Below, piece after piece: positions 1 to 47,443 of a stretch of 47,443 bases of DNA. Made by a program: the position numbers and the translations under genes. The notes beneath the pieces are model-generated. The model saw only the letters and a list, made by a program, of their open reading frames with translations, did not search any database and was not told where the DNA came from. How positions within the stretch are numbered: the stretch's first letter is position 1; each line of letters begins with the position of its first letter. The stretch comes from Methanosarcina sp. KYL-1. Its GTDB lineage: Archaea > Halobacteriota > Methanosarcinia > Methanosarcinales > Methanosarcinaceae. The DNA lies in assembly GCF_024372725.1 (NCBI RefSeq), contig NZ_VOUA01000030.1:1-47443 (forward strand), given 5' to 3'.

Positions 1-52
1 CAACCTCATTTTAAAAAGAAGCAATGTTTTATCAATTTAAAGGAGCACAAAA

Positions 53-120
53 AATGTGCGAGGGTTCACTTCATCCCCGACCTAAAGGACGGGGTATTCG
101 TGACCCTCCGCGCTCCCGAT
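53..120 (+). mobile_element. IS-end-like hairpin repeat (remnant)
   Basis: A non-coding stretch holds two small hairpins, an ACA-rich stem around 44-58 and a CCCCG/CGGGG stem around 75-94. It ends in a 36-bp block (85-120) that recurs at 36669-36704 with one mismatch. Hairpins of this kind sit at the ends of IS200/IS605-type elements, so I infer a leftover element end. No transposase remains beside it in the window. Confidence 0.45.
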
Positions 121-145
121 GTAATAAAACTGGAAGATAAAAACC

Positions 146-739
146 ATGCCAGACGGGAAAAAAGACAGTGAAGATTTTGAAGCAAGGGCAAAGGAACTGG
201 TAGATGCAGGCTATGAAGCCGTAGAAAAAGCCATAATTGCCTGTACACGGTGCCCTCTCCATGAAACCGCGACCAACAGGGTAATAGGAAAAGGCTCTCG
301 CACCCCGAAAGTGCTCTTCATAGGGGAAGCCCCCGGAAAAAACGAAGACGAAAAAGGAATTCCGTTCTGCGGGAGGGCAGGAAAAGAACTGGACAAAATG
401 GTCGAATATATGGGCCTTTCGGAAAAAGACTGGGCTGTGATTAACACCGTCAAGTGCCGCCCCCCGGAAAACAGGAACCCGAAAAAAACCGAACTTGAAT
501 CCTGCAAACCCTTCCTGCTCGCCCAGATCACCCTGCTTGACCCGAATCTAATAATCCTCCTTGGCAACACTGCAGAAAAAGCCTACTGCCCCGAAAAGAA
601 GCTAGAATGGGGAGTTCCCGAAAATGTGGAAGGGCAAACGGTCCTTAAACTCTTTCACCCTGCAGCCCTGATCTACACTCGCTCAAGGACCGGGACCCAA
701 CACGAACTTATCGACAGGAACAGAGGACTCTGGGAGTAA
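146..739 (+). CDS. Family 4 uracil-DNA glycosylase (4Fe-4S)
   Basis: This 197-residue protein should remove uracil from DNA as the first step of base excision repair. The uracil-binding motif GEAPGKNED is at residues 60-68. Cys33, Cys36, Cys104 and Cys120 have the CX2C...CX15C spacing of the family-4 [4Fe-4S] cluster, and the catalytic-loop motif HPAALIY begins at residue 171 (HPS is more usual in the family). A GGAAG sequence lies about ten bases before the ATG. The gene stands alone, with an IS-end-like repeat upstream and the heat-shock gene downstream. Length fits the family, so the assignment is firm. Confidence 0.93.
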   Translation: MPDGKKDSEDFEARAKELVDAGYEAVEKAIIACTRCPLHETATNRVIGKGSRTPKVLFIGEAPGKNEDEKGIPFCGRAGKELDKMVEYMGLSEKDWAVINTVKCRPPENRNPKKTELESCKPFLLAQITLLDPNLIILLGNTAEKAYCPEKKLEWGVPENVEGQTVLKLFHPAALIYTRSRTGTQHELIDRNRGLWE

Positions 740-816
740 GGCACAGGAAACCCCGGGGGTAAGGCAAGGGAGGCCCTGGCAAAAGAAAAATCTGACTGAG
801 GTAATTTATTGTTCAC

Positions 817-830
817 AAATTATAAATAAC
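817..830 (+). promoter_or_regulatory. TATA-type promoter of the hsp20 gene
   Basis: TATAAATA at 821-828 is an archaeal TATA box. A transcription start about 25 bases downstream would leave a short leader carrying the palindrome at 858-872 and the AAAGGGGG ribosome binding site. Confidence 0.5.
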
Positions 831-857
831 GCGATCCAGCTATTATTATTTAGCTTA

Positions 858-872
858 TTCTGAAATTCAGAA
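858..872. promoter_or_regulatory. Palindrome before hsp20, possible operator
   Basis: TTCTGAA-A-TTCAGAA is a perfect seven-base inverted repeat lying between the TATA box and the start codon of the heat-shock gene. Its position suits a repressor site. No regulator is identified. Confidence 0.35.
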
Positions 873-879
873 AGGGGGT

Positions 880-1182
880 ATGGATATAGCAATGGTAAAA
901 ATGTCTCCTGACGTGTTTTCATGTTCGGACGAACAGGGAAAACTGGACATTGAAATCGACCTGCCAGGAGTAAAAAAAGAAAGTATAGAGTTAAAGATGG
1001 TTGAAGACGGCTTCTTCATCAAAGCAAAAAGGGAAGAAACGGGAGTTGAGTACGTGGGGACCTATGCCTTCTGCTGCGATGTCGTCCCGGAAAAAGCCGC
1101 TGCAAAATACTCAAACGGAAAACTATACGTGACAGTGCCTTACAGGGAAAACGTAGAAACCGTAGATGTCAAAATCCTGTAA
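880..1182 (+). CDS. Small heat-shock protein (Hsp20/alpha-crystallin)
   Basis: A short 100-residue alpha-crystallin-domain protein, expected to act as an ATP-independent holdase for unfolding proteins. The segment around residues 20-50 has the usual IEIDLPGVKKESIEL pattern, and the C-terminal part has AKYSNGKL, a match to the family AxxxNGxL motif. The usual long N-terminal arm and C-terminal I-x-I tail are almost absent, so it is a minimal form. The GGGGG of the ribosome site touches the first ATG, so the second ATG (892) may be the real start. It has its own TATA box. Confidence 0.88.
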   Translation: MDIAMVKMSPDVFSCSDEQGKLDIEIDLPGVKKESIELKMVEDGFFIKAKREETGVEYVGTYAFCCDVVPEKAAAKYSNGKLYVTVPYRENVETVDVKIL

Positions 1183-1185
1183 AAA

Positions 1186-1244
1186 AACAGGTGACTTTGT
1201 AATCTGATGTAACAGATGACTTTGTAATCTGAGTTTCACCTGTT
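1186..1244 (+). terminator. Stem-loop after hsp20
   Basis: The arms AACAGGTGA (1186-1194) and TCACCTGTT (1236-1244) are perfectly complementary. The loop contains a direct repeat of GACTTTGTAATCTGA. It follows the stop codon at once, so it may end or protect the hsp20 transcript. It lies directly before the ferredoxin cluster. Confidence 0.4.
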
Positions 1245-1275
1245 TACTGAAAATCTAAAATCCGGGGGGAAAAGA

Positions 1276-1470
1276 ACGTATCCGAAAATCGATTATAAAA
1301 AGTGTACCGGGGCTCTTGCCTGCTATGAGGTATGCCCGGCAGACGTCTTCGATATAGAGGAAAAAGAGGGAGTCAAAAAAGCTGCAGTAGTCCGCCCCGA
1401 TGACTGTATCGAATGTGAGCAGTGCGTGGATGCCTGCCCGGAAGACGCCATCGAACTTGTTGAAGATTGA
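1276..1470 (+). CDS. Ferredoxin, 64 aa, apparent ACG start
   Basis: A small electron carrier, the first of three tandem ferredoxins of identical length. The second cluster motif is complete (CIECEQCVDACP). The first is C-x5-C-x3-CP, with alanine where the second cysteine should be, which favours a [3Fe-4S] plus [4Fe-4S] protein. Aligned with the third copy (TATCCGAAAATCGATTA follows each start), the start falls on ACG at 1276, five bases after a GGGGGG ribosome site. Upstream the frame is open only to a TAA at 1225 and has no ATG, GTG or TTG. Either ACG initiates translation or an ATG has mutated. The coding region itself is intact. Confidence 0.75.
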   Translation, partial: TYPKIDYKKCTGALACYEVCPADVFDIEEKEGVKKAAVVRPDDCIECEQCVDACPEDAIELVED

Positions 1471-1493
1471 TAAAAGCGAACAGGGAGGAAAAG

Positions 1494-1688
1494 GTGTATC
1501 CTGTAATCGATTATGACAAATGTACAGGATCCCTTGCCTGCTACCTGGTCTGCCCTTCCTACGTCTTCACTACCAGGAAAAGAAAGGGCATAAAAGAAGC
1601 GGTGGTCTCCCATCCGGAAGAGTGCATCGGATGTGAGCACTGTTTGAGGTCCTGTCCGACAAAGGCAATTGAACTGGTAGAGAAATGA
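1494..1688 (+). CDS. Ferredoxin, 64 aa, GTG start
   Basis: Second of the tandem ferredoxins. I start it at GTG 1494, behind GGGAGGAA, because this gives exactly the 64 residues of its two neighbours and the same V/M-Y-P-x-I-D-Y N-terminus; a TTG at 1467 overlapping the previous stop is less likely. The first cluster motif, CTGSLACYLVCP, has serine in place of the second cysteine. The second, CIGCEHCLRSCP, is complete. It is more basic in the middle (TRKRKG) than the other two copies, so the partner may differ. It lies 23 bases after the first copy and is probably co-transcribed with it. Confidence 0.85.
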   Translation: MYPVIDYDKCTGSLACYLVCPSYVFTTRKRKGIKEAVVSHPEECIGCEHCLRSCPTKAIELVEK

Positions 1689-1759
1689 AAGCTGAAATTT
1701 AATTATTCATGTCAAGTAAAAGCTGAAACTTAAAGAAACAAAATAATCGGGGGTAAGAA

Positions 1760-1954
1760 ATGTATCCGAAAATCGATTACGAGAAATGTGTGGGGTCGCT
1801 TGAATGCTACGACGTCTGTCCGACGGAAGTATATGACGTGGAAGAAACGGATGAAGGAAAGAGGGCAGTTGTTGCCCGCCCGGACGACTGCACCGAATGC
1901 GAGCAGTGTGTGGATGCCTGCCCGACAAATGCCATAGAACTGGTAGAAGATTGA
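1760..1954 (+). CDS. Ferredoxin, 64 aa, ATG start
   Basis: Third tandem ferredoxin, with a normal ATG behind CGGGGGTAAG. It is very close to the first copy across the whole length. The first cluster motif CVGSLECYDVCP again lacks the second cysteine (Ser), and the second motif CTECEQCVDACP is complete. All three copies therefore share a 7-cysteine pattern, as in [3Fe-4S][4Fe-4S] ferredoxins. A 71-base gap separates it from copy two, so it may have its own promoter. The redox partner cannot be told from the neighbours. Confidence 0.88.
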   Translation: MYPKIDYEKCVGSLECYDVCPTEVYDVEETDEGKRAVVARPDDCTECEQCVDACPTNAIELVED

Positions 1955-2071
1955 AAGGGACGCACAGGCAAAATTCCTGGGATTTTTCTTCAGGGATTTT
2001 GTTCCTTGTATTTTGTCCCCATTATTTTTGTTCCCGCTATTATTCTTGATTAAGAAAGAGGGGGAAAACCG

Positions 2072-3088
2072 GTGGACTTGCCCGCTGCAATAATACTTTT
2101 TATTTTATTTACATCTATTATCGGGGCAGCCGGGACCAGATTGGGCAGGACTGCGGACCAGCTTGCAGACCTTACGGGCCTCGGGGAAGCCATGGTGGGA
2201 GGAATACTCCTCGGAGCGATTACGTCCCTTTCGGGAATTGTAACCTCGCTTACTGCAGCAAGCCAGGACCACCCGGAACTTGCAGTCAGCAATGCCGTAG
2301 GGGGAATCCTTGCCCAGACAGCCTTTCTTGCCCTTGCCGACATCAGCTACAGGAAAGCAAACCTCGAACATGCGGCGGCATCCTACCCCAGCCTGATGCA
2401 GGGAATGCTCCTCATAATCCTGCTCTCCTTTATCCTGCTGGTGGCATTTTCTCCCGAAGTTTTCGTACTCGGGATCCATCCGGCATCGGTTTTCATAATA
2501 CTTGCATACGTTTTCGGGATACGCCTTATCTGGAAAGCAAAGCAAAGAGGTATGTGGGCCCCGAAACACACGGCCTTTACCGTGGAAGACAGGGTACGCT
2601 ACTTTGAAAGCGAGACCCTGAGCAAAAAGGGCGTTTCAGCCAGGTTCATTATACTTGCGGCTGCCGTAGCCGTCTCCGGATATATGGTAGCACAAACGGG
2701 AATCGTCATTGCCGAAGAAACGCGGCTTTCGGAAACCATCGTGGGCGGGCTTTTTACAGCTGTGTCCACTTCCCTTCCGGAACTCATTGTCACCTTTTCG
2801 GCGGTAAGGGAAGGAGCCCTCACCCTTGCCGTAAGCAACATCGTGGGAGGAAATACCTTTGACGTTCTTACCGTGGCTTTTACGGACTTTGCTTATTCAG
2901 GAGGTTCAGTATACCATGCCCTTACAGGCGGCCAGACCTTCATAATCACCCTGACCCTGATGCTGAGTGCGATCCTGGTCCTGGGACTCCTGGACAGGGA
3001 AAGGTACGGCATAGGAGGCATAGGCTGGGAAAGCTTTTTGATCCTTGTCCTCTTTGTGGGGGGCTACTTTGTCCTTATTTTTACTTGA
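2072..3088 (+). CDS. Sodium/calcium exchanger family membrane protein
   Basis: A 338-residue membrane protein of the CaCA cation antiporter superfamily, with about ten hydrophobic segments and the two inverted alpha repeats. The C-terminal repeat (AVSTSLPELIVTFSA, then AVSNIVGGNTFD) keeps the glutamate and asparagines that bind cations. The N-terminal repeat reads AITSLSGIVTSL, then VSNAVGGILAQ, so its key glutamate is glycine and the final asparagine is missing. Transport may be altered, or the protein may use another ion. The GTG start follows AGAGGGGG. It is a single gene in the same direction as the ferredoxins. Confidence 0.82.
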   Translation: MDLPAAIILFILFTSIIGAAGTRLGRTADQLADLTGLGEAMVGGILLGAITSLSGIVTSLTAASQDHPELAVSNAVGGILAQTAFLALADISYRKANLEHAAASYPSLMQGMLLIILLSFILLVAFSPEVFVLGIHPASVFIILAYVFGIRLIWKAKQRGMWAPKHTAFTVEDRVRYFESETLSKKGVSARFIILAAAVAVSGYMVAQTGIVIAEETRLSETIVGGLFTAVSTSLPELIVTFSAVREGALTLAVSNIVGGNTFDVLTVAFTDFAYSGGSVYHALTGGQTFIITLTLMLSAILVLGLLDRERYGIGGIGWESFLILVLFVGGYFVLIFT

Positions 3089-3164
3089 GCCGGTTTAAGG
3101 CTTAATTCTACCAAGGCTTGATTCTGCTGAGGTTTAATTCAGAACCTTTCCGGGCCGACAGGGT

Positions 3165-3539
3165 TCACCCCCGGCAAAGTTCACCTCTAACTTCCTCCAG
3201 AAAGTATGAAATAGAAGGATTTTCATTTGTTTTTGCCCCGGGAAGCAGTAAAATTGGCTGCTCCGAAGGAGTGTAGACTTTTATTTTACGGCCTTTACAG
3301 CTCCATCTTACCACCTTTACACGGATCAGGCCAGCTTCTTCCAGTGCGTCAAGGTTGTATTTTAGGGTGTTCAGGCGCAGGCCAAGTTCTGCTGCAAGCT
3401 CGCTTGCAGACATCTGTTTTTCCCGGAGATGTTTCAGGATTTTCATCGAAAGGGGCCTTGAAAGAGCCCTGGCAAGCAGCGGCACCTCATCCGGCAGCGA
3501 CAGGACCTGCACGGGTATCATATCCTCAGTTCCTTCCAA
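3165..3539 (-). CDS. ArsR-like winged-helix transcriptional regulator
   Basis: A 124-residue DNA-binding protein. Residues about 25-75 form a winged helix with the recognition segment SASELAAELGLRLNTLKYNLDALEEAGLI, typical of ArsR/HTH_20 regulators. A basic wing (RWSCKGRKIKVYTPS) follows. No metal-binding cysteine pair of the classic ArsR sensors is seen, so the signal is unknown. The longest frame starts at TTG 3539; an ATG at 3521 preceded by GAGG is an alternative. It converges on the exchanger gene. Confidence 0.75.
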   Translation of the reverse strand: MEGTEDMIPVQVLSLPDEVPLLARALSRPLSMKILKHLREKQMSASELAAELGLRLNTLKYNLDALEEAGLIRVKVVRWSCKGRKIKVYTPSEQPILLLPGAKTNENPSISYFLEEVRGELCRG

Positions 3540-3687
3540 ACCTTTCAGCCTCCTTTCCAGTACCCGGAAGCAAAGAACTCAAACACATTACAATTTCCCC
3601 ATTCTCATTCAGCGTCTCATTCTCTTTTTATTCCGGAGTTTCAGGCCCCACATTTCTTCCGGGGCTCGAAACTCTGCAGCCTTACAA

Positions 3688-4578
3688 TTAAGATGTACAT
3701 TTGCTTCTCATTGTGATACATCTCCATAAGTCCCAGTACCACGAAGTAGGCGATCCTGTAATTTTTCCAGTGGACTTTACTGGTTCATTTCCGGAAGTGC
3801 CGGATGAGGATAAATCTGTAACCGAAGCATCATCAGCGGCTGAAGAATTGTCAGTAACCGAAGCGTTGTCAGCAATAGAAGCATTTCCGAAAACAAGACT
3901 TCCAGGGTTAGATGCATCTACTCCGCTGATGATTTGTTCAAGTGTGAATTCCCCGTATTCATCCCCGATATTGAGGGTCATGGCATTTGCATAATCAATA
4001 AGCCAGATCCCATCGATCCAGACGATTCTTTTTTCCATGCCCACGAATGACTGCCTGACATGGACTTTCATGACAACAATATCGTTTTCACCCTGAACAT
4101 TGTCAAGGACAACAGTCCATGTCTTGTTGTCCTCGGAATCAACCGAGATGTTTCGGTCAGCGACATGTTGTCCGTCCCTGGTGAATTCTAGCCAGACCTC
4201 TCCACTATCAATATTATCAACAATCTGCCTGGCTTCGAGAGCATAACCATGGCCCAGGTCAAGTTTTTCGCCTTTTTCGAGAGTATGCGTTTCATTACTG
4301 TCAAGAACCAATCCGGCAAGCTTGTTCACGTGCGCGTCCCGGAGATCATCGTTATTGGCGAGCAGCGGGACATACTTCTCTCCGAATAGATCGATTACAG
4401 GATACCGTTCATCGGACCAGCTATCGCATTCATAACCGGTATCGGTAACATTACAAGTGACGGTTCTGTGACTAACATTATCTGCTGCACTTAAAGTGCC
4501 TGTCACACTTGCAGTGCCTGCTGCGACTGCAATTAAGACAGTAAGAGCAGCCAGTGAAACTACCGTATATTTCTTCAT
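3688..4578 (-). CDS. Secreted S-layer-domain protein, single domain
   Basis: A secreted protein with a signal peptide (MKKYTVVSLAALTVLIAVAAG) and one copy of the Methanosarcina S-layer duplication domain, about residues 50-215, including the diagnostic run EKRIVWIDGIWLIDYANA. Full S-layer proteins carry two such domains and a C-terminal membrane anchor; here one domain is followed by a Ser/Asn/Asp-rich tail and a short basic end with no anchor. I start at the ATG 4578 because GGAGGA sits nine bases upstream, whereas it abuts the ATG at 4587. It may be a minor envelope protein or a truncated relic. Confidence 0.75.
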   Translation of the reverse strand: MKKYTVVSLAALTVLIAVAAGTASVTGTLSAADNVSHRTVTCNVTDTGYECDSWSDERYPVIDLFGEKYVPLLANNDDLRDAHVNKLAGLVLDSNETHTLEKGEKLDLGHGYALEARQIVDNIDSGEVWLEFTRDGQHVADRNISVDSEDNKTWTVVLDNVQGENDIVVMKVHVRQSFVGMEKRIVWIDGIWLIDYANAMTLNIGDEYGEFTLEQIISGVDASNPGSLVFGNASIADNASVTDNSSAADDASVTDLSSSGTSGNEPVKSTGKITGSPTSWYWDLWRCITMRSKCTS

Positions 4579-4877
4579 TTTGTTCATTCCTCCGTATTTT
4601 TTTGAAACATTTGAGCATTTTTTAGAGTAGAGTATTTTTTTAGAACATTCAAAAATCTAGCAAAGCCTTCGCTAATTGTTGACCACAGTCAATCAAAAAC
4701 CGGGAACAGAGAACAAATTGTCTTTCAAAGATCCCGAACGTTTGCAGTTATTGCCAGACCAATAAAAACATAAAGTAAGGAAATTGTTTGCTTGTTTCTT
4801 TATTTCTTTTATACTTAATTTTATACTCAGTTTGAACTCAGTTGCATTCGGTGTGTTTCCCGAGCCAAACGCCTCGA
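4579..4877 (-). promoter_or_regulatory. Long leader and promoter of the S-layer-domain gene
   Basis: This 299-base gap holds no gene. On the minus strand two TATA-like runs (AGTATAAAATTAAGTATAAAAG, at about 4806-4829) lie some 230 bases before the start codon. That would give a long A/T-rich leader ending in CGGAGGA. Confidence 0.35.
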
Positions 4878-6329
4878 TTAAGAAGGAGAAGAGGTATTCA
4901 CTGCTCCTTCTTCTCCCTTGAGCTTTCCAAGTGCCTCTTCTGCAACAGTCCTCACATTACGGTACTCTTCCATATCCGTACTGATCCGGCTCAAGCCTTC
5001 GATGGCCTCCGGTCCTCCCAGCTCCCCGAGAGCCCGGACCTCCTCAATCCTGACATCCCTTTCCCTTTCGGTTTCGAGAGCCTTGAGAAGGGGGCCAACG
5101 GCTCTCCGGTCCCCAAACTTTCCCAGGCCCTCTGCGGCACTTCTCCTTACCCTATAGTGTTCATCCCCAAGCAGCGAAATCAGAGGATCAACAGCCTGCG
5201 GATCTCCGATTTCTACAAGGGACTGCACAATCCCCGACCTTACTAACCAGGCCTCATCCCCAAGAAGGGCAATAAGAGAGTCAACAGCCTCAGGGTCTCC
5301 GATATCTCCCAGGGCCGCAACAGCAGCAACATGGAGGTTCTGGTTCTTATCCTGAAGGAGTTCTTCGAGGGATGGTACTGCTTCTTTGCTTCCGATCTTT
5401 CCAAGAGAGCGGGCAGCAGCTTCCCGTACCTCGGGTTCACTGTCTCCAAGGGCATCGATCAGGGGTTGTTCTGCCGGGGCAGCTTCTTCAGGCTCAAAAT
5501 GTCCAAGGTAATAAGCGGCTTCCCTTCTTACCCCAGGAGACCTGTCATCCAGCATTTCGACCAGAAAGGGGACAGCCTCAGGGTCCCGGCCATTCCCAAG
5601 TGCGGTTACGGCGTTGGTTCGGGTTGTGGGATCCCTGCTGTCCAGCAGCACAGTGAGCTTTCCAAAAACCTGTTCACTTTCAAAGCGGCTGAGGATGTAG
5701 GCTGCGGAAGTTCCGAGCTTTTCATCAGCTAACAGGTCCAGAAGGGGGTCAACGGCCCCCAGATCTCCGATTTCTCCAAGGGAATGCATAGCTTCACGGC
5801 GTACATCGAGACTTTCACTATCCAGGACTTCGCTGAGAGGTTCGACAGCCCTGGGATCACCCAATCGCCCAAGAGCAATCACAGTATAGCGGACCACCTC
5901 TTCGTCTTCATCTTCCAGGAGCCCTATCAGAGGCTCAACAGCTTCCGTGTCTCCAATCAGACCAAGTGAATAAGACGCATTCATACGAACCTCCGGGAAG
6001 GGATCGTCGAGAACCTCCAGAAGAGGGTCCGCAGCTTTTTGGGTCTTTATTTCCCCGAGAACACGAGCAGCAAGGCTGCGCACCTGCGGATCATCGTCTT
6101 TCAATGCCTTTATTAAAGGATCCACTGCGGGTTCCCCAATATCCGCAAGCCCATCAGCTGAGGCATAACTGATATCCGGGTCCTCATCCCCAAGACCCCG
6201 GACCAGTTTTTCCACCCTGGCTTCAAGAGGATCCTGGCCAAGGCAGACGGCACAGATTCCGAAAAGTAAAATCAAGAGAACCATAAGTTTTGCATGCCTG
6301 CAACTGAGAAGTTCATATCGCTTAATCAT
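4878..6329 (-). CDS. Secreted HEAT-repeat (PBS-lyase-like) protein
   Basis: An exported scaffold-like protein. A basic start and hydrophobic stretch (MVLLILLFGICAVCLGQ) form a signal peptide, possibly of the lipoprotein type with Cys. About 14 HEAT repeats of 30-31 residues follow, most with the pattern AVDPLI-x-LL-D...VR-x-A-x-x-LG-x-IGD. No catalytic domain is seen. The ATG at 6329 lies five bases behind AGGTGA; the longer frame at 6338 would start inside that site. The start overlaps the stop of the upstream gene by eight bases, so translation is probably coupled. It likely mediates protein contacts outside the membrane. Confidence 0.8.
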   Translation of the reverse strand: MIKRYELLSCRHAKLMVLLILLFGICAVCLGQDPLEARVEKLVRGLGDEDPDISYASADGLADIGEPAVDPLIKALKDDDPQVRSLAARVLGEIKTQKAADPLLEVLDDPFPEVRMNASYSLGLIGDTEAVEPLIGLLEDEDEEVVRYTVIALGRLGDPRAVEPLSEVLDSESLDVRREAMHSLGEIGDLGAVDPLLDLLADEKLGTSAAYILSRFESEQVFGKLTVLLDSRDPTTRTNAVTALGNGRDPEAVPFLVEMLDDRSPGVRREAAYYLGHFEPEEAAPAEQPLIDALGDSEPEVREAAARSLGKIGSKEAVPSLEELLQDKNQNLHVAAVAALGDIGDPEAVDSLIALLGDEAWLVRSGIVQSLVEIGDPQAVDPLISLLGDEHYRVRRSAAEGLGKFGDRRAVGPLLKALETERERDVRIEEVRALGELGGPEAIEGLSRISTDMEEYRNVRTVAEEALGKLKGEEGAVNTSSPS

Positions 6330-7182
6330 ACGCATCACCTGTTTCCTTTCCCGAAGGAAGCAGCAATTCGGCAGAAACTGCCTGGCCCTGCCACGTGGAA
6401 GTTACATTAACCCTGAAGCGGTCTTCGCTTCCCCCGATCACCACATTCTGGACAGGCATATAGGGCTCTTCTAAGGGGTTTCCATGCGCAATTTCCACAA
6501 TTGCATAAGGGTAATCCGGCCAGGTCCACAGGGCACTCTTATCATTTCCTCTCACATCGTAAGTCCTGGAAGATGTAAAGACCGGTTCCCCTGTCCCCTC
6601 CTCTGTCACCGTCAGGTTCGTGGAAACATCCAGCGCAGAACCGGTTCCTTTGTTGATCAGGTATCCGTAGATCCTGTAAACATCAGAAGTATTCCTGCGC
6701 CCCATTTCATATTCCAGCTTCAGGTGGATTTCTGGAGGAGGAGTCTCTACAAGATAGGTGCCTTCATCAAGGAGCCTGCCGTTCTCAACAACCTTCACAT
6801 TTACCGGGTATTTTCCCGGAAGTGCATACCCGATCCATACGCTGACCGAATTGTTTCCCGGAAGGAGGTGAATCGGCTTCTGAAGAGATACAAATTCGGC
6901 ATTCCACGGATCCGCAGAGTCATTGGAAATAATCAGCCTTGAAGTGGAGCGAGCCTCTCCGTTCATGTCCACAAAAGCATTCTCGACTTCAAGCCACACA
7001 TCCACAGGTTTCGAACCGTTGTTCTGAAGCACTATGTCCAGTTGTCCCGACTCCCTGACCCCGATGGGGGAAGAGCTCATATCCGCGATATGCACGTCAG
7101 CCCCGGTTCCATACAGCCAGAAAACCCCCAGAAGCAGGATCAATAAGGCAGCTGAAACCGAGATTATATTACCTTTCTTCAT
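6322..7182 (-). CDS. Secreted or membrane-anchored protein, possible adhesion-like fold
   Basis: A 286-residue protein with an N-terminal signal or anchor segment (residues 7-25), then about 250 extracellular residues. The pattern RESGQLDIVLQNNGSKPVDVWLEVEN, and later INKGTGSALDVSTNLTV, resembles the CARDB/COG1361 beta-sandwich modules of archaeal surface proteins, suggesting two Ig-like domains. Several NxS/T sites could be glycosylated. The start overlaps the stop of the gene upstream in an ATGA arrangement, and its own stop overlaps the HEAT-protein start. The function is not known; the operon suggests it works with the HEAT protein. Confidence 0.7.
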   Translation of the reverse strand: MKKGNIISVSAALLILLLGVFWLYGTGADVHIADMSSSPIGVRESGQLDIVLQNNGSKPVDVWLEVENAFVDMNGEARSTSRLIISNDSADPWNAEFVSLQKPIHLLPGNNSVSVWIGYALPGKYPVNVKVVENGRLLDEGTYLVETPPPEIHLKLEYEMGRRNTSDVYRIYGYLINKGTGSALDVSTNLTVTEEGTGEPVFTSSRTYDVRGNDKSALWTWPDYPYAIVEIAHGNPLEEPYMPVQNVVIGGSEDRFRVNVTSTWQGQAVSAELLLPSGKETGDAYD

Positions 7183-7853
7183 TTAATTTCCCCCTTGAGC
7201 CCTGTACACTCTTTAAGCTCGTTAGCTATCGAAATACAGTTCGTAAGCCCGTACTTTTTCTTTTCAATTATGCCCCTTCGTTCCAGATTCATAAGGACCC
7301 TGGATACCTTGGCCTTGGAAAAATCAAGGGAATTTACAAGTTCGTTTTGAAGAATTCTTCCTCCTTTTGCCGTAATTAATTCCACGGCTTTTCTTTCATC
7401 TCCTTCAAGGGCCCGCAAAAGGACGTCCGTAGGGTCAACGTTAGCCCTGGAAGGCTGAAATTCTTCAACAGGGGGATTCTCAGGGGAAGATTCTGAATTC
7501 TCATGAAGGTACCCCGAATGTTCTTCCAAAACTGCCTCTGCTGCAAGATTGATTGCCTTAACCTGACCTAATGCCGTAACCTGCCCTGCAGGCCCCTGTA
7601 CGGGAAAAACCGGACCAGAAAGCCCCAGAGAATGAAGAACCTGGGCCAGTGCCAGCCCCCCCAAAAACCCGGAAAAAAGGAGAACATACGCCTCTTTTAC
7701 CGTATACACATACGGGATATCCACAACCTTGAAAGTGTCCCCTTCAAGCTGGATTACCACCGGCGAATCTTCAAGCAGGAGATTGACGGCTACAGTGCTC
7801 GAAAGAAGCAGGATACCCACAGCCAGCACGAATCTTTTCCGTTCCTGGGTCGT
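7179..7853 (-). CDS. Membrane-anchored winged-helix protein, likely ACG start
   Basis: The protein has a basic N-terminus, a hydrophobic segment (FVLAVGILLLSSTVAVNLLL), a short beta-rich stretch, a second hydrophobic helix (about residues 55-75) and a cytoplasmic tail. The tail ends in a winged helix of MarR type (NELVNSLDFSKAKVSRVLMNLE). It may pass an envelope signal to DNA. The longest frame with a standard codon starts at GTG 7829, which lacks a ribosome site and the basic residues. An ACG at 7851-7853 lies three bases after GAGGTGAT and restores TQERKRF before the membrane helix, so I prefer ACG. It is first in a three-gene overlapping operon. Confidence 0.68.
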   Translation of the reverse strand, partial: TTQERKRFVLAVGILLLSSTVAVNLLLEDSPVVIQLEGDTFKVVDIPYVYTVKEAYVLLFSGFLGGLALAQVLHSLGLSGPVFPVQGPAGQVTALGQVKAINLAAEAVLEEHSGYLHENSESSPENPPVEEFQPSRANVDPTDVLLRALEGDERKAVELITAKGGRILQNELVNSLDFSKAKVSRVLMNLERRGIIEKKKYGLTNCISIANELKECTGLKGEIK

Positions 7854-8140
7854 ATTATCACCTCGTTTGCTACCCTCAATATGTGCGAAACAAATGTTAT
7901 AATTTTAGTCGGACCTGAGCCTGAAACGTCTTATAATTCCGAAACCACCGGCAAATGCTAACGAAAAATGATTGAGGCCAGCATATTTGAAAATTAGAGG
8001 ATCTGACGTGGACGGAATGAAAAATATTCTGAAAGCAGTGAATAGGTCGCCCCTTAAAATAGCGAATAGGTCGCCCAACGTTATGCAGTTGATGCTTTTG
8101 AGTAAATAGAGAAAAAGAAACATTTTTCAATTTGCTTTTC

Positions 8141-8188
8141 AGGTACCGACGCACTCACCGGTCAGCTTGCTGACCGGCCTTTTCCGTA
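8141..8188 (-). repeat. Solo copy of the CCGGTC hairpin repeat
   Basis: A 20-base palindrome, CCGGTCAGCTTGCTGACCGG at 8158-8177, is flanked on the minus strand by GGAAAAGG on one side and TGAGTGCGTCGGTACCTG on the other. The same layout occurs at 19951-20014, 20911-20965 and 30771-30810. Confidence 0.7.
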
Positions 8189-8203
8189 AAGTATATTTGC
8201 AGA

Positions 8204-8266
8204 ACTATAAAAGAGAGCCTTGTGACTATAAAAGTTAGACTGATGACTATTAAATTTCTACTGATG
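8204..8266 (+). repeat. Three 21-bp tandem units carrying TATA boxes
   Basis: Three successive 21-base units begin ACTATAAAAG, ACTATAAAAG and ACTATTAAAT, the last two ending CTGATG. Each holds a TATA-like core. No gene on this strand follows within 300 bases, so this is either a promoter array for an unseen RNA or a simple minisatellite. Confidence 0.45.
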
Positions 8267-8492
8267 GTTAAAATATACATTTGAATACCCCAAAAGAACA
8301 GAAAAATGACTGAAAAACAGAGAAATGACTGAAAAGTCCATTGAATTCTTTTTCACTTCTTTTTAGGGGAGGCGCCTCCAGGCAAGCTGGCGGAGGATTC
8401 CTAAATTACCGTGAATGAAAAAAGGTTTGCAGGGTTAATTGAAGTACTTTTTAGGCAAGCTGGCGGAGGTATTCAATATTGAATAGACGAAA

Positions 8493-9242
8493 TCAGTCCT
8501 TCTTCAGCACAAGCCGCATGTCCACGGCCAGAGCGCCCTTTCCCCTTTCAAAAACAATCATCGGGTTAATCTCGAACTCTTCGATCTCCGGGAAATCGCA
8601 GACGAGCTGGGAAATTCTAATAATGGAGTCTGCAAGAGCTTCAATATCACTCGGCTCTGCCCCCCGGACTCCAGCGAGCAAGGGGTAGGTCTTTATGCCT
8701 GTGATCAGGTCCCTGGCCTCAGACTCGTTTACCGGGGCAATGGCAAACCTGACGTCTTTTAAGATTTCCACGTAGATCCCGCCGAGCCCGAACATGAGCA
8801 TGGGGCCGAAGGTAGGGTCGCGGACCATCCCGATGATGACTTCCCTGCCCCCGGAGAGCATCTGCTGGAGCTGGACGCCTTCAAGGACGGCATCAGGCAT
8901 TTTTTTCGGGATTGCCTCCATCATATCTTCAAAAGCAGCCCTTACCTCCCCGGCGTTTTGCAGGGAGAGTTTGATCCCGCCAACATCGGACTTGTGGGAG
9001 ATCTGGGGGGAGACGACCTTCATTACCAGGGGATATCCGATTCTTTCGGCTTCCCTGACAGTCTCCTCTACGGTCTTTGTAACGGCTGTGCCCACTGTCG
9101 GGACGCCGTAAGCTTTCAGGACTCCGAAGGATTCAAGGCCCAGCGTATACCGGCCCTCTGCCCGGGCAGCTTCGAGGATGCCTGCAACTGCTGTCCTATC
9201 AGTGTCGAATTTCAGTGGGGTGGGGTTCTGATCCGTGATCAT
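8493..9242 (-). CDS. ADP-forming acyl-CoA synthetase beta-type ATP-grasp protein
   Basis: About 249 residues of the ATP-grasp domain found in the beta subunit (or C-terminal half) of ADP-forming acetyl-CoA synthetases, which make ATP from acyl-Co[40 protein letters not shown] and the late EFEINPM are ATP-grasp signatures. The alpha (CoA-binding, phosphohistidine) part is not in the window. The longest frame starts at TTG 9248; the ATG at 9242 is preferred, although no clear ribosome site precedes either. It lies on the same strand as ackA and pta but is 334 bases away. Confidence 0.8.
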
Positions 9243-9347
9243 ACGCAATCATGAAAATAGTTTTTTTGAGTAAGGATGTCTTTGATCGATTAAATAATCT
9301 GGTTTTTAATTCCCGGTTTGTGGAAGTTTGGGAAATTCGAAGCCTTA

Positions 9348-9451
9348 TCGGAATGGATAATCGGAATGGATAATCGGAATGGATAATCGGAATGGATAAT
9401 CGGAATGGATAATCGGAATGAATAATCGGAATGAATAATCGGAATGGATAA
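9348..9451. repeat. 13-bp tandem repeat, eight copies
   Basis: Eight head-to-tail copies of TCGGAATGGATAA, two of them with GAATGAATAA, fill the centre of a 334-base gap between ackA and the ATP-grasp gene. Outside the array the gap is A-rich with no recognisable gene. Confidence 0.9.
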
Positions 9452-9582
9452 TCAGAGTGGGAATAAGAGTGATAAATCTGAGCGAAAAAAATCGAAGTGA
9501 AAAAACCGAGTGAAAAGCCATAGACCTAACTAAAAAGATAAAAAATAGTGAAAAAAGGCAAAGGAGAGATCTCCTTTACCAT

Positions 9583-10809
9583 TCAGACAGATATTGAAGC
9601 ACCTAACTTTTCGTCGACACAGACCAACTCTTTGGTTTCCCTTGCGATGGCAAGTTCTTCGTTGGTCGGGATGACAAGGACCCTGACAGAGGCATCGGGT
9701 GTGCTGATGTCGATTTCCTGGCCCCTAATCTTGTTCTTCTCGTCGTCGATCGATATGCCCAGTCCCTCAAGGCCGGTGAGAATTCTCTTCCTGATGCTTG
9801 CGCTGTTTTCCCCAATGCCTGCAGTGAAGACAATGGCATCGGCACCGTTGAGCACGGCTGAGTATTCCCCGATGAACTTCTTGACCTTGTAGGCGAAGAT
9901 TTCCAGGGCAAGTTCGGCTCTCCTGTTTCCTTTGGAAGCAGCTTCGTCCAGATCCCTGAAGTCGTTGCTCAGGCCGGAAACTCCGAGTACACCGGACTTC
10001 TTGTTCATCATGTTGTCTATTTCCCTGGTAGTCATGCCCTCTTTGTCCATGATGGTGGGAACGACTGCCGGGTCAATGGAACCGCACCTGGTACCCATTG
10101 CCAGGCCCTCGAGCGGGGTGTAGCCCATGCTGGTTTCCACAGACTTGCCGCCCTTTACTGCAGTGATGCTTGAGCCGTTTCCGAGGTGGCAGGTGATGAC
10201 CTTAACTTCCTCCTGAGGCTTGCCGAGCATTGCAGCAGCCCTCATGGCCACATACTTGTGGGATGTCCCGTGGAAGCCGTATTTCCTGATGCTGTACTTC
10301 TCGTAGAATTCGTACGGCAGAGCATACATGTATGCATAGTCAGGCATTGTCTGGTGGAATGCAGTATCGAAGACAGCAACCATCGGGGTGCCTGGCATGA
10401 TTTCCTCACATGCGGCGATACCCATCATGTTTGGCGGGTTGTGCAGGGGTGCCATGTCAAAGCAGTCTTTTATGGCCTGCTTAACATCTTCGGTGATTAC
10501 GGCCGAAGAGGTGAACTTCTCGCCACCGTGGACAACCCTGTGCCCTACCGCATTGATCTCGGACATGTCACTTATGACACCGAATTCAGCGTCAGTGAGA
10601 GCCTTGACGACTTCTTCGAGAGCAACTTTGTGGTCAGGAAGATCAGTCTGCTTCTCCAACTTTTTCCCATCAAACTTTTTCTGGGTAATTATTGAGTTGT
10701 CAATGCCTATCCTCTCACAGAGACCTACTGCAAGAGCGGATTCGTTCGTCATGTCAATTAACTGATATTTGAGAGACGAGCTCCCTGCGTTTATTACCAG
10801 TACTTTCAT
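9583..10809 (-). CDS. ackA: Acetate kinase
   Basis: This enzyme phosphorylates acetate with ATP to acetyl phosphate, the first activation step of methanogenesis from acetate, reversible in the opposite direction. At 408 residues it has the length of the M. thermophila enzyme. [10 protein letters not shown] at residue 7, [20 protein letters not shown] (catalytic Asp), FHGTSHKY and TCHLGNGSS are family signatures. The ATG 10809 lies about seven bases after TTGGGG. It follows pta by 94 bases on the same strand, the usual pta-ackA order, so the two are likely one transcript. Confidence 0.97.
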
Positions 10810-10903
10810 GTATAAACCCCAAGTTCAATCCTTTAGTTCCGATCACCTATTCAGTTTTACGGATAAAAGATACTATGTATGGAATTTGATAAAACGCTTC
10901 CGA

Positions 10904-11905
<1,002 letters not shown>

Positions 11906-11950
11906 TCAACCAACCTCCTATATAATTAGAGTAATTTAACTTACTGAGTT

Positions 11951-11966
11951 TTGATATATAAATTTA
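11951..11966 (-). promoter_or_regulatory. Probable pta-ackA promoter (TATA)
   Basis: AAATTTATATATCAA on the minus strand lies about 50 bases before the pta TTG. Transcription from roughly 25 bases below it would give a short leader with AGGAGG. Further A/T-rich runs lie between 11980 and 12010. Confidence 0.4.
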
Positions 11967-12160
11967 CGTAAAAGGTATAGAGGAATATATAAAAATTGGA
12001 AATATATATGTCGAGAAGTTAATATATAACAGTGCCCGGATATTTTTTCCTAAATTATATAAAATCCAACATCAGTTTACACCAAATGTGTAATAATTTT
12101 AAACAATTATTACTGAATATCAATGATAAATTAATATAAAAGAATTCCGGAATGATACGA

Positions 12161-12727
12161 ATGCAAATATTAGGGATTTCAGGCAGCCCCAGAAAGGGCC
12201 AGAACTGTGAAAAAATGATCGAAACCGCCCTGGAACTTGCAAAAGAGAGGGGCTTTGAAACTGACATAATTTTTCTTTCTTCCGCAGAGCTTGCCCCCTG
12301 TAAAGCCTGCGGGGCATGCAGGGAAAAAGATTCCTGCGTAATTGAGGATGACATGGAAGAAGCCTATGAAAAAATGAGAAAAGCCGACGGCATTCTCGTG
12401 GCTTCTCCCGTGTATATGGGGAATTACCCTGCCCAGCTCAAAGCCCTTTTTGACCGGAGCGTCCTCCTGCGCCGCAAAAACTTTGCCCTGAAAAACAAAG
12501 TGGGAGCTGCCCTTTCAGTAGGGGGTTCGAGGAACGGCGGACAGGAAAAGACCATACAGTCCATCCACGACTGGATGCACATCCACGGGATGATAGTTGT
12601 CGGAGACGATGCCCACTTTGGAGGAATTGCCTGGAACCCGGCAGAAGAAGACGCCGTGGGAATGCAGACGGTCCTTGATACGGCAAAAAAGCTGTGCGAG
12701 GTCCTGGAACTTATCCAGAAAAAATAA
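12161..12727 (+). CDS. isf: Iron-sulfur flavoprotein (Isf)
   Basis: A flavodoxin-like FMN protein with a compact cluster motif, CKACGACREKDSC (CX2CX2CX5C), that binds [4Fe-4S]. The sequence MQILGISGSPRKGQNCEKMIE and the run NYPAQLKALFDRSVLLRRKNFALKNKVGAALSVGGSRNGG match my memory of M. thermophila Isf, an electron carrier from acetate-grown cells. I start at the second ATG (12161): it gives the family N-terminus, and AATATAAAA at 12133-12141 lies so close that the mRNA may be leaderless. It is divergent from pta. A role in oxidative-stress or acetate-linked electron flow fits the family. Confidence 0.92.
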   Translation: MQILGISGSPRKGQNCEKMIETALELAKERGFETDIIFLSSAELAPCKACGACREKDSCVIEDDMEEAYEKMRKADGILVASPVYMGNYPAQLKALFDRSVLLRRKNFALKNKVGAALSVGGSRNGGQEKTIQSIHDWMHIHGMIVVGDDAHFGGIAWNPAEEDAVGMQTVLDTAKKLCEVLELIQKK

Positions 12728-12780
12728 AAAATGCAATTAAAAAATGCAATTAAAAAAGGCAATCAAAAAAGGTTAAAAAA
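12725..12780 (+). repeat. A-rich tandem repeat after isf
   Basis: Four degenerate 14-base units of the form AAAAAATGCAATTA follow the isf stop. The remaining 240 bases to the CLC gene show no gene. Read on the minus strand the run is T-rich. Confidence 0.5.
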
Positions 12781-13024
12781 ATCAAGATAAATAAAGGAAG
12801 AAATATGAACTTCAGAGAATAAAATACCGAAACTCACAGGACTGCAGCGAATAAATGATGCAAAAAGACATCAAACAATAATTAGAAGGGATAAATTTAA
12901 ATAAATGCTCGAAATCCTTTGAGCGAAAAAGGTTTTTCAGGTAGAACTGAAGCTTGAAGACCTGAATATTTATTTTTAGCCAAAAAAGAGCGAAGCATAA
13001 AAAGTCCTCAAGAGGCGCTAGCGT

Positions 13025-14806
13025 TTGGAAGTTGGTCCAGAGTCCAGGTATCGGTTCCACAATATAACAGAATACCATAAGATAACAGAGCATATAGCCC
13101 GGAGGTTTGATACAGAATCCGCCAGGGTGAACTCTATTGCCGTCATCATAGGCATTCTTACGGGGCTTGTAATCGGGGTGTACGACCGCGCCCTCCGATA
13201 CAGCAGTGTTTTGTTCGGGATGCAGGGCAGTGCCCAGATGCACGATTTCCCACACTATTATATAGTGTTCATGCCCGCCCTGGGAGGGCTGCTGGTGGGA
13301 GCAATCTCGTACTTCCTTATAAAACACCACTACGGTGTGGAAGGGCTTATCGAAACTGTAACTCTCCGGGGAGCCAGGGTTAATCCTTTCTATGCGTTTC
13401 TTGAAGTCTTCACCTCAATTATTACGATCAGTTCGGGAGGTTCCCTCGGGAAAGAAGCTCCCGGAGTCCTGGCCGGGTCAGGGGTAGGAGCCCTGGTCGG
13501 GCGAGCCCTCAAGAGTTCGGAAAGGCAGCTCCGGATCTTTCTGGGCTGCGGGGCTTCCGGTGGGATAGCTGCTGCATTCAATGCCCCTCTTGCAGGCGTG
13601 GTCTTCGTCGTTGAAGTGATTTACGGGGAACTTGAAACCAAGACATTTATCCCTATCGTAATTTCCTCAGTCTTCGCAACCCTGGTCTCAACCACTGTTT
13701 TCGGGATAAAACCCATCCAGATATCTTCCTACCAGCTGGTCAGCCCCTACCAGGAACTTGTACTCTACCTTGTCCTGGGGCTCCTTGCAGGCCTGGTCTC
13801 AACGGTGCTGATCCGGGCACTTTATTTCACAAAGGAAATTTTCTCGAAAATCCGCATCCATCCCATTTTCAAGCCGGCCCTGGGAGGGCTCGGGGTAGGC
13901 TTAATCGGCCTTTTTTATCCAGAGATCCTCGGGATGGGTTATTCCGTAATTACGGACGCCCTGAACAACCAGTTCCCCTTCAACCTGCTGTTAATCCTGC
14001 TCGTCTTAAAGATCGTCGCCTTTTCCCTGAGCCTGGGCTCGGGAGGCTCGGGTGGGACGATCGTCCCCTCCCTTTTTGCAGGTGCAATGCTTGGAGGAGC
14101 TTACGGGACAGCCGCAAACATGCTTTTCCCGGGAATCCCGGCAGAAGCCGGAGCCTATGCCATGGTTGGGATGGGAGCGGTCTTTGCCGGAACTGCAAGG
14201 GCTCCCCTTACCGCCATCCTGATCCTCTTCGAGATCACACGGGACTACAACCTTATCCTTCCTCTCATGTTTGCCTGCGTGCTGAGCAACGTGATGTCAA
14301 ATGCCCTCTACCCTGAGTCCATTTTCACGGAAGGGCTCCGGCAGAAAGGGTTTAAAATCCGCAAGGGGAGAGAAGTGGACATCATGGTCTCAATGCTCGT
14401 AAAAGACGCCATGGTCAAGCACGTCCAGACCGTGTCCGAAGACAAAAACGTCGGCACCTTAATTGCCCTCATGCAGGCAAGCCGCCATGCCGGTTTCCCG
14501 GTCCTGGATTCAAAAGGCAAACTCTCAGGCATCGTAACCCTCTCCGACCTTCGCGGCAAGGTCAAGTACGGGGAAGTGGACAGGAAAATAGGGGACATTG
14601 CAAGCCGGGAAGTGGAAGTTGCATACCCTGACGAAAGCCTTGACGTTGTCCTCAACCGCCTGGCCGTAAGAGACATAGGAAGGCTTCCGGTTGTGGACCG
14701 GGAAGACAGGACAAAACTCCTGGGCCTGATCACTCGGAGCGACGTCGTGAACTCGTACAACAAGAAAGTCGTCGAAAAGGTCAGGGACAGCAACGAAAGA
14801 CAGTAA
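13025..14806 (+). CDS. CLC chloride channel with two CBS domains
   Basis: A 593-residue membrane protein of the CLC family. The pore part (about residues 35-455) contains SSGGSLGKEAPG, whose Glu is the gating glutamate, and GSGGSGGTIVPSLF. The site that is a proton-relay glutamate in exchangers reads VVFVVEVIYG, with Val as in CLC channels, so a passive Cl- channel is more likely than a Cl-/H+ antiporter. Two CBS domains (about residues 460-585) probably sense nucleotides. The start is a weak TTG, so the N-terminus is uncertain. The gene stands alone. Confidence 0.88.
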   Translation: MEVGPESRYRFHNITEYHKITEHIARRFDTESARVNSIAVIIGILTGLVIGVYDRALRYSSVLFGMQGSAQMHDFPHYYIVFMPALGGLLVGAISYFLIKHHYGVEGLIETVTLRGARVNPFYAFLEVFTSIITISSGGSLGKEAPGVLAGSGVGALVGRALKSSERQLRIFLGCGASGGIAAAFNAPLAGVVFVVEVIYGELETKTFIPIVISSVFATLVSTTVFGIKPIQISSYQLVSPYQELVLYLVLGLLAGLVSTVLIRALYFTKEIFSKIRIHPIFKPALGGLGVGLIGLFYPEILGMGYSVITDALNNQFPFNLLLILLVLKIVAFSLSLGSGGSGGTIVPSLFAGAMLGGAYGTAANMLFPGIPAEAGAYAMVGMGAVFAGTARAPLTAILILFEITRDYNLILPLMFACVLSNVMSNALYPESIFTEGLRQKGFKIRKGREVDIMVSMLVKDAMVKHVQTVSEDKNVGTLIALMQASRHAGFPVLDSKGKLSGIVTLSDLRGKVKYGEVDRKIGDIASREVEVAYPDESLDVVLNRLAVRDIGRLPVVDREDRTKLLGLITRSDVVNSYNKKVVEKVRDSNERQ

Positions 14807-14850
14807 GAAAGGAAGTAAGAAAGGAAGTAAGAAAGGAAGTAAGCTGCAAA
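14806..14850 (+). repeat. 12-bp tandem repeat after the CLC gene
   Basis: AAGAAAGGAAGT is repeated about three times just after the stop codon, within a 249-base purine-rich gap that shows no gene. Confidence 0.6.
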
Positions 14851-15055
14851 GGTCCGTGACACGAAAGAAAGGCAGTAAACCGGAAGGAGAAGTAAACCGA
14901 GAGGAGAGGAACACAAAATAAAAACAGTGAACCGAAAGGTCAGGAATATAGGGCAAAAACGGTAAACTAAAAAAGGTATCCCGACAAAAAGAGATGAATG
15001 CAACGGGTGAGTTGCGGCGACTCTTTGTAAAATCGGGTAAAATAATGGGTGCCTT

Positions 15056-18000
15056 ATGTCTCTGAAAGGGAGTGTTCCAGAGAGTGACCTGGAGAGTGGT
15101 CCGGAGAGTGGTCCAGGCGGAGAACCGGAGAAGTACCTGAGAGACATAATCCTGGATGCCAGTGCCAATGAAACGGGAAAGTATTATACTGCACCTCCGG
15201 TCAGGGAAATATTACCAATCACTCGCCGTCTTTTTGAAGAAAACGTCTGCCTGGCCCGTGAATTCAATATCCCCAAAATCATGGAAAAAGAAAAACACCT
15301 GCTTATTTACGGGGAAGCAGGTTCGGGAAAGACTGCCGCCCTTAAATGGCTGGAAGCCTCCTATGCCAGGAGATGCCTTGAGAAAAGTGAAAGGTTCGTT
15401 CCCGTTTACGCAGCCCTTGATTCTTATGTTAAAGGCCCTTTTTACGATTACTTAAAGACGAAAGCAGAACAAAAAGGAATTTCAGAAGCCTGTTTTAAGA
15501 AACTGCTTGAAGGAAAAGCCCTGCTACTTTTCGACGGGCTTGACCTGCTAACACCTTCTGACAATTTTCATCCATTTGAAGAAATTTCCGATTTCATCTC
15601 CGAGTACGAAGCCTGCAGATACGTAATTGCCTCAAGGCCCGGGAGTTTTGCGATCATAAAAAGTACTTTTGGGGCTTTCGAACTTGAAAAGTTCACAGAC
15701 GAAAATATCCGGGAATTCATAGAAAAACACATACATGAAGAGGAAGAAGCAAAAATCCTGACCGCAAAAACCCTAAAAGAAGCCCGATCAAATCCATTCA
15801 TCCGAAATCCCCTGATGCTTTGCCTCTGGCTTAAAATTGCAACGGGTCAAAAAGAGACAGCTCGTTTTGAGCCCATTAATCCCGACCCCGTTAATCCCGA
15901 TTTCCTTAATCTACCTTATCTTAATCCGGATCCCCTTAACCCCCTTCCGGTCCCTTCCAGCCGGTCGGATATTTTCCGGGTTTTTATATTTGAAAGGGCT
16001 GGACATGATAAGACGGGATCGGAAATGAAGGAAATTGAAAATGTTCTTATTGACCTGGCTTTCAAACTCCAGTGCAAGAATAAGCTCTCATGCGAATACC
16101 TCTATGCCCTTGATATAGCGGAGAAACACTTAAAGGACAGTCCCTCCGGCAGAATGGAGGCCAGGGAGCTTATTCAGGCCTGTACCGAAATAGGGCTCCT
16201 TACAAAAAAAGGCGCCGAGATAAGAATCGGAACTGGCAGGTCTTTTCAGGAATATTTTGCAGCTTTAAAGCTGAAAACGTACTTCGAAAACGGAAAGGAC
16301 ATCTCTGAGGCATTCAGGCATCCTGGATGGGAAAATGTGCTCATGCTCACATCCGAGCTTGTTGAATCTGCCGATGAACTGGTAAATTCCATTATTACAG
16401 GTGGAGAGCTGTGGCTTGCCTCAAAATGCGCCGGGAAAGCCGGACCCGAAACAAAGGAAAAATTATGCTCACTGCTGGCCGGGAAACTCGAAAGCAGATT
16501 TACACCGGAAAAAATAAAGGCTATTCGGAGCCTTGAGAAGCTTGGGAACTGCGGGATTGGCGCGGCTGCCGGGGCGCTTCATGATGAAGAGGTCCTGGTG
16601 CGAAGGGAAGCAGTGAGGGTGCTTGGGGAAACAAAATCAGAGGCAGCCCTTCCTCCGCTTACGGGCGCCCTTGGAGATGAGGAATATTCGGTGAGGAGGG
16701 AAGCTGTGAGAGCTCTTGGGACGCTTGGGTCCGGAAGAGCTGTCGAACTGCTCACAAAAGCATTTGAAGATGAAAACCGGGCTGTCAGGCTGGAAGCTAC
16801 CGAAGCCCTGGCACAGGTCGAATCCGAAAGGACCTTCGAAATCCTTGTCAACGCACTTACCTCGGACGACGATTTCGTCCGGCTGGGAGCCATAGGGGCA
16901 CTTGGCAGGGCAAAAACCGGAAAGGCCGCAGACCCCCTTATAAAGGCATTTCAGGAGGGGGACAATTTTGTGCGGCTTGGGGCTGCAGAGGCCCTGGGCC
17001 GGATGAAATCGGAAAAGGCCATTGCCATACTCACGGAAGCCCTGGAAGACGAAGACAAGCTCGTGCGCTGGATGGCAGCAAAAGCTCTCGGGGAAATAGA
17101 ATCCGAAGGGACTCACGAACTCCTGGTCAGCGCCCTTGTGGACGAAAACCACTGTGTCCGGAGAGAAGCTGCAAAGGCGCTCGGGATGATAGGCCCGGAG
17201 TCCGAAAAAGCCCTCGATTCCCTTATCTCGGCGCTCACTGATGAAGCCGAATCCGTAAGAAAGGAAGCCGCTGAAGCCCTGGGACTGATAGGGGCCGAAA
17301 GAGCTGTCGGGCCCCTGATAAGCTTACTCTCGGACAGGGAACAGTCAGTCCGGCTGGAAGCCGCAAGGGCTCTTGGAATGATAGAATGCACAAGAGCCGT
17401 TGACCCGCTTCTCCTCGCCCTTACAGATGAAAGCCACTTCGTCCGGAAAGGAGCAGCAAAAGCCCTTGGACAGCTGGAACTCGAAAAAACCCTCGAACCT
17501 CTCATCCGCGCATTCGGGTCCGGGGACATTTTTGTGAAACGGGAAACAGTAAAAATCCTGGCCCGGATAAAAGCGGTGAGTGCATCAGAAGATATATCGC
17601 ACCGGATCCTGGACACCCTGATTACTGCCCTTGTAGACGAGGACGAATTTGTGCGCAGGGAGGCAGCAAAAGCCCTCGGAAACATATCCGAATACGAACC
17701 TGAAAAAGAACCGGAAAGAGAATTTGAAAAAGAACCGGAAAGAGGATCTGAAAAAGAATTTAAAAAAGGATCTGAAAAAGAGACAGAAAAAGTCCTTCAG
17801 CCTCTTATTAATGCCCTTAAAGACGAAGATGAGGAGGTCCGGAAGCTTGCATCCGAAGCCCTGGGCAACCTTAACTCCGAAATAGCTCTTTACCCCCTGA
17901 TAGATGCCCTCAAGTCCGAAGACGGAATGGTCCGAAGGCTTGCAGCCGAGGCTCTGGGCCGAATAAAGTCAGAAAAAGCCCTCGAGCCCCTGATCGAACT

Positions 18001-18475
18001 CACCCTTGGAGATAACGTGGATTTTGTCCGGGGGGAAGCTGCAAGAGCCCTTGGAAAAATAAAGTCCGAAAAGGCCATCGAACCCCTCATTACAGCGCTC
18101 ACGGACGAAAACAACGGAGGCCGCTGGGGAGCCGCCGAAGCCCTCGGCCGGATGAAGGCGGAAAATGCAGTGGACCCTCTCATCAATGCCCTTTATGACT
18201 ATGACGATTTTACAAGATTGGCAGCTGCAAAAGCCCTTGGAAGAATAAAACCGAAAAAAGCAATTGAGCCCCTTATCGATACGCTTTATGACTGGAACCG
18301 CTTTGTAAAAGCAGAATCTGCAAGCTCCCTCAGCGAGATCTGCACGAAGGACGATGAAGCCCTCCTGAAGGTCTTACTTTCCTCGGAAGATAAATTTACT
18401 GCAAACTTAGCCTTTGAGATCCTGGAAGGAATTGAAACGAGGGAACGGTCAAAAGCCAGGTTGTTCCGGAAATGA
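15056..18475 (+). CDS. NACHT NTPase with C-terminal HEAT repeats (STAND)
   Basis: A 1139-residue STAND ATPase. Walker A GEAGSGKT is at residues 86-93, Walker B LLLFDGLD at 156-163, the sensor ASRPG at 192-196, and the late NACHT motif SFQEYFAA near 396, followed by a helical linker. From about residue 496 to the end there are roughly 19 HEAT repeats, the kind of superhelix that serves as ligand sensor. Two low-complexity inserts stand out: an NPDP-rich stretch near 280-300 and a Glu/Lys-rich one near 880-910. No effector domain is visible in the 80 residues before the NTPase. Related NACHT proteins are anti-phage sensors in bacteria; signalling by oligomerisation is inferred. Confidence 0.85.
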   Translation: MSLKGSVPESDLESGPESGPGGEPEKYLRDIILDASANETGKYYTAPPVREILPITRRLFEENVCLAREFNIPKIMEKEKHLLIYGEAGSGKTAALKWLEASYARRCLEKSERFVPVYAALDSYVKGPFYDYLKTKAEQKGISEACFKKLLEGKALLLFDGLDLLTPSDNFHPFEEISDFISEYEACRYVIASRPGSFAIIKSTFGAFELEKFTDENIREFIEKHIHEEEEAKILTAKTLKEARSNPFIRNPLMLCLWLKIATGQKETARFEPINPDPVNPDFLNLPYLNPDPLNPLPVPSSRSDIFRVFIFERAGHDKTGSEMKEIENVLIDLAFKLQCKNKLSCEYLYALDIAEKHLKDSPSGRMEARELIQACTEIGLLTKKGAEIRIGTGRSFQEYFAALKLKTYFENGKDISEAFRHPGWENVLMLTSELVESADELVNSIITGGELWLASKCAGKAGPETKEKLCSLLAGKLESRFTPEKIKAIRSLEKLGNCGIGAAAGALHDEEVLVRREAVRVLGETKSEAALPPLTGALGDEEYSVRREAVRALGTLGSGRAVELLTKAFEDENRAVRLEATEALAQVESERTFEILVNALTSDDDFVRLGAIGALGRAKTGKAADPLIKAFQEGDNFVRLGAAEALGRMKSEKAIAILTEALEDEDKLVRWMAAKALGEIESEGTHELLVSALVDENHCVRREAAKALGMIGPESEKALDSLISALTDEAESVRKEAAEALGLIGAERAVGPLISLLSDREQSVRLEAARALGMIECTRAVDPLLLALTDESHFVRKGAAKALGQLELEKTLEPLIRAFGSGDIFVKRETVKILARIKAVSASEDISHRILDTLITALVDEDEFVRREAAKALGNISEYEPEKEPEREFEKEPERGSEKEFKKGSEKETEKVLQPLINALKDEDEEVRKLASEALGNLNSEIALYPLIDALKSEDGMVRRLAAEALGRIKSEKALEPLIELTLGDNVDFVRGEAARALGKIKSEKAIEPLITALTDENNGGRWGAAEALGRMKAENAVDPLINALYDYDDFTRLAAAKALGRIKPKKAIEPLIDTLYDWNRFVKAESASSLSEICTKDDEALLKVLLSSEDKFTANLAFEILEGIETRERSKARLFRK

Positions 18476-18532
18476 TTGGAAAAAAATTGGAACTCCATTG
18501 AAAAAAAGTTGGTAAAAAAAGGAGCCAGAAAA

Positions 18533-19570
18533 ATGGAAACAAATCTCAGGAAAAACTTTCTTAATGCCCTGCATGGAAAGCCCGTCGAAAGAGTCCCGGC
18601 CCTTTCGGTAACCCAGACCGGTACCTGGAAACTTATGGACATGACCGGTGCCTCCTGGCCCGACGCACATTCCGACCCGGAAAAGATGGCAGCCCTTGCC
18701 CTTGCCGGACACGAAATTGCAGGCCTTGAAGCCGTCCGCTACCCCTACTGCCTGACCGTGCTTGCCGAAGCCCTGGGCTGCGAGGTCCGGATGGGCACAA
18801 AGAGCATCCAGCCCTCGGTCCTATCCCATCCATTCTCAAAAGGTCCCGAAGGCCTCAAAGTTCCCGAAGCCCTGCTGGAAAAGGGAAGAATTCCCGTCGT
18901 CCTCAAAGCAACCGAAATCCTGAAAGCCAGGACCGGGGGAGAAGTCCCCCTGATCGCAGGCATGGAAGGTCCCCTGACAGTCTTTTCCCACCTCGCGGAA
19001 ATAAAAAGCTGCCTCATCTGGATGATAAAAAAGCCCGATTATGTCGCCCAATTCATGGAAACCTGTACCGAAGTCTGCATCGAGTACGCAAATGCCCTCC
19101 TCGACCACGGCGCAGACGCCCTCTGCATGCCCGACGGCGGGATAGTAGCTTCCGGAATGATGCCCCCTTCAGTCCTGGAAGACTCCGTCAAACCCTTCTA
19201 CAAAGAATTCTGCAAAAACCTGAAAGGCCCCAAAATCCTCCACATCTGCGGCGAAGTAGGAGGCTCCCTGAAAACCCTCTCCGAGTGCGGCTTCGATGCC
19301 ATCAGCATCGAAGAAAAAGTCAGCATAAAAGCCGCAAAAGCCTCAATAGGAGACCGGGCAAGGTTAATCGGAAACATCTCCCCCTCAGGTACCCTCCTCT
19401 TCGGGACCCCCGAACATGTGAAAGCCGAAGCAAAACAGTGCCTCTCGGACGGCGTGGACATCCTCGCCCCCGGCTGCGGAATCGCTCCTATGACCCCGCT
19501 TGCGAACATGAGGGCGATTGTGGAGGCAAGGGACGAATGGTATGAGGAGAAGGGTAAAAGAGTGGTATGA
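18533..19570 (+). CDS. Methylcobamide:CoM methyltransferase (MtaA/MtbA family)
   Basis: A 345-residue uroporphyrinogen-decarboxylase-fold enzyme expected to move a methyl group from a methylated corrinoid protein to coenzyme M, the entry point to methanogenesis from methylated compounds. The zinc site H-x-C...C is visible as LHICGEVG and, about 75 residues later, APGCGIAP. I start at the ATG 18533 behind AAAGGAG; the frame extends back to the upstream gene's stop at 18475. The substrate-specific corrinoid protein is not next door, so MtaA, MtbA or a related type cannot be told apart. Confidence 0.87.
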   Translation: METNLRKNFLNALHGKPVERVPALSVTQTGTWKLMDMTGASWPDAHSDPEKMAALALAGHEIAGLEAVRYPYCLTVLAEALGCEVRMGTKSIQPSVLSHPFSKGPEGLKVPEALLEKGRIPVVLKATEILKARTGGEVPLIAGMEGPLTVFSHLAEIKSCLIWMIKKPDYVAQFMETCTEVCIEYANALLDHGADALCMPDGGIVASGMMPPSVLEDSVKPFYKEFCKNLKGPKILHICGEVGGSLKTLSECGFDAISIEEKVSIKAAKASIGDRARLIGNISPSGTLLFGTPEHVKAEAKQCLSDGVDILAPGCGIAPMTPLANMRAIVEARDEWYEEKGKRVV

Positions 19571-20142
19571 GGAGAAGGGTAAAAAGGCGATAATTAAGAC
19601 AGGGCAACGGGATACATTTTTTGGGAACAAATAAGACAAAGCAACCTTATTAGCCGAATCCTGTGGTTCTTGCCCGCTCGCTTGCGAGCGGTCTTTTCCA
19701 TGAAAAAAATAGAAGACTCAAATAAATAAAGAAAAGAACTGCCAGTGAAGTTCAAAAGTGTTTAAAGGCGAATGGAAAACAGAGTGAAGCTATCGAACGC
19801 AAACACAGCATTTAACATTCCGAGTTCTCATTCCGAGTTCTGAACTATTCATTTAATCCATCGAGAAAAAAGTGTTGACTTTAAGTCAGAGTTTCTTATT
19901 CGATTTCAAGTCTGACATAAGAAAATAAGTCTTTTATTTCTATTCATATTCGGAAAAAGCCGGTCAGCAAGCTGACCGGTGAGAGTGCCGGTACCTGAAA
20001 GCAGTTTGAAATTAAGGATATGCAGGCACCTAAAGGCAGTCCAAAAACGTTATTTTGGGAGCGAATAAGCAGAAAACAAAACTGAAAATCACGTGATTAG
20101 AAATCATTTCATGTGGATTCTGTTGATTTGCTGATTTTGTTA
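19571..20142. other. Gene-free gap holding an intergenic element
   Basis: No gene is seen in these 572 bases. They contain the hairpin-bounded element at 19671-20014 and A/T-rich sequence around it. Confidence 0.6.
19671..20014 (+). mobile_element. Hairpin-bounded repeat element, copy 1
   Basis: The left hairpin CCGCTCG-CTTG-CGAGCGG (19674-19691) is followed by TTTTCCATGAAA. The right hairpin CCGGTCAGCAAGCTGACCGG (19960-19979) is followed by TGAGAGTGCCGGTACCTG. The interior is alignable with copy 2 at 20688-20978: shared segments include an AACTGCCARTGA-like stretch, then GAAGCTATC and ACACAG further in. There is no coding capacity. Different hairpins at the two ends and no transposase suggest a non-autonomous IS200/IS605-like relative or a structured RNA. 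Confidence 0.6.
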
Positions 20143-20508
20143 CTATTCCATCAATTCCGTATCCTCATGTGCATACCCCGGCGCACAGCAGCAGAGAATT
20201 TTCAGCTCCTTTTCACCGGTATTTCTGATCCTGTGTGGGGTTCCCGGCGGGATGCAGACAGTATCCCCTACCCTGACTTCGAACTCCTCATTGCCGAGGG
20301 TCATTATCCCGCTGCCTTCGGTGATGTGATAGATTTCTTCAGCCACCGCATGTTTATGAAGGATCGTAACTCCTCCCGGCGGCACCGTGGCTTCGGCGAG
20401 GCTCTGGTTTGAGTTTCCGTGGACTGAGGGGTGCATGAGTTCACGGATTATTGAGCCGTCTTTGGTGGTGTAGGGTTCGACTTTTTCGTATTCGGTTTTA
20501 AGGGGCAC
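20143..20508 (-). CDS. Single-domain cupin protein
   Basis: A 121-residue cupin. Motif 1 is GGVTILHKHAVAEEIYHITEG (metal ligands His, His, Glu) and motif 2 is GDTVCIPPGTPHRIRNTG (His), so a metal site is complete. Proteins of this size are often sugar-isomerase-like enzymes or small-molecule sensors, and the substrate here is unknown. The GTG start lies six bases after GGAGGTCAT. Three cysteines in a row (LKILCCCAPGY) near the end are odd. It stands alone between two copies of the intergenic element. Confidence 0.8.
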   Translation of the reverse strand: MPLKTEYEKVEPYTTKDGSIIRELMHPSVHGNSNQSLAEATVPPGGVTILHKHAVAEEIYHITEGSGIMTLGNEEFEVRVGDTVCIPPGTPHRIRNTGEKELKILCCCAPGYAHEDTELME

Positions 20509-21147
20509 TCTAATGACCTCCGGGATAAAAATTGATAAGCTCCCGGATTACAGAAGAAGCCAAAATATTTAATTGTGCGTCCTGCAGATGCCGGCGAGCA
20601 GGGGGCGGTTTACATCGCTGCCGGGGCTGATGGTATGGACGGTGATGTTGAAAGCGTATTTCCTTAATACCTTATCTAACCTTTATTGTCCCGCTCGTTT
20701 ACGAGCGGCGTTTTCCATGAAAGACACGAAGACACTCGGTGTAAAAAAACGCTGCCAATGACGTTGGAAAAGCACAAAAAACACACTGAAATAAAACAAT
20801 GAAACTATCAAAAGAGCACACAGAATCAACAGCCAGGAATGAGGAAGTTTGCTCTGATTTGTTTTTCGCAGGCTGTGGGAAGCAAGAATCTTCATTTTTC
20901 TTTTTTCATTAGGAAAAGGCCGGTCGCAAGCGACCGGTGAGTACGCCGGTACTTACAAGCAGTTCGAAACAAAAGGTGCATTGGAAACGGAAAACAGCTC
21001 TAAATGAATGATGCACTGGTATCCGAGAACGATTTGAAATGAAACGAAATGAAAAGAAATGGAACGAAACGAAATGAAAAGAAATGTACGCCGGCACAAG
21101 AGAACGGGTCGAAACAAACTTACGCCGGCATCCAGGGACGGGAAAAC
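20509..21147. other. Gene-free gap with element copy 2 and repeats
   Basis: No gene is seen in these 639 bases. They hold element copy 2 (20688-20978), a simple run built from GAAATGAAAC and GAAAAGAAATG words (about 21037-21086), and further ACGCCGG-type motifs at 20943, 21089 and 21122. Confidence 0.6.
20688..20978 (+). mobile_element. Hairpin-bounded repeat element, copy 2
   Basis: The left hairpin CCGCTCG-TTTA-CGAGCGG (20691-20708) precedes GCGTTTTCCATGAAAG. The right hairpin CCGGTCGCAAGCGACCGG (20920-20937) precedes TGAGTACGCCGGTACTTAC. Both stems differ from copy 1 by compensating changes that keep pairing, such as loop CTTG to TTTA and a shorter right stem, so the fold seems to matter. 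No protein is encoded. Confidence 0.6.
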
Positions 21148-22455
21148 TCATTCTTCAAGCAGTTTCCCCAGGAAATACCCGGGCTTTGCAGCTGTAATTT
21201 CCACGCTGGCGTATTCGCCGGGCTTGAGGTTTGAGCCGCTTATGACCACGGGGCGGTAGGAGTCGGTGCGGGTGAGGACGTCTCCGAGTTCGGTGTATTT
21301 CGAGACAAAGACCCTGCCTTTCCAGCCGATCATCTGCTGCTTGGACCCAAGTTTGATCTGCTCGCAGACTTTGTGCAGGTCGTGGGAGCGCTGGACGGGA
21401 ATCCGGGAGTCGAGGTTCCGGAAGGTGAAGGCTTTCGTGTGGGGGCGGGGGGAGTAGCGGGAGATGTTGACTTTTTCTGGGCGGTATTTTTTGACCCATT
21501 CGACGGTTTCTTCGAAATCCTCGTCGGTTTCATCACAGAAGCCCACGATTATGTCGGTGAAGAGGGAGAGGTCGTCGAAGCGGGAGCGGAATTTTGTTAT
21601 GATTGTGTCCACGGCGTCCATTTTGTGCAGGCGGTTCATGCGTTTCAGGACGGAATGGGAGGCAGACTGGATGGGAAGGTGGAGGAGTTTGAAGATCTTG
21701 TCGGAGTCGAAGGCGTCCACCAGGTCGTCGAGGATGGGGAGAACGGAAAAGGGGTTCATCATGCCGACCCTTACCTTGAAGTCGCCGGGGATTTCCGAGA
21801 TCAGGCGCAGGAGCTCGGGGAGCTTAAAGCCGGTGTCCATGCCATACTGGCTGTCGTCCTGGGAGGTGAGCCAGATTTCCCGGCAGCCTTCGGCAACGGC
21901 GGAGCGGATGTCTTCGACTATGGCTTCGGGAGGGAATGACTGGAGCTTTCCCCGGGCGTGCCTGACTATGCAGTAGGAGCAGGCGAAGTTGCAGCCCTGG
22001 GAGATCTGGCAGATGTGGATATTGGGGTTTGAGCGCTCGCGGGGGACGTTCAGGAAGCCCAGGGGCTCGGAAGTCCGGATCTCCAGGCGCCCGGCTAGCA
22101 GGCCTTCCTTTTTCCTCTGCTCGATTGAGGCAAGGAGGTCTCCGAGGCGGGAAACTGCATTTACGCCCAGGATATGGGCTTCGGGGTTGGCGTGCAGGAT
22201 GTCGTCTAACTGGACTTCGGGCATACAGCCTGAAACAACCACTTCCAAACCCTTCTCGCCCATGCTGCGGATTTTGTAGAGGATCTTCTGCTCGGTGGTG
22301 TACTTGACGGTGCAGGAGTTGCAGATATAGACCTCCGCCTTTTCCGCCTCACCGGAACACAGCAGTTCATGTCCTAGCCTCTCCACAGCTGCTTTCATTA
22401 TCTCGCCCGATGCCTGGCTTGCCGAGCAGCCAAAACTTTCAAGATAGACCTTCAT
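21148..22455 (-). CDS. tRNA t6A methylthiotransferase (MtaB/CDKAL1 type)
   Basis: A 435-residue radical SAM enzyme that should convert t6A37 to ms2t6A37 in tRNAs reading ANN codons. The N-terminal UPF0004 domain has three cluster cysteines (ESFGC, NSCTV, VSGCMPE). The radical SAM motif is CNFACSYC (CX3CX2C), and a C-terminal TRAM domain (about residues 370-430) would bind tRNA. The archaeal branch of the family is e-MtaB. Start ATG 22455 follows AAAGGG. Cgi121, a KEOPS subunit for t6A, is encoded 2.3 kb away on the same strand. Confidence 0.92.
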   Translation of the reverse strand: MKVYLESFGCSASQASGEIMKAAVERLGHELLCSGEAEKAEVYICNSCTVKYTTEQKILYKIRSMGEKGLEVVVSGCMPEVQLDDILHANPEAHILGVNAVSRLGDLLASIEQRKKEGLLAGRLEIRTSEPLGFLNVPRERSNPNIHICQISQGCNFACSYCIVRHARGKLQSFPPEAIVEDIRSAVAEGCREIWLTSQDDSQYGMDTGFKLPELLRLISEIPGDFKVRVGMMNPFSVLPILDDLVDAFDSDKIFKLLHLPIQSASHSVLKRMNRLHKMDAVDTIITKFRSRFDDLSLFTDIIVGFCDETDEDFEETVEWVKKYRPEKVNISRYSPRPHTKAFTFRNLDSRIPVQRSHDLHKVCEQIKLGSKQQMIGWKGRVFVSKYTELGDVLTRTDSYRPVVISGSNLKPGEYASVEITAAKPGYFLGKLLEE

Positions 22456-22639
22456 ATTCTAACGGACCCTTTTTGCTCTGAATTTTCACATAAATTTCCG
22501 GACAATAAATTTCCGGACAATATATTTCCGGCATGCATTCGTTTTTCCGGTTCTTAACCTTTTTTCAAAAAAGAAGAAAAAGAAGGAAAAAGAGGAAAAA
22601 GAAAAGAATGTTGAAAAAGGTAGTAAAGGTAAAAAGGAT

Positions 22640-23728
22640 TTACAGGTAGAGGGGAGTCTCCCGCTTATCCTTTATGTATATGCTGTCCGTGAACCTGACG
22701 GCACCTGAGGAGCCCATGGAAACTGTGTGCACCCTGGCATCCCCGTTGCCGAAGAGGTTGACTTCGCGCAGGAAGTGGCCGGGAGTTACGGCTGTTGCGG
22801 AAAAGATCACATCTTTTCCTGGGACCAGCTTATCCGTGTCCAGGACTTCGTTGAGGTTTTCTAAGGTAATTCCCATCCTCTCGAGCCTGGGGAGCTTTTC
22901 TTCGATTTCTTCCTCGATCTTATCCTTTGGCTTCCCGTTTGCAACCGTGGGAAGCACAAGCCTCCCCAAGATCTTTCCGCCCAGGATCTTGATTGCAGCT
23001 GCCGTGAGCACGGCTTCCCCCGAGCCGCCTGCACCCATTACCATGTGGATGCCCGAGCCGCGGACTGCGGTTGCAACCCCTGGCATAAGGTCCCCGTCCG
23101 TGATCAGCTTGACGCGGGCTCCGGCTTCCCGGATCTCGGTTATTTTCTGGGCGTGCCTGGGCCGGTCAAGGATAACGACCACAAGCTCTTCAACGCTTCT
23201 TTCCAGGGCCTTTGCGACGATCTCAAGGTTGTGCCGGACCGGAGCGTCCAGGTCGATCTTTTCACCGGGGTGTTCTTTTTCATACTGCACAACCTCGGGC
23301 CCTACAACGATCTTATCGATATAGATGTCAGGGCCGTGGAAGATCCCGCCTCTTTCGGCCATGGCCATGACTGCGACAGAGCCGGGAGCCCCGTCAGCGG
23401 TCAGGTTTGTCCCTTCCAGGGGGTCGACGGCAATGTCCACCTCAAGGTCACCCTTGCCGGTCCCCACTTCTTCCCCGATGTAGAGCATGGGCGCTTCGTC
23501 GCGTTCCCCTTCTCCAATCTTGATTATGCCCTTCATGTCCAGCCTGTTCAGCATCCTCCTCATGGATGCAACCGCCACCTGATCGGCAAAATGCTTGTCT
23601 CCGCGCCCCATCTGGTAGGCTGCGGCAATGGCAGCGGCTTCCGTCACCTGGACGAGCCTCGGCAGTAAATCACACTCAATCGGGCCAGCACACTCGATCA
23701 TTTCTTCTACAGTCTTTGGGTGAGGCAT
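22640..23728 (-). CDS. glpX: Fructose-1,6-bisphosphatase, class II (GlpX)
   Basis: A 362-residue class II FBPase that dephosphorylates fructose 1,6-bisphosphate in gluconeogenesis. Metal-binding and active-site motifs include GEGERDEAPML, DIAVDPLEGTNL and MGAGGSGEAVLTAAA. GlpX is scattered in archaea, most of which use the bifunctional type V enzyme, so this copy was perhaps acquired from bacteria. The ATG follows AGGAGAAT by about a dozen bases. It lies between mtaB and a divergent amidotransferase gene with 185- and 283-base gaps, so it is probably its own unit. Confidence 0.92.
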   Translation of the reverse strand: MPHPKTVEEMIECAGPIECDLLPRLVQVTEAAAIAAAYQMGRGDKHFADQVAVASMRRMLNRLDMKGIIKIGEGERDEAPMLYIGEEVGTGKGDLEVDIAVDPLEGTNLTADGAPGSVAVMAMAERGGIFHGPDIYIDKIVVGPEVVQYEKEHPGEKIDLDAPVRHNLEIVAKALERSVEELVVVILDRPRHAQKITEIREAGARVKLITDGDLMPGVATAVRGSGIHMVMGAGGSGEAVLTAAAIKILGGKILGRLVLPTVANGKPKDKIEEEIEEKLPRLERMGITLENLNEVLDTDKLVPGKDVIFSATAVTPGHFLREVNLFGNGDARVHTVSMGSSGAVRFTDSIYIKDKRETPLYL

Positions 23729-24011
23729 GATAATCGACTCTATTCTCCTGCTTCCTGATAATGAAATTCTATTTTTAAAGTAGAATTAATTTTTGGTAAT
23801 GAAAAGATTCATTTTTAAGAGCTGTTCTTCGCCTTTTTATGTGACCTGTTGGCTTAATCTTATATTAAGTCTATTGCTCCACCCCGGTGTTTTATACTGG
23901 AGACAAATATTTATCAAATGAAACGTTTATCGCATGAGACCCTCCAGGCAATATATTCTTTTGAAAAACAAAAAAAACCTTTCATTGTCCGTTCCTCAAG
24001 GTGAAACCCCC

Positions 24012-24806
24012 ATGAAAATCCACTGTCTCCAGCACCTGGAAAACGAAACCCTCGGAAATATCGGGACCTGGATATCCCAAAAAAACCACACGCTCACAAA
24101 AACCCTGCTTTACGGGGAAGCCCCCTCCTTTCCGGACCCCGAAGAGTTTGACCTGCTCCTTATAATGGGAGGCACGATGAGTGTCTACCAGGAGGAAGAA
24201 TACCCCTGGCTAAAGCCTGAAAAGGATTTTGTCAGAAGGTCTATCGAAACCGGAAAACCGATTCTCGGGAGCTGTTTCGGCGCCCAGATGCTTGCAGAAG
24301 TCCTGGGCGGGAAAGTCACCCGGAACAAATACAAGGAAATCGGCTGGCACAGGGTAAGTTCAGTAAGAGAGGTGAGTTCAGTAACCAGTGAAAATGTGAA
24401 TCCAAGCCTTCCTGCCCCGGGCCTTCCTGCCGGCATGTTCCCTGGATTTACCGCCTTCATGTGGCACGGGGACACTTTTGAGATCCCTGCAGGGGCAGTC
24501 AAACTTTTCGAAAACGAAGCCTGCCCGAACCAGGGCTTTATCTACAACGGGAACGTGCTCGGACTGCAGTTCCACCCCGAAGCCGACAGCCAGTGGATAG
24601 AGAACCTTATAACTGACCAGGGACACGAAATCGTGGAAGGAAAATACATCCGGCCGGAAAAGGAAATCCGGGGGCAGGATCATTTCCTTGAAAGCTCCAG
24701 GGACCTTGCTTTCGCCCTTATGGACTGGTTTGAGGAAAAAGTAGAAGGAATGGTAAAATTTCAGATGAGAACCGGAAAGGAAGTAAGAGCTGAAGACTCA
24801 TTTTGA
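24012..24806 (+). CDS. Class I glutamine amidotransferase-like protein
   Basis: A stand-alone GATase domain of the GuaA-like type, with nucleophile Cys in GSCFGAQ (residue 88 from this start) and the His-Glu pair in GLQFHPEAD, so the triad is complete. Such proteins hydrolyse glutamine or gamma-glutamyl bonds; no synthetase partner adjoins it. I start at ATG 24012 behind AAGGTGA; the frame extends back to 23934 but that stretch is not family-like. Its 3' end overlaps the 3' end of the convergent Cgi121 gene by nine bases. Confidence 0.82.
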   Translation: MKIHCLQHLENETLGNIGTWISQKNHTLTKTLLYGEAPSFPDPEEFDLLLIMGGTMSVYQEEEYPWLKPEKDFVRRSIETGKPILGSCFGAQMLAEVLGGKVTRNKYKEIGWHRVSSVREVSSVTSENVNPSLPAPGLPAGMFPGFTAFMWHGDTFEIPAGAVKLFENEACPNQGFIYNGNVLGLQFHPEADSQWIENLITDQGHEIVEGKYIRPEKEIRGQDHFLESSRDLAFALMDWFEEKVEGMVKFQMRTGKEVRAEDSF

Positions 24807-25328
24807 GATATCTGCCAGCGCCACCCTCTCAAGCACAAACTCGGGAATCTTCTCTTCTCCTGCAGCCTCAATTTCCGCAGCCGTGATCCCGAAGAGGGCA
24901 AGTATCCCTTTTCTTTTGGACTCAGAGTAGGCGAGCAGTTCGGGACACGGCTTTTCTTCAATTAGCTGTTTCATTTCAGAGAGAGAGGAAAGTACATCGT
25001 CCCTTTTTCCGAGCAGCACGAATGCAGCGCTGTTCTCCCCTTCATGCAGCCCTATAGAGAAACTCTTTTCAATCTGTCTTTCCCCGGCCGCATAGCGCAT
25101 GATCTCAATTCCGGGGTCTTTTGCCACGTTCCTGCCTGCAGCCACTGCCCGGAGAGCCTTTCCTACAGCAAAATGGAGGTGCCTCTCACCTGCAATCAGA
25201 TCAGCATTCAGCCCCTGGATTACGACGTCATGCCCGGAGGCGATGGAACTTACCACCTTCAGGAATTCCCGAAGGACAGGGACCTGGACTGTCCCGCAGA
25301 GAATCTGGATTTCCCTTTGCATTTCCAT
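24798..25328 (-). CDS. cgi121: KEOPS complex subunit Cgi121
   Basis: A 176-residue protein matching Cgi121, the KEOPS subunit that binds tRNA ends and helps Bud32/Kae1 make t6A. The core LHFAVGKALRAVAAGRNVAKDPGIEIMRYAAGERQIEKSF is characteristic of the family. The other KEOPS genes are not in the window. It lies 225 bases after the CooS stop on the same strand, with a purine-rich repeat between. Confidence 0.85.
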   Translation of the reverse strand: MEMQREIQILCGTVQVPVLREFLKVVSSIASGHDVVIQGLNADLIAGERHLHFAVGKALRAVAAGRNVAKDPGIEIMRYAAGERQIEKSFSIGLHEGENSAAFVLLGKRDDVLSSLSEMKQLIEEKPCPELLAYSESKRKGILALFGITAAEIEAAGEEKIPEFVLERVALADISK

Positions 25329-25424
25329 ACCCCTGCCATAGCCCTGAATTTACAATAAGGATTTCGGTTGAGGATCTCTTGAAAAGAAACAGGGAAGAGA
25401 GAGGGGGAGAAGAGAGGGGAGAAG

Positions 25425-25495
25425 AGAAAGGAAAGGAAAGGAAAGGAAAGGAAAGGAAAGGAAAGGAAAAAAATGATAGGAAAGGAAAGGAAGAG
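25425..25495 (+). repeat. GGAAA pentamer run
   Basis: About a dozen GGAAA units, slightly interrupted, lie between Cgi121 and CooS. On the minus strand, the sense strand of both neighbours, this is a long run of TTTCC, which could slow or stop transcription after CooS. Confidence 0.7.
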
Positions 25496-25553
25496 TACGT
25501 GATGAACGGAATCATCACGGACTTCCATGCCAATAGAGTAGAATCCCGGGATT

Positions 25554-27455
25554 TCAGATCCCGAGCTTATTCCTCTTTTCCATTATGTGCTGTTCTATCC
25601 CGTCGGCTGCCTTTACGGCATCCTTTTCCACGCTCAGGACTCCGCCTGTCACTTCTTTGCAGTCTTCGGTCAGCAGTTTGACCAGGGCCGGGCCTCCGGT
25701 GACGGTCGGGACAGGGTTTACGTAGGTGTAGAGCCCGAAGGCAAGGGCAAAGATGGCGTCAATTGTGGCTTTCTGCTCCATGTACTCGGGGGCAGCGGCA
25801 GCTACCGGCAGGGCTGGGACAGGAGCTCCCAGGACTGCGGAGATGGCTCCGAGGAGGTCTGCAAGCCTTCCGGTGTCGGTGCAGGTCCCGTAGCTGAGCA
25901 CGGGCGGGACACCCAGGGCTTCGCAGACTGCCTTTAAGCTGTCCCCGGCAAACTCCCGGGCTTCGGGAGAGCAGAGGCCTGCAACCTGCATTGCCCCGTT
26001 CCCGCAGCCCAGGGAGAGGACCAGGATGTTCCTTTTAATCAGCTCTTTTACAACTGCAACGCTGTGCGTGTCCTGCCCGGAGTCCCTTAAGGTGGTACAG
26101 GAAACCATGCCGACCACTCCTTTGATTGCACCGCTTTTTATGGCATCAAGGAGGGGGTCGAGGGTGCCTCCGAGGGCTTCAAGGATGCTTTCGGTTGAAA
26201 AGCCGACAACTGCTTCTTTCATCGGGAGTTTCAACAAGGGTTCTACCGAGCTTTTCCGGTTTTTGAAGTTTTCAATTGCCATTTCCAGAAGCTTTGATGC
26301 CTGCCTTCCAGCTTCAATCGGGTTGTAGTTCAGGCGCTCGGTAATGCCTTCAAAGGCCACGAGTTCGCTTACTGGCATGAGTTTGAACCCGTATTTTTCG
26401 GCGTAAAGGGGAGCGACCGGAAGCGAGCAGTTCATGTCTGCGGCAAAAAGGTCCACACTCCCGCTTGCAAACACCGCTTCCTGGGAAATCCAGTTCCCGG
26501 TAAAACCGTAGAAGATATCGTCTTCCTCCCACCTCTGGATCATTTCCTGCCCGGTCTCGATGCTGGCAATGACCCTCAGGCCTTTTGCTCCTGCAGCTTT
26601 TGCTTTCTCCTGCCACTCGGGTTTTCTTGCGAGCTGGACCATGGCAAAGCCGAGGAAAGGTTCGTGCCCGTTCGGGAGCACGTTTACATACTCCGGGTCA
26701 AGTACCCCGAGGTCAACCCTCATCATGTGGGGCCTTGGGATTCCGAAAAGGATGTCCTGGCAGTACTCGTTTACTATCTGGCTCTGGTATGCCATTGCCA
26801 CGCCCAGGCGCATGGCTTTTAAGGCCAGGCTCACGTAATACCCGTCCACGTTTGTCAGGCAGGAGCTTGTGGAAAACATCATCTCCCCGTAGATCCCCCC
26901 CGGGAATATGCCCAGCTCTTCCCACCTTTTCTTTCTTTCGGGAGGAGCAAGGGCTTCCACAATCTTGCTGGGCTCGTAGGCAGGCCTGTTAAAGTCCTTC
27001 TCCACAAATTCACAGAGGCGAAGGGCAATTTCCGAATCAGTCCCCAGGGTCTCGACCCCCAGCCTGCCCGCAAATGTCCTCAGTTTTTCCGGCTCTTTTA
27101 TGGAGTAAGGGGTTTTGCCTTTTGCAGTTTCCCGGAGGGTCCGGATTGTCTGGTCCGTGTGGTACTGGTAGGTGGATGCCCCCATCACGTTCCGAAGCAG
27201 CATCATCCGCATCGCCATGCCGTCGGCTGTAATCCCGCATACGCCTCTCTTGTCTTTTTCGGCATCCGAACGGCAGGGGCCGTTGGAACAGAGGTCGCAG
27301 CGGACTCCTTCCATACAGAAAGTACACCTGCGGTCAGGAACCCCACCCAGGCCCTGGGCCTCATAGCGGTCCCAGACGTTGGTCATATTGTCTTTTTTAA
27401 TTTTCTCGTACATTTTCCGTACGGACTCGTGGTAGGAAATTCTCTCTTTTTCCAT
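25554..27455 (-). CDS. cooS: Anaerobic Ni-Fe carbon monoxide dehydrogenase (CooS)
   Basis: A 633-residue monofunctional CODH catalytic subunit that oxidises CO to CO2. The N-terminal cluster cysteines lie in RRCTFCMEGVRCDLCSNGPCR and GVCG. Active-site motifs include NGHEPF (the His), DMNCSLP, VSCTTLRDSGQD, AGLCSPE and YGTCTDTGR, so the Ni-Fe-S cluster ligands I can recognise are present. No CooF-type ferredoxin or CooC maturation ATPase adjoins it. The ATG follows AAGGGGAGTGA. It is divergent from two LarA-like genes, also predicted nickel proteins. Confidence 0.93.
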   Translation of the reverse strand: MEKERISYHESVRKMYEKIKKDNMTNVWDRYEAQGLGGVPDRRCTFCMEGVRCDLCSNGPCRSDAEKDKRGVCGITADGMAMRMMLLRNVMGASTYQYHTDQTIRTLRETAKGKTPYSIKEPEKLRTFAGRLGVETLGTDSEIALRLCEFVEKDFNRPAYEPSKIVEALAPPERKKRWEELGIFPGGIYGEMMFSTSSCLTNVDGYYVSLALKAMRLGVAMAYQSQIVNEYCQDILFGIPRPHMMRVDLGVLDPEYVNVLPNGHEPFLGFAMVQLARKPEWQEKAKAAGAKGLRVIASIETGQEMIQRWEEDDIFYGFTGNWISQEAVFASGSVDLFAADMNCSLPVAPLYAEKYGFKLMPVSELVAFEGITERLNYNPIEAGRQASKLLEMAIENFKNRKSSVEPLLKLPMKEAVVGFSTESILEALGGTLDPLLDAIKSGAIKGVVGMVSCTTLRDSGQDTHSVAVVKELIKRNILVLSLGCGNGAMQVAGLCSPEAREFAGDSLKAVCEALGVPPVLSYGTCTDTGRLADLLGAISAVLGAPVPALPVAAAAPEYMEQKATIDAIFALAFGLYTYVNPVPTVTGGPALVKLLTEDCKEVTGGVLSVEKDAVKAADGIEQHIMEKRNKLGI

Positions 27456-27490
27456 TGGTTTTCACTCCCCTTTTCAGGTTCAGTTTCAGC

Positions 27491-27564
27491 ATGTTATGAA
27501 TTCGGCATGTTATGAATTCGGCATGTTATGAATTCGGCATGTTATGAATTCGGCATGCTATGAA
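27491..27564. repeat. 16-bp tandem repeat upstream of cooS
   Basis: Four exact copies of ATGTTATGAATTCGGC and a fifth partial copy lie 36-109 bases before the cooS start. They may be regulator binding sites on one face of the helix or a plain minisatellite. Confidence 0.85.
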
Positions 27565-27592
27565 AAGCGTTGATTTTTGCATCATTTTTGAA

Positions 27593-27642
27593 GGTTCTGT
27601 CTTCCCCGCGGCTTTTAACCCGCGCCCCTTTCAGACAGAACC
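27593..27642. promoter_or_regulatory. Nested hairpin between cooS and larA-like gene
   Basis: GGTTCTGTCT (27593-27602) and AGACAGAACC (27633-27642) pair perfectly over ten bases. Inside, CGCGG and CCGCG pair again around CTTTTAAC. It may be an RNA structure in the cooS leader or an operator. Confidence 0.55.
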
Positions 27643-27818
27643 CCATATATGACTATCCCTGTAAACTCTATTATGCTTCCAATAGTAAATAATCCTGCAT
27701 GCACGTTTGAAAGAGTAATTCGTCTATTCCCGATTTTACTTTTTTTGTCCTGTCTGTTTTTGATTTTTCAATATCGTTTTTCAATATCGTTTTATAGCAT
27801 TAAAATAAATTCGCGGGC

Positions 27819-29087
27819 ATGAACATGAAGACAAATACGAAAACGATCCCTCTTGCTTTCGGCAGTGGGGTAGTGGAGCTGGAAATCCCCGAAAAAAACC
27901 TTTCCAGCGTCATACTGCCATCGGAACCTGAAGCCAGGGAAGACGAAATATCCATCATCAAAAAGGCGCTCCTGAACCCTGCAGGCAGTAAGCGCCTCTC
28001 AGAGCTTGTGGGTCCCGAATCCAGGGCCGTAATCATTGTAAGCGACATAACCCGGCCCACCCCCTCTGCGAAACTTTTACCCCCTCTCCTTGGAGAGCTC
28101 CGGCTCGGAGGGGCCAGGGACGAAAATATCACAATCGTCTTTGCCCTGGGGCTGCACCGCAGGCAGACCGAAGAGGAGTGCAGGAAGCTTGTGGGGGATG
28201 AAATCTACGAAAGCATCCGCTGCATCCAGCACGATAGGGAAAAGTGCCGCCGCCTGGGTGAGACAAGTTTCGGGACCCCGGTTGAGGTCTTTGAAGAAGT
28301 AGCGGCCGCAGACCTCATTATCGGCACGGGGACCGTTGAGTTCCATTATTACGCGGGCTACGGCGGCGGGGGAAAATGCATCCTTCCGGGAGTCAGTTCG
28401 GAAAGAGCCGTGCTTTCCTTCCACGGTTTTTACAGCAAACTCTTCGAAAGCGAACCCCTTTCGGGAAGAGTCGACAGCCCTGCAAGGCAGAACATAGAAG
28501 AAGCCGCAAAAATCGCAGGCCTTGCCTTCATCTTGAACGTGGTTATCAACAGCAGGAAAGAAATCGTTGCAGCCGCTGCCGGGGATTTCATCCAGGCCCA
28601 CCGGAAAGGGGCAGAGTATGTGGATGCCATGTACAAGGTTCCTGTGGAGCCTGCGGACGCGGTCATCGTTTCCTGCGGGGGCTTTCCGAAGGACATAAAC
28701 CTTTACCAGGCGACCAAAGCCCTGGAAAACGCCGTCCCTGCCGTAAAAGAGGGAGGCTCGATTGTCCTTGTAGCCGAATGCGCAGAAGGGCTAGGAGACG
28801 AGGTGTACGAGCGCTGGAGCCTGGAATGCAAAACCCCGGATGAGGCGGTTGAAAAATTCAGGCACTGCTTTGAGTTCGGAGGGCATAAGAGTGCCATTGT
28901 AGGAAAGGCTGCCGGACAGTTCAAGCTCTACATGGTATCAAAACTTTCCGAAGACATCAGCAGGAGCACTTATTTCATCCCCATGGAAAGCGTGCAAAAA
29001 GCCCTTGATGCAATCCTTGCGGAAAACCCGGATGCGAAAATCCATGTGATGCCGGATGGGGGATGGACTCTGCCTGTCCGGAAATAA
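27819..29087 (+). CDS. LarA-like nickel-dependent racemase/epimerase, copy 1
   Basis: A 422-residue LarA-family (DUF2088) protein. Members use a nickel-pincer nucleotide cofactor to racemise or epimerise 2-hydroxyacids. Family residues seen are DITRPTP, FALGLHRRQTEEE (His), EFHYYAGYGGGGKCILPGVSS (His, and the Lys that tethers the cofactor) and SFHGFYS (His expected near Ni). The substrate cannot be predicted. Cofactor genes larB, larC and larE are not in the window. It begins MNMKTNTKTIPLAFGSG, nearly as in the next gene. Confidence 0.82.
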   Translation: MNMKTNTKTIPLAFGSGVVELEIPEKNLSSVILPSEPEAREDEISIIKKALLNPAGSKRLSELVGPESRAVIIVSDITRPTPSAKLLPPLLGELRLGGARDENITIVFALGLHRRQTEEECRKLVGDEIYESIRCIQHDREKCRRLGETSFGTPVEVFEEVAAADLIIGTGTVEFHYYAGYGGGGKCILPGVSSERAVLSFHGFYSKLFESEPLSGRVDSPARQNIEEAAKIAGLAFILNVVINSRKEIVAAAAGDFIQAHRKGAEYVDAMYKVPVEPADAVIVSCGGFPKDINLYQATKALENAVPAVKEGGSIVLVAECAEGLGDEVYERWSLECKTPDEAVEKFRHCFEFGGHKSAIVGKAAGQFKLYMVSKLSEDISRSTYFIPMESVQKALDAILAENPDAKIHVMPDGGWTLPVRK

Positions 29088-29239
29088 GCCTGCCGGACCA
29101 CTATAATTTGTGTGAAATATTAAGCAAAATATGAAATTTTGTGTCTGATGGTATTTGCAGTTTTGAACTGCAGTTTTGAGGTGCAGGGCCCTATTGTTTA
29201 CCTATATGATTTTATAGCATCAGTACGAAATGACCGGCC

Positions 29240-30505
29240 ATGAACATGAAGACAAATATAAAAAAGATTCCACTCGCTTTCGGCAGCGAGAAATTAGAGC
29301 TGGGTGTTCCTGATAAAAACATCTCCAGCATCATCCTGCCCTCGGAACCTGAAAACAGGGAAGATGGGGCTTTTTTAATCAAAAAGGCGCTTGAAAACCC
29401 CATAAACAGCCGGCGCCTCTCCGAACTTGTAAACCCCGAATCAAAGATTGCTGTCATTGTAAGTGATGTGACCCGCCCGACCCCCACCGCAAAAATCCTT
29501 CCTCCGCTCTTTGATGAACTCTACCTTGGAGGAGCAAGGGACGAAAACATAATTATCGTCTTTGCCCTCGGGCTGCACAGGCAGCAGACCGAAGAGGAGT
29601 CAAAGAAGCTGGTAGGAGAGGAAATTTACGGCAAAATCCGCTGCATCCAGCATGATACCGGCAGGTGCAGGCGGATCGGAGTAACATCCCGCGGGACCCC
29701 GATAGAAGTCTTTGAAGAAGTCCTGGACGCTGATGTTGTTGTCGGGACCGGAGGAATCGAGTTCCACTACTACGCAGGGTACAGCGGCGGTGCCAAGTCC
29801 GTCCTCCCGGGCGTAAGTTCGGAAGAGTCCGTACTTACCAACCACAAGATGATGATTGAGGAAAAGGCAGTTTCCGGAAGGGTAGACAGCCCTGTCCGAC
29901 AGGACATGGAAGAAGCCGCAAAAATCTTCGGGCTTGACTTTATCCTGAACGTCGTGCTCGACAGCAAAAAAGGGATCGTTGCTGCCGTTGCCGGGGACTT
30001 TATCGAAGCCCACAGGAAAGGGGTCGAGGCCGTAGATTCCATGTACAAGGTGCCTGTGGAGCCTGCAGACGCTGTTATAGTATCCTGCGGAGGCTACCCG
30101 AAGGACATAAACCTCTACCAGGCAAACAAGTCCCTTGACAATGCAACCCAGGCCGTAAAGGAAGGAGGTTCCATAATCCTTGTGGCCGAATGTGCCGAAG
30201 GGATAGGAAACCAGGTCTACGAGTGCTGGAACAGGGAATGCAGGACGCCGGATGATGCTATCGAACGCTTCAAGCACTGCTTCGAGTTCGGAGGGCACAA
30301 GAGCGCAATTGTCGCAAAAGCCTCAAAGAGATTCAAGCTTTACCTGGTCTCAAAGCTCCCAGAAGAACAGACCCGTTCGGCATTCTTTACCCCCGTGGCA
30401 GACATACATGAAGCTCTTTCTGCAGTCCTCTCGGAAAATCCTGACGCAAAAATCCACCTGATGCCTCACGGCGGGCAAACCCTCCCGGTAAGAAAAGAGG
30501 AGTGA
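29240..30505 (+). CDS. LarA-like nickel-dependent racemase/epimerase, copy 2
   Basis: A 421-residue paralogue of the preceding protein, alignable from end to end and probably a tandem duplication. It has DVTRPTP, FALGLHRQQTEEE, EFHYYAGYSGGAKSVLPGVSS and TNHKMMIEE. The cofactor lysine and three histidines are kept. The segment after the tethering site differs clearly from copy 1 (TNHKMM against SFHGFY), which hints at different substrates. A 152-base gap with its own TTTTATAGCAT box separates the two. Confidence 0.82.
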   Translation: MNMKTNIKKIPLAFGSEKLELGVPDKNISSIILPSEPENREDGAFLIKKALENPINSRRLSELVNPESKIAVIVSDVTRPTPTAKILPPLFDELYLGGARDENIIIVFALGLHRQQTEEESKKLVGEEIYGKIRCIQHDTGRCRRIGVTSRGTPIEVFEEVLDADVVVGTGGIEFHYYAGYSGGAKSVLPGVSSEESVLTNHKMMIEEKAVSGRVDSPVRQDMEEAAKIFGLDFILNVVLDSKKGIVAAVAGDFIEAHRKGVEAVDSMYKVPVEPADAVIVSCGGYPKDINLYQANKSLDNATQAVKEGGSIILVAECAEGIGNQVYECWNRECRTPDDAIERFKHCFEFGGHKSAIVAKASKRFKLYLVSKLPEEQTRSAFFTPVADIHEALSAVLSENPDAKIHLMPHGGQTLPVRKEE

Positions 30506-30530
30506 AAATTCTCTCTTATTTTTCCTCATC

Positions 30531-30604
30531 TTTTCTTCTTCATCTTTTCTTCTTCATCTTTTCTTCTTCATCTTTTCTTCCTCATCTTTTCTTCCTCATC
30601 TTTT
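30531..30604 (+). terminator. T-rich 14-bp tandem, probable terminator
   Basis: Five units of about 14 bases, each with a TTTTCTTCTTCATC or TTTTCTTCCTCATC pattern, follow the second larA-like gene. Archaeal RNA polymerase stops at oligo-T runs, so repeated T4 runs here should end the transcript. Confidence 0.5.
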
Positions 30605-30770
30605 TCCACAAAGAAATCTCTGATAATTAGAATGAGGTGCATGACTCAGGATTTTAGAATCAATGCCTTGAGCCGCGGCTTTTCGCAAAATATGTATGCT
30701 TTTTTTGAGCGGTGCAATAGAACATGAAGCTGGTTTGTTCAGGTCCTGAAGTTTTTTTCTGTATTTTTAG

Positions 30771-30810
30771 GGAAAGGCCGGCCGACTTCGCGGCCGGTGA
30801 GTATTCGGGG
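30771..30810 (+). repeat. Solo copy of the CCGGCC hairpin repeat
   Basis: CCGGCCG-ACTTCG-CGGCCGG at 30778-30797 is preceded by GGGAAAGG and followed by TGAGTATTCGGGG. The flanks match the right ends of the elements at 19671 and 20688. No matching left hairpin is found upstream. Confidence 0.55.
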
Positions 30811-31033
30811 TGTTGCTAAGTAGTGAAAACCATGAGGGAGGCTGGTTCACTAAAGGAAAGGTGAAATACAGATGTTTACGGGGACGAATGTTTACGCGGA
30901 GCCGTATTCAATCAGGATAAAAAAAGAAGAACAGAGTAGAAAAAGAACAGAGTAGAAAAAGAAAAGAGTAGAAAAAGAAAAGAAGGGAAAAAGAAAAGAA
31001 GGGATAATCCCTCTCTTAAGCCGCCGGGCAGCC

Positions 31034-32692
31034 TTAAATGCTTGCCGTATCGGCTGTTGTGTGTGCGGGCTGTCCGAGGGCGTCTTCATCATCGTCTTCG
31101 GGCCTGAGACTGTAGCATTTTTCCAGGAATTTCTCCGGCATTGGCTTTGTTGCAAGGCTTACCACGACTGCCACAAGGAAAGCAAGCGGAGTTGCGATCA
31201 GGATCGGGTCCACAAGGGGCCAGGTGCCTGAAAGCAGGGTGGCTTTCCCGAAGATTGCCTGGCAGATTCCCAGGGGGACTGCTTCTTTTGCGTGGACGAA
31301 GGTTAGCCAGAAAAGGCTGCTCACGGACCCGACGACCAGGCTTGCCACGGCTCCTTCCCTTGTTATGCGCTTCCAGAAGAGTGCCCCCATGTATATGGGC
31401 AGGAAGGCCGAGGTACAGAGGCCCATGAACATTGCAGTTGCCCGGGCGATGATGCTTTCCGGGAGGATGTAAGCCAGGATGACCGAGAGCAGGATGGAAA
31501 ATGCCATTCCGATCCTGGTGGCGTGGATGGTGGTGCCCCTTGACTTTCCTTTCATGATACCTTCCTGGTAGAAGTCGTGCCCGATGGCCGTACCCATTGC
31601 ATGGAACTGGGCTCCCGAAGTGGACATGGCAGCCGAGAGCAGGCTCAGCATGAAGAACATCACAAATAGTTCAGGCATGGCGCTGTTCAGGTACGCCGGC
31701 ATGATAAGGTCCGTGTTGCCTCCTGCAACCTCAAGGGCGATCTGGCCCGTGGTCCTGTAGAAGTATACGTTGGAAAGGGCTCCCACCACGTAAGCCACGC
31801 CTGCCATCATAAGGATGAAGGGGCCGCCCACGAGGACTGCCCTTTTTAAGGAGCGGTCGTCTTTGACAGTCATGAACCTGACTGCGAGCTGCGGCTGGGC
31901 GAGCACACCAATTCCGACTCCCAGGAAGAGGGTCGAGACCATTGTCCACCAGAGCGGGGAGCCGAAAGCAGGCATTGCTGTCCAACCCTGGTGCCCTATG
32001 TCGACGAGGGACTGCGGGACCAGGGGTGCCATATCGGTTAGCGCCTGGTGGGCTCCCACAACTCCTCCGAGTTTTATGTAGGTAAAGATAAGCAGGAAGG
32101 CCATTCCGAGAAACATGAGGGTGCCCTGGAAGGCATCCACGTACATGACGGAAAGCAGCCCGCCTTTGAGAACGTAGGAAGCAATGATAATCGTGAAGAT
32201 AAGAAGAGCGAAGTTGTAGTTGATTCCCAGGGTCGTCTCAAGGAAACGTGCAGCTCCGATGAGTACGCTTCCTGCATATAGCGGCATGAAAATCCCAATC
32301 AGAAGCCCGGAAAAACCCTGGATGAAGCGGGACTGAAAACGCCTCCCAAGGAATTCCGGAAATGTAACTGCTCCCAGGTTGAGCCCCATGCGCCGGGTTT
32401 TAGGCCCGAAGAGCACGAAAGCGATGAAAATGCCGAAAAAGATGTTCATAAAGACAAGCCAGAGAAGCCCCATACCTAAGGAAGCGGCCACTCCTCCGAA
32501 CCCTATGATCGCAGAGGTGCTGATAAATGCCGCCCCGTAAGAAAGGGCCATGATGGCGGGGTGCACCTTCCGGCCGGCGAGCATATACCCATCGGTCTGG
32601 GAACTCTTCCTGTAACCCATGCGGGCGAGGTAGAAGATGCACACGAGGTAAATGAGAACAAGAAAGATTAGCGTAGAAGTACTGACTGCCAT
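31034..32692 (-). CDS. Sodium:solute symporter family transporter
   Basis: A 552-residue protein with about 13 membrane segments of the SSS family, which couples Na+ entry to uptake of a small organic solute. The N-terminal part (GYMLAGRKVHPAIMALSYGAAFISTSAIIGFGG) and the helix LSLLSAAMSTSGAQFHAMG, where Na+ is bound, are typical. The substrate cannot be read from sequence; related proteins carry proline, pantothenate or acids. The C-terminal tail is acidic. The 52-residue accessory gene lies just upstream on the same strand. Confidence 0.9.
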   Translation of the reverse strand: MAVSTSTLIFLVLIYLVCIFYLARMGYRKSSQTDGYMLAGRKVHPAIMALSYGAAFISTSAIIGFGGVAASLGMGLLWLVFMNIFFGIFIAFVLFGPKTRRMGLNLGAVTFPEFLGRRFQSRFIQGFSGLLIGIFMPLYAGSVLIGAARFLETTLGINYNFALLIFTIIIASYVLKGGLLSVMYVDAFQGTLMFLGMAFLLIFTYIKLGGVVGAHQALTDMAPLVPQSLVDIGHQGWTAMPAFGSPLWWTMVSTLFLGVGIGVLAQPQLAVRFMTVKDDRSLKRAVLVGGPFILMMAGVAYVVGALSNVYFYRTTGQIALEVAGGNTDLIMPAYLNSAMPELFVMFFMLSLLSAAMSTSGAQFHAMGTAIGHDFYQEGIMKGKSRGTTIHATRIGMAFSILLSVILAYILPESIIARATAMFMGLCTSAFLPIYMGALFWKRITREGAVASLVVGSVSSLFWLTFVHAKEAVPLGICQAIFGKATLLSGTWPLVDPILIATPLAFLVAVVVSLATKPMPEKFLEKCYSLRPEDDDEDALGQPAHTTADTASI

Positions 32693-32772
32693 AAAAATCG
32701 TTCCGGAATAGTTTCAAAAAGCTGTTTTTTCGAAGGCATGCCCGAAAAGTGCGGGCTGGCACCAGGACCGGT

Positions 32773-32931
32773 TCACTGGTCCTGAACCGCTGCTCTCGAA
32801 GTGCTGCTTTTTACTGTCTGCTCTTCTTCCCCGCCTTTCCAGTTCAGTGCTCCGTAAACCATGCATCCGAGCGCGCTTAATACACATGAAACGTATGCAA
32901 GCCAGATTTGAGGATCATCGATTCCTAACAT
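32773..32931 (-). CDS. Symporter small accessory protein, 52 aa
   Basis: A short ORF beginning MLGIDDPQIWLAYVSCVLSA, with one membrane helix, then YGALNWKGGEEEQ and a polar tail. It has the form of the small accessory proteins encoded next to SSS transporters in methanogens. The ATG at 32931 follows AAGGGTGTAGAG. It ends 80 bases before the symporter start, so the two are likely one operon. The role is presumed to be assembly or stability of the transporter. Confidence 0.78.
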   Translation of the reverse strand: MLGIDDPQIWLAYVSCVLSALGCMVYGALNWKGGEEEQTVKSSTSRAAVQDQ

Positions 32932-33299
32932 CTCTACACCCTTCACAATTATAATAATTTTAATCTGCTAGTGGCTAACATGACACTTGCTAGCATAGTA
33001 CATAATAGTTTTTTGTTATTTAAAAGTATTGTATGAGGAATGCCGGACTTAACAAATTTATAAAATGTAATGCGGAGTAATAATACGGAGTAATAATACG
33101 GAGTAATAATACGGAGTAATAATACGGAGTAATGTATCAGTTAATTCAATTAGTTAACTCAATTAGATGTTAAGCCTTGAATTTAATTCGAGAAACTTTT
33201 ACTTTCAGTTTTGTAATTTTCATTATCCCGTCTCCACATCCATTATAATGGCTACATATCCATTACACAGTCTGTGAGGGTGCGCTTACGGGCAAATTG
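32932..33299. other. Gene-free gap with 13-mer repeat
   Basis: No gene is seen in 368 A/T-rich bases. They contain the promoter region of the symporter operon and five copies of ACGGAGTAATAAT (33072-33133). Confidence 0.6.
33072..33133. repeat. 13-bp tandem repeat, five copies
   Basis: Head-to-tail ACGGAGTAATAAT units, the first with GCGG and the last incomplete. Confidence 0.9.
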
Positions 33300-33779
33300 A
33301 TGGAAATCAGCCTTATTGTCCTGTTTTTGATTGTCCTGGGAATTGGGGCGTTGAATTACCATACAAACAAACTTTATGAGGAGAGTTTCTCGAGCAGCTA
33401 TGAATACGACATAACTCTGGAGACTGATTCGGAATTAAGGAACGTGACCCTTTATCTCCCTCTGCCTTTGTATGAGGGCGAATCCGCAATTGGGAATGAA
33501 CTCACAGGCAGAATTTCTCAGGAAACCAGAGGAGGGGATTTAAGCATTGAGGATACGGAACATGGAAAAATGCTTTCACTGAGGACTGATAAATTCGTCC
33601 CTGGATTGCGCCTTCCCCCTGAAGCCATAAGCGATGCTCCGGAGGTAGCAAAAGAACTGACTGAAACCGGTGATACGGAAGTGGCAGGGCAAAGTCCAGA
33701 AGAAGCCCTTCCTCTGGATGAATACTCAGGAAATCTTTCAGATGGCGGGGACGTAGTTGTTACACATTTTCTTTCTTAG
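33300..33779 (+). CDS. Unrecognised protein with N-terminal membrane segment
   Basis: A 159-residue protein with a hydrophobic N-terminal helix (ISLIVLFLIVLGIGAL), then an extracellular part starting SFSSSYEYDITLETDSELRNVTLYLPLP, predicted beta-rich, and an acidic Glu/Asp-rich second half. I do not recognise the family. Its last 20 bases overlap the 3' end of the convergent LysR gene, which belongs to a bacterial-looking block. The natural C-terminus may have been lost at that junction. The ATG 33300 is chosen over an adjacent TTG. Confidence 0.55.
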   Translation: MEISLIVLFLIVLGIGALNYHTNKLYEESFSSSYEYDITLETDSELRNVTLYLPLPLYEGESAIGNELTGRISQETRGGDLSIEDTEHGKMLSLRTDKFVPGLRLPPEAISDAPEVAKELTETGDTEVAGQSPEEALPLDEYSGNLSDGGDVVVTHFLS

Positions 33780-34650
33780 AGTTGTTCCTGCATTGCAGAT
33801 AGTCTAAAAATCGCTTAACTGCAAGCGATGCAGATTTTTTATCTCTCATTGCAAGACCAATCTTACGGTACGCCGGTATGTCCAGTTCCTTTATTACAAT
33901 TCGGTATGGAATACGCTGCAAAATAAGCTCCGGCAAAATACTAATTCCCAATCCACTTTCGACCATTGACATGATGGCATAATCATCCCATGTTGTAAAA
34001 CGTACTTTTGGTTCAATATTACATTTTTCAAATATTTCCGATATTTCAGCCTTAGCGCCTTTTTCTAAAAGCATGAAAGGGTAATCACATAGCGCCTTTA
34101 CAGGAAAGTATTCACAGTCGGCCATCGGATGATCTTCCGGCAAAACAACAAGCAGCTTATCCTGCTCCAAAAATATCGTTTCAAACTCCGGGTGTGTAGG
34201 AAGCCGGAGGAAACCGCAATCAACGCGCCCCTCGGAAATCCAGCTTTCAATTTCCGTATAGTCGCCCAACAGAAGCTCGTAATCGATATTAGGGTAGTCC
34301 TTTTGAAACTCTTTGATGATATTCGGAAGCCAATGGGTCGCTACACTTGAAAATGTACCAATCCGAATTAGCCCCGATTTCAAGCCGTTCAGTTCGTCCA
34401 CTTGCACCTGCAATTTCTGATATTCGTTACATACATTTTGAGCAAACGGCAATAGCTTTAATCCGTCGGAAGTCAGGCGCACACCGGCGCGCCCACGTTC
34501 AAGAATCGACACGCCCCACTCCTTTTCCAAGTCGTTAATCATGCGGCTGATGCCGGATTGGGAGTAGTTCAATACTTCTGCCGCCTTTGTAAAGCTGCCA
34601 TATTCAACAGTTTTGACAAAAGCCATATATTTTTGAATGTTCGTGTCCAT
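33760..34650 (-). CDS. LysR-family transcriptional regulator
   Basis: A 296-residue LysR regulator: an N-terminal winged helix (SFTKAAEVLNYSQSGISRMINDLEKEWGVSIL, about residues 17-48), a linker helix and a periplasmic-binding-like effector domain. LysR proteins are common in bacteria and scarce in methanogens, and the codon style and lower GC differ from nearby genes. It is divergent from proX and proB, which it probably controls through the 122-base region between them. The ATG follows AGGTGA. Confidence 0.9.
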   Translation of the reverse strand: MDTNIQKYMAFVKTVEYGSFTKAAEVLNYSQSGISRMINDLEKEWGVSILERGRAGVRLTSDGLKLLPFAQNVCNEYQKLQVQVDELNGLKSGLIRIGTFSSVATHWLPNIIKEFQKDYPNIDYELLLGDYTEIESWISEGRVDCGFLRLPTHPEFETIFLEQDKLLVVLPEDHPMADCEYFPVKALCDYPFMLLEKGAKAEISEIFEKCNIEPKVRFTTWDDYAIMSMVESGLGISILPELILQRIPYRIVIKELDIPAYRKIGLAMRDKKSASLAVKRFLDYLQCRNNSKKENV

Positions 34651-34772
34651 GCGATTCTCACCTGCTTTACATCTGAATATGTAATGTTAAGTGGTATAAA
34701 CATTCGCTTTCGTAATCCATAAATACATGATACGTTATAAATGCAGACATTTCAGGTGAAAGGAAATTGATT
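34651..34772. promoter_or_regulatory. Divergent LysR / proX promoter region
   Basis: The 122-base gap is A/T-rich, with ATACATGATACGTTATA around 34725-34740, which could contain a LysR-type T-N11-A site. AGGTGAAAGGA precedes the proX start. Confidence 0.4.
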
Positions 34773-35312
34773 ATGTTCTTTGTAAGTGATATTTATACAA
34801 CAGCGCCGTCCGGGTTTAAGACGGAGCTCCAGGAAAAAACATTTAGAGTATTGCAAGACCTGCATATCCCGTTTGAGCGCGTCGATACCGACGAGGCAAT
34901 TACGATGGACGATTGCGTTCAGATTAATAAGGCGCTAGATATGAAAATGGTCAAGACGCTGTTTCTGTGCAACAGAAAGCAGACAGAGTTTTTCCTCTTT
35001 GTTACCACAGCAGACAAGCCGTTTAGCGCAAAGGAGTTCAGTAATGCGTTGGGTGTTTCCCGCGTTTCTTTTGCTCCTGCGGACTTGATGGGAAAGATGC
35101 TGGGAACAGAGATAGGTGCAACGACTGTTTTCAGCGCCTTATTGGATAAGGAGAATGGGTTACAGATTGTTTTCGATAAGGATATTCTTGCGGAAGAATG
35201 GTATGGGTGCAGCGACGGCACGACTACCGGGTTTATGAAAATCAAAACATCACAAATCTTCCATGATTTTCTGACGTTTACAAAACACTCTCCCAGGATT
35301 ATTCACGTGTAG
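34773..35312 (+). CDS. ProX/YbaK-type aminoacyl-tRNA deacylase
   Basis: A 179-residue free-standing editing domain related to ProX, PrdX and YbaK, which hydrolyse wrongly charged tRNA(Pro), for example with Ala or Cys. The conserved lysine lies in KMVKTLFLCN, and ATTVFSALLDKENGLQIVFDKDI is a typical family segment. The ATG 34773 is chosen over a TTG at 34767 because the ribosome site AAAGGA suits it better. It lies 19 bases before proB in the same direction; both serve proline metabolism. Bacterial in style. Confidence 0.85.
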   Translation: MFFVSDIYTTAPSGFKTELQEKTFRVLQDLHIPFERVDTDEAITMDDCVQINKALDMKMVKTLFLCNRKQTEFFLFVTTADKPFSAKEFSNALGVSRVSFAPADLMGKMLGTEIGATTVFSALLDKENGLQIVFDKDILAEEWYGCSDGTTTGFMKIKTSQIFHDFLTFTKHSPRIIHV

Positions 35313-35331
35313 CGAAAGAAAGGTGAATAAT

Positions 35332-36129
35332 TTGAGTTTGTATCAAAACAGAATTGTTGTCAAAGTAGGAACTTCTACCCTGACAAATGATATCGGGAAA
35401 AGCGATCTGCGTTCCTTTGACCGCATTGCCTGTGTACTGTCCGATATTCATAACATGGGCCATGAAGTCATTTTAGTTTCATCTGGCGCGATTGCTGTGG
35501 GCACGAATAAGCTACAAATGAAAACACGCCCAACGAGTATGCGTTTGAAGCAGGCTGCCGCTGCGGTAGGACAATGCAGCATTATGCACTTATACGACAA
35601 ATTTTTCAATGACTACGACAAGACTATCGCACAGATTTTGTTGAACGCCGAGGATATGGAAATGGAGGAAAAGAAGGAAAATCTGATAAACACCTTTGAC
35701 GCATTGCTTGAAATGGGCATTATCCCGGTTGTGAATGAAAACGACTCTGTTAGCTATACCGAAATCGAATCGGAAGATAGACTATTTGGCGATAACGATA
35801 TGCTCTCTGCGGTTGTCGCAGTATTGTGCAGAGCGCAAAAACTCGTCATTCTGTCCGACATTGACGGCTTTTATGACAGTGATCCTCGCCTCCATCCCAA
35901 CGCAATACGGATAGAGCGTATCAACGCAATAGACGAGGGCGTGCGATCATTAGCCGGAGGCGTGGGTTCTCGGCGCGGTACAGGCGGTATGAAAACTAAA
36001 CTGCAAGCGGCAAAGCTGGCAACAGCGCAGGGGATTGATACTATCATTACAAACGGCAAAAATCCGTCCGCTCTGTATGAAATCATCAAAGGGGGCAGCG
36101 TTGGTACGCTTTTTGTCGGTAAACGATAA
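35332..36129 (+). CDS. proB: Glutamate 5-kinase without PUA domain
   Basis: It phosphorylates glutamate to gamma-glutamyl phosphate, the first step of proline synthesis. The amino-acid kinase fold has KVGTSTLT, ILVSSGAIAVG, VVNENDSVS, FGDNDMLSAVVA and GTGGMKTKLQAA. The C-terminal PUA domain of E. coli ProB is absent, as in many clostridial forms. I start at TTG 35332, five bases behind AAAGGTGA; a GTG at 35323 would lie inside that site. The next step's gene, proA, is missing: a transposase remnant begins two bases after the stop, so the block was probably cut there. Confidence 0.9.
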   Translation: MSLYQNRIVVKVGTSTLTNDIGKSDLRSFDRIACVLSDIHNMGHEVILVSSGAIAVGTNKLQMKTRPTSMRLKQAAAAVGQCSIMHLYDKFFNDYDKTIAQILLNAEDMEMEEKKENLINTFDALLEMGIIPVVNENDSVSYTEIESEDRLFGDNDMLSAVVAVLCRAQKLVILSDIDGFYDSDPRLHPNAIRIERINAIDEGVRSLAGGVGSRRGTGGMKTKLQAAKLATAQGIDTIITNGKNPSALYEIIKGGSVGTLFVGKR

Positions 36130-36130
36130 T

Positions 36131-36660
36131 TTGTGGAGACTTCAAAAACAAAATCAAATCTTCAAAAAATCAAGTTTGGACTTTACCTCCAGATATTCGA
36201 GATCTCATTCCTTCGATCATATCTGCTATTTGGTTGAGTCTTTTGTAGATGAAATGAATTTTATTGAATTTGAAATCAAGTACAATGTCCTGGGCACCCT
36301 TCTTATCATCCTCGCATATTATGCAAGATTTTGATTCAATCGATGCTTGATAGAGTACGAAGGTCGCGAGCGATAGCTCGCAATGTTCGAGAAAATGTAT
36401 TTACATGTATTTGGCTGGAAACCTGAAACCCGATTTTAGAATAATCAGTGACTTTCGAAAGGAAAATGGAAAAATGATCACCAAACTGTTCAAAAATACA
36501 GTTGCGGCGGCTAAAGATCATGGAGTGATAGGTCTTGAGCAACTAAGCATAGATGTATCCATGGTAAAAGCTTCTGCGTCAAATAACAGTGCTGTTATAG
36601 AAGACGTTTTGAAAGTTATTGTAGAGATTGCTACGTTATTACCATCAGTAATTGTCGGAC
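36131..36660 (+). pseudogene. IS1182-like transposase remnant with frameshifts
   Basis: Three successive frames together spell a transposase N-terminal half. The first contains SLDFTSRYSRSHSFDHICYL. The second contains GHPSYHPRILCKILIQSML, then DRVRRSRAIARNVRENVF. The third contains MYLAGNLKPDFRIISDFRKE, then GVIGLEQLSIDVSMVKASA. This is the order of DUF772/IS1182-type transposases. Two frameshifts (near 36290 and 36400) and loss of the catalytic half make it inactive. It starts right after proB. Confidence 0.75.
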
Positions 36661-36668
36661 AGCATGTG

Positions 36669-36704
36669 AAGGACGGGGTATCCGTGACCCTCCGCGCTCC
36701 CGAT
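36669..36704 (+). repeat. Second copy of the IS-end block
   Basis: The 36-base block found at 85-120 recurs here with one mismatch (ATTCG against ATCCG), directly after the transposase remnant and before the 3' end of gatD. Confidence 0.85.
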
Positions 36705-36777
36705 TTAATGAATTGAAGAAAAAAATAGAAAGGAAAAGGGAAATAAAAAAGAAAAAATTTTGAGCTTATTTTCTCCT

Positions 36778-38052
36778 TTACTTTAGTGTGCACTCAGTGA
36801 TTTCCCCGCTGAGGTCGTTTTTAAGCATTTCAACGGCCTTTTCAAAATCATCGGTCTGCCCGAGTACCCACATAAGCTTGACAAGGGCGGTTTCGGGAAG
36901 GGTGTCTTCCCCTTCTACTGCTCCGGCTTTTAACATGTCGCGGCCTGTGTCGTAGACGCGGTCGCAGATCCTGCCGTTCAGGCACTGGGATGTGACCACC
37001 ACGGGCATTTTTGCGTCCACTGCTTTCCTTAGCATGGGAATCCATTTTGTGGAGACGTGACCCAGCCCCGTACCTTCAAGGACAAGGCCTCTGTATCCGG
37101 CATTTATATAGTAGTCGAGGACTGCAGGGTCTGCACCGGGGGTGAACTTGACGAGGGCGCACTTTGCTTCCATGCCGGGCTTGAATTTAAGGGATTTTTC
37201 CCCGCGTTTCGTGTAGTCCACGATGGTTGTAATCTCGCGGGTGTTGTAGTCAACGGTCCCTATGGGCAAGGAGTTGACGGACTTGAAGGCGTCCCTGCGG
37301 GAGGTGTGCATCTTCCTTACTTTTGTTCCGCGGTGGATCTCACAGTAGTCGTCCGAGGTCGTGCCGTGCATGACCAGCGAAACTTCGGCAATGTCGCTTA
37401 TTGCAACCAGGGCTGCACAGATGGCGTTCATGGCGTTGTCGCTGCTCGGGCGGTCGGCACTCCTCTGGGAACCAACGAAGACGATTGGCACCGGGGTTTC
37501 GATCATGAAGGAGAGGGCTGCAGCCGAGTACATCATGGTGTCCGTCCCGTGGGTGATGATCACGCCATCGGCTCCGGCTTCGATCTCTTCCACAACAGCC
37601 TTTGCGAGGTTTTGCCAGGAGTCGGAGTCCATGTTCTCGGAGAGGATGCTTGAAATTACCCTTCCCTTGAAATCCGCAATTTCCTTAAGTTCGGGAATTG
37701 CCGCGAGGATGTCGTCGGCGGTGAACTGGGAGGTAACGGCTCCTGTCCGGTAGTCGATCTTGCTGGCAATAGTCCCGCCGGTGGAAAGGATCGCGACTTT
37801 AGGGAGTATCTTCCCGGCCCCGGCCGGAGGCTCACCCCCGGCTTTGCATTCTTTTACCCCTTTTCCGTTCTTTGGGCCTTCTTCCCCGTTGCTTTCAAGA
37901 CGGGTTATACGGACCCTGTCCGTAGAAAAGCCGGCATTGTACCCGCTCTTCATCTTGATAGTGATGTACCCTTCCATTGAAGGCATCACCTTGCCTTCAT
38001 ACACTGTGCCGTTCTTTTCTATGCTTACCCGGTCGCCCTGTTTGAATTCCAT
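36778..38052 (-). CDS. gatD: Glutamyl-tRNA(Gln) amidotransferase subunit D
   Basis: The asparaginase-like half of the archaeal GatDE amidotransferase, which turns Glu-tRNA(Gln) into Gln-tRNA(Gln). GatD releases ammonia for GatE. There is an N-terminal beta-barrel of about 50 residues ([20 protein letters not shown]), a charged linker, then a type I asparaginase domain with [23 protein letters not shown] and [12 protein letters not shown]. At 424 residues it has the usual length. gatE is not adjacent here. The ATG follows AAAAAGGGAATT. Confidence 0.95.
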
Positions 38053-38149
38053 GATAATTCCCTTTTTCCTCTGTTGGATAATATGATCTTAAAATTCCCT
38101 TTATTCCGTAATTTTTCTGCTTTACTATGAGGTCAACGTAATATTAAAA

Positions 38150-38267
38150 GGTTAGATGTGAAAGGTTTAGAAATAAAAGGTTTAGATGTAAAGGTTAGAT
38201 GTAAAGGTTAGATGTAAAGGTTAGATGTAAAGGTTAGATGTAAAGGTTAGATGTAAAAGGTTAAATG
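38150..38267. repeat. 13-bp tandem repeat between gatD and argH
   Basis: About nine units of GGTTAGATGTAAA, the first ones imperfect, fill much of the 273-base gap upstream of gatD. No gene is seen there. Confidence 0.88.
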
Positions 38268-38325
38268 AGGTATTAAAACCTCAACCTCCGTTTTAAAATT
38301 TTGGTTTAAAATTTTATTTTAAAGC

Positions 38326-39801
38326 TTAGTCCTTCCTGTATTCCTCGACCACCGAAAGCAGATTTTCGAAAGCCGAGTCAATAGAATCTTTCAGGGTTGC
38401 AATTTCCTGTTCGTTGAGTTCCAGGTCAGCCTGCCGCTTTCCCAGGTAGCGCTGCATTTCTTCGGGGGCCGGGCCTCCCGGAACCTTTCTCCTCTCAATA
38501 TTCGAGACCGGGTTGAGGGCTTCCCTTACCATCTTTTCCGTAAGCCCCCTGTCCGAAAGCGACTCTCCCAGCACTACTTCGGCTATGGAGTCTATTTTTT
38601 CCAGGGTGGGCTTTTCGCTGTCCCTGGCCAGCACCCCTACGAGCTGGTGGGCAGTCCTGAAGGGGATCCCGGTTTCCCGGACAAAGGTGTCTGCAAGTTC
38701 GGTAGCTGTGGTAAAGCCCGTAACCGACTGGGCTGCAAGCACATCAGGGTGGACTTTCATTGTCCTTGCCATCCCTTCCATGACCCTGACCGAAGCCCGG
38801 ACGGTTTCTGCGGAGCGCCAGATGTTGGGGGTTGCTTCCTGCAGGTCCCGGTTATAGCTCAGGGGAAGCCCCTTACAGATCGTAAGGAGAGACATAAGCG
38901 CACCGGTTGCAACGCCTGTTTTCCCGCGCATAAGTTCTGCAGTATCCGGGTTTTTCTTCTGGGGCATGATCGAGGAGGTGGAGGCATACGTGTCGTCCAG
39001 CTCGATGAAGTTGAATTCCGAGGAAGACCAGACAACCAGCTCTTCAGCCATCCTGCTCAGGTTGATCATGAGGTTTGCAAACACCGAAGCACATTCGATC
39101 AGAAAGTCCCTGCTGCTTACCGCGTCCATGGAGTTTTCAAGCATGCCTGCAAAGCCCAGGAGTTCCTGGGTCCGCTTCCTGTTGAGGGAAAAGCCCGTGG
39201 ATGCAAATGCAGCAGCGCCCAGGGGGCACAGGTTCACCCTGGAAAAGGCATCCAGCACCCGGTCAAAGTCCCTGGAGAGTGCGGATTCGTGGGCGCTGAG
39301 GTGGTGGGCGAGGGTGGTAGGCTGGGCATGCTGCAGGTGGGTAAAGCCGGGCATGAGGGTTTTTGTGTGCTTTTCTGCAAGGGCAAGGAAGGTCTTTCTG
39401 AGAGTGAAGAGTTCCTCAAGGAGCCCGAGCAGCTCGTCCCTCAGGGCCAGCCTTATGCAGGTAGCAACCTCGTCATTTCTGGAACGCCCGGAGTGCATCC
39501 TGCCCCCAACTTCTTCCCCCACCATGTCGATTAAGCGGGATTCCAGGGAAATGTGGATGTCCTCGTAGCTGAAGTCGAGCTTTTCCATCCCCTCTTCCCG
39601 GACTTTCAAAAGCCCGCTCAGGATTTTGCTGCAGTCCTCTCCCCTTATGATGCCCTGCTCTTTCAGCATCACGGTATGCGCAAGGTCAACTGCAATATCA
39701 GCGTAGAAAATCCACCTGTCAGCCTCCATAGAGGAGGTATAGCGTAAAATTTCCTCATCCGGGGCAGCTTCTAACCTGCCTCTGCGTAAAATGTTGCTCA
39801 T
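38326..39801 (-). CDS. argH: Argininosuccinate lyase
   Basis: It cleaves argininosuccinate to arginine and fumarate, the last step of arginine synthesis. At 491 residues the protein carries the fumarase/aspartase signature SSIMPQKKNPD with its catalytic serine loop, the early SGRSRNDEVATCIRLALRDELL region and FTHLQHAQPTTLAHHL. It is a complete single gene. The next gene in its direction, gatD, is 273 bases away and has its own likely promoter. Confidence 0.96.
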   Translation of the reverse strand: MSNILRRGRLEAAPDEEILRYTSSMEADRWIFYADIAVDLAHTVMLKEQGIIRGEDCSKILSGLLKVREEGMEKLDFSYEDIHISLESRLIDMVGEEVGGRMHSGRSRNDEVATCIRLALRDELLGLLEELFTLRKTFLALAEKHTKTLMPGFTHLQHAQPTTLAHHLSAHESALSRDFDRVLDAFSRVNLCPLGAAAFASTGFSLNRKRTQELLGFAGMLENSMDAVSSRDFLIECASVFANLMINLSRMAEELVVWSSSEFNFIELDDTYASTSSIMPQKKNPDTAELMRGKTGVATGALMSLLTICKGLPLSYNRDLQEATPNIWRSAETVRASVRVMEGMARTMKVHPDVLAAQSVTGFTTATELADTFVRETGIPFRTAHQLVGVLARDSEKPTLEKIDSIAEVVLGESLSDRGLTEKMVREALNPVSNIERRKVPGGPAPEEMQRYLGKRQADLELNEQEIATLKDSIDSAFENLLSVVEEYRKD

Positions 39802-40071
39802 CAGGGTCCCTCATGTGAGATTATAAAGTAGGCTTGTGTGATGTGATTGGTTCTATGATGTGATTGATAAGATTGAGAATATCTGTAACCGGTTATGTGT
39901 GTAATCGGCAACTAATACCTTTAATACGTCTATCTTTAATACGTCTATACGTCTGATTGATGCCTGTGAGTGATTTATTTTTGCCCGCCTGCTCATAAAT
40001 AGGCCGAATACCGGAAAATCCGTAGCGTGGTATTATTCCATAACACTTAAATATGAATCGGTTTTCCGGAT

Positions 40072-40108
40072 GTTGCAGTCCTTGTTTAAGTGGATCTTGA
40101 TCTCGAAT
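40072..40108 (-). repeat. Degenerate CRISPR repeat, 32 of 37 matching
   Basis: On the plus strand this 37-base block matches the local consensus (GTTTCAATCCTTGTTTTAGT then GGATCTTGCTCGCGAAT) at 32 positions. It is the outermost of five. The likely crRNA sense is the minus strand, where the consensus ends in ATTGAAAC. Confidence 0.7.
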
Positions 40109-40125
40109 CAACCGGAAGGGCGAAA

Positions 40126-40207
40126 CTGCCGCCCAACGGCTGGCGTTACCGGCAAGGGAGGATTTGGCGGGAAAAACCACCAGACGCCAAATCCGCCGTT
40201 GGGGCAG
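40126..40207. repeat. Long GC-rich stem-loop
   Basis: An inner perfect stem, GGATTTGGCG (40160-40169) with CGCCAAATCC (40185-40194), sits inside an outer stem, CTGCCGCCCAACGG with CCGTTGGGGCAG (40196-40207). It lies just past the ubiA stop and may be a terminator-like RNA structure or a mobile-element end. Confidence 0.55.
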
Positions 40208-40290
40208 AATCCCGAAAGTACGGGCGAATTCCCGCACCTGTCCGTTGCACGCGGTGTTGGGAGGCTTAGAATCAAACTGCCGCCAAACTT

Positions 40291-41142
40291 TCACCTGACC
40301 ATTCGAATGATTATGATAATTAAGAATGCCACCAATCCGCTCAGGTATATCCAGCGGATATAAATTCGCCGATTTGCTATTCTCGAGTCCAGCAATTTAC
40401 TCGTTGAGTACAGAATAACCGCATCCATCAGTAAAATGGGAAACAGATAAATCCACTCTAACCAGCCCAGGAAAAACGGCAAGCTACTTGCAACAATCAC
40501 CAGTAAGAAAATCGCTCCGCTGATTTTCAAGGCGTTTTCGCGACCAAGTACCAGAGCTAAGGAACGGGACCCTGCGAGACGATCGCCTTCAATATCCATA
40601 GCATCTGCCGCAATTTCTTCTCCCAGGTCTACAAGCATTACTATGACCGCAAAAAACCAGACTATGATTTCAAATGGTCTGCCTGCTGCCATACCACCAA
40701 AAACAAAAGTCATGCCTACCGAAAAGCTGACCATCAGATTTCCTATAAAACCAGCCTTTTTGAACCTCCAATTGTAAAGAAAACCCACTGCCCATACTAA
40801 AATAACTATAAGCAAAGCCTCCAGGCTAATCAGGTAGCCTGTGATAAATCCAAGCATTGTCACTACAATGGAGAGCAAAACAACATCCCGCCCGGTAACA
40901 AGCCCTGCCGGGAGCGGCCTTTCCGGGGCGTTTATTCTGTCGATTTCGATATCAAAATAGTCATTCGGGATCAGAGCCGCAGCCGAAATAAAAAAAAAGC
41001 TTAGAAACCCCAGTACAATTTCTGTTGTGGCGGGGAGTTCGCCTAATGCCAGCAATTCCCCTAATATCACGCACACTCCCGCAGCAAATGGCAGTTCAAA
41101 ACGGAATAAGCGAAACAGACCTGGCATTCTTGTTCTGAACAT
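40291..41142 (-). CDS. UbiA-family prenyltransferase (DGGGP synthase-like)
   Basis: A 283-residue membrane enzyme with about nine helices and both Asp-rich motifs, NDYFDIEIDRINAPERPLPAG and DAMDIEGDRLAGSRSLA, which bind prenyl diphosphate through Mg2+. The closest function is digeranylgeranylglyceryl phosphate synthase, which adds the second ether-linked chain of archaeal lipids, but another prenyl acceptor is possible. GAGGAAA lies ten bases before the ATG. The gene occupies the interval between two CRISPR-like repeats. Confidence 0.85.
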   Translation of the reverse strand: MFRTRMPGLFRLFRFELPFAAGVCVILGELLALGELPATTEIVLGFLSFFFISAAALIPNDYFDIEIDRINAPERPLPAGLVTGRDVVLLSIVVTMLGFITGYLISLEALLIVILVWAVGFLYNWRFKKAGFIGNLMVSFSVGMTFVFGGMAAGRPFEIIVWFFAVIVMLVDLGEEIAADAMDIEGDRLAGSRSLALVLGRENALKISGAIFLLVIVASSLPFFLGWLEWIYLFPILLMDAVILYSTSKLLDSRIANRRIYIRWIYLSGLVAFLIIIIIRMVR

Positions 41143-41202
41143 AACAGTATTTCCTCACAATTAACTCAATATTTGCAGCCCAAGTATTGAGTATAACGGA
41201 GT

Positions 41203-41254
41203 GTTTTAATCCTTGTTTTTTTAATCCTTGTTTTAGTGGATTTTGCCCGTGGAC
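41203..41254 (-). repeat. Degenerate CRISPR repeat (30 of 37) plus partial copy
   Basis: The block 41218-41254 matches the local repeat consensus at 30 of 37 positions. It is directly preceded by 41203-41220, which repeats the first 18 bases (GTTTTAATCCTTGTTTTT). The array-like unit separates ubiA (61 bases away) from codB (30 bases away). Confidence 0.7.
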
Positions 41255-41284
41255 CGGATCCCCTCTGTTATTTCCTGGTTGATG

Positions 41285-42559
41285 TTACTGTCGTCTGGAC
41301 ACTTTTTTGTTGCAGCGGAGCTTGAGATAACCTTTCCAGAACCATTCAGCGATCAGGTAGACGGCCATGGAGCAGAGGATGCTGTTTACGGCAGTGATGC
41401 CGGGCAGCAGCCTTGCAGCCAGTACACCGGAGATCCAGGCCGCAACGGCGGTCCCTCTGAGTTTGCTGAACCGGTGCACATCCAGCGTGGCGTAGCTGCG
41501 TTTACGGAGCAGGAAGTAATCGGCAATGATCACTCCCCCGATGGACGGCAGCATGGTATTGAGCAGACTAAGAAAACCAACAAAGTTGTTGTAGAGATAC
41601 ATGGCACTGACAGTACCCACCAGTCCGTTGAACAACACCATATATTTCTTGGGCAGGCGGGTAATGTTGGAGAAGCCCAATCCCGAGGCGTACAGGGCAT
41701 TGTCGTTTGTGGTCCATATATTCATTCCCAGCACGAGCATGGCAGGGATGATCATCCCTTGCCTGAGCATCACATCAGAGATGTCACTTTGCTTATAAAG
41801 TGCAGCACCCACGGCACCGAAGAGGAACATGAGGCTATTTCCCACGAAAAAAGCGATGACGGTGGTCGATACGGAGATGGACGGCTTTTTTGCAAAGCGG
41901 GTAAAGTCAGGGGTAAGGGTCCCGCCACTGATAAATGAAGCCACACAAATCCCAATGGCGGTGGTCATGGCCATGGGGTTATCGGGAGTAAGGGCAAAGA
42001 GCCCTTCCAGCCCCCCGGCAGCCTCCACCCCCCTGGCCACGGAGGCACTCCCCAGCAAAGCTATAGACGGCACAGCAATAAAGCTAAGGGCGGTGAGGGC
42101 CCGGATCCCAAACCAGGCGGTAAATGTCATAAGCAGTCCGGCCGCCCCTATGAGCATATAGATATTGTCGCCGGTAACCCTCTGTACCGGCAGGGCAAAC
42201 ATGGCCACTCCCACACCGAACCATCCCACCTGTGTGATACTCAAAAGGAAAGAAGGCAGGTATGACCCTATCTCCCCAAAAGAGTATCGAGTGAGCAGGT
42301 GAGTGGACAGCCCCGTACGTCCGGCAATATAAGCCAGCAGACCGGTATATACTCCCAGTATCAGGTTCCCTGCCAGTACGGCGACGATAAAGTCCCGGAC
42401 GGTAAGGCCCATTCCCAGTGTCCCTCCCGACCACATACTGGCGGAAAAGAAGGTGAAACCCAGCATCACCACCAGCATGGACCAGAAAGGTTTCTTGTGG
42501 GAAGGGGCTACATGTTCCAGGGAGAAATCGGTGTCAGGAGTAGAATTTTGTTTCGTCAT
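41285..42559 (-). CDS. codB: Cytosine permease-like NCS1 transporter (CodB)
   Basis: A 424-residue, roughly 12-helix transporter of the NCS1 family, close in length and pattern to E. coli CodB, which imports cytosine. Typical stretches are FSLEHVAPSHKKPFWSMLVVMLGFTFF, SYLPSFLLSITQVGWFGVGVAMFA and LGMNIWTTNDNALYASGLG. No cytosine deaminase is in the window. It has a bacterial look for a methanogen and sits between two CRISPR-like repeats with only 30 and 21 bases to spare. Confidence 0.87.
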   Translation of the reverse strand: MTKQNSTPDTDFSLEHVAPSHKKPFWSMLVVMLGFTFFSASMWSGGTLGMGLTVRDFIVAVLAGNLILGVYTGLLAYIAGRTGLSTHLLTRYSFGEIGSYLPSFLLSITQVGWFGVGVAMFALPVQRVTGDNIYMLIGAAGLLMTFTAWFGIRALTALSFIAVPSIALLGSASVARGVEAAGGLEGLFALTPDNPMAMTTAIGICVASFISGGTLTPDFTRFAKKPSISVSTTVIAFFVGNSLMFLFGAVGAALYKQSDISDVMLRQGMIIPAMLVLGMNIWTTNDNALYASGLGFSNITRLPKKYMVLFNGLVGTVSAMYLYNNFVGFLSLLNTMLPSIGGVIIADYFLLRKRSYATLDVHRFSKLRGTAVAAWISGVLAARLLPGITAVNSILCSMAVYLIAEWFWKGYLKLRCNKKVSRRQ

Positions 42560-42580
42560 GTTTTTCCATTTTGCTTTTGT

Positions 42581-42617
42581 GTTTCAATCCTTGTTTTAGT
42601 GAATCATGCAATAGTTT
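42581..42617 (-). repeat. Degenerate CRISPR repeat, first 21 bases exact
   Basis: The first 21 bases match the local consensus perfectly and the rest decays (29 of 37 overall). It lies 21 bases upstream of the codB start. Confidence 0.72.
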
Positions 42618-42777
42618 CTATATAGATTTTTAAATTGAGGAATACACAGTTTTTATCTATAGTTCTATTCGGCAAATATCTGATAAATAGCAAAACAACC
42701 TGAGAACAAAAACATGTTGAATAACTTTTTATATTTTCTCGACATCACATGCCATACTATTGAAAGGGGTTCATACT

Positions 42778-43071
42778 GTGACAACGAGACGTATTACTAA
42801 AATCGGTGTGTTATCACTTGGAAAAACCTTTGGAGCGATTTACGCAATAATGGGCTTTATATTCGGAGCTATAATGACTCTCATGTCCCTGGGAATGGGT
42901 TCTTTGATGGGAAACGAGGGAGCGTTAGCAGGCCTGCTGTTCGGGGTCGGAGCCATCATAACAGTACCCATCTTCTACGGAATTTTAGGTTTCATTGGCG
43001 GTATAATCACAGCGTTGATATATAATGTAGCAGCCGGATTCATTGGTGGCCTGGAAATAGAAGTGGAATAA
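42778..43071 (+). CDS. Small membrane protein of unknown function
   Basis: A 97-residue protein with two or three hydrophobic, glycine-rich helices (GKTFGAIYAIMGFIFGAIMTLMSLG and later FGVGAIITVPIFYGILGFIGGII) and an acidic end. I do not recognise a named family. I start at GTG 42778, nine bases after GAAAGGGG, giving MTTRRITKIG with a basic N-terminus; the frame opens back to 42760. It is the only plus-strand gene in this stretch and lies between two CRISPR-like repeats, its stop nine bases before the second. Confidence 0.65.
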   Translation: MTTRRITKIGVLSLGKTFGAIYAIMGFIFGAIMTLMSLGMGSLMGNEGALAGLLFGVGAIITVPIFYGILGFIGGIITALIYNVAAGFIGGLEIEVE

Positions 43072-43080
43072 ACCAATAAA

Positions 43081-43191
43081 GTTTAAATCCCTGTTTTTAC
43101 GGACCTTACCCGCGAATAGCTTTGCTTGGAGATTTAAGGGAACCTTTTACCCTTGTTTCAATCCTTGCTTTAGTGGATCTTGCTCGCGAAT
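43081..43191 (-). CRISPR. Minimal CRISPR array: repeat-spacer-repeat
   Basis: Two 37-base repeats (43081-43117, 29 of 37 to the local consensus; 43155-43191, 36 of 37) enclose a spacer of exactly 37 bases (43118-43154). The consensus GTTTCAATCC... read on the minus strand ends ATTGAAAC, the usual 8-base crRNA handle, so the array runs in the same direction as the cas genes. cas3 ends only 23 bases away and there is no room for a leader. It is probably the stub of a larger array. Confidence 0.78.
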
Positions 43192-43214
43192 AACGTAAGG
43201 CCTCAAGATTTATT

Positions 43215-45434
43215 CTAGTTAAAAATACCTAAAAGAGACTCCCCTGAATCCAATAAGAGACCTAGTTCAGAACTGTAATCAACACTCGCAAATATCATAT
43301 CGGAATCAATTTCTATCTGGTTGTTATGGATTAGTTTTTTGTATTGACCGATACTTATCGAAACAACATATTTCATAGCTTCAAAATATCTTTTATTTTC
43401 AATTTCCTCGAGATATTCGAGTTTAAACTGGGTTGGAACAACTTCAACAGATTGATACAGGTTATAAAACTCTTCCTGATTTTCTTTTTCATTCATGAAA
43501 GGAAAAATTTTGCTATGAAACTTTGGAAAGGTTTTTTTAACCATCTCTAAAGAAGCCAGATCAGAACCCTGATATCCATTTGAATAAACTTCGTCTACAA
43601 GTTTTTGAATTCTGCTTTCTCCTAGAATACTCTCTTTACTTAACAGTTCAAGACTCTTAGAGACTAACTCCTGGTTTTTGTAAACATATGTGTCTTTTTC
43701 AGACCCTTGTTCAAAAACATACACAGGCTTGATTATTTTTGCTTCCCATCCTTTTCGGTTAATCCTTCCAAACCGCTGGACGAGGGCATCGATAGGAGCT
43801 GGCTCAGAGAAGAGTACATCATAATCAATATCAAGAGAAACCTCAATTGCCTGTGTGCCAACTAGAAGGTTCAGATTCTTTAACTTGGCCTCAATTTCTT
43901 CTCTGTCTCTGAGGATAAATCTTCCATGAATTAATCCCGAATTATCTACTTCTTGAGATAGCAGTTTATATACATTCTGAGCCTGAGCTACGGTGTTACA
44001 AACGACAAGCACCTTTCTGTTATCATCGATTTCTTTTTGAATAAGATCCAAATTGTCTAAGATGCCCCCTTTAAGAACATAAACCCTGTGTCTTGTAAAC
44101 TCATTCAGTTCAAGTTCTGTAAAAGAGATTTCTGTTGTTATTCCCAGTTCCTGCTTGAACATTTCTTTAAGAAAAGAAGGGAGAGTGGCGGACATAATCA
44201 AAAAATTGGCTTGATAACCTTTCAAGATTTTCAATGTTTCAAGGATGAGAGCAGTTGTATGAGAATCATAAGCGTGAATTTCGTCCATTATGAAAAGAGC
44301 ATTGGACATTTCTGCAAGATTCTGTTCAAAACCTCGAATTCCAAACATTGATTTAAGAATCTGATGGGGAGTCGCTATTTTATAAGGTCTATAAATTTTA
44401 TCAGTGAGGTTTTTTACTTGTTTTGCTTTTTTAGTTGCAATCAGGTAATCTTCTTCATCCTCAAAGCTTCGGTACAGATAGTACATAGCTTTTCCATGTT
44501 GGATACCAGTCAATTCAGAGTCTTTAAAGTCCCTTTGAAGTCGTTTATACATTGCATTTATACTGGCAGTGTAGGGAAGCAGGTAAAAGACCCTTTTATA
44601 CTTGCCAGGATTCTGATTTGCATGACTCCAGAACAATGAAGCTTCTGTTTTCCCACTTCCAGTAGGTGCTATTAAAAAGGCATCACCTTTTGTTTCGGAT
44701 GCTTGACTCTGCGTTTTTCTCAGTTCGGAAAAGTTATATACAGCTCTCATGTCTTCAATTCCACATAACAAGCCGTATTTGCCCCCCGATGCAAGGTGAT
44801 CGCAGGCTGTTAAAAATCCTTTTAGGAATATCCCATACTTACCATGTAAACTTGTTAATTCATCATTTTCAAGCTGGTTTTTATAAGGTAGTACGGCACT
44901 TTTATAAGAATCAACCATTTCCTCTATTGACCCTATTTCTCTAAATTTATTTAATTCAAAACCCAGATACTTTTTGCTGATTTCTGGAATTTTTCGTTGA
45001 ATCTCCTTTAATTCTTCAAAGTTAGGAGTTAGTTCCTGTAGCTTTTCAAAATACCGTTTTTTGCCAACAGGACTTGGGTAAGTCTGATACATTTCCCGTA
45101 AATAAGACAAATCTTTGTGATGTGTAATTATTGCCATGGCAATGGCTTCTTTAGAGAAGTCTTCGTACTCAAGCCCAGAAACAAAACCTGCAGAGAGAAT
45201 TTCATGTCTGTACTTCCAGTTCTCCTTTCCAGAAAGAGCTTTTTGAAATCCTGATGCGGCTTTCCCAAAGTCATGGAAAAAAATAGAGTAGAAGAGATGA
45301 TCCCAGAAGTCCGGAACTCCGCAGACCTGGGGAACTTCAGGGTACGCATCTTTTATGCTTTTGAAGACCATAAGGGCTTTTTCTGTATGTTCCAGCAGAG
45401 TTTCATCAGGATCTTTTTTTGCAAGAATTACCAT
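43215..45434 (-). CDS. cas3: CRISPR-associated helicase/nuclease Cas3
   Basis: A 739-residue Cas3 that unwinds and cuts target DNA after Cascade binding. The N-terminal HD nuclease has LLEHTEKAL, FFHDFGKAASGF (His54-Asp55), HEILS and ITHHKD. The SF2 helicase has Walker A APTGSGKTEA, the DExH box IMDEIHAYD, MSATLP, VGTQAIEVSLDID and the arginine-finger motif QRFGRINRKG. All look intact. It follows cas5 by 21 bases and is the last gene of the operon in this window. A reduced CRISPR array follows. Confidence 0.94.
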   Translation of the reverse strand: MVILAKKDPDETLLEHTEKALMVFKSIKDAYPEVPQVCGVPDFWDHLFYSIFFHDFGKAASGFQKALSGKENWKYRHEILSAGFVSGLEYEDFSKEAIAMAIITHHKDLSYLREMYQTYPSPVGKKRYFEKLQELTPNFEELKEIQRKIPEISKKYLGFELNKFREIGSIEEMVDSYKSAVLPYKNQLENDELTSLHGKYGIFLKGFLTACDHLASGGKYGLLCGIEDMRAVYNFSELRKTQSQASETKGDAFLIAPTGSGKTEASLFWSHANQNPGKYKRVFYLLPYTASINAMYKRLQRDFKDSELTGIQHGKAMYYLYRSFEDEEDYLIATKKAKQVKNLTDKIYRPYKIATPHQILKSMFGIRGFEQNLAEMSNALFIMDEIHAYDSHTTALILETLKILKGYQANFLIMSATLPSFLKEMFKQELGITTEISFTELELNEFTRHRVYVLKGGILDNLDLIQKEIDDNRKVLVVCNTVAQAQNVYKLLSQEVDNSGLIHGRFILRDREEIEAKLKNLNLLVGTQAIEVSLDIDYDVLFSEPAPIDALVQRFGRINRKGWEAKIIKPVYVFEQGSEKDTYVYKNQELVSKSLELLSKESILGESRIQKLVDEVYSNGYQGSDLASLEMVKKTFPKFHSKIFPFMNEKENQEEFYNLYQSVEVVPTQFKLEYLEEIENKRYFEAMKYVVSISIGQYKKLIHNNQIEIDSDMIFASVDYSSELGLLLDSGESLLGIFN

Positions 45435-45455
45435 ACTTCTTCCCTACTTTACCAA

Positions 45456-46079
45456 TCAATTCTCGTGAAGCCAGACTGCCCAATTCATTTCCGGATCAAA
45501 TAAACACTTTTCAGGATAGGTGAAGAACTCGTCCATCAGAAGATATGGTTTTACCCCTACAGCTTTTCGGGGAATGGTATCAGTAAAGTGACTTGGAAGT
45601 GCCTGCACAAGACCATATGCACCTTTAATTCCAAAAGGAAGGATAGTTTTACCCAACCTCTTTCCAGCCTCTTCTTCAAGATTCAGTCCCTTTGTTTCTG
45701 AAACTTTTGCCAGATCTCCAGATCTTCCAAAAAGAAGGGGATAATGAGGTTTACGGAAATATTCCTCAAAATCGGGCTTGTCAAGATATAGGTAAAGTTT
45801 GGGATTATACAGGAACTCTCTTTTCACGACATTTGATTTTGCAGAAAGTCCTGGACTTAATTCGTAGATTGTTTCAAGGTCTACAGCTTTACTTTCAAAT
45901 TCAAATACGTAACCAATATTTACATCATCAGGAGTAGTTAACTCTCCTCTTGCTGCTGAAATCAACCCATACACAGTACTTACAGGAGGAACTGGAAGAG
46001 TGGGCTGGAATCCGCTTATAAAGCTAGGATACCTGAAAGATGCGGTCCAGCCCTCAATTTTGACCCTTAAGACTTTCAT
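45456..46079 (-). CDS. cas5: CRISPR-associated protein Cas5 (type I-B, Cas5t-like)
   Basis: A 207-residue RAMP protein of Cascade that holds the 5' handle of the crRNA. The N-terminus (VKIEGWTASFRYPSFISGFQPTLPVPPVSTVYGLISAARGE) is the Cas5 pattern, here of the Cas5t branch. A glycine-rich segment near the middle (PLLFGRSGDLAK) and PFGIKGAYGLVQALP follow. It starts one base after the cas7 stop, so the two are translated together. Confidence 0.88.
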   Translation of the reverse strand: MKVLRVKIEGWTASFRYPSFISGFQPTLPVPPVSTVYGLISAARGELTTPDDVNIGYVFEFESKAVDLETIYELSPGLSAKSNVVKREFLYNPKLYLYLDKPDFEEYFRKPHYPLLFGRSGDLAKVSETKGLNLEEEAGKRLGKTILPFGIKGAYGLVQALPSHFTDTIPRKAVGVKPYLLMDEFFTYPEKCLFDPEMNWAVWLHEN

Positions 46080-46080
46080 C

Positions 46081-47082
46081 TTACCTCATCAGCCCGGGAA
46101 TCGTTTGCACAAAAGAATCAACTATTTCGTTTATAGAGCCATAGATTACTTTCCGACTGTTGCCTGCATATTTTTCAGTTAGAGCTTTAAGTGCAGGATC
46201 GAGCTCTTCCATGAAACCTTTACGTCTTCCGATATAGATATCAGTCAACAGGATATCAGAATAATCAGAAATCACGTCTTCAAGAGCTTCCATGTCTACA
46301 AGGGCTTCCCCATTTTCTTCTCTGACAAGATTCATAAATAGGTGATTCCCACCGTCTATCCCTGCGAGTATGAGAAGTTTTGGGGAGACATCAGTGAGGT
46401 GGGACGTTTGTTTTGCACCGCCTGTAAGATATGGAAGAGCTTTTAACACATCTTTTGCTCTCCCTATTCTGACTTCGGCAGGCATTACCCACTTACTTTC
46501 GATCTTTTCAGCCCCATTTTTTTCTGCAATTGCTTCGAGTTCAGAATACATATTTTTATATCCTGTTTTCTCGCTCTTGTAAAATACACCGATATTGTCC
46601 AGGTCAAGGGAAAAGATTCCTTTCAAAACCGTGGAATAAAATTCGTGCTCATAAGGAACGGGGTCACCTTCATGGCGTGCCATCACTCCGAAATCTTCTG
46701 TAGGAACTTGGCCTGCAACAGAAACAAGAGGAGAATTCTTCAGAACTGATAGCCTTGTGACAGTGCCACCGTCTGCTTTTTTGAGAGCTCTCATATATCC
46801 GAACACATCATCATCATCGTATTCAACAGGATTAGCACTTGTAAATGCTATTTTCTTCTCGCGCTCTATAGGGGAGATTTTCCAATTGAATTTTTCTTCC
46901 AGAGTAGAGCGCCACCAGTACCTGAGAGCCTGACCCGAAACATAGGGGTACACTTTCCTTCCTTTTCTGATCGCCTTCACTCTGACAACATTTTCTGTCC
47001 TTTCACTGCTGTCATTTCCTGCATTGTTAAGTGCTGAATGAGGAGCATCGATAAGCATGAAACCATTTACTGTACGTGTCAC
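46081..47082 (-). CDS. cas7: CRISPR-associated protein Cas7 (Cst2/DevR family)
   Basis: A 333-residue Cas7 backbone protein of type I-B Cascade, DevR/Cst2 type. It should coat the crRNA spacer in several copies. Family features are the early NGFMLIDAPHSALNNAG, VSGQALRYWWRSTL and the late glycine-containing VMPAEVRIGRAKDVLKALPYLTGGAKQTSHLTD. The start is GTG 47082, four to eight bases after GGAGGAATAAATT, where the preceding gene also ends. Gene order cas7-cas5-cas3 is that of the Cst (TNEAP) subtype. Confidence 0.88.
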   Translation of the reverse strand: MTRTVNGFMLIDAPHSALNNAGNDSSERTENVVRVKAIRKGRKVYPYVSGQALRYWWRSTLEEKFNWKISPIEREKKIAFTSANPVEYDDDDVFGYMRALKKADGGTVTRLSVLKNSPLVSVAGQVPTEDFGVMARHEGDPVPYEHEFYSTVLKGIFSLDLDNIGVFYKSEKTGYKNMYSELEAIAEKNGAEKIESKWVMPAEVRIGRAKDVLKALPYLTGGAKQTSHLTDVSPKLLILAGIDGGNHLFMNLVREENGEALVDMEALEDVISDYSDILLTDIYIGRRKGFMEELDPALKALTEKYAGNSRKVIYGSINEIVDSFVQTIPGLMR

Positions 47083-47085
47083 AAT

Positions 47086-47419
47086 TTATTCCTCCATAGA
47101 GATTTCCGTTTCTTCATCCTCGTTAACAAGTTGAGATTTCAAAGCATCCTGTTCAACCAGCCAGTTGTGCAGGTTTTCGTAAATTCTGAAAAGTAAAAGG
47201 TCCTGAGTCTCTTTCCAGCCTATATTCCCTTCAGGGAAGAGGTCTTCCATAAACTCTTCAAGGGTAAATATAGAGCCTTGAGAACCTCTTTTAATTCTGT
47301 CTTTTTCGATCAGCCTAAGTACAGTACTTCGCTAAAAATCTCTCCTCCATGTCTCCTCTCCATTCATTTACCTCAAACACTCCACCATTAACCTGACCTT
47401 TAACTTTCTTCTCAGCCAT
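47086..47419 (-). pseudogene. Frameshifted small gene upstream of cas7, cas8 region
   Basis: Two overlapping frames seem to make one protein. Frame one runs from ATG 47419 (MAEKKVKGQVNGGVFEVNEW) to RFLAKYCT and a TAG at 47315. Frame two runs from about 47331 (STVLRLIEKDRIKRGSQGSI) through LLLFRIYENLHNWLVEQDAL to the stop at 47086, just before cas7. Joining them needs one frameshift near 47320. The position is that of the end of cas8/cst1 or of a small subunit; I cannot assign it. A stop (TGA) two codons before the ATG, in the same frame, suggests a separate gene follows outside the window. Confidence 0.45.
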
Positions 47420-47443
47420 TCCTCAATGAGAAGTATAAACATA

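Follow-up and report, generated by a model that had tools for sequence, protein, structure and literature searches.

The 47,443 nucleotides of Methanosarcina sp. KYL-1 DNA analysed here, referred to as the window, raise the question of how single, unrelated genes came to lie between CRISPR repeats beside a cas operon. An earlier note on this DNA had offered gene-sized inserts at the spacer positions of an old array, gene cassettes using CRISPR repeats as recombination sites, and simple array decay with later insertions. The locus was compared, by DNA search and reading of loci, with 30 other Methanosarcina genomes, giving 31 genomes with the window's own.

Repeats, genes and cas operon in the window

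The features of the locus are as follows.

40014-40070, strand not applicable: conserved argH upstream element, ending where the zone begins
40072-40108, +: CRISPR repeat 1 (32/37), bounding the zone and the ubiA unit on the left; G007 and G015 carry an orthologous repeat in this place
40291-41142, -: ubiA-family prenyltransferase (cargo 1), Pfam UbiA; repeat-bounded in several relatives
41218-41254, +: CRISPR repeat 2 (30/37), right edge of the ubiA unit; a partial repeat is fused in front from 41203
41285-42559, -: codB-like cytosine permease (cargo 2), NCBIfam cytosine permease above cut-off; nearest proteins from Bacteroidota
42581-42617, +: CRISPR repeat 3 (29/37), first 29 bases intact, end replaced
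42760-43071, +: small membrane protein (cargo 3), no family match
43081-43117, +: CRISPR repeat 4 (29/37), from consensus scoring and the genome profile search
43118-43154, strand not applicable: spacer-like segment, 37 bp
43155-43191, +: CRISPR repeat 5 (36/37), from consensus scoring and the Rfam model
43215-45434, -: cas3 (I-B), of an operon paired with 30-nt repeats in relatives
45456-46079, -: cas5b
46081-47082, -: cas7 (Cst2/DevR type, I-B)
47086-47316, -: cas8b C-terminal fragment; homology to relatives ends at about 47316
47316-47443, strand not applicable: probable insertion-sequence end, 128 bp, common to the end of contig C11 (99%)

On rescoring, the five 37-bp blocks were recovered at the positions, with the scores and in the one orientation that the earlier note had given them (32, 30, 29, 29, and 36 of 37 positions matching the consensus at 40072, 41218, 42581, 43081, and 43155, respectively, all +). 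The next-best match in a scan of the whole window, 23/37 at 41203, is a partial duplication joined to the 41218 repeat. Four of the five repeats were matched on the minus strand by the Rfam model CRISPR-DR7 (RF01320), two of them above the curated cut-off. The five blocks are real CRISPR repeats of array origin. Regular repeat-spacer spacing is absent in the window, where a single normal spacer is left (43118-43154, as previously described), and the locus is therefore an array remnant rather than an active array.

A genome-wide profile search yielded 12 clear repeat matches in 4.04 Mb, with five in the window and the other seven on contigs C11 (three, close to its end), C2 (two, at a single site), C3 (one), and C19 (one). 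The few lone copies on C2, C3, and C19 might be taken as a sign of an intergenic element scattered through the genome and independent of any array. However, there are only 12 copies in the genome, the lone copies on C2 and C3 sit in sequence related to the array-trailer surroundings of relatives, the C19 copy belongs to the left end of the same ancestral zone, and the Rfam CRISPR model matches the repeats. The genome-wide counts rule out a common dispersed sequence, and this reading retains scarcely any probability.

At the end of contig C11 (L076:9464-10248 in G000, the window's genome), one 30-nt-type repeat precedes three of the 37-nt type, which are spaced at 340 and 347 bp; these two inter-repeat intervals were compared and are not copies of one another.

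The first three intervals of the window hold ubiA, codB, and the small membrane protein gene, one each, as the earlier note had stated, and the distances to the left and right repeats, reported there as 9 to 182 bp, are 182/75 bp for ubiA, 30/21 bp for codB, and 142/9 bp for the small membrane protein gene. The order ubiA, codB, small gene, with the repeats missing between them, was not seen in any relative examined. The small membrane protein has two homologous copies in G001, where a repeat likewise lies at the same downstream distance. For codB, the nearest proteins were from Puteibacter (72%) and a Prolixibacteraceae strain (70%), and no DNA match was found in the 30 other Methanosarcina genomes by a scan that detects close relatives only. 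Because of this affinity to Bacteroidota and the lack of a match within the genus, the window codB looks bacterial and was probably acquired across domains. Its DNA resembles that of the relatives found at about 67%, and within the gene only, so that the insert ends are not comparable.

The cas operon does adjoin the repeats; its affiliation in relatives, however, lies with a CRISPR system of another repeat length. In the window genome, G001, G005, and G011, the cas3-cas5-cas7-cas8b genes of a different I-B system stand closely after the last 37-nt repeat, and in G005, G001, and G011 this operon carries its own 30-nt-repeat array on its far side. In other relatives, the 37-nt arrays go with cas4-cas2-cas1. 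The operon is probably not the partner of the window repeats, since it goes with 30-nt repeats in relatives. At the contig end, cas8b is probably interrupted by an insertion sequence, which would break the operon.

The gene-bearing zone in other Methanosarcina genomes

The observation is real and holds beyond the single locus at which it was made. In many of the genomes, 3-26 kb of genes split by single decayed repeats lie at the leader-distal end of a 37-nt-repeat array, and ubiA, where found in relatives, is usually inside such a zone of isolated, decayed repeat copies in the same orientation. The zone adjoins either a full array (72 repeats in G023, 65 in G030, and 121 in G003) or the remains of one, and the native order is zone, array, leader, cas4, cas2, cas1 (G023, G030, G003, and G021). 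Because the conserved leader, AGGGCAAAA...TTTATAAATAC, sits at the opposite end of the array, the zone is the leader-distal, oldest end. The repeats are co-oriented in every zone examined, and their score is lower the farther they lie from the array (Spearman rho -0.50, p 3e-5, n=63). Features expected of a trailer remnant were found here: co-oriented repeats from a known CRISPR family, intact leader-bearing arrays in relatives, and a leader-distal position. The idea of gene-sized inserts in an old array is borne out as far as the shared orientation, the decay with distance, and the leader-distal position of the zone are concerned.

The 60 inter-repeat intervals of 150-4500 bp hold cargo of 51 families. 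One gene per interval, as in the window, is the commonest state in the genus (29 intervals) and is not a rule: 12 intervals hold two genes, nine at least three, and ten none. The cargo families scanned include a Fic/Doc toxin-like protein with an antitoxin-like partner, an RNB-domain ribonuclease, a methyltransferase, an acetyltransferase, a cupin, a capsule-type protein, an acyltransferase, and one transposase. No dedicated site-specific recombinase gene was found among the cargo families read or scanned, the lone DDE transposase occurring in G012 only. A strand bias of the cargo toward array transcription was considered and rejected, as the 37 of 51 families concerned are not significantly above flanking genes (p 0.2).

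Some individual arrays deserve mention. In G012, the DDE transposase gene lies between perfect repeats of an intact array (L033:13355-14652), apparently as a recent insertion. A Fic/Doc toxin-like gene and its antitoxin-like partner lie between two near-perfect repeats at L037:9461-10266, and Fic/Doc-type pairs homologous to this pair adjoin the array in G004, G030, G012, and G021. Beside the DR7-type array of G008 stands another whose repeat is a variant (GTTTCAATCCTTGTTTTGCTGGAAGCTGTTTTTCAA; L057:16619-18543). Many arrays in the genus are without a gene-bearing zone.

Homology ends, changing neighbours and transfer

Homologous segments of the zones end at repeats far more often than expected by chance, an excess that the earlier note had proposed to look for. 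All repeats were masked in this comparison, since unmasked repeats could draw alignments toward themselves. The unique ends of homology blocks in noncoding zone DNA (n=171) were scored as lying at a repeat if one started no more than 15 bp outside, and the null distribution was obtained by random re-placement of the repeats in 2000 trials. Ends at repeats numbered 34 of 171, compared to 7.4±2.5 expected and a maximum of 18 in the 2000 trials; the independent events are fewer than 34, as some ends are orthologous between genomes, with an estimate of about 16 junction classes. This masked version replaces an earlier unmasked one (45/159 versus 12.5% expected).

For the methyltransferase unit, present in two of the 31 genomes and as a remnant of about 130 bp in G002, the alignment of G030 with G001 runs from the left repeat to the right repeat, with nothing outside.

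For the ubiA unit, the window, G023, G012, and G002 share the right flank as far as the repeat, past which four unrelated sequences follow. On the left, the window, G007, and G015 each have the flank starting at the repeat and a left neighbour of their own. In G023 and G012, this left flank lacks about 80 bp, and the join to the repeat is at letters resembling the repeat's own end in G007 and G015.

For the RNB ribonuclease unit, found in 11 of the 31 genomes, the same right-junction repeat is present in nine, and the sequences beyond it are nine mutually unrelated ones. At its left junction, seven genomes carry a repeat at the same place, mostly truncated. Likewise, the repeat pair beside a 211-aa gene is followed by the methyltransferase in G030, the toxin pair in G005, and the ribonuclease in G003, and the order of the Fic/Doc pair and the acetyltransferase is reversed between G005 and G030. 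Single genes between shared recombination sites, in units whose neighbours vary, as known from integron-type arrays, are therefore what these loci present.

Fused repeats were seen at 41203 in the window and in G025, and some junctions carry truncated ones; both are more readily explained by imprecise or microhomology-mediated joining than by a precise enzyme. These junctions bear on the possibility that an enzyme, either the Cas1-Cas2 adaptation complex capturing pieces of gene size or another recombinase, inserts genes at the repeats in an integron-like manner. The coincidence of unit edges with repeat edges and the presence of cas1, cas2, and cas4 next to the leader in the native locus agree with such a directed system, as does a 2-kb pseudo-spacer of Sulfolobus islandicus that lies exactly between repeats and for which faulty Cas processing is one proposed cause (PMC3718332). 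However, the gene-rich zone is farthest from the leader, where adaptation acts, some junction repeats are truncated or fused, the zone has no recombinase gene that recurs consistently, and many Methanosarcina arrays have no such zone. We regard a directed system as very improbable. Of the cassette idea, the part that stands is that units are bounded and re-joined at repeats, whereas a dedicated system is not supported, no recombinase gene having been found among the cargo families read or scanned.

Two units show excess similarity between certain species when set against core genes. In the methyltransferase gene, identity at fourfold sites between G030 and G001 is 82%, compared to 52% in three core genes, which serve as the control (p 4e-8), and 48% in the cupin of the same region (p 4e-5). 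For ubiA, the values are 85% between the window and G023 (core 58%) and 79% between the window and G012 (core 55%), and equal those of the core genes within the group of G003, G005, G015, and G030. These identities suggest that the methyltransferase and ubiA units, the two on which the case for transfer rests, were likely exchanged laterally between species. For most other cargo, vertical descent and loss suffice.

The simplest account of the zones would be random insertions into an old array, inherited vertically with the repeats as passive relics, so that neighbours differ through loss or divergence. The trailer position of the zone and the decay gradient of its repeats agree with this account, as do the broadly conserved cargo order in several relatives and the transposase gene within the intact G012 array. 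However, an excess of homology ends at repeats is not foreseen by this account and partly refutes it; nor does it foresee nine different neighbours past one RNB ribonuclease repeat, or methyltransferase and ubiA units that are unduly similar in distant species. Decay with later insertions thus describes the position and the gradient and fails, when taken alone, for the repeat-bounded homology and the exchanged units; we consider it unlikely.

We think it probable that the zone is the fossil end of an array that collects gene inserts, where recombination between repeats deletes units, joins them anew, and occasionally transfers them. The zone represents the oldest, leader-distal end of a 37-nt-repeat CRISPR array. 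As spacers are added at the leader, DNA landing in the array would drift outward while the repeats decay, and genes lying in the zone, bacterial and toxin-antitoxin genes among them, would persist. Recombination between the direct repeats would remove spacers and entire inter-repeat segments and bring genes next to new neighbours, and a repeat-gene-repeat piece may occasionally enter another genome via that genome's own repeats. The agent is presumably the ordinary homologous or microhomology-mediated recombination of the cell.

Several points count against this fossil-end explanation, beyond the orthology of some block ends, the reliance of transfer on two units, and the three-gene core control given above. 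The cargo order is largely conserved, and vertical descent with repeat-mediated loss covers many cases without transfer. Recombining direct repeats should also yield some tandem duplications, and none of inter-repeat segments was found when they were sought as direct proof of unequal crossing-over. A stronger proposal, that Methanosarcina CRISPR trailers serve as a standing platform for gene exchange, with repeat-directed movement between species, possibly aided by adaptation, and retention of useful cargo, appears to us quite doubtful.

Related systems and the division of the locus

Recombination between CRISPR repeats deletes spacers by removing the DNA between two direct repeats. Such deletion normally hits short spacers, whereas in Methanosarcina it seemingly affects kilobase gene segments, at times between genomes. 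Reviews of array dynamics are available (PMC8047081, PMC11472070). In integrons, gene cassettes form a row of single genes between recombination sites, and the units are exchanged between genomes. The Methanosarcina zone resembles such a cassette array in its row of single, site-bounded, exchanged genes and differs in having no integrase and decayed sites; attC sites, excision, and promoter-driven expression are features of integrons.

The precedent closest to these zones comes from CRISPR_2 of Sulfolobus islandicus LAL14/1, where the SiL-E1 pseudo-spacer, some 2 kb long and carrying genes, lies exactly between two repeats; faulty spacer processing or homologous recombination was proposed for it (PMC3718332). 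Both cases concern gene-bearing inserts between the CRISPR repeats of an archaeal array, and the edges of SiL-E1 leave no unexplained bases. SiL-E1 is, however, one insert from a known plasmid between perfect repeats in one strain, whereas the Methanosarcina zones comprise serial units over up to about 26 kb with decayed repeats in many genomes; their genes are mostly of chromosomal type, and shared units occur whose neighbours have changed. Viruses and proviruses carry solitary repeat units, which lie outside arrays as lone CRISPR repeats and have been proposed to recombine with resident arrays (PMC8616872). Their proposed role is in anti-CRISPR or integration, whereas the Methanosarcina copies are remnants of the cell's own array. 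In the CRISPR regions of Sulfolobales, toxin-antitoxin pairs are found among the CRISPR-associated genes, in cas gene cassettes and variable regions (PMC4390879); there, unlike in Methanosarcina, array repeats are not described as enclosing single units. The open-access literature searched yielded no description of genes lying serially between repeats.

If the fossil-end explanation is true, the influence of CRISPR arrays on genomes goes beyond immunity, and the ends that they abandon act as landing and exchange sites in which recombination at the repeats sets the limits of genes. The zone would then be a layered record of gene capture beside an immune locus and would offer a testable route by which genes pass between archaeal species and, in one case, apparently came from bacteria. 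It would also account for lone CRISPR repeats next to ordinary genes.

The window contains neither the native array nor its leader, and a different I-B operon abuts the last repeat. At the other edge, similarity of most relatives to the argH upstream element stops at 40064-40074, argH lying elsewhere in those genomes, and position 40072 is the first of the zone. Contig C19 (L079:4203-5583) now carries the left end of the ancestral zone, with its permease, acyltransferase gene, and repeat, apart from the window part. Since the similarity to the argH element ends at the zone start and the left end of the zone is on C19, the locus was probably split by a rearrangement, with a breakpoint on the window contig that coincides with a CRISPR repeat. 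The reciprocal half of this rearrangement was sought and not found, as the sequence upstream of argH differs between relatives; the element itself, about 210-270 bp 5' of argH, is kept in most Methanosarcina genomes and is possibly a promoter or regulatory site.
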